Positions 1 through 64,000 of a stretch of 64,000 nucleotides of DNA are shown here, in pieces; the first letter of the stretch is position 1, and the number at the start of each line of letters is the position of its first letter. The stretch spans positions 992,001 to 1,056,000 of the forward strand of contig JADILM010000005.1 of assembly GCA_016617785.1 (NCBI GenBank), written 5' to 3'. The notes beneath the pieces were generated by a model. The model searched no databases, was not told the DNA's origin, and saw only the letters and a program-made list of their open reading frames with translations. This DNA is from Sporobolomyces roseus (lineage: Eukaryota; Basidiomycota; Microbotryomycetes; Sporidiobolales; Sporidiobolaceae). A program made the translations under genes and the position numbers.

Positions 1-2701
1 CGATCGGTAACTCTGCATCATCTTGAAGACCCGCCATCTCACTATCATCCGATTCTCCACCATCCTCCTCCATCTCCTTCGCAAGTTTCGCATCCTCGTC
101 CTCTCGCTCTTCCTCTCCATCCGAACCAAACTCTGACATAGCTTCCGCTTCCTTCTCCTCGGCAGTGAGGTCGGCGGTTGGAGCTGGAGTGGGGGCAGAG
201 GAAGAATCGGCGGGAGTAGAGTCGACTTCAGGAGTTTCGAGATTGACGCTGTCGGTCTCATCCTTGACGAGATCTTCCATAGCTTGATCCTCGTCGTCAG
301 CTCCTCCTCCTCCTTCCTCCTCCTCCTCTTCTTCGACTTCCTCCAACGTTCCCTCTTCAGCCATCATCGCAGCGTATCCAGACCTCCTCAATAATTCCTC
401 GATCGGCATATCCGCTTCAGCAGCTAAACCTCCCAATTCATCATCATCATCCTCGTCTTCCTTCATCATCTCATCCACAAACTTGTCATCCTCTTGTTCT
501 CGCTTGACCTCTTCCTCCTCTCCCTCATTGAATCCAACATCTCCATCTCCATCTTCTTCAGGTTCGGCAGGAGTGACAGAAACAGACAATCGAGAACGAG
601 ATCGGATTGGTCTTCGACGACTATTGACGGGCGCTGGAGGTGGTGTCGGAGCTGGTGAGGATTCGAGAGCGGTCGAGTTCGAGGGAGCGGGAGAGCCAGT
701 CGAATCTCCTTCTTCTCCATTCTCTTCATCCGTATCTGCTTCTCCAGCCATACTCTCTTCGTCTGTTCCAGATTCTTCCTCATCTCCTGCCATCTCGACC
801 TGTTGCGCTTGAAGCATCGAAGTAGACTTGTTAAGCATCTTGTCGAGTTGTTCTTTGCCGAGACGTTTCTGTTCTTCTTGTTGTTCTGCTCTCCGTTTCG
901 CTCGAACGACCTGTGCGAACCGTACCACAGTCCATCAGTAGACCATCAGCAAGATTGATAAATAATATGGAACGCACCCCGATAGCAAGTTTCCATTTCT
1001 TCTTGATCTCTCTCACCGTCCACCTCGCAAGTGCTTTCTGATTCTTCTCAATCTCCCTCAACTCCTTATCCTCTTTCCCTTGAATCTCCTCAAAATGTCT
1101 CATGACCATCCTCGCCGTCCTCTTCGCCAACGCAATATGAGATTTCCTCTCCTGAGCGACCAATCCCGAAAAGTACACGGCATGTTCAACCAACCATTCC
1201 TGATGATCTTTCGACCTCTTCCACTCTTCGTGATCTGGGTCGTAATCTTGATCTGGGTCGTAGAGTTGTCTTCCTTCTTTTCGAATCTCTTCGACTGCAG
1301 CGAGGATTTCTAGTTCGTTCTCGGCGCGTGCTTCGAGTTCTTCTTCGGGAGGTGGAGGGGCGATATCGATATCGTCTTCGAGGGATATGAAGGAAGCGAG
1401 AAAATCGGTGAGGGAACCTTCGTACTGGGGATCGGGAGGTCTTTGGAGAGGATGAGAATATTGAACTTCTGATTCTGCGATGAGTTTTCGACGTTTGACT
1501 GTTTCGGGAGTTGGAGGAGGGATGACATGTTTGAGTGGGTATTGACCATCGACCATAGCGAGAGGGATGAAAGGGATTGGGATGTAAGGTGAATCGAGTT
1601 CGTAAGGTGCGAAAGCTTCGATTCTTGAAGCGGTAGTTGGAGGTGGACGAGGTTTTTGTCGAGGTGCAGGTGATCCAGATGGTGATGTCGAACCGGGAGC
1701 AGGTGATCCAGTCATACTTCCTCGACCCCTCAATGAACCTGGTCCACCTCGTTTCCTCTGTAATCCTCCTCGACTTGATCCAGTCGTTTCGAATGAATCA
1801 GATCCCAACGAATCCTCTCTCGCTTTCCCCTTTCCTTTGACATCTGCTGCTCCTGCGAGTGCACCCACTTTGCGTTCTTGATTCGCACGTCGAGTTCCTC
1901 TTCGACCTGTTGAAGCTCCCACTGCATCGGGTGCAGCGTTGAGAAATAGATCGTAATTTGATTGGAAAGACTCGAAGACGTCCGAGCGATCCTCTATGAT
2001 AATTCGAGACAAGAGGAATCAATACAGGAGTGCGAGAGGAATGGAATTGAAAGAAAACGAACCTTTCGCGGCGACAGGATCGTAACCAACGAGACTGACG
2101 AATCGATCGAGATGGAACAGCTCTCTCACGTAGTCATCATGTCGATCAACGATAGTGGCAATCTGCGAATAAGGAAGGAAAGGTCAGCGAAATGCAGGCA
2201 GGCAAAAGAATTCTTCGAACTCACTTCTGCTTGTCGCTTGTCAATTTCCGCATCTCTCCATCTCTGTAAATCTTCCTCTGTATGATACTGTGGAAAGGGA
2301 ATTTGCTGAGAAGTAGAGGCGAAAGGAGGAGCTGAAGGAGGGGGAAAAGGATTTGATCCGGATCCATTCATATTTGGTGTAGAGTTAAGGATAGATTTGA
2401 GAGAAGGTGAAGATGGAGATGGATGTGCTGCAGAAGTTGAGGCGTGGGGTTGTGAAGGAGGAGCATCGTCGGTCATTGGCAAAGGTGAGTTTTTTGGTGA
2501 AGGGAGTAAGGAGTCTGGAGCAGCTTGAGCGCCATTCGATAGAGTAGGAGTCTGTGAGTCTACTGGTGCGGTCGATACATCTTCAGTGTTTTCGGTTGTC
2601 GAGATATTCGCGTCTTCTTGTTCGGCTGAATTCGACTCGTTTGCTGCGTTGTCATCCACCTTGACTTTGCGTTTTGCTGTACCACGCCGACCCCTAGGCA
2701 T
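1..2701 (-). CDS. SWR1: SWR1-type chromatin remodelling ATPase, N-terminal part (3' end outside window)
   Basis: Exons on the minus strand are 2701-2225, 2162-2063, 1993-978 and 910-<1. All junctions keep frame with GTGAGT, GTTCGT and GTGCGT donors. The start is a basic MPRGRRG peptide. The N-terminus is low-complexity Ser/Pro. A basic helical HSA segment lies at about residues 455-550 and includes the block WTVREIKKKWKLAIG. A very acidic region follows with the motif PIEELLRRSGYA, which is characteristic of Swr1/SRCAP-class remodellers just before the Snf2 ATPase. The ATPase itself is beyond position 1. Known family role: exchange of H2A for H2A.Z in nucleosomes, with HSA as the platform for actin and Arp4. 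INO80 or EAF1 also carry HSA, but the acidic LLRR motif favours SWR1. Confidence 0.85.
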
Positions 2702-2984
2702 ATTGAATGCTCAATAGGTGGATAGATCGGCTGTACTAGAGTTGAGGGAAGAATTGAGTGATGAGTTGGAGTGAGTTCAAACACGAGTCGAAGATTTCCC
2801 TTTTCCTTCTCGACCAACAACTTCGCTTAACTCTGAACAAGCTCTACTAGTAAACTACTCGTTCAGCTATTGGCCCGATCTATTCTCGAAGTATCCCGAC
2901 CTTGATACACTTTCTCGCTTTCTCCCACTTTCTTCTCGTCCTCGCTCGATCACGCAAGTTGCTACTTCAACTCTCAACTCTGTA

Positions 2985-4034
2985 ATGGTATTGGGCAAGG
3001 TAGACTCTTCGTCTCGCAAGCAAGCGGCCGCTCGCAAGTGCGTCGTCTGTGGCATTCAAACGACCAAAAGATGTCTCCCTTGTGCGCTTCATCCTGGCAC
3101 GAAGTGGATGTATTTCTGCTCGAAAGAACATCAGCTGCTCGTACGTCTCATGCACTAGTCCGTCGAAACTTGAATCAACGCTGATCTGGGTAAGTTTCAG
3201 GTTTGGCCTTTACATCGCAGAGTTTGCGGAAAGGAACGCTTTCAATGGCCAGCGTTGATGCAGAAAGAGATTCAGGAAATGATCGAGACGAGTACGAAAC
3301 CAGCTCGAGGGTTCGTTGGCTCCGACTCGAGGGATTCGGCGACGACTTGGCTAGAATCGCTCACAGCAAGGTTCGAGAAAGAGGCAGTATGGATCAACGG
3401 TCAATACGAGGCTAAAGACGTTCCGGATGTGTTCAAGGTGATGATCTGTCCTTTCGAATACCGCTCGTCTCGCGAGCTGAATCTTTCGCAATTCGCTGTT
3501 TCATCACAGAAACTCCTCTATTCGAAACGGGAACCTTCCAATGGTTCACCTCTCGACGCTATAGAGATTCCTGGTCTCGTCGAACTGCGTGCACAAGCTT
3601 GGCGAATTCGATTTACCTCGACTTATTTCGATCGAGAACCGACTTTCGAAGAATCCTTGCGACTTCTCGTACAACATCCCTTCGACTTTCTCGCATACCT
3701 CGAAATTTCCCTCTTACAAGATCTCGCCCTCGACAGCTCGCCGCCTTGGTGGAGTGATCTACAACATCGAATAATTCTCCTCCTTGCCTTGATCTGTGCA
3801 GCTCCTCGTCGTGGGTACCCAAGTAAGGAGTATTATCAGGTCGAAGGCTATCGTCTCGGTGTTTACTTGGAGACTATTAGGTATTGTAAGGAAGTCGTCA
3901 AGCCTCTTGATTCAGATGTCGCAGATTACCTCGTTACGAATGTCGTTACCCTTCTTGGTTTACCTTTCCCAGAGGACGCTAGTCGAGTCGAAGCTGAGCT
4001 TAAGAGTCGCTTTGGTGAATGGGTTCGATGTTGA
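2985..4034 (+). CDS. MYND zinc-finger protein, tandem paralog 1
   Basis: Exons 2985-3140, 3201-3437 and 3510-4034 (305 aa). The N-terminal MYND finger begins at residue 19 with CVVC, then CLPC, then YFCSKEH, and exon 2 supplies HRRVC. Zinc ligands are therefore CxxC, CxxC, CxxxH and HxxxC. The second intron (72 nt) contains no stop and is a multiple of three, so it could be read through. It is called because the four paralogs have an intron at the same place and phase. The C-terminal ~200 residues share a block with the paralogs: an FEESL..LVQHPFDFLAYLE segment, WWSDLQHR, and a YCKEVVKP stretch. MYND fingers usually bind proline-rich partners; no SET or other catalytic domain is visible. The specific function is unknown. 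Confidence 0.82.
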
Positions 4035-4438
4035 AGAGCGTTGATTGCATCGAATGTTCTCGCAATAAAACTGTCGTCTTTGTTTTCGCTTTACCGGTCG
4101 ACGACGATGAAGTATCTATGTCATCTTTGCACGCTGTCGAAAGCAGTGTGTGTGAGAGAGAGAGAGATAGACCGCTGCTAAACGTCGAAGGAGAAGAGTC
4201 GGGAGCTTGCGAAAAAGCGAAACTTGCTCTTCTTTCTTAGCTTCTTCGCCTCAATCTCGCTTTCTCCGATCCTCACTCCCACAGAGCTCTCGAAACAGCT
4301 GATCTCCATCAAAGTGATCGAAACAACAGCGATCCCGCTTTTTCTTCTCCCTGGCAAAATTCCTCTCATCTCCGAATCGATCTCATCTCTCACCAGGACT
4401 CTTGGACTGCTTTACAACCTGCTCAATACTCTCACAAG
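4035..4438 (+). other. Intergenic, MYND1 to MYND2
   Basis: Contains a GA-repeat run near 4155-4170 and a TTGCGAAA-like motif near 4207, which also occurs upstream of other MYND genes. No gene seen. Confidence 0.5.
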
Positions 4439-5439
4439 ATGCCAAAATCGCCCACGCAAGCTTCAGTATCGCCAAAGCGTTGTCCTGGCCGATGTGTAGT
4501 CTGCTCAGTCGAAACTATTAATGGATGCAGGGAATGCAGAGCAGTCGGTACAAAGCTATACATCTGCTCTAGAGAGCACCAGCTACTCGTACGTCTCTTT
4601 CCAGTACAAATCGGAGGGTTTCGAGTCACCGCTAATTCATTTCGATTTCGCTCAGATTTGGCCGCTTCATCAACGAGTTTGCGGGAAGCGAGGTTTCACA
4701 TGGCCAGCTCTCACGAAACAGGAGGTAGCCGAGATGATTGAGATCAGCTCGAAACCCTGTCGAAGTCTCGAAGGTTCGCCGACAACTTGGTTGGGAACGC
4801 TCAAAGTTCGATTCAAAGAGGTGGTTCCGTGGGTCGAGGATCCTGTCAAGTCTCTATTTTTTCCGCTCGTTTTCGAGGTGCGTCACTATTCCGCTTCCTC
4901 AATCCCTCAAAGCGGAACTGACCAAACTTGTTGCATTCTGACAGAAACTCCTTCAAACGAAACTTGAACGTTCAGACGGTCTAGCTCTACCAACGATCGA
5001 GACTGCTGGACTCGTCGAACTTCGCTCTCAAGCTTGGCAAACTCGGCTTACATCGACCTACTTTGATCGAGAACCAACTTTTGAAGAATCGCTCAGACTT
5101 CTCGTTCAACATCCTTTCGATTTCCTCGCTCATCTCGAGACAACTCGAACTCCAGAAGATCTCGCTTTCAATCTCGATAATTTATCCTGGTGGAGCGAAT
5201 TTCAACATCGCGCGGTGTGTCTCCTCGCTTTGATCTCAGCCGCTTCACAACTGGAGAAATCAAGTCAGGAGTACTTCAAAATCGAGGTGTATCGTCACAA
5301 CGCTTATCGCGAGACTGTCAGGTTCTGTCAATTAGTCATCAAACCCTCGGATCCGGAAATCGCAGAATATCTCGTTTCGAATGTCGTTGCTCTCCTTGGA
5401 CTACCTTTCCCAATCGACGCACGAGGTGACGGCGGGTAG
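4439..5439 (+). CDS. MYND zinc-finger protein, tandem paralog 2
   Basis: Exons 4439-4588, 4656-4877 and 4945-5439 (288 aa), both introns in phase 0 at the positions used by the other four paralogs. The MYND finger runs from CVVC at residue 20 through CREC and YICSREH to HQRVC in exon 2. It is the closest relative of paralog 1: shared TSTYFDREPTFEESLRLLVQ and LLGLPFP near the C-terminus. It has a short N-terminus like paralog 1, unlike paralogs 3-5, which carry 60-70 extra residues before the finger. It sits head-to-tail with paralogs 1 and 3, as expected from tandem duplication. Function unknown. Confidence 0.82.
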
Positions 5440-5647
5440 GGGGTGAAGTAGGCCAGTCTCGAGTGAGGGGAAGGGTGGCTTGTATAGCAGTGTTGGATGT
5501 TGAGAGTAGACAAGATATCGAACAATCTTGAATTTGGAATTGCGATGTGCTCTTCATTCCGCTTCTTCTACCCGAGTGATTCTCGTGCTTCATGAGAGTC
5601 AACCAAGTCGAGAGAAGCTTTCAAATTCGAGAGACAGAAAGTACCAG

Positions 5648-5666
5648 TTGCGAAATTGCGAAATTT
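5648..5666 (+). promoter_or_regulatory. Doubled TTGCGAAA-type motif upstream of MYND paralog 3
   Basis: The sequence holds two overlapping TTGCGAAAT units, 56-74 bp before the start codon. Related motifs occur about 60 bp upstream of paralogs 4 (7103-7117) and 5 (22591-22600, reverse). Regulatory role is inferred from position and recurrence only. Confidence 0.3.
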
Positions 5667-5721
5667 GCTCCTCTTCTCCTTTCTCCCTTCTCCCCTCACT
5701 TCCTTTCGCTCTCACGTCAAC

Positions 5722-6895
5722 ATGTCAATCGATCCTTTGCTCAATGCACTGATCCACGCCAAGGCCGAGGATCCCATTCACGACGACATGCTTCAGAAAC
5801 AACGTGACAAACTCTTGAAACGGGACCCGATCCGCTCACCTCACATCTACTACGAAGATACCAGTAGCACTGTAACAGGTTCAGCGATCTCTCCTATCCT
5901 CTATGGGAGGTGTGTCGTGTGCGGGAAGCCTTGTAATTCGAAATGTTCTGCTTGTTCTTCAAACGGTACTCAATGGATGTACTTCTGTGGGAAAGAACAT
6001 CAGATGCTCGTGAGTGCTCTCTGCTGATACTTGAGGGAGAAGGGAGGAGTGAAAGCTGATTCCTTCGCATTGGAACTGTTCAGATTTGGCCTCTTCACAA
6101 ACGAGTCTGTGGAAAGAGATCGACTCCTTGGTCCTGGCCTCCCCTCACGAAGAAGGAACTACAAGAGATGATCGATCTCAGCGTCATTCCGTGCCGCGAT
6201 CATGAAACGGGAGGCGTCTCGACTTGGTCCGAAATCTACAAGCGAAACATGATTATTCACGCTCCTCGTCTCTGGGCTATGTACAGACATGGAAACTTCT
6301 CGAAACACTTCGCAGTGAGTCAGGCTCGCTGCATGTCGCTAAAGAGAGCTGGATACTAACGGTCTTACCGTCGCAGACCCTCCTCGCCAAAAGGCTCGAA
6401 CCAGCTGATGGTTCGCCTCTCAATCCTGATCAACACGGCTCAGGAATCGTCGGTCATCGCTCTGACGCGTGGAGGACGTTGGTCAGCAGCTCAAACTTCT
6501 TGAATCGTGATCCTGAATTCGAAGAAATGATGGATCTCCTCGTCAAATACCCTTTCAACTTCCTCGCAAACTTCGAAGACTGTCAGATCGAAGAACTTGC
6601 ATTCAGTCACAACCTCTCATGGTGGAGTGACCTACAGCATCACCTCGTCATCATGCTCTCCTTCGTTTGTTTGTGTTGGCAGCGCGGGATCTTCACAGTC
6701 GAATACGAGATCAACGAATATCAGAAGCTCGAAGCCTATCGTGATCACGCTTACGAAGAAACGATGAAGTACTGCCGAGAAGTGATCAAACCAGTCGACG
6801 AAGAAGTCGCGAAGAAGCTCGCATGGAAACTCATTACACCTCTCGTCAGGAATCATTCACAAATGAGGGCTACAGATTCATGTCCAACTATGTAG
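5722..6895 (+). CDS. MYND zinc-finger protein, tandem paralog 3
   Basis: Exons 5722-6009, 6084-6314 and 6377-6895 (345 aa). An in-frame ATG at 5656 exists, but MSIDPLL at 5722 is preferred because paralogs 4 and 5 begin with similar MSxxD peptides. The N-terminal ~65 residues contain RSPHIYYED, resembling SPYIYYE in paralog 5. The finger follows with CVVC, CSAC, YFCGKEH and HKRVC. The C-terminal region carries NFLANFE, WWSDLQHH, AYEETMKYC and EVIKP. It is nearest to paralog 5 on the opposite strand at 21.3 kb: shared GTQWMYFCGKEHQML and KRSTPWSWPPLTKKE. This implies that the inverted fifth copy arose from this member. Function unknown. Confidence 0.83.
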
Positions 6896-7164
6896 TAGGA
6901 GTTTTGACGGAGACGAGGAAAGTATGCAGAAGGAGGGAGAGGAAGGAAACGCTTGTGACCTTTGTACGAAACGAAATGAGTTGAGTTTCCGAAATGCTAT
7001 ACTCGCTTTATCTGTCTATTCTTTTTCGCTCCCTCTGTTTCAGAACAAATCACACGAATGAGAACAATGCTTCCACGAGACCGAGCGAAGACTTTACAAA
7101 ACTTGCGATTGCGAAATCGACGAGTTTGCCTCTTACATTCTCCCTCTCATCCATCTCGGCTCAA

Positions 7165-8367
7165 ATGTCTCGCTTCGACTTACCGATCGTACCAGACACC
7201 GTCACCTTCATCGGTGGCGGCAAGCGAGACTCCTCCGCTCCCGCTGCTCCACTCACTCCCGAACTCGAAAAATCAGTACAAGAATTTTGGGATAGACTCT
7301 CTAAAGCAGAACCTAAAGCCTCTCCTTACATTCACAAAGCACCAAGTGAACCTCTCACCACCTCCTTCTCGACCCCGAGCTCCTCAGGACCTTGCCTTGT
7401 TTGTGGGAAAGAATGTAGTCAGAAATGTTCTTCGTGCGCTGAGAATGGTACGAAATGGATGTACTTCTGCTCGAAAGAACATCAGAGGCTCGTAAGCACC
7501 GCTCCTTCGATTACAGCGAAGAAAGGATGAAATTGATTTTTTCGCAATTCAACAAGATTTGGCCTTTCCACAAGCGAGTTTGCGGCAAGCGCTCGAATCC
7601 TTACAGTTGGCCTCCTCTCAGCAAGAAAGAGGTAGAGGAGATGATCGAGCTCAGTACTATCCCCTATCGAGACGAGAACGGCGTCACGACAACCTGGGCT
7701 CAAATCTCCGAACAAGGTCTCGCGACTACCTGCCCAGCTATCGTCTCACTATACAAGCCTCAAGATTACCCTTCAATATTTGCTGTGAGCTGGTGGCTCG
7801 CCTTGTAATCCCTGGGAGACGTAGACTGATCAAGCTTGAGGGGGTTTTCTTGTTCAGTATGACCTTTACAAAAAGCTCGAACCCGAAGACGGATCACCTC
7901 TCTCAACTGATCCCATTCGCAGGATTGCCGGTCTCATCAGCTTTCGAGAACGCGCATGGCTCACGAAGCACGCCTTACATTTCGCCAACCGTGAACATAC
8001 TTTCGAAGAATGCATGTACCTCGTCGTTCAGTATCCCTGGAACTTCCTTGCGCACTTCCAGGCTACCCAAATCGATACTCTCGCCTTTGATGCTGATGGG
8101 CGAGCTTGGTGGAGCGACTTTCAGCATCGAGTTTTGATCCTCTATTCTTTCATTGTCCTCGCCTGGAAACACGGGATCACTAGTCCAGAATACCCCAAGA
8201 TCGAAGCGTATCGTCGACACGCTTACGAGGAGGCAATCAGATATTGTCGAGATGTCATCAAACCCGTCGATCCTGCAACATCGAAAATGCTCGTCACGGA
8301 GATCTTGAATCCACTCTACATCCAACACTCGCAGATCACCACTTTCTCGTCCTGTCCAATGATGTAG
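7165..8367 (+). CDS. MYND zinc-finger protein, tandem paralog 4
   Basis: Exons 7165-7491, 7557-7784 and 7858-8367 (354 aa), with the family's two phase-0 introns. Start MSRFDLPIV aligns with the MSxxD starts of paralogs 3 and 5. The finger has CLVC, CSSC, YFCSKEH and HKRVC. The C-terminal block shows WNFLAHF, WWSDFQHR and a YCRDVIKP stretch, and the protein ends in SCPMM, like the SCPTM and SVPTM ends of paralogs 3 and 5. A doubled TTGCGA motif lies about 50-60 bp upstream of the start. No catalytic domain is visible. It is the last of the four tandem copies; the next gene converges from the minus strand. Confidence 0.83.
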
Positions 8368-8715
8368 GACGTAGTTGAGTCATGAAGGAAGGGCGGAAGA
8401 AAGAAGGAAGGAAGGGAATTACAGCTTGAATGAAACGAACGAAACAAACGATTCTATACCCGAATATTTCGTTCTCGCTCGTCTCGAGCAAGTCTTACAC
8501 GAGAGAAAGGGCAGCTTTAGTCGAGTCTGGAGATCGATTGAAGAAGCGAGACTTCAAAGTACTCGGAAACGAGATACGAAACAACAGATTGCAGATACTT
8601 AAGAATGGTGAAAGCTGAGGAAAGCGAGGTGAGGGGTTTGAGGTAGTACGTCAAGGTACAATTCATCAGGGAGTAGCAATAAAATAGAGTAGTATCAAAT
8701 CAATCATATAGGGTT
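8368..8715 (+). other. Intergenic between convergent genes
   Basis: Between the ends of MYND paralog 4 and the minus-strand gene at 8716. AG-rich sequence after the stop; nothing else identified. Confidence 0.5.
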
Positions 8716-9754
8716 TCATCTGCCCTCGTTCTCCTCCATTCTCCGTCTATTCTCCTCTTCCTCCTTCCTCTCTCTTTCCTCTTTGATCGCTCTCAACCTC
8801 GCCAACTCGCTCACTCCCGCTTCGATACTATTCCTCTGCGCCGGCGGTGGACTCCCATCATTACTAGCCGTCCTACCTCCCTCACTCGCGGTCAAACTAG
8901 CCGGTCTCTCCGTTTCACCATTCCTTCTCGCATCCATCGCTCCCACCACCTCCGGATCTTGACCTGGTGGAGGTTCGTACCCCGGCGGTAAAGAATCTAA
9001 TAACAATTCGTCTTCTTCCGGAAGTGAACCTCTTCTCCGACTTGAAGGGTCGGCAGAATCGGTGAATCCGGGACCGACAACTCGTCCTGCGTCGAGTTCT
9101 TGAACGATTCGAGTTCCTCCTCCTGGTACACCCCAGCCCATCGCCGAGTCACCAGATCCGCTTGGGAAATCTTTCACCTTCCCGTCTGTCGCTTTTCGCC
9201 AGGCTTCAATCGCTAGTGGTGAATTACCCGTTGATCCGATCGCACCCTATATATCATACAACCATACCACGTCCGTCAGTCCAGTTCAGGTTCAGGAGAA
9301 GAATCGGAATAAGGGCGAGCGAGAATTGGAAAGAGAAGTGAGAGAGAGAGAGTGAGTGAGAGAAATGGGAAGAAAACTTACGAGAGGACCGAAAGCTTCT
9401 ACACCATTAGTCAACCATTTCTTATTAACAATCAACATTTGAATCCTCATCGCTTCGAACGCTCTCGCAATCGGTGAATCGACTCCGAAAGGTTTCCCTC
9501 CTCGTTTGATCAACAATTTCCTTTGAACCGATAACAGTTTCGACAAGGTTTCGGAAGGGAGGTTTCCTCTTCTTGATTTAGAGAATACGTAGGCGTGAAG
9601 GATTGAAAAGGCGACGTGTTGAGGAGGGGGAGGTTCCTGGGAGAGGAATCGGACCACTGATTTTGCGAAAGAGTTTCGGAGACGGATAAGCGTTTCTGAT
9701 TCAGGGAGGGTAGAGAGAGAGAGAGATGAGCTTACTGTCGGTTTGATTCAGCAT
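8716..9754 (-). CDS. Uncharacterised protein with C-terminal charged coiled coil
   Basis: Exons 9754-9736 (19 nt), 9656-9382 and 9246-8716 (274 aa). The first junction splits a codon as A|TG. The N-terminal ~100 residues look globular and helical (HVAFSILHAYVFS, then FEAMRIQMLIVNKKW), suggesting a conserved domain I do not recognise. The middle is Gly/Pro/Ser-rich with LPPGYEPPPGQDPE. The last ~30 residues are a Glu/Arg-rich helix (RAIKEERERKEEEENRRR), likely coiled coil. The tiny first exon is inferred from a strong GTAAGC donor and frame continuity. A start inside exon 2 cannot be excluded. It converges with MYND paralog 4 and diverges from the J-protein gene. Confidence 0.6.
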
Positions 9755-10025
9755 GATGGGATCAGTCGATCGAAGAGAGATTGGATGAGATGAATATCGG
9801 ATGAAACAGGGAGGTGGGAGGGGGGGTGGGAAAGAGGACTTGTTCGCTTGATTCGGGATGTTTGATGTTACAGGGTTTGGGTAAGAGTACAGAAGCCGAA
9901 AGAGCAGAAGCGAATGAAGTGAGAGAGGGAGAGGGAGAGAGATAGAGAAAGGTGGGCGCAGTCGATGAAATTTGCCTCGAACGATTTTGGGACGGATACC
10001 TCTCCTCGACTCTGACCTTTAAGAA

Positions 10026-11623
10026 ATGAAATTAGTACCATTCGTAGCTACTTGTGCTGCAGTAGCTGTATTGGCTCAACCGTACGTTCCCTCTCTCTCT
10101 CTCGACTGTCCCCATTTCTTCCCTCGTGTTTCCCTCCACGCTAACTCGCCATTTCTCCCCTTCGTTCCATTCAAACAGTGCATTAGCATGGACCAACGAA
10201 GATCAGTCAGTCACAATCTCTCATCTCTGTATCTAGTCAATAGCGGACTGATTCGACGGATCTTCTGACAGTGAATTATTCGATATCGTGTCGGCACTTG
10301 AAACCGCTGAAGGAAAGGGTACAAACTTCTGTATGCTCTCTCTCTCTCTATACTCTCCTTCATTACTTTCACCTGGGACTGATCAAGTGAGCGATCCTAC
10401 GTAGACTCGTTCTTGAACACGACTAAATCAGCAACCGATAAAGAAATCAATAAAGCATACCGCAAACGATCACTCGAATTACAGTACGCTACCATCCCCA
10501 TCTCAATTCAGTTAATCCACAGCGACTGAGCAAGTCTCGTTGGTTACAGCCCGGATAAGAACCCAAATGATAAGAAGATTGAAGATCGATTCGCTAGATT
10601 GGGGTTGATCACTTCAATCTTGAGGGACGCAGAGAAGAGGAAGAGATACGATTTCTTCTACGAGAACGGTGTACCCAAATGGCGAGGTGAGTCGAACTTT
10701 TCTCAGCTCCCACGAAGGACTTCTTGCTGATCTTGTCCTTGATTCTTTGCAGGAACTGGATGTTAGTCCCATTCGATCTGATTCAGTACTTCTAGAAAGT
10801 ACTGTACTGATGATTTGCTCTGAGAATGACAGACTACTACTCTCGCTACCGACCAGGACTCGGATCCGTCATTACCGGACTCTTCATTTTCTCCCTCTTC
10901 GTCCAATACCTCTTCCTCTACCTCACCGCCCGAGTACAAAAAATGCGCATCTCCGCATTCCGCCACCAAGCCCTCGAAGCCGCTTGGGGTCCCACCAAGA
11001 AACCCACGGCTGGTCAACCTCAGGGAAAGAAAAAGTTAAAAGTCAAGACTGGGGAACAAGGAGATCCTTTAGGTATTCCTGGAATCAATGGAGGGAAAGC
11101 GATTGGTGCGGGATCTACTATTGAAATGATGATTGATAATGAAAAAGTTTACATCGTCGAGAACAAGAAAGGTATGATGAAACTACTTTACTCTCCTCTT
11201 CTATTTTCCTTTCCTTTCTTCCTTCCCAATTCTCGAGCTAATCCCGACATTGATCTTTCGAATTATTCGAGTGATGTAGAAACTCTCTTGACTGAAGATT
11301 TAGCCGTCAAACCAGTTTGGCAAGATACTTGGCTCCCATCCTACATTATCCCCCGATACTTCCCTGCTTTCGCTTCGAAACGCACCAACAAGAAACGCAA
11401 GACTCTAGTACCCAACAAACCTCCCGCCGGTTCATTCGGTGCTACTTCAGGCTCTTCGGGAGAGGAGGAGGAGATCGAGGAAGGTGGAGAAGTCAAGAAA
11501 ATCAAGGTTCCCAAGGGTCCTGGGAGGGGTGTGATCGGAGATGGAAAGGTTGGGGGAAGGAGAAGGAAAACGATTCCTAGACCTTCGACTCCTACTACTG
11601 CTCCCGGCGCTAAGAAGGATTAG
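10026..11623 (+). CDS. ERJ5: ER membrane J-domain protein (ERJ5-like)
   Basis: Exons 10026-10081, 10179-10205, 10272-10330, 10405-10483, 10550-10686, 10753-10761, 10833-11171 and 11280-11623 (349 aa). A hydrophobic signal peptide (VPFVATCAAVAVLAQP) comes first. The J domain (about residues 35-105) is next, with KEINKAYRKRSLELHPDKNP containing the HPD motif that stimulates Hsp70 ATPase. One transmembrane helix follows around GLFIFSLFVQYLFLYL, then a basic cytosolic tail. This is the fungal Erj5 / DNAJC1-like layout, placing the J domain in the ER lumen as a BiP partner. Exon 6 is only 9 nt. The last intron's acceptor (11279) is uncertain; an alternative in-frame acceptor is at 11237. Confidence 0.78.
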
Positions 11624-12006
11624 ATGGTTTGAAATTTGTCGGACGGGGTTTCTTGAGCGGAGAAGGATTTTGGTCAGAGAGCGCGAGGGAGAAGAAGGAG
11701 GTCGAGGTCGAGAAGATTGAAAAGGCGATCAGTTGATACCGTACGAAAACCTTCAAAATCAGTTACTAATTAGCTACTTACACACTCCAAAAATTCGCAT
11801 TTCGCATGTTCTCTTCGTCTGTTTTCTTTGGGAATCGTCAAAAAAACAAAGTTCTTTATATCATATCGACCTCTCAAGTTCTCTCTAGTCTCTTGCGAGG
11901 ATTTCCGACAGTTTGGAAGAAAGATTCGATTGATTGAGAACGATGAGCTTGCGATATCTATATACTTTTTGATCTTCACTAGCCTTCTATTCTACTCATC
12001 CTTCTC
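11624..12006 (+). other. Intergenic between convergent genes
   Basis: AT-richer 3' sequence between ERJ5-like and CCA1, probably holding both polyadenylation regions. No gene seen. Confidence 0.5.
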
Positions 12007-14437
12007 TCACGCTCCACCCTTCCTCTTGACTCCTCCAACACCCTTCTCTCTCCTAACTTTCTCACACATCTCCTCTACCCTTCCCTTGACCTCATGACTC
12101 ACTAACCATTCCTCCATTCCCTCTTTTGTCACAGAGGGTTCCTCAAGTTGTCGTTCCATGATCCACGTTAAGATGTTGACCATTGCAGGTGAATTCTTTG
12201 TCGAGGGGATTAAGGTGTTGATAGTTTTACCCTGCATAGGACGAGAGAGGTCTGTTAAGTTTGAGAGAGAAAGGGAGGAAGGGATAGAAAAGCTTACGTC
12301 GAGAAGTGGGGAGGAGAATGCGAGGGTATCTAAATGGAGTGAGAGGATTCGGGAGACGAAACGATTGTAGGAATCAATCAGACGAGATTGTTTCGTTGAG
12401 TCTACGCTTATCTCTCGACTTCATCAGTTCACTATCGTGAGGTGAGAGATGGAGAACACGAGGGAGGGGCGTACCATTTTGAGCGTGAACTAAATCGACG
12501 AGTAAGGACCAGAATAAAGTGATATTCCATCTAACGTGTTGACCATCATGAATCGACGGGTTCCTCAACATCATACCTGTATCAATTATCTCTCCTCGTT
12601 AACATCTCACTAACGAAAGATGCTCGGAGAGAGAGAGAGAGAACGTACCAATTTCCACTCGATCCTCTCTCTCGCTCTTCTCCTCGAATCCTCTCACCCT
12701 CTCACTCAGTACCAACCAACCCTCCCTCAATTTCCTACACCAAGTCGAATCGATCGCAGGACCTTTAATCCCATCCCTCACCACTTTCTCCCCAATCCAA
12801 ATTGGCTTCTTCTTTTCGACAGTGTTCAATCCATAGAGCGGTAACAATCCACAAGAGAGATAGAGACGTTTGAGAGTGTGAGGGTAGATCGTCGCTAGTG
12901 GTGGAGTCGAATCGGAGGGAGTGATGGCAGAGGGGAGGGGGGTTGGTTCGGGGTAGGGAGGGAGAGTTGAGTGGGGCGGTAAAGGCGGTGGAGAGACGCA
13001 GAGGAGGCGTAAGAGAGGGTGGAGGACGGGGAGGTGAGAGGGAGGCATAGGGGAGAGGAGGGAAGTGAGCAAGTTTGAAGCGGTTACTGAGATTGATGTT
13101 TCCGGTAGAGGTGGAGGAGAGGTAGGGGATGATGGAGGTGAAGAGTGGGAAGAAGAGAAGGTGGAAGAGTGTTCGTAGAGGAAGATCAAAGGGTGGAGGT
13201 GAAGACGCTCGATTAGTTCGAATGCGTATTGAGGATCTTGGCCTAACAACATCTTGTCGAGTTCTGCTCCTACTCGTTCTCGACTAATCTTCTTTGGGTC
13301 CAGCAGGGCTTGCTAGAAGCGGAGCAAAGGGGATCAGTTCTCGAAATCTGAATGAAGTATCCTGTGAGTGAGACGATTGAGAACGTACCCTGATTTCTTC
13401 CCTTTCAATAGCTCTAACCATTTCCTCATCCAATTCGAAATCCCTCCCGAACCTAGCAGCGAATCTCACAGCTCTCACGATCCTAAGCGGGTCATCCTTG
13501 AAAGTTTGGAAAGGTTCTAAGGGAGTCCTGATTCGTTTTGGATTGGGAGGTGATAAGCCGAGATCAGAGAGTCCTCGCGAGGTTTGATCTTCGATTTGTT
13601 GCGTTCGGAGATTGTAGAAGAGTGCGTTGATCGTCAGGTCTCGTCGTTCAGCGTCTTCGAGAGGAGTTCCAAAGGCCTGCAGATTCACTAGAAACGCTCA
13701 TTAGCTTAGATGGTTGGCAGGTAACGAGAGCAGGAAGAGAGCTTGCCACTGTAGGAATACGAGAACCGGGAGAGTAGACTTCCTGACCTCGTTGTTGAAC
13801 CCAGTCAACCGACAAACCACACACATTCGCGGTAGCAGTTTCTAAATGTTTCGATTGTTCAGGTTTCGCTTCGATCTTTGTCAGTTTCCCCATCTGTCCT
13901 CTCACGACTCGTGAGCTCAGATAACTAGGAGAGGAGGAGAGGAGGGAGACGAACGAGGTCTCTTTGACCCAGAGTATCAAGGTATTTTTCGAACAAGGTC
14001 GCAAACTTGAGTCCCGTGATTGGATCTGGTGAGGTCGAGATATCTATATCATCTGACTCTTTCCCTAGTAGCTGTACTCGTGAAGAATTGCATGAATGAA
14101 GCCAGTCAGCGCAACTCGACTCTTCGCTCATTCATCTTCTCGGACGTACCTTGTCCCTCACCCAACCTCCAGCGATCCTCAGCTCTACTTTCTCATGTCC
14201 TCTTTCTCTCCCGATCCATTCCCCATCCTCATCTTTCAATCTCAACTTGTCTACTTCATTAGGATTTTGATCTACCCAATTCGCGCAATCTACGAGGAGA
14301 GAGGCTAATTTCGCTTCCGCCGGTGTGAGAGTGATGTTTGGTAGCATTCTAGAGGGTGTAGTCGAGTATTGCGAGTGGAATGAAGCGAGTCTGATGCGAG
14401 AGGTTGAACGAAACTGAGTGAATAATCGAACGAGCAT
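12007..14437 (-). CDS. CCA1: CCA tRNA nucleotidyltransferase, mitochondrial/cytosolic
   Basis: Exons 14437-14150, 14071-13955, 13893-13747, 13676-13389, 13312-12649, 12576-12475, 12401-12298 and 12231-12007 (644 aa). Class II nucleotidyltransferase motifs are clear: RIAGGWVRDK, the metal-binding DDID (D104 and D106), FGTPLEDAERRDLTINALFYN, and DDPLRIVRAVRFAARFG. The enzyme adds CCA to tRNA 3' ends without a template. Residues 1-30 are Arg/Ser-rich and look like a mitochondrial presequence, and a second Met at residue 31 (MLPNITL) could give the cytosolic/nuclear form, as known for yeast Cca1. The intron 13746-13677 appears to use a GC donor; this choice restores the family's IPTVAFGTP join. 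Exon 5 holds a Pro/Ser-rich insertion. Confidence 0.9.
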
Positions 14438-14599
14438 TCAATGTTGAGTGTTTGCAAGGTCAAGGAGAGGCGTCTAGTAGATCATTCGATATCGTCCAGT
14501 AGGCTGAATTCGGAGAGGGCCTGTGAGAAGTGAGATGAAAGAGCGAAAGATTTCATCTTCTTAACCTTTAACCACAACACTCACGAGCAACTCTGAAAC

Positions 14600-15113
14600 A
14601 TGCCACCACCACCTATGGCACACCCAGTAGGAGGCGGAGAACCTGGAATTATGGACAAGAGTAAGCTGAACCCTCCCTCACTTCCTCATCTCTCACTAAC
14701 TCCCTCTCTCTTTCCGCAATAACAGTGAAGATGGGAGCCTTCACCGGTGGATTAGTAGGATTAACAATCGGGTTCATATTTGGTTCATTCGCCGTCATTA
14801 CTCGAGGTGCAGGTCCAAAAGGTTTCTTACCTTCAATCTCGACCTACATGCTCTCATCAGGTGCTACTTTCGCTTTCTTCATGTCTAGTACGTTGAACTC
14901 ATTACTCTCTACATCTTCTGCGTCAAGCTGATATAGACGATGCTTGTCGTTGCAGTTGGATCAGTAATTCGAACCGATGGATTAACTATGAACGAATGGG
15001 CTCAACAACAAATTCAACAAGGAAAAGCTATTGGTGTAGCTACTGCACCTGTAGTCGGTCAATCGCAAATCATGAAGGAATGGGCAGAGCGAAGACGGAG
15101 GGCAGTCGAGTAA
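14600..15113 (+). CDS. MGR2: Mgr2/ROMO1 family mitochondrial inner-membrane protein
   Basis: Exons 14600-14660, 14726-14887 and 14956-15113 (126 aa). A proline-rich N-terminus is followed by two Gly-rich transmembrane segments: KMGAFTGGLVGLTIGFIFGS and STYMLSSGATFAFFMSIGSVIR. These match the Romo1/Mgr2 signature, including the FFMxIGSVIR end formed across the last splice junction. Mgr2 is the lateral gatekeeper and coupling subunit of the TIM23 translocase in the inner membrane. The ~35-residue C-terminal tail after SVIR (MNEWAQQQIQQGK, then MKEWAERRR) is longer than in small metazoan ROMO1. It diverges from CCA1 with only 162 bp between start codons, so they probably share a bidirectional promoter. 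Confidence 0.85.
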
Positions 15114-15348
15114 AGAATGGAAAAGGTTGAAGCGGAATGGTAGAGGAAGAGGAAGAGGGAAGGAGGGAAAAAGTAGTAACTATTCTTGACAAATATGAAG
15201 CGCTCATTACAAAGTCTCAACCTCGATACTATGCATATCGAGAGAGAAGGGAGAAGGGAAGAAAAAAGGACAACAAACGAATTTCAGTATTGATATGGCA
15301 ACAGCAGCGTACGCTCAAACGCGATCCCCCAACACCCCGAATCCAGCA

Positions 15349-16856
15349 CTACACCATTCTCTCATCCTCCGCCTTCTCCTTTCTCTTCTCTCCCTGAGGA
15401 TCTCCTTCCCAATAACCCATTTCCCCCTTCCTACTTTTCTCCACCCACTCACTAATCAACCTAGCCGATTCTCTCCCCAATTCATACACTCCATCTGACT
15501 TGTCAAACATATCGACATGCGCCGTGATCTCGTCTGAAGCTCTCGTGTTCGTCGAGGGGGAGAATTGTGGAGAATGAAGTGGATTCGTTGGGAGGATGAG
15601 GAAGGTTCGAGCTGGAGTCGTAGAAGAGGGTGGGAGGAGTGTATAGAAGCTGTCGAAAAGGGCTCAGGCATAGATCAGCCTGCTGTGCGACAAGAGTGAG
15701 AATGAGAGCAAAACACTCACCAATGAAACCCAATTCCTTTCTCTTTCGCATCGACTGCTATTCCTTCCAATCTTTCCTCCATCTCACTCACTTTCCATAA
15801 TTCACCAACAAATGATAAATGACTCGTTGCCCACCCCCACTGCTCAACTAATTTATCTCGATTGTACCATCCGGCTCCTACTACCGCCGCTGCAGTACCC
15901 GCAATCGCCGCACTCGCTAGGTATCCAACTGATCCCCATCCTGATCCTGGTGTGTTCGATGTGGAAGCTGCTGGAGGAGGTACTGAAACTTCCTTCGATT
16001 TCCCTTTCTCCTTCGAACTCTTACTTGAGCTAGTCGTCGGTTCTTTCGCTTTCGTTTCATTCTTCCCCGTTGATGTTCCAGTCGCACTCTTGAAGAAGCC
16101 ATACCCTGCTCCCAATGCAGCAAACGCTGCTTGTCCTTTCGAAGTGAGATCCATCGCTTTATCAAAAGTCGATTTGAAGACTTGTGGATTCAAGCCGAGG
16201 AGCGGGGAGTCGTACGCTATCAGACCGAGGATGGGAAGGGAAGAAGTCGACATCGTGGAGAGGAGTACATCGGAAATTACTAGTCCTCCCATACTGTTTT
16301 CGGCGAAGTCGAGTCGAATCAAGTCGAGATTAGATAGGGTGGAAGGTAGGGGAGTGTGGAGAGTAACCGTCAGTACTCTGAGCGTAACAGAGGAATTCAT
16401 AGAGAGGGTGAGGGAGCTCACGAATGACCCAACAAAATGATTCTAACAGGACCTTTCCCACCTCTCTCTCTATACTCTGCTTTCTTTTCCGCCACGAGTT
16501 TCGTCAACCAAGTAATATGATTATCGACTATCCCCTATCTCCTATCAGCTAGCTATTCTGCGAGTTGAGAGAGAGAGAGAGAGGAGTGTTTACCTGCAAC
16601 TCTCAATTCACCTCTCGTATCAAACGCGGGATATACAACGGGTTCAAATTCAATCCCACATGGTGCGAGGATAGCTCGTAATCGTTCAGGGAAATCAGAG
16701 AACCTGATTAGATTCTCATCATTTTAGCAAAATGACGGGGAACTTTTGGGAGGAAAGAGGAAAGAGGGAAAGGAGGACGTACGTGTCTGATCCACCTTTG
16801 AAACCATGTACAAAAATTGCTAGGACTAGTTCGGGTGCTGTGGAAGCCGTTGACAT
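15349..16856 (-). CDS. DUF676-type alpha/beta hydrolase (putative serine esterase/lipase)
   Basis: Exons 16856-16783, 16703-16594, 16527-16422, 16293-15721 and 15649-15349 (387 aa). The N-terminus has VLAIFVHGFKGGSDT, the strand and oxyanion-loop region of DUF676 hydrolases. The nucleophile elbow GHSMGG (Ser97) is assembled exactly across the exon 3/4 junction. Later comes GLIAYDSPLLGLNP, a typical DUF676 block. A Ser/Lys-rich linker precedes a glycine-zipper-like hydrophobic stretch (YLASAAIAGTAAAVVGAGWY) that may associate with membrane. HVDMFD near the C-terminus could supply the catalytic His. Substrate is unknown. The final exon is needed; without it the protein would stop just after the donor at 15720. 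Confidence 0.75.
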
Positions 16857-17447
16857 GTTTTGAGAGAGTGAATGGTAGGAGTTTCCACTTTGAAATTTCG
16901 CTGAGTTGGAATGTTCGCAAACTCGGATGTAGACTACTCGCAAACCTCACCTCGTTTGCTCGACTCTCAGCGCCGAACAATATCGTCGATATTGCAAAGA
17001 CAGTCGCCGTCGGACTCCGGTCTGTACAAACCGAGGACAGAAGGAGAAGTAAAGAACGTCCCGTTTCCCGCCGACGAAATTCCTGCAGTTTGATCGATTT
17101 GAGACGGCTCTGGCAGTGTACAGTAAGCGAAGAAGTCTTGGAAAAGAAGGCTATTAGTGGGGGATACCCAAAATCCACTAGTTATTTTTTTGCGGAGTGA
17201 GTGTGGACTCCCTCGTAAAAAACTTGAAGGGCTCCAGTTTGTTGCCCCAAATCTCTCCACTCTCTTCTCCTTCTCCTTCCTTTCCTTCCCTACCGTTCTC
17301 TCTCACATTCGTCCCTTCTCCCTACCTTCGCCCTTCGCCCTCCCTCGTCAACCTCCCTATAACCGTTAAAACCTTCGCAACCTTTCGGCCCGTTTCTTCT
17401 CATCCACACCGCGGCTCAACTCCCACCCCCCCTCTCTCTCCTCAAAG
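16857..17447 (+). other. Divergent promoter region, hydrolase / MFS transporter
   Basis: 591 bp between two start codons facing apart. The final ~200 bp before the MFS start are strongly pyrimidine-rich (CT-rich from about 17248), a common fungal core-promoter feature. No ORF in it looks coding. Confidence 0.5.
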
Positions 17448-19980
17448 ATGTCGAACCTCGATGCGAAGGACATCAAAGAACAAGAAGCTTTCGAGCAACA
17501 CCAAAACGAGAATGGAATCTCACAAGCGGAAGATGGAGGAATCGTCGACCGCGCAAAAATGGAGAAGAGATTGTTGTGGAAGCTCGACGCTAGGTTCTCA
17601 ATGTAAGTATTCACTTGTTCTCTCTCTCGGCATTGTCAGTCAGAGGCAAGTTAGAGGAAGGAGACGTTTGAGGCGTCGGAGCTTTTTTCGCCAATTCTCC
17701 CGTTTTCTCGCACGAGACGATTCGCTGACTCACTTAAATCGTTCTCTTTTCGTCGATACAGCTTGATCATCATCTACATCTTGAACTAGTAAGCTCGAAG
17801 TGATGATCGTTGTCGTCGTTAGAGCTTTTGAGCTAACTCCGAGTTTCGGCTTTGCAGCATCGATAGGAACAACTTGAGTGCTTCCAAGGACCACGGGGTC
17901 GTCGAAGACCTCAAGCTCAAGGGATCCGAGTACCCCACACTGCTTTCTGTGAGTTGCTAAGGGAGTTTGATCAGATTTCGACCAAATTCCTTCGTTTTTC
18001 TTGCCCTATCGACTCCGTTCGACTCCCTACTGACCCAGCTTCGTTATACGACCTTAGATTCTGTATGTGGGCTACATCATCATGCAAATTGTGCGTTCAT
18101 AACGTCCCTCATCGTGGTAAACGTGGGCTTAACTGATTCTCGTTTTCGTTTCTAGCCGTCAAACATGATCGTTCAATACACTGGACGTCCTTCGATCTTC
18201 CTCCCCACCTGTATCGTCATCTGGGGAGCCATCTCCGTCGCGACTGGCTTCACACACAACTTTGAGGAGGCTTTGGTCACTCGTTCGTCGTTTTTTTCGT
18301 TCTTCTTCCTCTCCTCGACTTCCCTGACGTCCCCTATCTTTATTTCTCGTCCAGGTTTCTTCCTAGGTTTTGTGGAAGCGGCTTTTTTCCCCGTACGTCG
18401 TGCTGTTCTTTGACGAGGGAACAATCAGACGACGAATTCTTGAGCTTTCGTTCATTGTTTCGCGACGTTCCCTCCGGTTCCTTCGGCGCCTCCGAGTCGT
18501 TCTTGCCATACTGACTGTCATACCTGGCTCGCGCTTCTCGCAGGGTGCTATCCTCCTTCTGTCCAACTGGTACCGAAGAAATGAGCTTGGAGTGCGAATC
18601 ACCATTCTCTACTGCGGTTCCCTCATCTCCAACGCCTTCGGTCCTCTCATCGCCTATGTAAGCACCTCTCACACTCCCCTGCAGAGCAGGCGTTTCACGC
18701 CTGCCCACCTCAAGTGTTCGACGCGGCTTGAAGTTGACGAAAGAATTTTGTTCTTCGCAGGGTATCCTGGAAACGATGGAAGGGAAGGCAGGACTTCGCG
18801 CCTGGCAATGGTTATTCACAATCGAAGGCTGCCTGACCATTCTTGTTGGACTCATCGCCGTCGTGGTCTTGCCCGATTTCCCGAAAAACTCTCGAGGCTT
18901 CACCGCTCAAGAAAAACATCTAGCCGAAACCCGAATGACGGAGGACACCGGTATGAAGGATGAAACCAAGGTGTCAACCTGGGTAGCGCTCAAGATGGCC
19001 ATGAGCGATTCCAAGCGTGAGCTAATTTCTTCTTTCTTCAGTTTTCGTCGCTCGCTCTAACGCGTTCTCTAACCTCTTCGCAGTCTGGGTAATGGCATTC
19101 ACGCTCGTCTCCTTCACAATCTCCCTCTCATTCAACCAATTCTTCCCTCAACTCACCTCGTCCCTCGGCTATGCGAAGCAATTCTCTCTCCTCCTTTGCG
19201 CTCCTCCCTTCGCTTTCGCTGCCATGTGCGTTCCGGCCTCCTCTCAGCGTCTTACTGATAGCGTCTTGTAGCTGACAAGCTTCTCTGACTATCAGCTGCG
19301 CCTTCTTTGTCTCGCGACACTCCGACAAGACGAACGAACGCTATTTCCACATCATCATTCCTCAATTTATCGGTATCATCGGTTTCATCATCGCCATGTC
19401 GACTCAAGCTTGTGAGTCGATCCTCTGAACAAGATCGTTGTTTCCCTTTCGCCTTGCGCTGACGACGTTGTCTATTACCGCAGTCGGAGCTCGTTATTTC
19501 GCCCTCTTCCTCCAGGCTCAATCTTACTCTGGATTCGTCTGCTTCCTCGCATGGGTCTCAGGAACGTGAGTCGAGCTTATCTAGTTCTCCTCGACTCGTA
19601 TAGACAAAACTGACTCGTCTCGTTTCGCTTCGTTTTTATCTTTCGTTCTCTACTTCCTCCCTTCTCGCGCGTTCATCAGCTTTGCTCGCCCCGCCATGAA
19701 GCGTGCTATCTCCATCGCCTTTGTCAACGCTTTCTCGCAACTCGGTAACGTCGCTGGAGCTTACTGTTTCTCGAGCGATTGGGCTCCGACCTACGCCAAA
19801 TCCTACGCTATCTGCATCGGTACAATGGTCTTCGCCATCGCCGGTTCGACCTACCACCGATACACGCTCAAGAAGTTGAACAGGGAGCTCGAAGCTCGCG
19901 ACGAAGCGGCGACAGAAGGTACCGAGCACAAGGGATTGAACTCTCTCGATTTCCCTGCTGGCTACCGCTACACTCTCTAG
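17448..19980 (+). CDS. MFS transporter, anion:cation symporter (Dal5/Tna1-like) family
   Basis: Twelve exons: 17448-17602, 17762-17788, 17858-17948, 18058-18090, 18156-18282, 18355-18392, 18544-18657, 18761-19016, 19084-19225, 19296-19411, 19484-19565 and 19680-19980 (493 aa). Landmarks are LNYIDRNNLSASK after TM1, SNMIVQYTGRPSIFLPTCIV (TM3), RFFLGFVEAAFFPGAILLLSNWY (TM4) and the central GLRAWQWLFTIEG. These are the hallmarks of the fungal allantoate/nicotinate-type permease family, with about 12 membrane helices and a cytosolic loop containing RGFTAQEKHLAETR. It imports a small organic anion with protons; the substrate is not predictable. Exons 4-6 are duplicated downstream at 20704-21017. 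Confidence 0.88.
18069..18382 (+). repeat. Source copy of a 314-bp direct duplication
   Basis: Spans the end of MFS exon 4, intron 4, exon 5, intron 5 and most of exon 6. It is repeated at 20704-21017 (offset +2635) with a single mismatch seen at 18341/20976 (T versus C). Confidence 0.9.
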
Positions 19981-20703
19981 ATTGCCGTGATCGAGGAGGA
20001 GGGCGTCAGTTCAAGGATGTCTGGGAATTTCGGGTCAGAATAGATTCTCTTTCGTAGAATATATAGGTTTGGTATAGGTTTTGTTTGTCCGTAACCTTCA
20101 GTGTCATATATCGATCATTCAGTTTGCTTTCGCTTCTTTCCAGCAAGCCAGGCGAGGAAGAGCAAGTCAGATCAAAAAATACCAATCTCTCTCGTTGAGC
20201 CCCGAAGACTTCTTGACTGCTCAGCCCTCACTCTGTCCCGGCCCCTTACGCTCCCCTGCAATGATGAGCTGGAGTGATGTCGACGAAAGAGAGGCAGAAG
20301 AATGCTCAAGATATTTGAGAATTTACGTCGGGTACAGAACGCAAAATTCGGCGACGAGAACTTCTATGTTTCTTTCGCACAAACGCTTCCTTCGATTTGA
20401 GCCGCGAATTATAGTGTATAGCAAATAATCGCTTCGACTGCCCCCTTTGGCGGGTTCAATTGTTCTTCGTTGTATCGGTCCAGAGTCATTTGGGCTGCTC
20501 AGACACTGCTCGTTCGAATTTCCCATTCACGTGATGGAACTAGTCTTTTACTGCCTTGCTCGGAGACCCAGAGCTAGACGAGCTGGTCTGATCGAGGGGT
20601 TCAGGCTTTAAGAGTCATATCACTCGTTTCCTGTTTCTCGGAGACACGAAGCACATCCAAAAACAGCTTACCAGGTGGAGCGTAGCTTCTAGTCGACTGC
20701 AAA
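19981..20703 (+). other. Intergenic downstream of MFS gene
   Basis: Includes the MFS 3' region. Open frames here are short and show no family features; no gene supported. Confidence 0.5.
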
Positions 20704-21017
20704 GGGCTACATCATCATGCAAATTGTGCGTTCATAACGTCCCTCATCGTGGTAAACGTGGGCTTAACTGATTCTCGTTTTCGTTTCTAGCCGTCAAACA
20801 TGATCGTTCAATACACTGGACGTCCTTCGATCTTCCTCCCCACCTGTATCGTCATCTGGGGAGCCATCTCCGTCGCGACTGGCTTCACACACAACTTTGA
20901 GGAGGCTTTGGTCACTCGTTCGTCGTTTTTTTCGTTCTTCTTCCTCTCCTCGACTTCCCTGACGTCCCCTATCTTCATTTCTCGTCCAGGTTTCTTCCTA
21001 GGTTTTGTGGAAGCGGC
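20704..21017 (+). pseudogene. Orphan MFS transporter fragment (duplicate of exons 4-6)
   Basis: Copies 18069-18382 including both introns, with only one substitution seen. It lacks the first helices and everything after VEAA, where the sequence switches to unrelated DNA and the open frame soon stops. With no promoter or remaining transporter body it cannot make a transporter. Identity in introns as well as exons shows that the event copied DNA, not mRNA, and was recent or was homogenised by gene conversion. Confidence 0.85.
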
Positions 21018-21341
21018 ATCTACATCGTTTAACTCCTGTCCCATGTGCTCCAGCTAGAATAAGGGTCGCAGACTTTTGAAAGCGAGTTGCGAAAGGAGGC
21101 GAATTCGACGATCTCGCAAGCGTGACTTTTCGTTCGTACGCCTCGTCTCGTTCGATCTCACAGTCTTCGCATGACCTTCGATCACCATTCCGTCACTTCC
21201 CTAAGCACAACGTCAGGAACAGACACATAAAGTGAGTATGAAATTCCAGTTCTTCGATTCGATTCGATTCGTACAAAGATGACAAGCGTTTCCTTCCTTT
21301 CCCTTCTCCCAATACTTCCATCGCCCACAGCCACCCTTCTG
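21018..21341 (+). other. Intergenic, 3' of MYND paralog 5
   Basis: Lies between the MFS fragment and the stop codon of the minus-strand MYND gene. Contains a short run of GATTC repeats near 21255. No gene seen. Confidence 0.45.
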
Positions 21342-22535
21342 CTACATGGTCGGAACGGAATCTGAAGAGACCATCTGAGAGTGTCGCTGAAGTAGAGGAG
21401 TGATCAAGTTCCACGCAAGATATTTCGCCATCTCCTCATCAATAGGTTTGATGACTTCTCGGCAGTACTTCATCGTCTCATCATAAGCGTGTTGACGATA
21501 CGCTTCCATCCTCATGTACTCGACGCTGCCGATTCCACGCTGCCAGCACAAACAGATGAACGAGAGAAGAATCGTAAGATGATGCTGAAGATCGCTCCAC
21601 AACGAGAGATTGTTGGAGAGTTCGTTGGGATTGAACGAGAGATCCCCTACCTGCCTCAATTCGAAGTGTGCGAGGAAGTTGAAAGGTTGTTGGACGAGCA
21701 TTGCGAGCATTTCTTCGAATTCAGGTTCGTTGTCGAAATACTTGCCAGACGTGCCACTGACGAGCCAAGCTTTCGATCTCAAGTCTACGAGCATCGATGA
21801 TTCCGTCGAAGCGAGTGGCGATCCATCTGAGGGTTCGAGTTTCGTTCCGAGAATGGACTGTTCAGCTTCTCACTCGACTTGTCAATAACTCGGGGCAATC
21901 GACCTGACGACTAGGAGCTCAGAGAGCTTACCTTGAACATTGAGTCGAGCATTCCAGGCTTGTAGTCGACCATCATCGACGGAAACATCTCCTTGATTCC
22001 ATCTGCGAGCCATTCCTGGCAATTCGAAGTCGCTCCGTCCGGTCCTTTCACAGGTCGAGTACTGAGGTGGAGCATCTCAGTCATTTCCTTCTTCGTGAGC
22101 GGAGGCCAAGACCAAGGAGTTGATCTCTTTCCACAGACTCGTTTGTGAAGAGGCCAAATCTGAACAATTTCGATGCGAAGGAATCAGCTTCACTCCTCGT
22201 TCCTCCCTCAAATGACAACAGAGAGCACTCACAAGCATCTGATGTTCTTTCCCACAGAAGTACATCCATTGAGTCCCGTTTGAAGCGCAGGCAGAACAAC
22301 GAGAACTTGTTGACTTCCCACAGACGACGCAGCGCCCTGAGAGCATGGGAATCGATGACGAGACTGATGTAGTGCTGTTACCTTCCTCGTAGTAGATGTA
22401 AGGTGAGCGTTTCGGTTCTGCTTTCATAAGTCTGTTGTAATAATCTTCAATCATTTGTTGCTCCTTGAGATCTTTGCAGTTCGCTGGGTCGGTAGCGGCT
22501 TTCATGATAGCTGTAAACATTGGATCATACGACAT
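21342..22535 (-). CDS. MYND zinc-finger protein, dispersed inverted paralog 5
   Basis: Exons 22535-22233, 22159-21932 and 21857-21342 (348 aa), with both phase-0 introns at the same positions as the four tandem copies 13-18 kb away. The start MSYDP was chosen over an in-frame start further upstream by comparison with paralogs 3 and 4. The finger has CVVC, CSAC, YFCGKEH and HKRVC. The C-terminal block shows FNFLAHFE, LWSDLQHH, AYDETMKYC and EVIKP, ending SVPTM. The linker after the finger differs from the others, with extra Met-rich sequence (SMMVDYKPGMLDSMFK). It is closest to paralog 3. Function unknown; it resembles an expanding gene family rather than a conserved housekeeping gene. Confidence 0.83.
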
Positions 22536-22770
22536 CTTGAAGCGAGAGAGAAAGAGAGTAAATGAGGAAGGAGAAGGAAGAAAGGAGTTCTTTTCGCAAC
22601 TCACCATTCTCTTTTCGATCGTCGAGATTTTCTCTCATCGAGCCAACTAAGAAACCCTAGAAAAACGAAACGCGAGATGAAACCTTTTTACAAGACGAAA
22701 AGCACTATGCGTTCAAAGTAAACCTATTATAACCCAAAAAGAAACGACGAAGGAAAGGAAAAAGGTAAAT

Positions 22771-24920
<2,150 letters not shown>

Positions 24921-26359
24921 TTTGGTAGAGATGGAACTGAGAGCTGAGGTTGAGTGACTAGTGGTGGGTGTTGAGATTGGGTCTGTGGAGACTGTAAAGG
25001 TGTGCTTGAAAGGAAAAGTGAAGGGAAAGGGAGGAAGGAAGAGGAATCCGAACTTCTTTCTCCTCTCTCCTCGCTCCCTCTCGGTACTTTTCGGCTCCTT
25101 CGAATTTTCCCCTTATCTCGTATTGCGCGGTTAAGACTTGCGCTTAGCGTAGTTCGTCAATGATAGCATCGACTTCTTCGACTCGAGCGATACTTGACTG
25201 TCGTTGATGTGGTAGCGAAACTAGAGCAAATTTTCGTTTTCGCAACTTTGATTCGTCGAATGCGGGCCGGAATCTCATCCTGTTGAGCTGTAGAGCAACT
25301 GAACGTCAAATATCGACGATATCAGTATATCGGGATCGAGCCGAAGGGCTCTGTCCGATCAGTCGGTATAGAAGGAACGCTCAAACGATCGCGAATCTTC
25401 TTTGCTCACTCACTACTATTGATACCCTCTCGCAGCCTTACTTGTTACGTCGATATACGCCTCATGGAGAGATCGTCACTTGAGAGGGTACATCCAGAAT
25501 CCGGGTCGTCATGTCTTACGAAAGAGCTTTCCGAGAAGTCAAACCAAGTTGATGGAGCCTCTGACCCATTCGCAACCTTTTCGGTCACTGTCCCGCTGTA
25601 AGGGAGACACATCGTGACACGTTAGTCCACTCAAAGGATTCTGACCAACATGTAGCCCGGTCGCTGCCTATTTCTGACTTCAAGGTTCGTCGAACCTGGA
25701 GAGAACGGGAAAAGCGAAGTGAGCATGCTGAGCTTGTGCGCTCTTCGTATCGAACGAAGACTTTTCTCTCTCTTGCGAAGCAAAGTACTGCTTTGAGCTT
25801 GAATCCAGGCCACATCCGAATAGCGTTGAGCTACTGATACGAGCAGCTAGCTCACGGAGATGCAAATTTCCGAAATCTTTCGTTCAGGGTCAAAGCGAAG
25901 CCCTCTTTCTTCACTCACTGCTTATTCGATCAACTCTATCGTCACGTATTCCACTCCCGGCTTCGATCAGCCTGGTCTATCCCGTTTTATCGTAGTTTCC
26001 AAGCGAAAAAGGAGAAATTTTGGGTCGGTTTCGTCGATCACTTCACTCTTTCCTTGCTTTCGGCCTCGCATCGACTCTACTACTGCTGCAACCAATCGAC
26101 TATCATAAAAATATTGACACCGCTTGGAAAACTTCCTCGCAGCAATTTTTCGAAAAACTGCAGTCCGGCGTAAAGTTGCATTTTCTCTTCCCGACTTCTC
26201 ACTCGACCAACTAGCAATCTCTCTTCACGCTCCTCACAAGCCACCTCAAACGCTCGACGACCCGTTTTATCGCTTCCTCGACTCTTGTCGATCCCTTTCC
26301 TTCTTTCAATCAACCTCTAACACAGCCTCCCTCCACCTTCAACTCATCGACAGAGTCAA
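24921..26359 (+). other. Long intergenic region (1.4 kb)
   Basis: Divergent spacer between PUT2 and the SUR7/PalI-like gene. The ~150 bp upstream of PUT2 are AG-rich on the plus strand (CT-rich toward PUT2). Several TTCGCAA/TTGCGAA-like words occur, for example near 25220. No ORF here shows recognisable protein features; it may hold untranslated exons or an unrecognised gene. Confidence 0.45.
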
Positions 26360-27397
26360 ATGCTAGGATTCCATCACTTCGTAAGCTTCACCTGCTCATA
26401 TAGATCAATGAACAGCGCAAGAGAGGGAAAACAGACTGAGGTCGGCCTCGAGAAAGATGAGAAATGAGGTCACGGGCAAACAAACAGCGGGAACCTCGTA
26501 CGCTTCTAGATGGGACACGACACGATGAAGAGGAGCTCGGAGTGTGCAACAAGCTGCATTGATCGGCGCAAAGAGCCACTTTGAAATGTTCACTGACTCC
26601 TCGCTTTTTCCTCTTTTCGCAGGGAACTTTCCTCCTATTCGCGGCGTTCGCTTTACTTCTGGTGTCATGCCTGACTTCACCACTGTTCGGGCCTGATCAT
26701 GATTTCGCAATCGCAAAGGTGAGTCGTTGCTGATTTCGACGATCCTTCGTTTTCCCTCGAATGCTGATCGTCCAGTTCTCCGAACTTACAGGCAACCGTT
26801 TCCGCGCGAGTACTCTCAGTAGCCACACTGACGAGTGACATAAAACTTGGAGTATTCGGATACTGTTACAACATTCTAAACGGAGTGGACCAATGTTCTT
26901 CGACTCAACTAGGCTACGAGCTCCCTCCCATCATTCAAGAGATCGCCTCGATCACGGGAGCAATCGATCAAAGTACTCAAGACACGATTCGATCCGTCAC
27001 TAAAGCTTTCGTCCTACATCCTATTGCGACGGGATTCGCTTTTCTAGGATTCTTGATCGCGGCTTGTTCCGATAGGATTGGATTCCTTTGCGCTTCCCTC
27101 TTTACCCTCTTCACCTTCATCCTCACCGCTGCGTGTGTAGTGCTGGATATCGTATTCTTCTACGTCGTTCGTCGCTATGTTGAGGATAATTGTACGAAAA
27201 ATGCTTTCATCCATTTCGCAAGGCTTCAAGCTGATCTTTTTGATTCTCTTCGTGCCATAGATGATGTCAACGTCGATATAAACTACTCTGCCGGTACCTG
27301 GGTCACCGTCGCTGCCCTCGCATGCGAATTCTTTGGATTCTTCTTCACTTGTTGCGCCTGCTTGTCGGCGAGGAGGAAACGTCGCAACAAGTGGTAA
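26360..27397 (+). CDS. SUR7/PalI (Rim9-like) family four-TM membrane protein
   Basis: Exons 26360-26380, 26623-26718 and 26792-27397 (240 aa). The first helix is FGTFLLFAAFALLLVSCLTSPLF. An extracellular-type loop includes LGVFGYCYN, the Gly-x-Cys signature of SUR7/PalI proteins. Three further helices follow: PIATGFAFLGFLIAACS, GFLCASLFTLFTFILTAACVV, and TWVTVAALACEFFGFFFTCC. A basic tail RRKRRNK ends the protein. Relatives act in eisosomes or as pH-sensing Rim9/PalI at the plasma membrane; which of these applies cannot be decided here. The first exon is only 21 nt and its intron is long (242 nt), so the start is less certain than the rest. Confidence 0.7.
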
Positions 27398-27802
27398 GTG
27401 GGGGACACGGAGACGGAAAGGAAGCTCTAGACGAAGCTAGGAGGGAACGAGAAGGAGCTTTCATGTACTGCATTCGATTTTACGATACTTTTTGCGATAT
27501 TTCCACTTGTATTTTGTTTGTTACACTATTTTCAATTCGCTGGTCGATTCCCTCCTTCCTCACTACAGACACTTTTTCAGCTATACTGTAACACGGACTT
27601 GCATGCTTTACATTTTTCAGAATTGCGAAACTTGGGAGTGAGAAATTGGCAAGTCGGGAGGGAGTTTGACAACAAACCAACCTCTCACTTTTTCAACGCG
27701 CAACGCTAGAAGAGCTACAGAGAGCTCTATAGAATCTAGCACACCTACTCAAACCCTCTATCTCCTTGTCCAGTCTCTGATCAGTGATCAACTCGTTTCA
27801 TC
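27398..27802 (+). other. Intergenic, SUR7-like to ISY1
   Basis: Contains the 3' region of the membrane protein gene and a TTGCGAAA-like word near 27620. The 5' leader of ISY1 probably begins here. No other gene seen. Confidence 0.45.
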
Positions 27803-29109
27803 AGTCAGTCTCATCTCCCTCTCCTCCCGCTCACCTTCTACTGCTCTCCCACATCACTACCTACTCTAGCACCTACTGACACTCCACTTGAACGATGTAC
27901 AGTGGCTCGTAATGAAGAGAAAGCGCAATCAATGTTGTACCGTTTTCGGGAAGCCCAAGCAGCCGAAATGGGTTTGGCACAAAAGACGGATCGAAGACCT
28001 CGAGTAGCTGCGAGTTGTAAAGATCTGAGAGGGTGCGAGAGGTGGAGGGGTGAGATCTTGAGGGAAGTTTCGAGGAAAGTTAGTAAGATTCAAGACGGTA
28101 CGCTTTCTCTTTCCTGATCATCTGTACTCAACATGAGAGAGACTGATGTAGTGGACGGGAGCGTGCAGCGGGTTTGACGGATTACGAGATTCGGGATTTG
28201 AACGATCAGATTAATAAACTATTGAGGGAGAAGTATCATTGGGAGAATCAGATCATTGCGTTGGGCGGTGCGAATTACAAGAGGGCTGCCGGAAAGAGTA
28301 CGGATGCGGATGGGAGAGAAGTACCGGGTCAAAGGGGTTACAAGCAAGTTCTCAATCTCGTTTTCGCTCTCCGAAACTATCTTCCCCCTTCTCGCGCTCC
28401 CTCCCGACTCTACATTTCGCATTTGAACAAGGTAGTACTGGTTACTGATGGTACGACCCCTTTACAGGTACTTTGGACGAGCGAAAGAATTACCGGGAGT
28501 ACGAGAACTCTTCTCGACTTCAGCAGCGAACGAAGCCGAACTCGAATCTTACAAAGCGATCAAAGTCTCATTATTCGACAATGCTGGCCCCGAATACTAT
28601 GGAGATTTCGCAGAGAAGGGAGAAGAGGGAAAGAAACTGTTGGATGAAGAAGCAGAGGCCGAGAAATCAGGTACGCCTTGGAGCGTTCGATTATTAAGCT
28701 CGTTGATCTCGGTGCTGATGATCCCTGGCACCTTTCCGTAGCTTGGGAAGAAGCGTTAGAGAACCTCGAAGGAGAATTCGAAGAACTCCCTTCGATCCCT
28801 CTACCAACTCGATCAATCATTTCCCTCACTGCCTCCACCTCGACACCAATGGAAACGGACGAAGAAGAGCCCGCGGCTGAACCTGAGAAGGGCGGAAAAC
28901 GAAAAGCTCCAACAGGGAAAGGTCAAACGAAGAAGACGAAATTATCAGATGGAACTGCTGCTTCAAAGTCGGAGGAAGTCAAGGATGGATTCGAGAGTAT
29001 CTTCGCGCCGGAGATGTTGAAGCAACCGAAATTGTTGAGTATGGAAGAGATGGAGAAGGCGTTGGTGGAGAGACAGAAGAAGATATTGTTAGAGGAGTAC
29101 GGAGCTTGA
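27803..29109 (+). CDS. ISY1: Pre-mRNA splicing factor ISY1 (NineTeen complex)
   Basis: Coding exons 27903-28097, 28169-28343, 28468-28670 and 28742-29109 (about 313 aa). The ISY1 signature is strong: ARNEEKAQSMLYRFRE, then RDLNDQINKLLREKYHWENQI, then RGYKYFGRAKELPGVREL. The conserved N-terminus MARNEEKAQ has no ATG at its place; genomic DNA reads ...ACAG|TGGCTCG. The A of the start codon is therefore inferred to come from an upstream exon ending at A27803 (next donor GTCAGT) or A27783, with a CTGAC branch point before the acceptor. The intron 28344-28467 starts with GCAAGT, a GC-AG intron that alone restores RGYKYFG. The protein acts with the Prp19 complex in the spliceosome nucleus. The C-terminal half is acidic and Lys-rich. 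Confidence 0.9.
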
Positions 29110-29586
29110 TCGTCGGATCGTGCTAGTACAGCAGTCGTTCTACTTGTTGTAAGAATTCCTTCGAAGCTCTGCGACAGCGAGGATACCAACGAGAGAGATA
29201 GAGCGAAGCAAGACGCTGTTTCAGTGATTCTTCTTGCTTGACAGTCGTCTCTCGCCCTCTCTCTCCACGGGTCGCGATTCTAGAGTAGCGTGCGAGCCGC
29301 CCTCGATCTCAGCTCGCGTCAGTCAGACGAGAACAGTGAAAAGGTAAAGCTAATTTCAAGCGTTTCACAGACATTCCTCGATTTCGTTCCGTCCGTTCTC
29401 GATTCTTCATCGACTCGCACCCCAGTTCTTTTCATCGTTCGAGACTCAAGCGACGTACACTACCCAGTTCAACGGCTTACCTGTACAAGATTGAAAGCGA
29501 GACAAAAGATCTACAAGTCGCGATTGATTACCGTTAGTCTTGTTCTACAGAGAAGAGAAGGGGAAAGTTGCTCACTCATAGAAAGA
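29110..29586 (+). other. Intergenic between convergent ISY1 and F-box gene
   Basis: 477 bp of 3' flanking sequence; no coding evidence. Confidence 0.5.
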
Positions 29587-30606
29587 TCAAAACAAAGCTA
29601 GCCTAATCCCTCTCTTATCGCACTCCTCCTGGACCTCTGACAAATCTGCCCACGTTGAGCGACTCTCCAGGGTTTTGAGTCCCGTCGACGGAGGGAGACT
29701 TTGCACAACCTCTAGAAGCAGTGCGGTGTCAACACTGCGGTCGAGTGATAGAGTGACGACCGAGGGAGGGATCGAGGCGATGAATCCAAGCTTGCGAAGA
29801 AGATCGACACAGACACCGCCAGCTTCTGACAACACGATCTTTTTGAGCGTTTTGAGATGCTGGAGCTCTACGAGGATGGCTTCGTAGCGATTCGGTGGTC
29901 CCGTGAACGGTGGAGTAGATTTTCGGGCGGGAAGGTGGTCCGAGTAGAATTCGAGGTGTCGAAGGTTTGTGAATGCGGCAAGTGTTAGATCCGTGTCGAA
30001 GAAGCGACCACATATGACTTTGAGCGAAGTGATGCCAGCCGAGATAGGAGTGAATGGGGACTTGAGAGTGAGGCGGTTGGATTCGATTTCGAGACTCTTG
30101 TACGCAGCAGTAAGAGGAGAGGTGACGCGAGGATACCAGTGCTTGACGTGTACCGTGAGAGCTGACGCTTCGGCGCATTGCAGCTTAGCGATAGTTGTAT
30201 CGAAGCCGTCGAGCTCAAGCGTGTCGACGAGGAAGAGTGTTTTGAGTTCGGGAAAACCTTTCAATACTTTTTGAAGGTTGAAACTCCAGGAGGGATCCTC
30301 TGACCCAGCCGTTGATGCGATCGTCGAGATTTGGACGGTGTGGACCAAGGCAGCGAGGGACGGGTTCTCCTGCATCGCTCGAAGCGTTTCGCGCGTTTCG
30401 CCGAACATCCTTGGCTTCAAACCCTGCTTGCTTGAGGCGGGTAGCCTTGGTGTACCCTTGACCACAATCTCGACTTTGTAATAAAGGAGAGGTCGAGAGA
30501 TATTGAGGATGATCTTCGAAGCTAGGCAGCAGTTGGTGAGCGACATCCTGTCATCGAGAGCTTCGAGAACGATTCGAAGGACGTCCAACGGGAGGGTGGG
30601 AATCAT
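29587..30606 (-). CDS. F-box protein with degenerate leucine-rich repeats (copy A)
   Basis: Single coding exon, 339 aa. The N-terminus reads LPLDVLRIVLEALDDRMSLTNCCLASKIILNISRPLLYYKV, a typical fungal F-box: helix, Cys/Ser turn, then RPLLY. The rest alternates Leu-rich strands and helices (ELKTLFLVDTLELDG, LRHLEFYS, LKTLKKIVLS), suggesting an irregular LRR substrate-binding half. F-box proteins recruit targets to SCF ubiquitin ligases through Skp1. A 5' UTR intron is likely, since the acceptor-like CTTCCTCCAG is shared with copy C at 58999. The coding part is much diverged from copy C although the upstream DNA is nearly identical. Confidence 0.78.
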   Translation of the reverse strand: MIPTLPLDVLRIVLEALDDRMSLTNCCLASKIILNISRPLLYYKVEIVVKGTPRLPASSKQGLKPRMFGETRETLRAMQENPSLAALVHTVQISTIASTAGSEDPSWSFNLQKVLKGFPELKTLFLVDTLELDGFDTTIAKLQCAEASALTVHVKHWYPRVTSPLTAAYKSLEIESNRLTLKSPFTPISAGITSLKVICGRFFDTDLTLAAFTNLRHLEFYSDHLPARKSTPPFTGPPNRYEAILVELQHLKTLKKIVLSEAGGVCVDLLRKLGFIASIPPSVVTLSLDRSVDTALLLEVVQSLPPSTGLKTLESRSTWADLSEVQEECDKRGIRLALF

Positions 30607-31120
30607 GTTAGTCGTCGAAAGCGTGCAACGAGGGTGTGTGGAGTATTCGAACGGAAGATCTGGAGGAAGCGAGGAAAAGAGTCAGTTCGAAACTCCTTTC
30701 ATTTTCGAGCAATCAGAGTTAGAGACGTACGTGCGATAGCTACGGAGAGCTGTTTATCCTTCGAGCTGATCTTGATGGTTCTGGAGAGTCGTGGGATCAA
30801 GGGGGAAGGCTCGAAAGATGAAGATTTCGAGGTGGGAAGGAAGAGCGAGGGAGGATAGGGAGAAGAGCTGGGGTAGTTGTGGTTCTGTATTCGATTGATC
30901 TGGAGCTACTTGCAGGTCGATTCGAGTGATATGAGAGAATCAGAGTGAACGGAAGGAGGACAAGCGAGAAATCGAGAGCAAGCGTCCGCTTGTCTCCTCT
31001 CGAGCGATATATTGAGATAGCTGAAGATCGTCTAGCTATCGATCTCTGGTAACGGGTGCAGCTGGGATCAAATTGTTGCGCTTGGTCTCAAAAATAATCG
31101 ATTCTCATGCCTCGAATCGC
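30607..31120 (-). other. Upstream region of F-box copy A, part of duplicated block
   Basis: From about 30655 rightward this matches (inverted) the DNA at 58465-58939. It ends at the hAT-element insertion. No gene seen. Confidence 0.6.
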
Positions 31121-31128
31121 TTCGCAAG
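31121..31128 (+). repeat. 8-bp target-site duplication, left (TTCGCAAG)
   Basis: Identical to 31871-31878 on the other side of the element, and present once (reverse complement CTTGCGAA) at the empty site 58465-58472. Confidence 0.93.
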
Positions 31129-31870
31129 TAGTGATGTTTCGGCGGCCGTAGCGTACCGTAAAGACTCGATTTACTACGTACGGGCTACGCTACGGGTGCT
31201 TTACGTAACCGTAGTGATCCGTCTCCGTAACGGTCCGTAGGCGTAGAGAACGTAAACCGTAAAGATTTTTTACGGCGGGCAGAGGCCGCTACGAGCCAAA
31301 CAGCGCACAAAATGATTGAACTCGTTGCGGAATATGATCCTGAACACGAGAAGGCAGCTACGAGAGAATACAGAATGAAGAAGCATATGGTCTTCGCGAG
31401 AAAACGATTGAAGAAAACGGAAAGTTGACGAAAATCGGGTTTCACTGGACTTCAGCGACCGCGACCGCTTCATTTGAAGCTTACTAGTACCAACCGCTAC
31501 CCGAAATTGACGTGATAGCAAGTAGAGGTCGAAAACTCGAAGTTTCACTGACTCTCTCGACCAATTCTCAACTTGCGAAACGCGAAAACTCCTTTAGTTC
31601 GCCCTCTTGCGTTCCGGCTCATCTACCAATGACGGATTCCATCCTATAACTGTTCCACAATCGAGACTACTGAGCGATCACTGTGCTCCCTCGCTCAAAG
31701 CCGTAAAATCCGGCCGTAAGTTCAAAAATTACTACGTACGGCGACGTCTACGGGGCCGATTACGGGCGTATTAAAACCCTACCCGTACCGTATGAGACCC
31801 GTATAATTACGCCCGCGAGCCGTACCGTAGCCTTCCGTTAAGGTTGCGGGCGTAAAATTTAACATCACTA
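31129..31870. mobile_element. Non-autonomous hAT-like DNA transposon (742 bp)
   Basis: The ends are inverted repeats beginning TAGTGATGTT and ending AACATCACTA, flanked by a perfect 8-bp duplication. TIRs of the TAGnGnTG form and 8-bp TSDs are characteristic of the hAT superfamily. Subterminal ~130-180 bp on both sides are crowded with short CCGTA/TACGG words in both orientations (31141-31280 and 31700-31855), as expected for transposase binding sites. The central ~420 bp is different in composition and carries only short ORFs, such as 38 aa at 31312-31428. No transposase is encoded, so it would need one in trans. The matching empty site in the duplicate block confirms the boundaries. Confidence 0.92.
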
Positions 31871-31878
31871 TTCGCAAG
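31871..31878 (+). repeat. 8-bp target-site duplication, right (TTCGCAAG)
   Basis: Perfect copy of 31121-31128 directly after the element's terminal TAGTGATG inverted repeat. Confidence 0.93.
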
Positions 31879-32250
31879 GTTGAATCTGCTCTCTCCGTTC
31901 AGCCCGCAACAAGCGGATGAGCAGATAGGAGGACTAGATTGACTCTCAAACATGACCAGGAAGGTGGACCAGAGTGAAAGGCTCTCAATAGACAAAGACG
32001 ATTCGAATTCAGACAATACAATTCGCAACCTCCCAATACTCCCCTCTTTCAACCGTTCCGTCAACTCGATTTCAGCATCTTCGGCATTACTCCCTTCTTT
32101 CCTTGCGCTCTGCTGGATCTTGCCCGATTCCTCACTCCAAACTATCGATTCTCGATTCGACGTTGCCTTCGAATTCTGAAGGAGTGTAAGCTCAAGTCAG
32201 ATCTCGTCGCCTTGCCAGTAGGAATAGTGCGAAGCTCACCACTAGGTGTC
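31879..32250 (-). other. 3' flank of F-box gene B
   Basis: Duplicated in inverted orientation at about 58105-58464. No coding features. Confidence 0.6.
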
Positions 32251-33297
32251 TCACTCTTCATCGAAGCTCAACCTGATTCCTCGCTTACTGAACTCCTCGA
32301 CGACTCCCTCCATTTCCTCCGTCTCGCTCAAACAATTGAACCTCTTGAGATTACTTGTCGTGGGGAGATCTCGAAGGAAAGGGAGGAGGTCGTCAGAGGT
32401 AAGCTTGAAGGCGAGGGATAGTTGAGTGAGGGCAAGAGGAAGTGAACGGGCGAGCAGTCCAGATTGAAGAAGGACTTCGAGATCCTCCTCTCGCGCTGTA
32501 CCGTGGAGTATCAGGATTTGGAGAGTAGAAAGGTTGTCGATGGTGGCAGAAATGCTCTGAACGGTTATCGAGGGAGTTCGAACCGAAAGTCGAAGGGAGA
32601 GCCGCTCGAGATGCTGGAAGAGTGAGAGGGTTGTCGGGTTGTCGAGAGGAATTTCGAGTTGCCGAAGCGTGCGTAGAGAGTGACTTAATCGCGCCTCTAC
32701 GTCAATTTGCTGTCCAACCGTCGAGAATGGGATCCATTGAAATCGTTCATAGGCGCCTCGATACCTCTTTCGGACGCCCAATGATCCAGGTACAACTAAA
32801 GAGAACGCCGGTACAGGTGCTCGGTGTTTCTCGTCATCATTCCTACGACTCTGTAACGAATGAACAGCTTCATCCACGTCGGCGAGCAGGGAAACGTTGT
32901 CCAAGGTGACGAGCCTCGTCGAGGGGAACGTTCCAACGATTTCCTTGACGAGTTCCTCGAGGTCTACTTTGTGAGCCTTGCACTCGTCGAGACCGGCCAA
33001 AGCTCCCACTACTCCAAGAATTTCGACGTGTTGCACTAATTGACGAAGGAGAGGGGTCCGCCTTAACGTCGTGAGCAGTACACGAGACGCCTGCTCGATG
33101 AGGATATGAGTCGTGAGGATGCCGCTTGAGTCGAAAACCGCATTCTCTGAGATGTCGAATCTGATATCTTTGTAGAGGAGAGGTTGAGCGATGGTGAGGA
33201 ACGTTTTTGAAGTAGAACAGGATCTAGCGAGATCGCTAAGAGTGGAGAGGTGGCCGAGAATGATGCGAACGAGTTCAAGAGGGAGGTAGGGTACCAT
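32251..33297 (-). CDS. F-box/LRR-like protein (copy B, duplicated)
   Basis: Single coding exon, 348 aa, start MVPYLPLELVRII. The F-box is LVRIILGHLSTLSDLARSCSTSKTFLTIAQPLLYKDI. Leu-rich segments follow (LRQLVQHVEILGVV, LVTLDNVSLLAD, LRQLEIPLDN, LERLSLRLSVR, LQILILHG), consistent with an irregular LRR horseshoe. Expected role is SCF substrate adaptor. It is nearly identical along its whole length to the plus-strand copy at 57049-58104, with scattered replacements and a different C-terminal end (FDEE versus FDEKWDI). Upstream, both copies share a probable 5' UTR intron (donor GTAAGTCCCC, acceptor CTCCAG). Confidence 0.82.
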   Translation of the reverse strand: MVPYLPLELVRIILGHLSTLSDLARSCSTSKTFLTIAQPLLYKDIRFDISENAVFDSSGILTTHILIEQASRVLLTTLRRTPLLRQLVQHVEILGVVGALAGLDECKAHKVDLEELVKEIVGTFPSTRLVTLDNVSLLADVDEAVHSLQSRRNDDEKHRAPVPAFSLVVPGSLGVRKRYRGAYERFQWIPFSTVGQQIDVEARLSHSLRTLRQLEIPLDNPTTLSLFQHLERLSLRLSVRTPSITVQSISATIDNLSTLQILILHGTAREEDLEVLLQSGLLARSLPLALTQLSLAFKLTSDDLLPFLRDLPTTSNLKRFNCLSETEEMEGVVEEFSKRGIRLSFDEE

Positions 33298-34201
33298 GGG
33301 GAGAGTTGAAGAGTCGAGAGGGGAAGTGAGGAGAGAGAGACCTGGAGGAGAAGGATGAGATCAGCAGAGCGAGAAGGGCGAAGAAGGCAAGAGGGGACTT
33401 ACGAATGTGCGGAGAATCGATGCCACCAACCAAGACAGGTTCCTCGATCTTGGATAGAGGGAAGGAAGGGAAGAGAGAGAAAGAAGAGAGGAAAGGAAAG
33501 AGACGAACCCTTGACCAAACGAGAGACCGCGGAAACTCCGAAGCGACGACGACGACGAAGTGTTCCTTCTCATAGCAACGAAGTGTGTGCTGCCGTCGGG
33601 CGGTGGCCTCGAAGTCGTGAAACGAGCAATGAGACGAGAATTCTGAGGCAGCGATTTCGCAAAACGGTTTTGACAGAAATTTCACAAAGCATCTCTTGTT
33701 CTGTAGTCATGGCGCATTATCAGCTCATCGCTATCCTCCCAAGTGTAGAGGTAGTAGACTCACTACCAAACTTTCCCATCTCCCATTCAGACGGAGTGAG
33801 ATCCCCCTCGTTCTGTATTCCGTTTCAACTTCTCCCGCATTTCCCTGTTGAGCACAACTCAAGCTGTTCGTGGGACTCAACGAAAGATCGAGACATCGGG
33901 AAAGGACATGAAGAGGTTGAGCGAAGGGCGCGAACGCGAAACAGGGATAGACGTCGGAAACGCTGAATCGGTCGACTTCATTGATCCGCTGACTTCCCTA
34001 ATCGTCGATTATACAGACCCACCCTCAAAATATATCAGCAGCAATCAAGAAGCGTTGAGAGACGTACAGAGACCAATCATCCTGAATTTGTCCGAATGAT
34101 CCGATTCTCCTTTGCGATCCCGATAAGTTCCTTTCTTCTACGAGATGATCCGTCCCACTCGCTCGCTCGAGGTCGGAAGTTAGCGGAACAACTGAGCTGG
34201 G
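33298..34201 (-). other. Upstream region of F-box gene B
   Basis: About the first 270 bp belong to the duplicated block. A TTTCGCAAAAC word sits near 33652. Open frames on both strands are Ser/Arg-rich and look non-coding. Confidence 0.5.
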
Positions 34202-34393
34202 TCAAGAGTGGGAGATGGCGAAGGGATTGCCGCAGCAGGGGAGACGAGAGATCGGATTTTCGGGGATTCGGTATAGAAGTGGACGGGCGATGTCGAGGAA
34301 GATTCGAGAGCTTTGACAGCATCGAGTGAGCTCTTTTGCTGTACAGTGGGACAAGAACTTTCGTGATACTTCCGTCAGGAGGGAGAGAAGCAT
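34202..34393 (-). pseudogene. F-box gene relic
   Basis: The minus strand reads KFLSHCTAKELTRCCQSSRIFLDIARPLLYR, the C-terminal half of an F-box closely like copies A-C (CCLASKxxLxxxRPLLY). The frame stops shortly after, while LRR-like sequence (LRHLPLLTQL) continues in another frame around 34210-34260. No intact gene spans the region. This is a decayed member of the local F-box family. Confidence 0.6.
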
Positions 34394-34433
34394 GTTTGAG
34401 GGAGAATCTACGAGGGAGGGGAATCCTCGTCAA

Positions 34434-34747
34434 TGGTGCGAGCTACGAGTCTCGAAGAAGGGCTTACGAGACAGGCCGAACTCAGCAATATGCTTCGCTC
34501 GAAGCGGAAGTCACGAATCGAACTGATACGCTGTGAGGAGATCACTTTCAACAATTGGGATGAGACGAGAGTTGGGTGAAGGAATGGGACTCACTCCAGA
34601 GTCCCGACATGCTCCGAGCAGGTTTCTGAGCGTACAAAGAACCGTCTAAGCCATGTATTGAGATTCGACAGTTGTTGGCTGAGGAGAAAGATGTAGAACC
34701 AAAAGGTTGGCTTGTTGCAAGTTACGACACTCGTCTCGGACAGGGCG
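34434..34747 (+). other. Intergenic / SKI8 leader
   Basis: Between the F-box relic and the SKI8 start. No gene seen; likely 5' UTR and promoter of SKI8. Confidence 0.45.
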
Positions 34748-36197
34748 ATGGTGAGTCCTGATCCCTCTCTACAGTATACTTAAGCTCACACTACTCTCGA
34801 CAGTCGGCGACCTATCTCCTAGATGGAGTTTCACCAGCATCATCGGATTCTTCGATTCTGCCCCTCTCGACTTCAACAGCTCCCTCAACTCCTGGAAACG
34901 CAGCGAAAGGTCATTCAGATGCTGTATGGTGTGCCAAATGGGCGAACAGAGCTGGAGGAGGTCAGGTCGTAGTAACGGCGGGAGCAGATCATACTATCAA
35001 ATTATGGTGAGTATAACCTCTCAATCCCTTCTGATGACAAGGGAGAGCTGACGAATCGATATGTAGGAACCCTGCTGGGCCCTCTGCGCCAGCTCGATCG
35101 ATTCGACCACCGAAATCATTAGGAATCGTCGGTCTCGATGTCGACAAATCGCCAGAAGGAGCTTCGTACTTCGTTTCAAACTCGATCGACAGCGTCATTA
35201 GTCGTTACAGTCTAGATGGTGTGCAGGAGGGAAGGAAGCAGCTTGGTCCAGGTGCGCGAGAAGCTATCTTGAGTCTCAGTTCCGCTCTGATTGTTGATTC
35301 TGTTCCCTCCTGTACAGCCGAATCATGGGGACTATCTCTCAATCCGAGAGCACCGATAGTTGCAACTGCGGGAGAAGGCGGCAAAGTCAATGTTCTCTCA
35401 GCTTCAACAGATGATTTCGGAGAAGAACTCGCGACGATGGATGCGACTGGTACTTTTGGTTCTGCTATTCGATACGTGAGGCACTCTCTTCATTCACTCG
35501 GTCTGCTCCAGAGCTGATCTTGTCGCTGCACAGAGCAACGGAGGTAATCTGTTGGCGGTTGCGAGTGAAACTGGATACGTGACACTTTTCGATTCAGAAA
35601 CTGGTTCCCTCGTTTCCACTTTCCCCGGTAGGTGCCGATTTTATCGCTGAGCGCAGTCTTCTCCGCTCATACAATCTTCATAACCTACAGCTCACTCCGC
35701 ACCTATTCGATCAATCTCCTTCACTTCCTCCCTCCTCATCACCGCTTCCGACGATAAACGAATCAACGTCTTTGATCTACGAGCCTTGACTGCCGCGTCA
35801 ACTGGAGCCGCAGGAGGTGGTAGTCGGAGAGGACAAGTCGCGAGTTTGGGAGGACATGAGGGATGGGTCGTCAGCGTCGAAGCGAGGAATGAAAGGTTAT
35901 TAGCCAGCGGGTCAGTCTCAACCTCTCTCCCTCTCTCCCTCTCCAGCAAATAGCTAATCAATGAGCTGTTGCAGATCCTCTGATGGTACGATCAAACTGT
36001 TCGATTTGTCTTCACCTTCTTCAGCACTCTCGACATTACGGGATCATTCTGGAGATGTTTGGGCACTCGCATGGGCTCCTGAAAATGGACCTGCGCCTGT
36101 CGAAGGGCTAGGAGGTGCGAGTGCTGGTCTGGGAGGAGGAAGGCTAGTTTCAGCTGGAGAGGATGGAAGTCTTCGATGGTGGAGAGGAGGAGGTTAA
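34748..36197 (+). CDS. SKI8: WD40 protein SKI8 / WDR61
   Basis: Exons 34748-34750 (ATG only), 34804-35006, 35067-35218, 35318-35475, 35534-35627, 35691-35910 and 35975-36197 (350 aa). WD repeats are seen at GHSDAVWCAKW to HTIKLW, DSVISRYS, AESWGLSLNP to VNVLS, GNLLAVASETGYVTLFD, HSAPIRSISF to KRINVFD, GHEGWVVSVE to DGTIKLFD and DHSGDVWALAW to GSLRWW. Order and spacing fit Ski8/WDR61, the scaffold of the Ski complex (cytoplasmic 3'-5' mRNA decay with the exosome), also used with Spo11 in meiosis. The 99-nt intron 35219-35317 is in frame and stop-free but has a clear polypyrimidine acceptor. The first exon is exactly the start codon. Confidence 0.85.
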
Positions 36198-36461
36198 GGA
36201 ATCTAATTTTTTTTTACTCGCTTGATCCAAAACTGCAAATATACCTCGACATAATATCTCGCTCGATCACTCTCGGAAGCAACAAAAGGGAGAAAGAAGA
36301 GTACGAAAGCGCAGTTGTGTTACAGCATCAAGTAGGGTGAAAGCAAAACGAAACGGAAACGAAAAACTGCTATTGTAGTGTGCGAGCGAAAGAGAGAGAG
36401 AGGGAGAGACTAGAGATACAAATAATGCGAGTGCGACAAGAGACGAGCTATCGACAACATT

Positions 36462-39400
36462 CTAACCGAGAACTTTCCCCCTCCTAGTCTGAGCCTGTTC
36501 GAATGCTCTCCTTCCTCCGAAACTCGCATGATCCGGCGAAAACGAGATCGACATCGCCTCGAAACTTCTTGCGACTTCATCCTCCTCATCCTCATTCATC
36601 GGGCTGTTCCCTCCTCTCTTATGCATTCCAGGAACCGCCAATCCTCCCATTAAATAACTCTTCTCATCCTCAGTTTCTGAAGCTTGAGAGGTCGAGGCAT
36701 CGGTAGAATCGTCGTCTGTAGCAGTATCGGAATCGTCCGAATCATCGTCGTCGGCTCCTTCCCATTCTCGATAGATCTCGTCGATGTAAACTGAGGAGAG
36801 AGGGAGCTTAAACGGGTCGAAAGGGAAGAAGGAATCCATTTCCTCCGCTACGAGGAGCTGACGAGGGGCTGCAGATGGAGTTTGAGGTCCGGGAGTCGAG
36901 GTTCCAGAGGTAGAACCGAGGGAAAGAGCGTTTGCGGTGAGAGTCGTGAGGAGGGAAGAAGTGGAAACGGATCGGAGAGGGGGCATAGGAGCGAGACCGG
37001 GAGTAGGTGGAACGGAGGAGGCTTGTTGTTGTGAAGATGAGTCGCGGTAAGAAGCGGATCGTCGATTGCCTTCGAGGATCGAGTAGCAGTACATGAAATT
37101 GGTTTTGTGTGCGATTGATGCGAATTGGGCGACGACGGGTTGAGCGCAGACCTGAAGAAATCCAATATATCAGCTCTGTATTGATCAAGAGAGAGAAAAA
37201 GAACGAAAGTGGAAGCTCACCTTGAGAGGATTGAAGCTAGAGTTGACAGCTTTTTTCAGCGTTTCCAAACCCATCATCCATTTCCTCCCTGCATCCAATC
37301 CAAGCAACCCAACTTCATCATCGATATCCTCTTCCTCCTCCAGCAGGTCTTTCCACCTGAAACAAAAGATATAAAACACTGCTTGAGAAACCGCATAAAA
37401 CACTGGTAATTCTTGTCCTCCTCCTCCTCCTCCTCCTCCTCCGTTTAACCTACTCCCTCCCGACCTCGCGAAATCATCCATCTGCCCTTCCAAATACTGA
37501 CACAAATGTCTCACTACCTTCCTCGTCATTCCCGCATCGACGAATTTCGCTCTCGCTACGAAACTAGCTACGTAACCTGCTGCCGCAACCCTCGTAACTG
37601 ATGGTGCATCGACATCGAACAATGCCCTCCCCAATAATACTCCAACGAAATGATCCGATGCTGAAGTGTCTTTCGAACATAGGTAGAAGAGAACGAATTG
37701 AACGTTCCTAGTTTTGAAAGTTCGGAGTAAAGTTCGATCGAAGATGTCGAGGAGGGTACGGAAGAGAGTCGTTCTACGTTCGAGTTGTTCTGCTGATGGG
37801 GGAAGGTCGAGTGGGGTTGGAGTAGGTTCTTTAGATCCGCATGGGGTGGAAGATACTGATTTTGGATCTCTGAATTCGAATGGAAACTCGATTGCTGTTC
37901 CTACTTGACCGAATTTGACCGTAGGAGTAGCGATAGAAGTAGTGGTCGAAGTCGAAGTGGGAGTAGGGGGAATAGTAGTAGATCGATTATCGTCGTGAGC
38001 TGAAGCCAAGTGATCCAAAACGACTCGTAAGATGCCATCCAATTTCGATCGGTTCTCCAACACTTTCCTTATCGCCGCTTCACTCATTTTCGCATTACCC
38101 TTCTTTGCCAATTTCGATGCGTCCTCATCATTAATCGGTTCAGGTTCATCATCATCCGAACTCAAATTCTCTAAATCTAGTCCTCCTCCATCCTCCTCTC
38201 CATCATCATCATCATCATCGTCCTCATCTGAATCTGAATCATCCGGATCTTCCTCCATGGGTCGATCCACTAAATCTCCCACAGCAGCCTTCAAATCGTC
38301 CAACCTCGTAACTTTCTTCTTCTCCAACAAGGCCGCTTCTCGTTGAGCTTCCATCTCTTCTTCCACTTCCTCCCAATCCTCAGGATCCCCTTGAATTTCG
38401 ACATCAATGTTGAGTGCACGTTCGACCACTAACGTCAAAACGTCCTCTGCTAATGCCGAACAGTATTCGGTCAAGGAGAGTAAATTGTCGATGTAACAAA
38501 TTTGAGCGGCTCGGACTTCTCGTTTCGAAGGGAAATGGAGGGCGAGGAGGGGGGAGAGGGAGGGAGAGAGAGTTGGAATGAGAGAGAGGAGAAGTCGGAG
38601 GAGGGAATGAATACGAGAGTAAATGAGTCGTCTAGTGAGATGAGGGAGTGCTGCAGGGGATGCGAGGGTATAAGGTGAACCTTTTCATTGCAAGCACAAC
38701 GGAAGTCAGTAGAGGTTTTTTTTGGCAGATCAAATTAGAAGTGAAAAGCTCTGCTCTTACGATATTTGAAACCTTTTACGCATTTATCCAATACAGCTTT
38801 CAACCATTCAGTTCTGGCACTCACTAACGCCCCAATGAACCTCATGTAAGCTACTACGAATGACTCTTCCGTAGTAGCCCATGGAACTGCAAGGATCGTT
38901 TCGACTAGAGGTTCATGTGATTGATCTAGTTTTGATACGACTGACGTGAGGGCGTCTAACCAGGTACGTAATTGAGATAGAGGAGTTGTTGAGGGTTGGG
39001 AAGAAGAGGTCGAGGCGGAGGAAGGGAGAGAGGAAGAAGAAGGGAGGAGGGCGCGGAATTGAGAAATGATTTCATTGTAAGATGAATTATCGCCCTGTTT
39101 GTCAAACACTCGGGTTCAGCGGTGCTAGGTGAGAGAGAGCGAAAAAGTGAAAGCTTACGTTGTAGCGTTTCTCGAATGCGTCATTGAGGAAAGCAGAGTA
39201 CATTGCTCTCCGATAGGGACCATTCGGTTCATTCGAGTTGAACTCTTTCGATTTCCCTTTACTGCCCCTCTCTCTCTTACTACTCTTGGTCGCATTCTCC
39301 TTCTCTTGCTTGACTCTGACACTCTTGCTTCTCCTTAGTTTTGGTTTTTCTTCTTCAGCGAGAGATTCTGATGGTCTCTGTCTTTTAGGTTTGGTTGTTG

Positions 39401-39500
39401 ATGCAGAGGGAGGAGGCATGGGAGGTGCGTGAGTGCGTTTTACTGGTTTGGGTCGAGAGTGAGAGGTTGCTTTGCTTGTGGGTGCAGACAATCCAACCAT
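36462..39500 (-). CDS. RRN3: RNA polymerase I initiation factor RRN3
   Basis: Exons 39500-39159, 39094-38761, 38680-37221 and 37151-36462 (941 aa). Start MVGLSAPTSK lies just after a basic Ser/Pro-rich leader that is not itself ATG-initiated. Diagnostic blocks: FLNDAFEKRYN, EESFVVAYMRFIGALVSARTEWLKAVLDKCVKGFKYR, FPSKREVRAAQICYIDNLLSLTEYC, VVERALNIDVEIQ and RNVQFVLFYLCS. Long acidic runs (DDSDSDEDDDDDDDGEEDGG) occupy the middle, as in yeast and human RRN3/TIF-IA. The protein bridges Pol I and core factor at rDNA promoters and is controlled by phosphorylation. It is larger than the yeast protein (627 aa), mainly by low-complexity insertions and an extended C-terminus. Confidence 0.9.
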
Positions 39501-39723
39501 GGAGAGGGAGAATGAAAAAAAAGGGTACAAGGGGTGGCGAGCTTGAACTCTAGCTTGACTCGAGTGTCGTAGATCTATTTGATGCTGCTCGTGTTGATCT
39601 GTCGTATGTGTTCTTCCAGTCGAGGCTGGGGGATTTGATGAGAGAGGCCAAAAGGAAGAGAAACGCGGAGAATTCTCTCTCACCACTCTCACATCTCGCT
39701 TGGGTTCCACCAGTTCAAGCAAT

Positions 39724-42132
39724 ATGCTATTAGATAGGGAAGCAGGTTACTTATCCTCTTCTCTCGGAGTAGCAGTACGTTCTTTCTTCCCCTTTCTCCC
39801 CCTCTCCCCTGTTCCTGTTAACCTAAACCTCCTTCTTTCATCTGGGAGTTAGCCAGATCAAATCAAAGTAATCCTCCTCCTAGTCCTCTCAATCCCCTTA
39901 TCACTCCTATTCCCATTCCTCCCCTCTACGACTCGTTCACCTCTTCAACATTTCTATTCCCTAATCCCTTCCATCATCTTCCTCTGTTTCACTCTCAACC
40001 TCCGATCTGGATTCCTAGAATTGATCGCAGATTCAATCGCGACTTGGTGTATCGTCAAATTCGGAGTCAAACAGAAATGGGGGAAAACTATGCCTTGGAC
40101 TGTCTTCTCAGTTGTTATGGGTCATTTAGCTTACAAGTTGAGTTCGAGTCCCTCTCTTTTAAGACTTCTCAACGTCAATGCGATATCTCCGAGTGATCCT
40201 ACGTTCAAGTTCGTAGCGCATCATAAAGCAGAATTTGACTTTCGTCGTTTATTCGAAACCAACTAACCTCCTTTCTCTCCTTTCTCTCCCTCTCTTTCCC
40301 TCTAGTCACATTCAACGCCAACTTTCCGGAGTAGACGGAGTAACAGAAATTGAAATCACTGGATCCCAAATGGTTTTGACGATGAAACTAATCTCATTCG
40401 CCTGGTCCTGTCACGACGGACAACAACCTCCCACAAAACTCGATAAAACTCAACAAGCTTCTCGAATCGACGTCGTTCCGAACCTCTTACAATTCTTGGG
40501 TTACTGGTAAACGCTTCCTTCTCCTTCCCAAGTTGAGAATGAAAAGGAATTGACGTCTTTGAGGATGAGGGGGGGAGAGGATAGCATGTTTTTCCCTTCG
40601 ATCCTAGCAGGTCCATCGTACACTTATAGATCCTACGATTCATTCACTTCGAAACGTCTGTTCCTCAAAGAAACCTCTACTGCTCAAATTCCAGACAAGA
40701 TCACTTCGAACGATATTCCTCAAGGAAGGAAAAGGAAAGCGGCGAAAAGGTTCGCGTTGGCTTTGGTGTGTTTGGGAGTTTATTCTACTTATGGTGGTAA
40801 GTTGGGAATGGAGAGGTTGTTGGAAGGGAAATTTGTAGCTCAAAAGAGTTTGTTATACAGGTGAGTCAGGACAGAGTTTCTACCTTATTCTCCCCCCCTT
40901 TTGAATGGGTGTTGATAGCTCTTTCGCTCCTTCACAGGATTGGATTTATGAATTTGGCTGGATTCGTCGCTCGCACGAAATATTACGCCGTTTGGTGTAT
41001 GGCGTGAGTCGATATTCCTCTTGACCTACATCTTCTTCCGCCTCTCCTCGTACTGATACTTCCCTCTCTTGATCGCCGCAGGGAAACCGCTTTCATCGTT
41101 GCAGGACTCGGTTACAATCCTCAAACGAAACACTACGATGCTTCTCGTAATGTTCGAATCGGGTCGATCGAACTCGCTCCCAATTTCAAGGTGAGTTTCC
41201 GGGCGCTTTCGTTTAGCTCTCGTATTGCAGTGAGCTCAAGCATCCGGAGATCTCGCAGATCCTACTCGATTCTTGGAACATGAACACGAACGTTTGGTTG
41301 AGAGAATGCATTTACAAGCGAGTTGCGAAAACTGGAAAGAAACCTGGGTGAGTGAGAAGTTCGACAATCGTCTGAGGTTCCCCGCTGATTGTCGGTGATT
41401 TCCATGACACAGATTCAAGAGTACTCAAATCACTTTCATCACTTCAGCTCTGTGCGTTTCCATTATCCCTTCGATTCCGCTTGATCAGGCTAACCTCTTT
41501 CGTCTCTCGACAGCTGGCACGGATTCAACCCCTGCTACCTCCTCACTTTCGTCCTCGGTGGATTCGCTCAATCCCTCGGTCGAATCCTTCGTAACAGTGT
41601 CCGACCCTTCTTCCTCCCTCCCGGTTCCACGACCACTTCCCCATCCCACGCAACTCCCGCTCCTATCCCTTCCGTCAAAGTTGATCCCTCCGCACCTTCC
41701 CTCCCCGAAAAAGTCAAACTTCGAGCTCCTCCCCAAACCCCTCTCAAAACAGCATACGATATCATCGGAATCGTCTGTACTCAACTCGTACTCAACTTCA
41801 CCGTGACTCCATTCCTCCTTCTCGACATACCCCGAACTATGAAAGCTTGGAGAGCAGTTGGATTCTACGGGTTGATCCTCGTGTTCTTGCCTACTTTGGT
41901 ATTCAATTTCGGATTGGCGAAGGACTTGCAAAAGAGGATTAGGAAGAGGGATGCGAAAGAGAGGACAAAGGAGGAGGAGGAGATTGAGAGGAGGAGGTTG
42001 GAGTGGGAGAGGAATGAGGAAGAGAAGAGGGTTAGGAGAGGTGAAGGAGTTCCTGGGATTGGAATGGATATTGAGACGATGATGGAAGAAGAAAAGAGTT
42101 TGGCTGATAAAGGCGAACAGAAGAAGGATTAG
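39724..42132 (+). CDS. ALE1: Membrane-bound O-acyltransferase, lysophospholipid acyltransferase (ALE1-like)
   Basis: Exons 39724-39774, 39853-40136, 40306-40506, 40585-40860, 40938-41003, 41082-41190, 41259-41347, 41413-41451 and 41514-42132 (577 aa). Multiple TM helices; MBOAT landmarks are GSQMVLTMKLISFAW, FFPSILAGPSYTYR, SWNMNTNVWLRECIYKR and the active-site SALWHGFNPCY with His374, assembled across the last junction. Family role is acylation of lysophospholipids (broad sn-2 acyl transfer) in the ER. The C-terminus is a very charged Arg/Lys/Glu helix. Its start lies 223 bp from that of RRN3, so the two share a promoter region. Confidence 0.88.
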
Positions 42133-42407
42133 AGAATGAAGAAGGAAGAGGGGAGAAGGAAAAGAAAGAAGTATCATATAAATATGTTTTCCCTTCTCTC
42201 CTCGATAGAAATCAGTGCAACAAAACTTCGTACAAGGACTTCTCTCTTTCGATTCGTCGTTCGTACACCACAGGTTGAGTGAGCACCAAATGGAGAATGC
42301 CTCGACCAGTCTCAATACCGTAAGAAATGCTGTCTTCAAGACGCGAAAAGTCTATTTCCAGTTTCCGCTCGCTTCTTTCCCACCAACAACTACACCAACT
42401 TGCATTC

Positions 42408-43788
42408 CTAGTTGTACCACATCCATTCCTCGGGTTCCCATTCGAGCATCGTTCCCTTCTCAACCTTTCGATTCTTCCACCATTTCAATTCGACGTTCTT
42501 GAGACCAGCTTGACGCGAATGACCCTGAACGAGAATACCATGACTGATATCGTCGATAGTAGGTTTATCGAGATTGTATAGAGACATCTGAGGAGAAAGA
42601 ATTCGAACTGTTTCGAGTCGTGCGAGATAGGGAGGATGAGGGTGAGAACTGATCGAGGGATGACTCGAAAGAATGGATTTGATCGATCTCGGGGACGTGA
42701 CTCGAGAGGGTAAGATAAGATATTTGATACGACAACGGAAATATCGGGCGAGGGATCGTAGGAAGGGAATCTTGGGGGGATCGAGAACGGTTCGAAATCC
42801 AGGACAACAATCGCAATCTTCGTCGATCACGCAGGCGTCGATGAAGGGATGAGTGATGGACGAGACTTTGAGTCGTGCTAGAGACACTGGATCGAATCGA
42901 CGAATCGCAGAGAAGCCGATGGCTTTGAGCTTTGGAAAAGATCCGAAGAAATCGCGACTCGATTCTGTTGCTTGTTTCATGGTCGAATGAGGACCAACGA
43001 AGGAGACATGATTGAGAGTGAGGATTGTGACGGATGGGAGCTCAATATCCCAGTTCTCGAGGTAGATGGAGCAGAGGTCGATTCGGACAAGAGACGTTGG
43101 AAGCGAGGAGAGCGATGGGTTCGGAGGGAAGGAGAGCGAAGGGCATTCGTCACTGTTAGTCGACGAGACGAATAGTTTCTCGAGATCTACAGCGGGCAAT
43201 GACCAGTCAGTCTCGTGTAGAGAAGGAGTTCAAGGAGTTTGACGAACAACGGAAACGCCAGATCACTTCAATCAGAGAACTTGTCGTCTCGCTCACGTTG
43301 ATCGACAGTTGAACTGCGGTGTAGAAGTCTCTGATCGCTTGTTCGAAAGCTTTCTTGAAGGCCTGACTGCGATTCGAGAATCCTTCTCCTCCCTCACGAT
43401 TCGCAATTCTTAGTTCGAGCCCTCCTCGACGGCAGCACTTGCAATCTGACTCGATCAATCTGGCGAGCCTTGCATCTAGATTGCGATTGATGATGTCGAG
43501 CTCTCCAGTTTCCTGCTGACTACTGATTCGAAAGTCGAAGATCCAGTAACAATAAAAGAGTTGATGCCTTGCTATCTTCTGGAAGTGTTTGTTGACCAGC
43601 TGTAGAGCTGCCACGGATTCTAGGCGCCGTAGTGGATCTGCGCCTCCTCCTTCTTGGGTGAAAGCGAAGTAGAATTCGAGAACTCGAGTTTGAAGGTATT
43701 CTGGAAGGCGAGGTCCTTTGCGTACAGGACGAGATGCTTCCGAGTTCTTGTGGTAGTTCTTCGAGGTCGAGGCGATGGATGGAGACAT
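42408..43788 (-). CDS. F-box-like protein, uncharacterised
   Basis: Exons 43788-43297 and 43211-42408 (431 aa). The N-terminus LPEYLQTRVLEFYFAF, then VAALQLVNKHFQKIARHQLFYCY, has the spacing and pattern of a divergent F-box. A Cys-rich stretch follows (ESDCKCCRRGGLEL), and exon 2 contains another (DEDCDCCPGF). Leu-rich segments (LVRIDLCSIYLENWDIELPSVTILTLNHV, YLARLETVRILS) suggest a degenerate LRR fold. The single intron's acceptor (CACGAG) is weak and was chosen because it preserves frame. It belongs to a different subgroup from copies A-C. TTGCGAAA-like words lie near 43838 and 43964 upstream. Confidence 0.6.
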
Positions 43789-44028
43789 CGAAGTGAGTGG
43801 TAGGAAGCGAACGAGAAATCTCGAATTTTTCGCAACTCGAATCCAGTTCTTTCCTCACTTCAGGAACACAACTTCAGATTAACAGCCTGCAGATGAGTGC
43901 GAGGGTCGCTACCAATGGTATGAGATCGAAGCGAGAGAGAAGACGAAAGTCTCATATTTCGCAACTATGAGTTTCGACTTTTCGAACCAAACGAATGTAA
44001 TTCACCACATAATAGACCAATCAGCAAG

Positions 44029-45391
44029 CTAGTCATAAGCCTTCAATCCTGCCAACCTCAACACCTCATCCGTCTCTTTCCTCAAATTCTTCCTCTCTCC
44101 TCCCGCAGGATCGACTTTCCCATTCTCACCCGTCGCAGGCTCAGTGATCGCGAAAGTGCCATGGAAAGGGGCGTGAGACTATACACCATCCTCCCTCATC
44201 AGCGTGAATCAAGAATATCGAAAGGGAGGACGAGACTCACAGTTCCGAATCCACCGTTGAAAGCTAGTTTTCTCACTGCTACATCTTCCTCCGTCATCAA
44301 GTGTGCGGGACCCATACAGACATAAGTCACGATCCTATCCCTTTTTCCGGAGGGTGGACAGTTTTGATGAATCGTGCTGAAAAAAAGACGAAAGAATGAG
44401 CTTGAGTCAGAAGTGAGGAGAGATGAAGAACGTACGCTGAATCCCAGAGGATTAGATCTCCTGGTTCGGCGTCGACTTTGATCAGTTCGCAACCTCGATC
44501 GTAGAACCATTGCATTTCGGATTCATCGAAAGCTGTGAGGATTCAAAAGCGTCAGTTTCTGAATTTCTGAGCGAAGATGGAAACGGCGAAAGAGAGTTCA
44601 CCATGCCAATCAATTTGCTGTGAGACCGGATACAACAGCTATCAGTACCTAGGGATGGAGGTAGATTGTGTTCGAGCTCTGGACTTACCTTTCCATTCCC
44701 TTTGAGAGGAGGTCTACCCTTCTCATCAAAGTATTCCTCAATCAACCGACTCGAACCCTTGATCACCATCAACCCTCCATCTTCCGGTCCGTTCTCATTC
44801 AAGTTGACGATTCCCTGAGCTACAAAGAACCCTTTACGAGATGGACACAAATCAATGTGCTTCCAAGACTGCGAAACGTATAAAACAGTATTGTGATCAG
44901 TCTCCTCATCGAGTGTTGAGAGGGGTGAGGGAGAGACGTACCTTCTCTGAATTAGGTATAGGAGGACGACCAGGTAACATGATTGCACCTCCATCCATTG
45001 AACTCACCAATTCGTTCGTTCCCCATAATTTCTCAAAAGCCCCTCTCACCCCCTCTTCACTCCTGATGTCCCACACCCACTGTTCCTGCGCAAACCCATA
45101 ATGGAAATACATTCCACCTCTCTTGTTCACCGGCAAATATTCGTCCCCGAAAGTATTGGGATCGTTTCGATCAAACCCACGATTCCAACTCTCTAACCAA
45201 TCGAAAGCGCGTTCTCGATACTCGAGGGCACGAGAGCGTGGGATTGCGCTTTTGATGACGGCGTAACCGTCGGTTGCGAGTGAGTCGCGCCAGTCGTTGA
45301 AAGGAGCTTTGGAGAGCAGGTCGGCATAGGGGAAAGGAGGGAGAGTGAAGGTTTCGCCATCGTAATTCGTGGTGGTCGAGACGGTGGACAT
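44029..45391 (-). CDS. Phytanoyl-CoA dioxygenase (PhyH) family Fe(II)/2-oxoglutarate enzyme
   Basis: Exons 45391-44942, 44868-44689, 44617-44602 (16 nt), 44532-44436, 44376-44241 and 44178-44029 (342 aa). Double-stranded beta-helix features: LATDGYAVIKSAIPRSRALEYRERAFDWL at the N-terminus, metal ligands His154-x-Asp156 in WKHIDLCPS, the block GIVNLNENGPEDGGLMVIKGSSRL, and the distal His251 in TIHQNCPP followed by KRDRIVTYVCMGPA. This is the fungal branch of PhyH-like proteins. The usual chemistry is hydroxylation of a small molecule; the substrate is unknown. Microexon 3 supplies QIDWH. The 914-bp spacer to the divergent pirin gene may hold both promoters. Confidence 0.82.
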
Positions 45392-46305
45392 TGTGGGAGC
45401 TGGATCGAGTGGAGTAGAGGGAATGAGGGAGTGAGGCAGAGAGCGAGAGAGAGGAGAGGGATTGAACTAGTCGAACGAGTGAGAAAAGGTGACGGTTCGA
45501 TAGAGTGCGAGGGGGAGATGGAGAGGACAGTCGTGAAAGAGGAGGGAGGGGAGCAAGGGAACAAGGGAGCAAGGAGGAGTGGATAGTGCCGAGAGGAGGG
45601 AGAAATTGACCGATCCGAAAGCGGGACGGGGTTATAGAGCTATTTGAATCTGATTTAGCGTCAGCTGATATACCAGTAGCTTCTCGTGTACTCTGAGAAA
45701 TGGGGAGAGGACTTACTGGAGAGGTCAGTGAGGTGTAGGAGAACAACCAGAGTTTCGCTAGTTTTGCTTGGTTTGCTGCCGATAACTCCGATTCACCAGC
45801 TCACTCTGGATTCAACTTCAGCACATCAGCCGATCCACTCACGTTCAGCAACGACACACACAACAAGCAGCGAGTGAGAAAGTCAAGATCTCGACTCCTG
45901 AATCCTTCTTACGCTTCTCCTTCACGTTCACGACCTCTATCGACTATTCTAGAAGCTTCAAGACGTATCAGAGTCTGCTTAGATGGCTCTGAGTCCTTTA
46001 TATGAGCTGCTTAGGTTGATTACTTGAAGGGTCCTTTTCGGGAAATTGACTAGGTCAGCAACTTGGTTAACCTCTCCCCTCAGCTCTCTCTCTCCCTCTT
46101 TCCTTCTTATTCTTCACAGAATACTTTCAGTGAGCCTCTACTCTCTCCTCTCCCTCCTCCTCCTTCTTAAGCTGACGTGACCTCCACTGATTCCCTCAGA
46201 TTAAGGCTGGCCTCACGCTTCACCCTCTCCCTCCTCGCTCTATTAGCTGTAGCTCTCTCAATCTACTACAACCTATCCTCAACTACCAATCCACAGCGAG
46301 AACCA
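45392..46305 (+). other. Divergent intergenic region, PhyH / pirin
   Basis: Upstream of PhyH the plus strand is AG-rich. Toward the pirin gene it is CT-rich with splice-like signals (CTGACG, CCCTCAG at about 46155-46180). An in-frame hydrophobic segment before the pirin ATG (about 46205-46265) hints that an upstream exon could add a membrane anchor; no start codon for it was identified. Confidence 0.4.
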
Positions 46306-47374
46306 ATGTCGAAAGTCAAAGATTCAGTCATTCAATCAGCACTCAAAATCGTCCCTCGTCGTTCAGGTACTCGGGGCCAGGCAAACCATGGGTGGCTGAA
46401 AACTTATCATACGTTCGTGAGCAACTCTCTATCACTCGCCAATCCAAGAGGAGAGATGAAACTGACGAAAAAGTTGACTGATATCATTATTGTAGTCTTT
46501 CGCAAGTTATTATGATCATAATTATGAATCGTTCGGTTGTTTACGAGTCATCAACGAGGTACGTGGAGTGTCTCTCTGCAATCGCTGAGCCCCGAATCGA
46601 AGCTGATGGCGATGTTGCCCTCTCCGTAGGATCGAGTTGAACCCTCTGAAGGCTTCGGCAAACACTCTCATCGAGAATTCGAAATCTTCAGTTACGTCGT
46701 CTCTGGAGAACTCGAGCACCGAGACTCGATGAACAATTTAGAAATCATGAAACAGGGGGACGTTCAAAGTGAGTTTTACACCTCTTTCTCAGCTCCCATT
46801 CGACTCCAGCTGAATACTTGAGTAATCTTCCACAGTGACTTCTACTGGAACTGGTATCTCCCACTCCGAGTACAATCGTAACCCTTCACAGCAAGTACAT
46901 TTCCTACAAATCTGGGCTAAACCCAATCAATCCGGTCTCCCACCTCCATACTACACTCGCAATTTCTCTCGCTCTGACAAACTCGACAAACTCGTTCAAG
47001 TAGTCGCACCCGTCTCTTCACCCTCAGTTACCGATACTCGAGAAGGTACAGGCCCAGTCCCAATTCACTCAGATCTCGAAATGTGGGCTTCAATCCTCAG
47101 TACCAAGAGCAAGGTCAGTCACGAGTTGGCAAAAGGGACGAAGAGAGCTTATTTGCATAGTATTATGAAGAGTGGGTATCGGGGACCGAATCAAGAAGCA
47201 CAAGATAAGTTTGAAGACGGAGGGGCAAAGTTGAGGGTCAATGGGGGATTGGTATTGGAGGAAGGTGATGGAGCGTTCGTTACGCTCAAGGACGGAGACG
47301 GGAGCAGGGAGATCGAGGTTGAGAATGTTGGAGAGAGGGAAGCGGAATGGTTATTGTTTGAGATGCGAGATTAA
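46306..47374 (+). CDS. Pirin family cupin protein
   Basis: Exons 46306-46416, 46496-46558, 46630-46768 and 46836-47374 (283 aa). The N-terminal cupin is clear: SFASYYDHNYESFGCLRVINEDRVEPSEGFGKHSHREFEIFSYVVSGELEHRDS. It carries the metal-ligand pattern HSHREFE, and GISHSEYN with a further His. This is the bicupin pirin/quercetinase (YhhW-like) signature; reported activities include quercetin 2,3-dioxygenase and transcriptional co-regulation. The second cupin is weaker. The ATG at 46306 is used, but the frame stays open upstream through SLLALLAVALSIYY, a likely TM segment, so a longer membrane-anchored form is possible. Confidence 0.82.
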
Positions 47375-47722
47375 GGAGTAATTGCAATTTTCCCTGCTTC
47401 TTTTTTGAGCGCCTTTCTTTCTAGTGTTCTCGTTGATCTGTAGCGAGTCGGGTGCCCTTGATCCCGTCTTCTTGCGAAGAGAATGAAGTTTTGGTCTCTC
47501 AGATGACGCTCGCTTGATTCAACTTCATCCTCCAACATCTCACCGCGACTCACGAGAGCACCACCAGACTACTTCAGCACATCTAGAACAGTCAACAAAC
47601 AAGCGACTGTACCAGCACGATCGCTGATTCGATTTCCCCTTCAAACTCGCCTCCTCTCAATCTCACCCTCATCTCTCATTCCCACCACAACCACAACCAC
47701 AAACACCAACTCAACCTAAAGG
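47375..47722 (+). other. Intergenic, pirin to SNF7
   Basis: 348 bp. Pirin 3' region, then a CA-rich leader (ACCACAACCACAACC repeats near 47690) directly before the SNF7 start. No gene seen. Confidence 0.5.
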
Positions 47723-48769
47723 ATGTCTAGTTGGATCTCATACCTGACTGGTCGAGGAGCGGCTACGAAAGATTCTACTCGAGAAGCGATTGTCAACCTT
47801 CGGGAACACTTGTTGATGTTGGATAAGAAAGAGGAATACTTGGGAAAGAAGATCGATGATGAATTGAGGAAAGCTAAAGCTAACGCTACTACAAACCCGA
47901 GAGGTAAGCACCTCTCCTCTCCCTTCAAAAGACCCTTTTCGGATGAGGGGAGGAGAGTAACTAGATTTTGACTGAATCTCGATTGCGTTGAGTCGGATAG
48001 TCGCGAAACAAGCACTGCGGCAGAAAAAGGTGTATGAACAGGAGTTGGAGAGTATCTCGGGTAGGAAAATGACATTAACTACTCAAGTTTGTCTCGTCCT
48101 CGCCTGTCTATCTCTCAGCCTGCCAGACTGATAGTCTTGTGCAAATGACGAACAGGTGAATGCGATCGAATCTGCCAATATGAACAAGGAGACTTTGGAA
48201 GCGATGAAGAAAGGTGCCGAAGTTCTCAAGGGAATTCATGGCAAACTGTATGTCTCCACTTCCTCTTTCAGTATTTCACTAGGTGTCAGTGGCTGAGCGA
48301 TCGTGTTGAGCACATAGCAACGTCGACAAAGTGGATGCTACGATGGACGAAGTACGAAACCAACTCGAACTCACAAACGAGATTTCTCAAGCGATTTCAG
48401 ATCCAGCTGGAATGGGAATCGACGTAAGCCTGCACTTCCTTTCATTACATCCTTCTCCACGGCTACTGATAAGCTGGTGTTACGTGATGCTCTCAGGTGG
48501 ACGATCAAGAGCTGGCAGATGAGTTGGCAGAACTCGAACAGGACGAACTCAACAAACGATTGGCAGGTGCCGAGAACGTACCAATGCACTCTCCTGCTGC
48601 TGCTGTTCCTGCGTGTAAGTCTTTGCACATCGTCCGAATCTCTTTCGCATAAAACTTGACTGATGCGGAGGTGTGATGCGTGCTTACAGCCAAGACTCCA
48701 GCTCAAAGGATAGAAGAAGACGAAGAAGAAGCAGAGTTACGGGAATTACAAGCTCAACTAGCTATGTAG
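47723..48769 (+). CDS. SNF7: ESCRT-III subunit SNF7 / VPS32
   Basis: Exons 47723-47903, 48001-48086, 48156-48247, 48318-48423, 48497-48614 and 48690-48769 (220 aa). The basic N-terminal helical core has AIVNLREHLLMLDKKEEYLGKKIDDELRKAK and AKQALRQKKVYEQELESISGR. It continues with [42 protein letters not shown]. The acidic C-terminal half includes a MIM2-like tail ending ELRELQAQLAM. This is the canonical Snf7/CHMP4 layout and length. It polymerises on endosomal membranes to drive multivesicular-body sorting, and in fungi also serves the Rim101/PacC pH pathway. The exon 5 donor GTAAGT is used so that VPASKTPAQR joins in frame. Confidence 0.95.
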
Positions 48770-49162
48770 ACCGAACGACTCTTTCCCTTCCCTTCCTCCC
48801 TACAACACGACTTTTTCGACTTTTTCCTCTTTCTGGTTTATATCCCTTGCCTCGGCCTTCGACCCTCTCCTCGACCCTTTCCTTTCTCCCCCTTGTCGTT
48901 ACTTACCCCTTACTGTCTCAGTCTCAACTCGATTCCAGCCCTTGAATACAGCTTTCTCCCCATTTATGCCTCCTCTCACTCGCAATACCTACCTCTCTTC
49001 TGCCCTGTTACTGGTGTAATGATCTACTTTCAATCACGATTCATCTGTGTCATGTCGACGAGAGGGTCAAAGTGGGTCCCATCCGCGGACTGCTTCGGAG
49101 TTTCCTTCTCTTTTCCCTTAGCGTCTCGCTCCTCTCGCTCTCTCTTCTTCCTTTCAGCACCA
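48770..49162 (+). other. Intergenic, SNF7 to four-TM gene
   Basis: Strongly CT-rich on the plus strand. Short ORFs here show no conserved features; probably promoter and 5' UTR of the next gene. Confidence 0.45.
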
Positions 49163-50337
49163 ATGTCGACACCTTCACCGCTACCTTCCGCCAAGCAGCC
49201 CAACTAGTACGTTCTCTATCCCGCTCAATCGATTTCTCGCTGACTCCCCTCGCACACTTCTTAGCTGGGCATCGATCTCCTCCTTGGTCACCTCCATCTA
49301 TTTCCTCCTCCTCTCAATCGTCTCATTCTGGACGTTCTCCTATCTGAACAAACAAGAGGAAGTGACGACAGCAGAAGGCAACTCTTCTGAAATCTGGAAC
49401 AATCCTCGATTCGTCTCAGTCTGTACGTTCTTTCTTCTCCCTCACCCCGTATTCGATTGTGATGTACTGATGAGAGCGAAGATGGCGTACCCATTAGCAC
49501 TCGCAAGTTTGTTCTTGACTTTATCGGCACTCTCTGCGACTCTCGCATTCTTGATCAAATATAAAGCAACCTCGTCTCCGAACGCACTCAAGTATACTTG
49601 GTACCTCAACGTTATTTGCGGGGTGTTCGTCGTGAGTTGGGCGGTCGCGGGAGGGATCATGAGTTTTGGAACGGCTAAAGATGGGATTGAAAAAGCTTGG
49701 TACGTCGTCTGATCAGTTCACTAGTCGAGCAGCAGGATATGCTTACCAGTGTCATCGTTCTTCACGATGTACAGCAAGACTATAGATACGCATTGTTTCG
49801 ATAATTATGAGAAGTTGGAATGGGCTTCGATCGGAGTGAGCAGTTCTTTCGCTGGTCTCTGCTGCGTTCTCGATGCAGCAGGCCAGCCTCTCTACGAGAA
49901 TGACCCCCAAACTTGACGAGAGTTGCTCTGCTCGCGTTACGTTGCTGACCTCGTCTTGAACGTCTGAACAGACCGAAATCGTCGGATTACTCTTCCTAAT
50001 CTGGATGCTCGCCTCAACCGGAATCTATCGCTCAGAGCTCTCGAAAGACTCTACACCTAGCGAGAACGACGATCAAGAGAAGCTACTATCCGCCTCTCCA
50101 TCAACAGAGAAGAGTCTCGGCAGATCTTCGTCGTCGAGGAGGAAGAAAAGTCGATCCTCGAGACGGGAGGAACATGAGTTGAATAAGCGGGAGAAGAGGG
50201 AGAGGAAGAGGAAGGAAAGGAGCGCGGAGAGAACGGTAGAGAGGAGTTTGTCGAGGAGTCGAAATAGGAGGTCGAGGTCGGAAAGAGGGAGGGGAAGGGA
50301 TAGCTCGAGCGACAGCAGTGGGAGCGACGGCAGTTGA
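49163..50337 (+). CDS. Four-transmembrane protein with Arg/Ser-rich tail (unrecognised)
   Basis: Exons 49163-49206, 49265-49422, 49477-49699, 49775-49835 and 49972-50337 (about 283 aa). The ATG at 49163 gives the only frame that joins exon 2 across 49207-49264. The 54-nt intron 49423-49476 is in frame and stop-free, so it may be retained. Four hydrophobic helices: SLVTSIYFLLLSIVSFWTF, YPLALASLFLTLSALSATLAF, NVICGVFVVSWAVAGGIMSF and EIVGLLFLIWMLASTGIY. This resembles a MARVEL-like four-helix membrane protein. The last ~95 residues are cytosolic-looking and dominated by Arg, Ser and Glu (SRSRNRRSRSERGRGRDSSS). I do not recognise the family. Confidence 0.65.
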
Positions 50338-51007
50338 GGACGGAGGAGTGGAAGGTCGAGGTCGAGGTCGAGATCAAGATCGAGAAGATCAGGGAGGAGT
50401 TGAGAGCGGTTGCGAGAGTGAACGACGAACGGAGAAACGGGTTGAAATTGTCGAAGCGTCTATTCTCTGCTTGCGAATCTTGACTCGACGGATAGAACTT
50501 CGCGAGCCTCGATATGGATGCCTTGTGAGGTAGTCAGAGCGGTCGAACAAGCCCGAAGCCAACGAAGAATGCGAGAGAAGCGAGAAAATGGAAGAAGCGA
50601 GAGAGCACGGGAAGCGATACTGACAGCCAGGCTGCTCGAAGAGGCGACTTTTCAGAGTTCTGAGCGCTTACGAAGCGTTTCAGAGAAGTTGAGGAGATGG
50701 GTGGGAGCGAAAAGGTCAATTCGATTTTCTCCCTCCTTCCAACCACTTCGAGTCTCCACAAGCACCTCCGACACCCTCAGAGCAAGTTCAGAGACCTCCA
50801 AGATATCTCTAGATAATCACAAAAACCGCCCACGCGTCTCCCTCGACTCCTCGAACCTCTTCAAGTCTAGTCATCCCCCTCTCTTACCAATCTTCTCCTG
50901 GTCGGGTCAGAAGGAGTGTTGGACAGTAGGAGTCCATTAGAGCACTTGCTAATCAATACTTGACTCTCGTTATCCACCTCATCGCCACAAAGTTCAACTC
51001 CCAAGAA
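50338..51007 (+). other. Intergenic, four-TM gene to MPE1
   Basis: 670 bp. A 140-codon open frame at 50518-50940 is Arg/Ser-rich without recognisable domains and was not called. A TTGCGAA word lies near 50474. Confidence 0.45.
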
Positions 51008-53915
51008 ATGTCTGGTTCATCCTTCGTTTTCTACCGCTTTAAATCTCAGCGAGAACCCTCTAGGATCGCTTTCGATGGAACGGCGATCTCGGTTTGGGAT
51101 TTGAAGAAGGAGATTATCGCAGAGAACAAGATGGGAAAAGGTGCAGATTTCGATTTTGCGATTTATAATGCTGATACTGAAGAAGGTGAGTGTCTCTTTT
51201 ACTACTTTCCCTTGTTCGTCTGATGTTGTGGGAGGGGGAGTAAGCAGTCAGAAGGGGGAAAGATGGGTAACAACACGGAATATTGTCGTTCTTTCGTTCT
51301 TTTCGGTTCCCATTCGTTCGAAATGATACCTTGTTGGCTTTCCTCTCGTCGTGAGATCCATGGACAGTGACGTTGAAGCTGTCTATTCTTCGACGTTGTC
51401 GCGAGGGTTACGATGGATATCTTTGGCTTAGACCAGCACGACTCTTCTGCTTTCGCTAGTATTCGGTTCCTGACTCTTTTCGTTCTCACTTCCTCAATAC
51501 AGAGTACACAAACGATTACGCACTCATTCCTCGATCAACTTCAGTTCTCGCTCGCCGCTTACCACCAACTAAACCTGGACGAGGAAACGCTCAACAATAC
51601 ATGGCTTCTTCATCGGGAGAACCTGGACCTGGTCTTCAAGCTGGTCGAGGAGCAGCACCTGATCCTCGAGGTGGAGTAGGAGGTGCTCAAAAGGGAGGAG
51701 CAGGTTACGATAAGGCGATGTTCAGTAAACGATTCGATGGTAGAGAGGACCCGAAACCTTCATCTTCTTCTCAGGTTCGTTTCACTTTTTCTTCCCTGTC
51801 CTCCCACTCCTTACCTTTTCGTCAATCGTTCGAAAAGTACCGTGTACCCGTTTTTCTTTTCGCAATTCGAATTTCGGTTTCTCATCGCGTTTCGTTGTTG
51901 TTTTTTGCTTCTTCCCTCTTTTCTCATCCTTTCCCACTTTCTCGGTCTCTCCTTCCGCGCTTCTATCGTATATACAGGATCCATCGTCGGTTCAGATTCC
52001 AGCTGCTGCTCCTACCGATGAAGCATCGGCAATGGCAGCAATGTTCGCAGCGACGAATTCGCAATGGCAACAAACTCAAGAACAGATGGCCAAGTGAGTC
52101 GTCGGTTCTCCTCATCCTATCTGTGCGTCAAGCTGATGAGCGGGATCGATGTCTTACAGCGCTACACCGATCTATCGAGCTCCATTGAACGGTCAATCTC
52201 GACCACAACATCGACCGAGCGAAGGTCAACGAGAGGGAGGAGGAGGAGGAGGCGGAGGAAACAACAACGGTCAACAACGGAAGAATCAAGATTACACTCA
52301 CAAACCTCCTCCACCTGGATACATCTGTTATCGTTGTGGTCAGAAAGGTGAGTCTCTCGCTCATTTCCGCCTCTCTCGACAATTTGACACTGATGTCTTC
52401 ACTCGTTTGCAAAGGTCACTGGATTCAAGATTGTCCTACGAACGGAGATGCCGCTTACGAGAATCGACCACGAATCAAACGAACAACTGGAATTCCCAAA
52501 TCTTTCCTTACTGAAGTTGCTGGACCCGGACCAAAGACTGGAGAAGAAGGAGAGGAAGAAGGAGCACCAGGAATGGTCATGGATCACAAGAGTGGTGTGA
52601 TGGTTACTGCAGACGGTGGTTTCGTTGTAGCTAGACCTGACAAGTTAGTGCTCTCCTCGCTATTTCGAAATAGGATATTCTCGTTCACGACTCGATGCTG
52701 ACTCAATTTTTCTCTCTGTCTAGCGCTTCATGGTTCGCTCATCGAGCTCGTACTGCGAATCTCTCAGCTTCCGACGTTCAAAACCTCGCACCGACCGACC
52801 CCGATCTCACCTGTCCCATCTGTTCAAAACTCTTACGAGAGGCGGTTCTCACTCCATGTTGCTCGACTTCTTTCTGTGACGAATGTGTATCGAACGCTTT
52901 ATTGGACAATGACATGCTTTGTCCGGAATGTGAGTCGAGGGTCAAGAATCTCGAGAAGCTGAAACCTGATGAAGGGAGGAGGGAGAGGGCGAAGAAGTAT
53001 GTTGAAGAGATGGTCGAGGCTAGTCGAGAAGCAGCGGAACAGGAGAAAGCGGAACGAGAACGAGATCAGGAGAGGAGGAAGAAGGAGGAAGAGAAGGAGA
53101 GGGAAAAGGCGGAAAAGGAAGCGATTGCGAACGGTGTCGACATCAAACCTGAAGTCGATCAAGCCGTCAAGCAAGAGTCGGCGGACGTCAAGGAGGAGCA
53201 ACCAGTCAAGACGGAACAGCAGGAACAAGAAGAGCTCTTCCCTGTGAAACCTCAAGAGGTCAGTCTGTCTTTCGCTTTCATCTCCTCTCTCGCTACGACT
53301 GACGGTCTTCGTCCGTCACAGATCTTGAACCCTCGCAAACCTCGACATGTCTCTCCTTCTCCCACTCCCACTCCCGCTTCTGCCGAGATGGCTTCGAACT
53401 TGTCTTCGAATGGAAACGCCGCTTCTCCTCCTCGCGCTACTTCCGCCGTTCCTCAACCTCAATCGATGCCGGTCGGTCTCAACGCAGCGCAACAAGCACA
53501 ATTCGTCCGACAACAACAACTCCGTCAACAGCAACAACAACAAATGCTCGCTATGCAAGGGATGCAAGGAGGAGGAGGAATGATGGGAATGCCGAACCCC
53601 CAAATGATTCAACAACAGATGTTTCAACTCTCGGCGATGTTGCAGAACCCTCAGTTACCTCCTCCGATGAGGATGAACTTGCAGGGACAGATGCAACAGT
53701 GTCAAATGATGATGATGCAGTATCAACAGAGGATGGCGATGAATATGCAACAGCAACAACAGCAGTTCAGAACTGGAGGAGGAGGTATGAGTCCTCAGAT
53801 GGTACATGGAAACGGAGGAGTGGTGAATGGAGCTGGAATGGGACAGAAGCGGCAGAGAGAAGATGGAACGAGCGAACAAGGAAGTCCAGTTGCGAAGAAG
53901 ACGGAACTCGCCTGA
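51008..53915 (+). CDS. MPE1: Cleavage/polyadenylation factor subunit MPE1 (RBBP6 family)
   Basis: Exons 51008-51185, 51503-51774, 51978-52093, 52160-52347, 52415-52643, 52724-53258 and 53322-53915 (703 aa). The ubiquitin-like DWNN domain (residues 1-80) has SFVFYRFKSQREPSRIAFDGTAISVWDLKKEI and YALIPRSTSVLARRLP. A CCHC zinc knuckle follows: CYRCGQKGHWIQDC with C245, C248, H253 and C258. A RING/U-box-like domain (about 358-398) has CPIC, CCSTSFCDEC and CPEC. A charged Glu/Lys coiled coil and a Gln/Met-rich C-terminus close the protein. DWNN-knuckle-RING is unique to MPE1/RBBP6, a core subunit of nuclear CPF for mRNA 3'-end cleavage and polyadenylation. Confidence 0.95.
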
Positions 53916-54572
53916 GATGTAGGAGGTGTGTAGTCGATTGTATACTCTATATTACTCTGTTGCAACGTACCCATTTCGCAATCTGCTTCGATTGGACTGA
54001 AGGAGAGAAGGCGAATGAAAGACTTGCGAGAGGAAACTTGCGAAATCAGCTTTTAGGATCTTCTGATCTCTCGTTCAGCAGTCGGTCACGCGCTCATTCT
54101 CGAGCTGCTGCCAACGCCTCATGAAGAACTAAAGGGAGTGAGAGTTACATCTTTCTTCTTTTGCACTTTTCTAAATCTACACGTTCCGTTTCTCCCCCTC
54201 AATCACTAGCTTCTCCTTTTCCCTGTTACTAACGAAATGATATGTAGGCTGTCACAATTATGCTGAAGCGGTGGTGTAAAATATCCGCAGCTGCAAACTC
54301 AAAAGATGCCAAAAAGTCGATTCTTGCAAACGGTCGAGCGTCGGGATATTTGAATCCCGTGGCCAAGAGATGCCGCCGATACCTTGGTGATAATTGAAAG
54401 GTGAAAGGTGAAGCGTCGTCAGTTTGCTGAAGAGAAAGAAAAGAAGAGAGAGGAGCAGCGGTTTTTTTGCGAGTCCCTCCCTCGCTTCCGCTGATTTTAT
54501 TCGACAACCCTGAGGAGTGGTCCACCTGTTTTTCGACAAACCTCCTCTTGCAGATACGACCCCATACTAATC
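53916..54572 (+). other. Intergenic, MPE1 to LSC2
   Basis: 657 bp. 3' region of MPE1 with TTGCGAAA words near 54030, then a region near 54300-54400 that looked faintly tRNA-like but was rejected. No gene seen. Confidence 0.45.
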
Positions 54573-56527
54573 ATGCTTTCCGCTCTGAGAACTACTGCTC
54601 GCTCTCGCTTCCCCAAGGTACGCTTCCTTTCACTCTCCTTTCCCCCTTTCGAGGAAACGCATCTCCCTTTCCCTCTCTCCATCCGGACCATCCCGACTCC
54701 CACCCCTAGACCTCGGAACACGCTAGACTAGTACTGAAACGGCTGTATTGAATGTATAGCCTTCCGCTGTCGGAGCAAGTCAGCGAAGGAACCTTTCCAT
54801 CCATGAATACTTGTCGATGAACCTCCTCAATGAAGTCAGTCCTCTTGCTCTTCTCTCTGTGTTCCCTCTTCGTGTATGTGTATGACAAGCTGATAGTGTT
54901 TCAATGCGAGCAGTACGGCGTTCCTACACCGAAATCGAAAGCTGCTTTCTCTGCTTCAGAGGCTCGCGAAGTTGCTCAGAACTTTGGTGAGTTCTGCTCT
55001 CGCATTCTCTTAGAACCCACTTTACTCACTCAGAACTCAAACAGGTGCCGACAAGCTCGTCATCAAGGCTCAAGTTCTTGCTGGAGGTCGGGGAAAGGGT
55101 CACTTTGATGGAGAGAACGGTTTGAAGGGTGGTGTACAAATGGTCGACTCGTACGTTCGATTGATCTTTCATAAGACTGTGAGCTCATGTAGGTGCAATG
55201 TGCGTCCAGACCTGAACAAGCCGAGAAGTTCGCTGGACAAATGATCGGTCGAAACCTTATCACTAAGCAAACCGGAGCTGGAGGAAGGGTCTGTAACGCT
55301 GTAAGACGTCACGGATCTTGTTCAGAACCGGTCGAATCGGAGCTGAACGATTCCGAACAACCTACAGATTATGCTCGCCGAGCGAAGAAACCCTACTCAC
55401 GAATACTATGTCGCTATTCTCAACGACCGAGGACTCGGTGGTCCTGCTCTCGTAGCTTCTCGTCAAGGAGGTATGAAGTGAGTCGATGATTCGGTCAATC
55501 TGATTCTCGTGACAGAGTTGACTCCCTCCTTTCCTCACAGTATCGAGGACGTCGCCCGTGATGACCCTTCCGCCATCATTACCACTCCCATCAACTTCCA
55601 CGAAGGTCTCTCAAAGGAGAAGGCACTCGAAATCGCCAAGAAGCTCGAATTCCAACCTGAAAGTCAAGAAAAGGCTGCCGACATCTTCATCAAACTGTAC
55701 AAACTCTTCAAGGAGAAGGATGCGACACAAATCGAGATCAACCCTCTCGCAGAAGTCGAAGGTGGTGATGTTCTGTGTATGGATGCTAAACTTGGATTCG
55801 ATGACAACGCTGATTTCCGACAAAAGGTAAAATAGTCTACTCATCCCTCTTCTCTCTCAATATCGGGCTCCTCAACTAATGCTCTTCGTATCGGTAGGAC
55901 ATCTTTGAACTCCGTGATTTGACTCAAGAAGCTCCTTCAGAAGTCGAGGCTGCGAAATTCGGACTCAACTTTATCAAGCTCGATGGTTCAGTAGGATGCC
56001 TCGTCAACGGTGCTGGTCTCGCTATGGCTACTATGGATGTCCTCAACAACCAAGGTGGATCCCCTGCCAACTTCCTCGACGTCGGAGGAGGAGCTACCGC
56101 TCAAGCAGTCAAGAAGGCTTTCGAACTTCTCCTTGCTGATGCCGGTGTCAAATCAATCTTTGTCAACATCTTCGGTGGAATGTGCGTTCTCTCTTCTTTC
56201 TCTCGCTGGAATCGACTATTTGATAACAATTCAAGCTGACTTTCTCTCTCGCAACTCGAAAATAGCATGCGATGCGATGTCATCGCTGAGGGTATCATCT
56301 TGGCTGCTAAGGAGTTGGAGATGAAGATTGAGATCATTGTTCGTCTTCAAGGTACCAAGGAGAAGGAGGCGAAGGACTTGATCAGGGAATCAGGAATGAA
56401 GATTTCGGCTTACGACAACCTTGATGAGGGTACGCTCACTCCTCTTTGTCAGCTCCCATGTGATGCAAGCTAACTGGTCCGAGAGGAATGTACAGCTGCC
56501 GCTGCCGCTGTCAAGGCCGCTCAGTAA
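54573..56527 (+). CDS. LSC2: Succinyl-CoA ligase beta subunit, mitochondrial
   Basis: Ten exons: 54573-54617, 54760-54834, 54914-54986, 55045-55150, 55210-55300, 55368-55477, 55541-55826, 55898-56181, 56266-56429 and 56496-56527 (421 aa). A mitochondrial presequence ([15 protein letters not shown]) precedes [21 protein letters not shown], the start of the ATP-grasp domain. Other family blocks are [69 protein letters not shown], and [18 protein letters not shown]. The enzyme interconverts succinyl-CoA and succinate with nucleotide phosphorylation in the TCA cycle, paired with an alpha subunit encoded elsewhere. The length matches the family (about 400-430 aa). Confidence 0.95.
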
Positions 56528-57048
56528 ATTGGTTGTTCGAAAGAAGAGGTTGTGAATGTGAAAAGTTTGCTGCAGTAGGAGAATCTACTCGTGTTTCAGG
56601 TTTCGTATACAGTCTTCGTCTCTATATTTCATCTACGTTAGGGTTTCGACAAAGAGGGTGAACGTATACAGGGAGTTTGTGCAAAGGCATCGTTTTTTCG
56701 AAAAAGCCGATACTTGGGGTGGTTTTCTTCTCTCTCTGAACGTCTCGTTCTTCTCGAGTGCCTCGCTTCCTTCTCATTCTGGAACATCTTTCGTCGTCGT
56801 CGTCGCTTCGGAGTTTCCGCGGTCTCGTTGTAAAGGGGTTCGTCTCTTTCCTTTCGTCGATTTCCTTTCCTTTCCTCTCTCTTCCCTAGATTCAACATTG
56901 AGGAAAGCTCTAGCGGGTCCCGGTATCGGATTCTACGTGCATTCGTAAGTCCCCTCTGATCTTCTTGACTCTTCTCGCTCAGCTGATCTTGCTCTCCTCC
57001 CCAGGTCCCTCTCCACTCACTTCCCCTCTCGACTCTTCAACTCTCCCC
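56528..57048 (+). other. Intergenic, LSC2 to F-box gene B'
   Basis: From about 56775 rightward it is part of the duplicated block and holds a probable 5' UTR intron (donor GTAAGTCCCC near 56949, acceptor CCCAG near 57004). No gene otherwise. Confidence 0.55.
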
Positions 57049-58939
57049 ATGGTACCCTACCTCCCTCCTGAAATCGTTCGCATCATTCTCGGCCACCTCT
57101 CCACTCTTAGCGATCTCGCTAGATCCTGTTCTACTTCAAAAACCTTCCTCACCATCGCTCAACCTCTCCTCTACAAAGATATCAGATTCGACATCTCAGA
57201 GAATGCGGTTTTCGACTCAAGCGGCATCCTCACGACTCATATCCTCATCGAGCAGGCGTCTCGTGTACTGCTCACGACGTTAAGGCGGACCCCTCACCTT
57301 CGTCAATTAGTACAACACGTCGAAATCCTCGGAGTCGTGGGAGCTTTGGTCGGTCTCGACGAGTACAAGACTCACAAAGTAGACCTCGAGGAACTCGTCA
57401 AGGAAATCGTTGGATCGTTCCCCTCGACGAGGCTCGTCACTTTGGACAACGTTTCCCTGCTCGCCGACGTGGATGAAGCTGTTCATTCGTTACAGAGTCA
57501 AAGAAATGACGACGAGAAACACCGAGCACCTGTACCGGCGTTCTCTTTAGTTGTACCTGGATTATTGGGCGTCCGAAAGAGGTATCGAGGCGCCTATGAA
57601 CGATTTCAATGGATCCCATTCTCGACGGTTGGACAGCAAATTGACGTAGAGGCGCGATTAGGTCACTCTCTACGCACGCTTCGGCAACTCGAGATTCCTC
57701 TCGACAACCCGACTTCCCTCTCGCTCTTCCATCATCTCGAACGACTCTCCCTTCGACTTTCCGTTCGAACTCCCTCGAGCACCGTTCAAAGTATTTCTGC
57801 CACCATCGACAACCTCTCTTCGCTCCAAATCCTGATACTCCACGGTACAGCGCGAGAGGAGGATCTCGAACTCCTTCTTCAATCTGGACTTCTCGCCCGT
57901 TCGCTTCCTCCAACCCTCACTCAACTATGCCTCGCCTTCAAGCTTACATCTGATGACCTCCTCCCTTTCCTTCGAGATCTTCCCACGACTAGCACTCTCA
58001 AGAGGTTCAATTGTTTGAGTGAGACGAAGGAAATGGAGGGAGTCGTTGAGGAGTATAGCAAGCGAGGAATCAGGTTGACCTTCGATGAGAAGTGGGACAT
58101 CTAGTGGTGAGCTTCGCACTATTACTACTGGCAACGGCGACGAGATCTGACTTGAGCTGACTTCTAGAATTCGGAGGAAACGTCGACTTCAGAATCTGCA
58201 GCTCGGCATGAAGGAATAGGCTAAGCTAGAGGGGAGCGCCCGGAAACAAGGGGGCCAAGTTCGTAGATAGTGAACTCGAGGGGTCGGAATGGTTGAAAGA
58301 GGGGATTGTTTGCGAGGTTGCGAATTGTTTTGTCTCAATTCGAATTGTACTTTGTCTATTGAAGCCTTCTACTCTCGGTCTTCCTGCTCGTCTTCGAGAG
58401 TCAACCTCATCCTCCTATCTGCTCATCCGCTTGTTGCGGGCTGAATGGAGAGAGCAGATTCAAGCTTGCGAAGCAATTCGAAACACGAGAATCGATTATT
58501 TTCGAGACCAAGCGCAACGATTCAATCGCAGCTGCACCCGGTGTCAAAGAGAGGCAATCCGCTTACCTCGAGCCACCTCAATATATCGCTCGAGAGGAAA
58601 CAAGTGGACGCTGCTTCCAGTTTCTCGCTTGTCCTCCTTCCCTTCACTCTCATCCTCTCATAACACTCCAATCGACCTGCAGGTAGCTTCAAGTCAATCG
58701 AATACAGAACCTCGAGTGCCACAGACCATCTCCGGATCCTCCCTCGCTCTTCCTTCCCACCTCGAGATCATCATCTTTCGAGCCTTCCGTCTCGATCTCA
58801 CGACTCTCCATAATCATCAAGATCAGCTCGAGACACACTGAGCTCTCTGTAGCTATCGCATGTACGTCGCTTATCCCGATTGCTCGAGATTTGGAGGGTT
58901 TTCGAACTGATTCTTCTCCCTCGCTTCCTCCAGATCTTC
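56775..58939 (+). repeat. Inverted segmental duplication, copy 2 (empty of the hAT element)
   Basis: Matches 30655-33570 in reverse orientation across promoter, F-box gene and 3' flank. It contains one CTTGCGAA at 58465-58472 where copy 1 has the transposon plus two copies. Ends were placed by eye: the right end coincides with a CTTCCTCCAG acceptor-like site, and the left is near the GTCGTCGTC run. Confidence 0.85.
57049..58104 (+). CDS. F-box/LRR-like protein (copy B', duplicate of copy B)
   Basis: Single coding exon from MVPYLPPEIVRII, 351 aa. The frame is open further upstream without ATG support, and copy B starts at the equivalent Met. The F-box (VRIILGHLSTLSDLARSCSTSKTFLTIAQPLLYKDI) is identical in sequence to that of copy B. 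Differences elsewhere are few, for example PLLRQ to PHLRQ and an altered C-terminus (FDEKWDI). Both copies keep intact frames, so they are likely both functional or very recently separated. Expected role is SCF adaptor with Leu-rich substrate region; target unknown. Confidence 0.82.
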   Translation: MVPYLPPEIVRIILGHLSTLSDLARSCSTSKTFLTIAQPLLYKDIRFDISENAVFDSSGILTTHILIEQASRVLLTTLRRTPHLRQLVQHVEILGVVGALVGLDEYKTHKVDLEELVKEIVGSFPSTRLVTLDNVSLLADVDEAVHSLQSQRNDDEKHRAPVPAFSLVVPGLLGVRKRYRGAYERFQWIPFSTVGQQIDVEARLGHSLRTLRQLEIPLDNPTSLSLFHHLERLSLRLSVRTPSSTVQSISATIDNLSSLQILILHGTAREEDLELLLQSGLLARSLPPTLTQLCLAFKLTSDDLLPFLRDLPTTSTLKRFNCLSETKEMEGVVEEYSKRGIRLTFDEKWDI

Positions 58940-58998
58940 TCTCGATTCTTTCCTCCATCACCCGCTTCCCTAATCCACTTTCTTATCCGCCCCTCAAT
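58105..58998 (+). other. Intergenic between F-box copies B' and C, with hAT empty site
   Basis: Duplicated block up to about 58939. The unoccupied target CTTGCGAA lies at 58465-58472. A 182-codon open frame at 58293-58841 overlaps sequence that is non-coding in copy 1 and is rejected as a gene. Confidence 0.6.
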
Positions 58999-60030
58999 AT
59001 GACCCCCGATCTCTCGACGGATATTCTTCGGATGATTCTCGAAGACGTCGTCGAAAAAGAGTCGCTCGCTCAATGCTGCCTCGCATCAAAAGCTCTACTT
59101 TCCGTCGCTCGTCCGCTTCTCTACCGCAGTATCGACGTTATGATCCACTTCGAGGAGGATTGGTCAAACTACGATGCGATCGATGAACCTTGGGCGGATG
59201 TGGTCTTCGAATTGGTTCCGCAATCGGCTTCATTGCTCGGATCTTTGAAAGGACATTCCAACTTGGTCAGTTTGATTCAGGAGGTGTCATTCACCTGTGT
59301 GGAGCAGAAGCATAGAAAGTACTTTGGCTCGTTGGGAGATTCGACGGATGTATTGGAGGAAATCATCAAGCTTGTTCCGACTTTGTCAGAAGTTACGCTT
59401 GTCGACCCAGTCAACTTCAGTGACGTCGATGCCGTAGTCCGCACGCTTCAACAGAGGAGTTCTCAGAACGTCAACCTTCATCTCGTACTCCTCAAACCGT
59501 TTTCGAAGGCGGCAGCACACTGGAATTTGAACGCCGCCTACTCGAGCATCAAGACCAACAATGGCAGCTTGACTCTTCACGACACTCTTGACAGAATTCT
59601 CCCTGCGACTCGCTCTCTCGTGCTCGAATGCTCGACAAATATGCACAAGTTCTCGCTTTCGAAATTCTCAGGCCTCGAACGCCTCGAATTGGTCTCTGTC
59701 ACTCCCTCGATCACTGGCGCATTCTCACTCAGTGGCATCTTCACGAATCTGAAACGTCTCTCCAAACTCAAATCCCTTGTCATTTCCGGTTCTCCTTCTC
59801 CCACTCTCGACCTCATGCTCTCTCCCGCTGGAATCGTCAAATCAGTTCCCTCTTCTCTCGTCATCCTTTCGATCAAAGTCGACGTTGGAGTCGACAAGAT
59901 TCGTAGGCTGGTCAAGAGTTTTCCGATGGCGACAAAGATTGAAACGCTGGGAATTTGTTCGCTCGAAGGGAATTTTGCGGAACTTGAGATGGAGTGCGAA
60001 AGGAGGAGGATCAATCTAGCACTTGCATGA
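58999..60030 (+). CDS. F-box protein with leucine-rich segments (copy C)
   Basis: Single coding exon from MTPDLSTDILRMILEDV, 343 aa. The longer open frame from 58891 crosses the probable 5' UTR splice acceptor at about 58932 and was not used. The F-box reads ILRMILEDVVEKESLAQCCLASKALLSVARPLLYRSI. The body has Leu-rich segments (LSEVTLVDPVNFSDVDAVVRTL, LERLELVSV, LKRLSKLKSLVIS, SLVILSIKV). It occupies the position relative to B' that copy A occupies relative to B, and shares copy A's upstream DNA, yet its protein is strongly diverged from copy A. Likely an SCF substrate receptor; target unknown. Confidence 0.78.
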   Translation: MTPDLSTDILRMILEDVVEKESLAQCCLASKALLSVARPLLYRSIDVMIHFEEDWSNYDAIDEPWADVVFELVPQSASLLGSLKGHSNLVSLIQEVSFTCVEQKHRKYFGSLGDSTDVLEEIIKLVPTLSEVTLVDPVNFSDVDAVVRTLQQRSSQNVNLHLVLLKPFSKAAAHWNLNAAYSSIKTNNGSLTLHDTLDRILPATRSLVLECSTNMHKFSLSKFSGLERLELVSVTPSITGAFSLSGIFTNLKRLSKLKSLVISGSPSPTLDLMLSPAGIVKSVPSSLVILSIKVDVGVDKIRRLVKSFPMATKIETLGICSLEGNFAELEMECERRRINLALA

Positions 60031-60705
60031 TCGAGTGTTTTAGCTTAGGCTTCAGGTGAGTACTCTCGCTTCTACTCCTTCTCTGATAGAGATTGACATC
60101 GCTTGATTGAGAATGATCGAAGTCAGTTTCGTTAGTACCAAAGAAAGGGGATTCGCAGGTCGTCACCCTCAGTTTGTTTGTCAGATGGTGTACTTCGCTG
60201 CAAAGCGACCCAGGGAAGATGGGTGTATTGATATAGTACCAAGGGTTTTTGTCGAGGTTGTGTTTTCGTTAAAATCTGTTCGTAATTGTCTGTTCTGTTT
60301 CAACGAGTTCAAGGAGGACCTGTCGTTGTATACCACGAAAAAGCCTCGTAATTACTTCAGGGAAGCTTCGAGCGCGAAGTGAACCCCGAGTGTAAGTTGC
60401 TTGCGAGATCGCTCGGAAAAGCGAAACCTCTCTTTGACGGATTTCACCTTTCATCTGGCTTTTTCTGGCGCTTGATAGCTCAGGCTTCTATTTTGACGGT
60501 ATATCCATGGCTTTGCGAACGCAAGAGGCAGAAGAGCCTGAAATGAGGAGGCGATGTCGCGGCCTTGCGAAGAATTTTAGAGGGTTCGATTTCTCCGCCT
60601 GACTCTCGAAAGGAGTCGTAATCGCTTGCGACTCACTTTTCCGCGTAATCTTCACGCTTTCTCTCTCGTTCGTCTTTCCTTTCCTTCCTGTTCCTTCACC
60701 AAAAG
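60031..60705 (+). other. Intergenic, F-box copy C to BLM10
   Basis: 675 bp. TTGCGAA-type words near 60574 and 60627. A 91-codon frame at 60107-60382 has no recognisable features. Probably 3' region and BLM10 promoter. Confidence 0.45.
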
Positions 60706-63700
60706 ATGAGAGACTCAGGCTCACCCAACTTCTCTAACTCTCCCTCCTCCGAAACTACAGCTTCTACTCCTCAACCTGCCTTACACAGTACGTTACTCTG
60801 ATCTCTTAGCTGGTGCTCTCAGGATCCAGCAGGCTCTAGCAATCGAGGAGGATGACGAAGTCTAACACTCGTTTGATGAAGTGCAAAGACTCATCGGCGA
60901 CGACTCGAACCCGCTCGATAGAGCTACCAGGGGTACAAGGAGATACTGAAAGGTCACTGGCGGGGAAAGAAAGCTTCACAGTGGGCAGGGAGAGCTGAAC
61001 GACACAGAGATCGATGTGGGGAGCTCTCCAACTACTCTGAAAGCTGACGTTCCTGCTTGCTTGATCTCTTTACAGTGGAAGATGATGCTCTACAAGTCGA
61101 TTCACCAGAACAAGATCCAGTAGACGAAATCGATGATGAAGAAATCGATGACCTTCACCTCCCTGCTACCCCTTCTCCCGCCGTAGAACGAGCAAACCCT
61201 TTCGACTCTCACCGACAAGTAACGAGTCCAACACCGAATGGATCAAACCCGGTTAAGAAGAGGAAAGCAAAATTGGTTAGACCAAAAGAGAAACCGAGAA
61301 ATGAACAGCTCGACTATCCTCAAGCGTTACCTTATGAAGCGGAATCGATCGAAGAGATGGATCATAGGTTGGAAGAGATCGTTAGAAAGTTGATTGATTG
61401 CGTGAAAGCGAAAGACTAGTGAGTATCTCTCTCTCTCACTTCACTCCTTCGCATTTTTTGACTGAACTCTGCGGTCTTCTCTCTTAGCGATGTTGGCTTT
61501 GTTCGTACGTCGTCCTCCACTCTCCTTCTTCCACAGTCACTCGATCTAATTTTGCCTCTGACAGAATGGAATCATCGACTCGAATGCTGGCTCTCCCTCA
61601 AGTACCCTATGAAGCGAGAACTACGAGCGAAACTTGCCAAGCTCTACTTCGAACTATCCGGTACGCTCTTCTCTACTCATCATCTGCTGCATAAGACCGC
61701 TAATGTCGCTCTTCAACAGTTCTCCCCGGAATGGACGCTCGACTTGTCGATCTCGCTGTCAATCAAGCGATCACTCTCCTCGAGCCCAAGAAGCGTATCG
61801 ACATTTCGGATCTTCAGCTACCTTGGCGACCAATTTATGCGATCCTTGAGAAAGAGTTGTTCCCGAAACAGCGAAAAACTGGAATCACGTAAGTTCATCG
61901 GATCCTCCCTCAGAGTTTGTCGCGACTGATCGCTCGTTTGCGATTACAGGAACGTCTCGACCAATCTCCTCTCGCTCACTGAGTACTCGCAACGTTTCTT
62001 CCCTCCTCATGAGATTCCCTCGATGCTCGCAACATTCCTTCCTCGCCTCTCTCCTACACTCAATTCCGTTCTCGCCACTCAAGCTTTCTGCACTCATTTC
62101 CTCCCGACCTCTCATCCTCAATACTATCTCCCTGCAATCTTCAAGCTCTGGAGCGCATTCAACTCCGACATTTACGACGAGCAATTCCTTGATTTCGCCG
62201 AGCGACTCTCTTTTCAACATCTCGATCCTCGAATCTCTCATCCAGATATCATTCAAGAGTTGAGGGAGATCATACAGGAGAAGGGAGAGTATGTTGATTT
62301 GGCGGACAAACATCCGAAACTCGAGGATCTGCTCAAGGACCCGAGGTACGATGGCGCAGGGAAGGCGTCCAATGAGGGAGCGAGAACACCAGGGGGAAGT
62401 GCGGCTGTACCGAAATGGAAGGGAATCAGGAAGGAAGTAGGTATCTTTACGGATCAACAATTCGCTTTCATTATGACTAAATGTCTTCGAACTATGGGTA
62501 AAACCAACTCGCTTCTTCGATCTCACTTTACTTTCGAGCTGACATACAACTCTGATAGGTGTACCGGTTGGAGGAGGAACTAAAGCTGGAGCTCAAGGCG
62601 TCGCAGCGACAGATTTTGCCGTTTCCGACAGCAGCGCGACTGGTGTAGCTCTCACGATGAAGCGACCAGCCGAGAAGCTTAGCTCTTTCGCAGCAATCAT
62701 CGTCTACTCCATGGCGAACGATGCGAATCCCTCCGGATCGACTCCTTTCGGATCCAAAGTACCGAGTCGAGCTGGATCTCCAGGTCCAGGATCAAAGTCG
62801 AACTCGCACGGTCTACTAGGAGTCGCTACTGCCAACCTTACGAAAGTCAAGAAGGAGCGAACGTTCCTCGCAGGATCGAAAGCGCTCGACGCTCTTGCGA
62901 AACTCATTCAAGCTACCGAGAGTTTCTTCCATCCTAGCAACTACGGTCGATGGGCTCCTATGCTCGTAAGTCCTTGTCCCTATCTGCTTCATATACGCTA
63001 GAATGCTGACCTGAATCTGGCTCGCAGGGTCGATTCCTTCAAAACGTGACTTGGGAATTCTTGAAACGATGGAGAGAAGAGGAGAGGACCGACTGCAAGA
63101 CCCCCTTCGAATGGCGACTCACTCTCGAGATCCGTCGTGAATTCGTCAAGACGATGCGAACTGTCGCACTCCTATCAATGTTCTCTCGAGATCCGATCAC
63201 TATCGCCAACGCTCAATCCGCTCTCAAAACGATGGGACAACTCGAACCTGATCTTATCTTTCCTCCACTTCTTGAACGCGCTTACCCTGCTCTCGAGACG
63301 CTTACCGAGGTGAGTCCACTGGTTATCCTTCTCACTATCTGCTTCTCTGACACTGATCATTTGCACACTCTCCCTCAGACCCATCGTACTACTGCTGCTA
63401 TCACCGCACTATCGACCGTCTCGCCGATTCTCGTCTCTCGCAACATCTACGCTTCCGGTGCAAAGCATCTCCTTCCTCTCCTCGAACTCTGCCTACCCGG
63501 TCTCGACGTCAACGATCCAATCAAGACGATGTCGACAGGTATCTTCGTCCTTCAAGCCTGTTCACAAGTCGTCATCGACGATCTCACTCGTCCTGAAGTT
63601 CAACCAACGTCGCCTCGAAACGACGAGAGCGGCGCTGTCGGAGGTACCTCGACTCCGATGACTCTCGACTACAATGGCGAAGAGCGCAGCAATCTCAAGC

Positions 63701-64000
63701 GTGTTCACAGTCACGCTCGAGTCCCTTCGATCGAATTGGATGCTGGCGAAACCGAGAATGGAGATGGAGTACCCAAATTGAGTCGCGAGGAGGAGGACGA
63801 TGAAGTGAGAACGATGACCGCTGGATTCCCAGATTGGGTCTCTAGCTTCTTCCGAGGCGTCTTGGCTGTGTTCGATGCTCTCCCTGAGCCAGGGAAGGGG
63901 AACAAGAGTGGTGGAAAGATGGAGGATTCGATGACTCAAACTCTCACCGTTCGTGAAGCTCTCTCTTTGCATTCTCTTTTCGCTCGCTTACCCTTTGATG
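60706..64000 (+). CDS. BLM10: Proteasome activator BLM10/PA200, N-terminal part (3' end outside window)
   Basis: Exons 60706-60787, 61076-61418, 61488-61504 (17 nt), 61565-61660, 61720-61888, 61950-62497, 62559-62965, 63028-63309 and 63379->64000. An acidic Ser/Pro-rich N-terminus leads into HEAT-like helices. PA200/Blm10 blocks include WNHRLECWLSLKYPMKRELRAKL, NLLSLTEYSQRFFPPHEI, GRWAPMLGRFLQNVTWEFLKRW and KTMSTGIFVLQACSQVV. The full protein would be about 2000 residues and caps the 20S core particle to stimulate ubiquitin-independent degradation in the nucleus, linked to DNA repair and proteasome assembly. The first intron (288 nt) is unusually long, so an extra small exon may be hidden there. 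Confidence 0.9.

Follow-up and report, generated by a model that had tools for sequence, protein, structure and literature searches.

A 742-bp non-autonomous DNA transposon of provisional hAT type in Sporobolomyces roseus, with two empty paralogous target sites

A 742-bp interval between two reading frames of Sporobolomyces roseus raises the question of what it is, which kind of enzyme once moved it, and whether it arrived before or after the spacer that holds it was duplicated. The window, meaning the whole 64,000-nucleotide stretch analysed, lies on contig C5 of the one assembly that was searched (22.4 Mb, 15 contigs). Among proteins that carry an organism name, those closest to its RRN3 reading frame (37185-38684) come from Microbotryomycetes such as Phenoliferia, Pseudohyphozyma and Microbotryum, at 51-56% identity, and a metagenome protein matches it at 97% over 83%, in keeping with a host of that basidiomycete class. 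The features on which the argument draws are given below in window coordinates (TIR, terminal inverted repeat; TSD, target-site duplication); f1 is the family of the element and f2 a second family that is taken up later.

31129..31870, plus strand: window copy of family f1, a 742-bp non-autonomous DNA transposon with exact TIR and TSD and two more full-length copies at unrelated sites
31129..31138, plus strand: left TIR TAGTGATGTT, exact and the same in 3/3 f1 copies
31861..31870, plus strand: right TIR AACATCACTA, exact and the same in 3/3 f1 copies
31121..31128, plus strand: left copy of the 8-bp TSD TTCGCAAG, exact
31871..31878, plus strand: right copy of the 8-bp TSD TTCGCAAG, exact
31146..31275, no strand assigned: left subterminal array of 9 CCGTA/TACGG words, homologous to the left end of f2
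31276..31700, no strand assigned: diverged f1 interior, in which a hAT transposase remnant is absent
31701..31829, no strand assigned: right subterminal array of 10 CCGTA/TACGG words
30673..33345, plus strand: paralogous flanks holding the f1 element, between the minus-strand reading frames 29587-30681 and 32251-33360
57001..58919, minus strand: gene and spacer paralogous to the flanks, inverted and uninterrupted
58465..58472, minus strand: empty target site, where CTTGCGAA stands once in the spacer of the inverted paralogue, flanked on either side by homologous sequence

Exact inverted repeats of 10 bp that span 300-1500 bp and are directly bordered by exact direct repeats of 8 bp occur at this place only in the window, and the same arrangement was found in none of 20 block-shuffled windows. 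CCGTA or TACGG is present 19 times in the element, always within the outer 200 bp of either side and never in the central 342 bp; the rest of the window, 63,258 bp, contains 26 such words, and other 742-bp stretches, sampled at 20-bp steps, hold at most two each. The original prediction, which had only the letters to go on, named the termini, the 8-bp flanks and the boundaries, the dense subterminal words and the missing transposase. These points are borne out by the exact 10-bp TIRs and 8-bp TSD at 31129-31870, by the position of all 19 words near the element ends, and by a tblastn comparison that detected no hAT coding remnant in the element.

At least three full-length copies of the family exist in the genome, namely the window copy on C5, C1:571152-571892 and C4:113193-113934, and end queries of 152 and 171 bp run at E values up to 10 recovered the same three; counts from the genome searches are lower bounds, and introns were left out of the search model. 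The two further copies, which answer the genome search that the original prediction had called for, occupy unrelated sites, have exact TIRs and are each flanked by a TSD of their own. Pairwise identities are 87.2%, 86.1% and 94.2% (a range of 86-94%), corresponding to 43-103 substitutions over 739-741 aligned bases; the 10-bp ends are identical in 3/3 copies and the TSDs are exactly 8 bp in 3/3 (TTCGCAAG, TTCGCATC and ACGAGGTT). When 38 fungal and other hAT proteins were compared with the copies by tblastn, the best E values were 0.17 (C1 copy) and 0.31 (window copy), and the C4 copy gave no match at E 1. The longest stop-to-stop frame of the window copy is 107 aa; those of the other two copies are 97 and 99 aa and run on the opposite strand. 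All three copies lie between reading frames as judged by eye; one site neighbours a mitochondrial-carrier-like frame and another lies a short way upstream of a protein-mannosyltransferase-like frame (both named by eye). The family shares with MITEs its length of 742 bp, the absence of a hAT coding remnant, the kept TIR and TSD and the location between reading frames; the high copy number of MITEs is not seen, with at least three copies found. A RIP-like excess at TCG was examined, and 6 of 75 window-specific differences were of that kind. Comparison with a plasmid collection returned no match, as expected for fungal sequence. A match to TAGTGATGTT..CCGTA at C1:2353529 was considered as a fourth copy and rejected, as it offers one end only and the word array is absent nearby; a search with the right-end pattern gave 14 hits, compared with 11 for the reversed pattern used as control, and was dropped.

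The surroundings of the window copy bear on the order of events. The original prediction had pointed to an empty site at 58.4 kb and had placed the insertion after the duplication. The site is indeed an uninterrupted single target, and the alignment showed one base difference beside it: the base after TTCGCAAG is C in both empty paralogues that are now known, and after the right TSD of the window copy it is G. The second of these, C5:1095148-1095625, was found by a genome search with the 58.4-kb spacer; it lies about 45 kb beyond the 58.4-kb empty site, has 82% identity over 479/501 bases and is uninterrupted, and in a three-way alignment each empty paralogue carries TTCGCAAG once, so that the predicted order draws on two empty paralogues instead of one. 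Identity between the 58.4-kb duplicate and the window flanks is 72-93% in the spacer (100-column bins) and 89-99% in the neighbouring gene (full bins), which makes the duplicate a diverged paralogue rather than a recently made copy. Because both 58465-58472 and the third paralogue are uninterrupted, the empty state is most plausibly the ancestral one, and the divergence of the flanks allows the insertion to be placed after the duplication, without a date. The simplest history is an insertion into one of three diverged paralogues. It is very improbable that the element was inserted before the duplication and that the two paralogues were later emptied by precise excision or overwritten by gene conversion. 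Parts of the paralogues are 95-99% identical and others 72-86%, as patchy conversion could leave them, but two of the three paralogues are empty and both have C after TTCGCAAG, both sites would need the loss of exactly the element plus one TSD, and hAT excision usually leaves footprints. On the preferred history of a single insertion after the duplication, one filled and two empty paralogous sites give the exact boundaries and the order of events without a second genome.

The paralogous gene cluster around these sites comprises window positions 29587-33360 and 56914-60030 as well as C5:1095148-1095625. One of its genes scores as F-box-like, falling just under the Pfam cut-off (21.5 vs 24.3 bits). 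A gene pair of the cluster is 95% identical over 1134 bp and its adjoining spacer 72-93% in bins; that the pair is more alike than its spacer suggests constraint or gene conversion.

As to the kind of enzyme involved, hAT TIRs often start with TAG, and the TAGTG start of f1 resembles hAT ends. Both the 8-bp TSD and the 10-bp TIR TAGTGATGTT are present in 3/3 copies, and the TIR falls within the 5-27 bp given for hAT elements in an excerpt of PMC3517528. We propose that f1 is probably a non-autonomous cut-and-paste transposon of hAT type whose past movement depended on a transposase that is now missing or has escaped detection; its membership of hAT is provisional, because it is read from the ends and the TSD, no matching transposase having been found. 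On this view the enzyme would act in trans: having recognised the 10-bp TIR and the CCGTA/TACGG arrays, it would cut the element out and reinsert it elsewhere through 8-bp staggered cuts, from which the 8-bp TSD would arise. The arrays would be putative transposase-binding sites, playing the part that AAACGG plays in Ac/Ds. Mobilisation in trans would have occurred repeatedly in the past, by an enzyme that may be missing or undetected today; the window copy was inserted after the duplication of its spacer.

Among known systems, the closest are the non-autonomous Ds and Ds-like elements of maize Ac/Ds (hAT), above all Ds-l4, as far as the excerpted sources describe them. Ac transposase binds AAACGG repeats within 200 bp of the ends (excerpt of PMC3260210). 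Unlike these elements, f1 has a different TIR and a different word (CCGTA), at least three copies, and no Ac-like partner with matching ends in the assembly. Ds1 is nearer to f1 in sharing no sequence with its partner, but the word is mostly absent from it (17/331 have three or more, in the part of the source available). Mar and Vege, hAT MITEs of Drosophila willistoni, are similar in size (610 and 884 bp), in their TIRs of 11 and 12 bp and in their 8-bp TSDs, and they too were assigned to hAT as a hypothesis, on the basis of ends and TSD, when no precursor was yet known (excerpt of PMC3517528). Mar differs from f1 in its many more copies and in its Buster-type target nnnTAnnn, which is described for the Buster group of hAT in excerpts of PMC3517528 and PMC10512250; the targets of the three f1 copies depart from it, their central two bases being GC, GC and AG.

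The genome was searched for transposases of the hAT type, with a dimerisation profile and a Puccinia hAT transposase, and of the KDZ type. The KDZ search gave no match, and neither did any of 14 control genomes. The hAT profile found one gene, on C12, and all five matches to the Puccinia protein are pieces of that gene. It belongs to an element of 4258 bp (C12:342738-346995) with a perfect 20-bp TIR (TAGAGACTAGCTATTTTGTA) and the 8-bp TSD GTTTGTGC, of which a genome search found no second copy. The gene is multi-exon and, with exons read by eye, has one in-frame stop before the last coding part, so the transposase may be non-functional. Its nearest relatives are hAT transposases of Sporobolomyces johnsonii (37% identity) and Puccinia (33%), transposase genes none of which is linked here to CCGTA-type ends. 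All 38 hAT proteins used above match the C12 element (best 1e-41), which is to be read with the fact that they had been found through it. The C12 element and f1 follow the same plan of an 8-bp TSD, a TAGAGACTAG start and arrays of a subterminal word. That this single element was the past engine of f1, tolerating different subterminal words, can hardly be credited, even though no other hAT transposase gene was detected, its TSD is of 8 bp and its TIR starts TAGAGA vs the TAGTGA of f1. Beyond those first bases the TIRs agree in little, a second copy of the element was not detected, and the words differ: CCGGG/CCGGT make up the arrays of the C12 element and CCGTA is missing from the 300 bp at each of its ends, whereas the f1 and f2 copies compared show the reverse, with no CCGGG and no CCGGT within 200 bp of either end.

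An autonomous partner with f1-type ends was not found in this one assembly (lower-bound counts, introns unmodelled), and the full-length hAT-encoding relative with the same ends that the original prediction had suggested looking for likewise failed to appear in it. The hAT reading put forward there gains from the hAT-like ends, from the 8-bp TSDs in 3/3 copies and from a C12 hAT element of the same plan, and stays provisional. Its further suggestion that the family could be active fares worse, given copies that differ by 43-103 substitutions, no autonomous relative found, and a sole detected hAT transposase with different ends and, as read, an in-frame stop; present activity of f1 is not supported.

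A pattern of three CCGTA words, with 105 genome matches against 13 for the reversed control, led to the second family, f2. By hand count, 17 of these matches fall in the three f1 copies, 57 in six f2 copies (5 of them in the C11 copy) and 31 elsewhere; among the 31, no pair resembling two element ends was seen, and many resemble coding repeats as judged from the letters. Two of the places, C9:769031 and C9:786314, in inverted order 17 kb apart, were tried as transposon ends and rejected once their surroundings had been read, because an inverted duplication of 1.7 kb (88.6% identity) contains both, and each has three words without an array. This duplication, C9:768327-770000 / C9:785376-787055, extends over at least 1.7 kb at 88.6% identity, its halves about 17 kb apart.

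Five f2 copies are 645-646 bp long and the sixth is interrupted by a nested insertion; the TIR is of 9 bp (TATGGTTGG/CCAACCATA) and the TSD is exactly 8 bp at 6/6 sites. Aligning the left end of the window f1 element with that of one f2 copy gives a score of 59 over about 115 bp (125 columns), which none of 1000 word-preserving shuffles reaches (maximum 44). The right ends are unremarkable, as 106/1000 shuffles reach their score; for the three other left/right pairings within and between the families the figure is 111 to 575 of 1000, and for f1-right with f2-left it is 168/1000. Judged by the left-end alignment, f2 is a sister family of f1, to which it is homologous at that end. The two might be branches of one undescribed lineage with 8-bp TSDs, whose transposase reads CCGTA arrays and accepts both TAGTGATGTT and TATGGTTGG, the engine having been lost from this genome or being housed in sister strains; we put this forward as a tentative and rather doubtful idea, under which recognition would lie in the subterminal array and not in the tips. 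With their left ends homologous, their tips different and no engine in sight, the two families would make it possible to test what a transposase recognises in a hAT-like end. Apart from that, f1 is another small transposon family in a basidiomycete.

The tips of f2 also bear on the superfamily. They read TATGG..CCATA, and the TATGG start fits the hAT end consensus poorly. The engine of f1 could in principle come from another superfamily with 8-bp TSDs, such as Zisupton/KDZ or an 8-bp IS3EU variant, and we regard this as unlikely. The f2 tips fit the TAYGG..CCRTA ends of IS3EU in rust fungi, Zisupton makes 8-bp TSDs (both in an excerpt of PMC12730594), and no hAT transposase with matching ends was found. 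Against this, IS3EU has 6-bp TSDs and TIRs of more than 30 bp (same excerpt), and the TSD is 8 bp in 3/3 f1 and 6/6 f2 copies, with TIRs of 9-10 bp. The f1 start TAGTG is furthermore like that of hAT elements, and the C12 hAT element starts TAGAG.

The nested insertion in f2 (C1:661017-662500, 1484 bp) has inverted repeats that are identical over the first 30 bp and over 42/50 in all (CTCTGTGAAAACG...), with an apparent 7-bp target duplication, GTTCAAT, judged against an uninterrupted f2 copy; tblastn found no hAT coding remnant in it (best E 0.44). An excerpt of PMC12730594 describes 7-bp duplications in the hAT7 elements of rust fungi.

Differences among the copies are unevenly spread. In the three f1 pairs, the ends differ by 6.1%, 7.8% and 2.5% vs 19.2%, 19.7% and 8.9% for the middle, with p-values of 8e-8, 2e-6 and 2e-4 that are too small, because the profile had been inspected before the cut points were set and the pairs are not independent. 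Seven of the ten pairs formed by the five uninterrupted f2 copies likewise show fewer differences in the ends than in the middle at p <1e-4, with cut points set after viewing the profile as for f1; the remaining three give p 0.04, 0.20 and 0.29. This pattern suggests that the ends were under selection during several rounds of movement, with a faster-changing middle as the alternative. The target sites may show a base preference as well. The Ac group of hAT prefers nTnnnnAn, and T at base 2 or A at base 7 of the TSD occurs at 11/20 positions in ten elements (p = 0.005), the share being 7/12 for f2 (p 0.016) and 3/6 for f1 alone (p 0.18).

As far as the searches go, f1 is new as a family and ordinary as a kind, the comparison having been made with literature titles and abstract openings. 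The original prediction had called the family undescribed, which holds within that scope: none of the titles and abstract openings listed names it.

Several other repeats were noted. An exact AACATCACTATTCGTAC is common to C14:2603, C14:30664, C15:42295 and C15:55492. Within the window, a near-identical 300-bp direct repeat, 18069-18368 / 20704-21003, lies 2.6 kb apart around transporter-like frames (by eye), and no LTR-type ends or target duplication were seen at this pair. An inverted repeat pair, 5892-6181 / 22062-22350, is 81-89% complementary and about 16 kb apart, and an RRN3 reading frame occupies 37185-38684.
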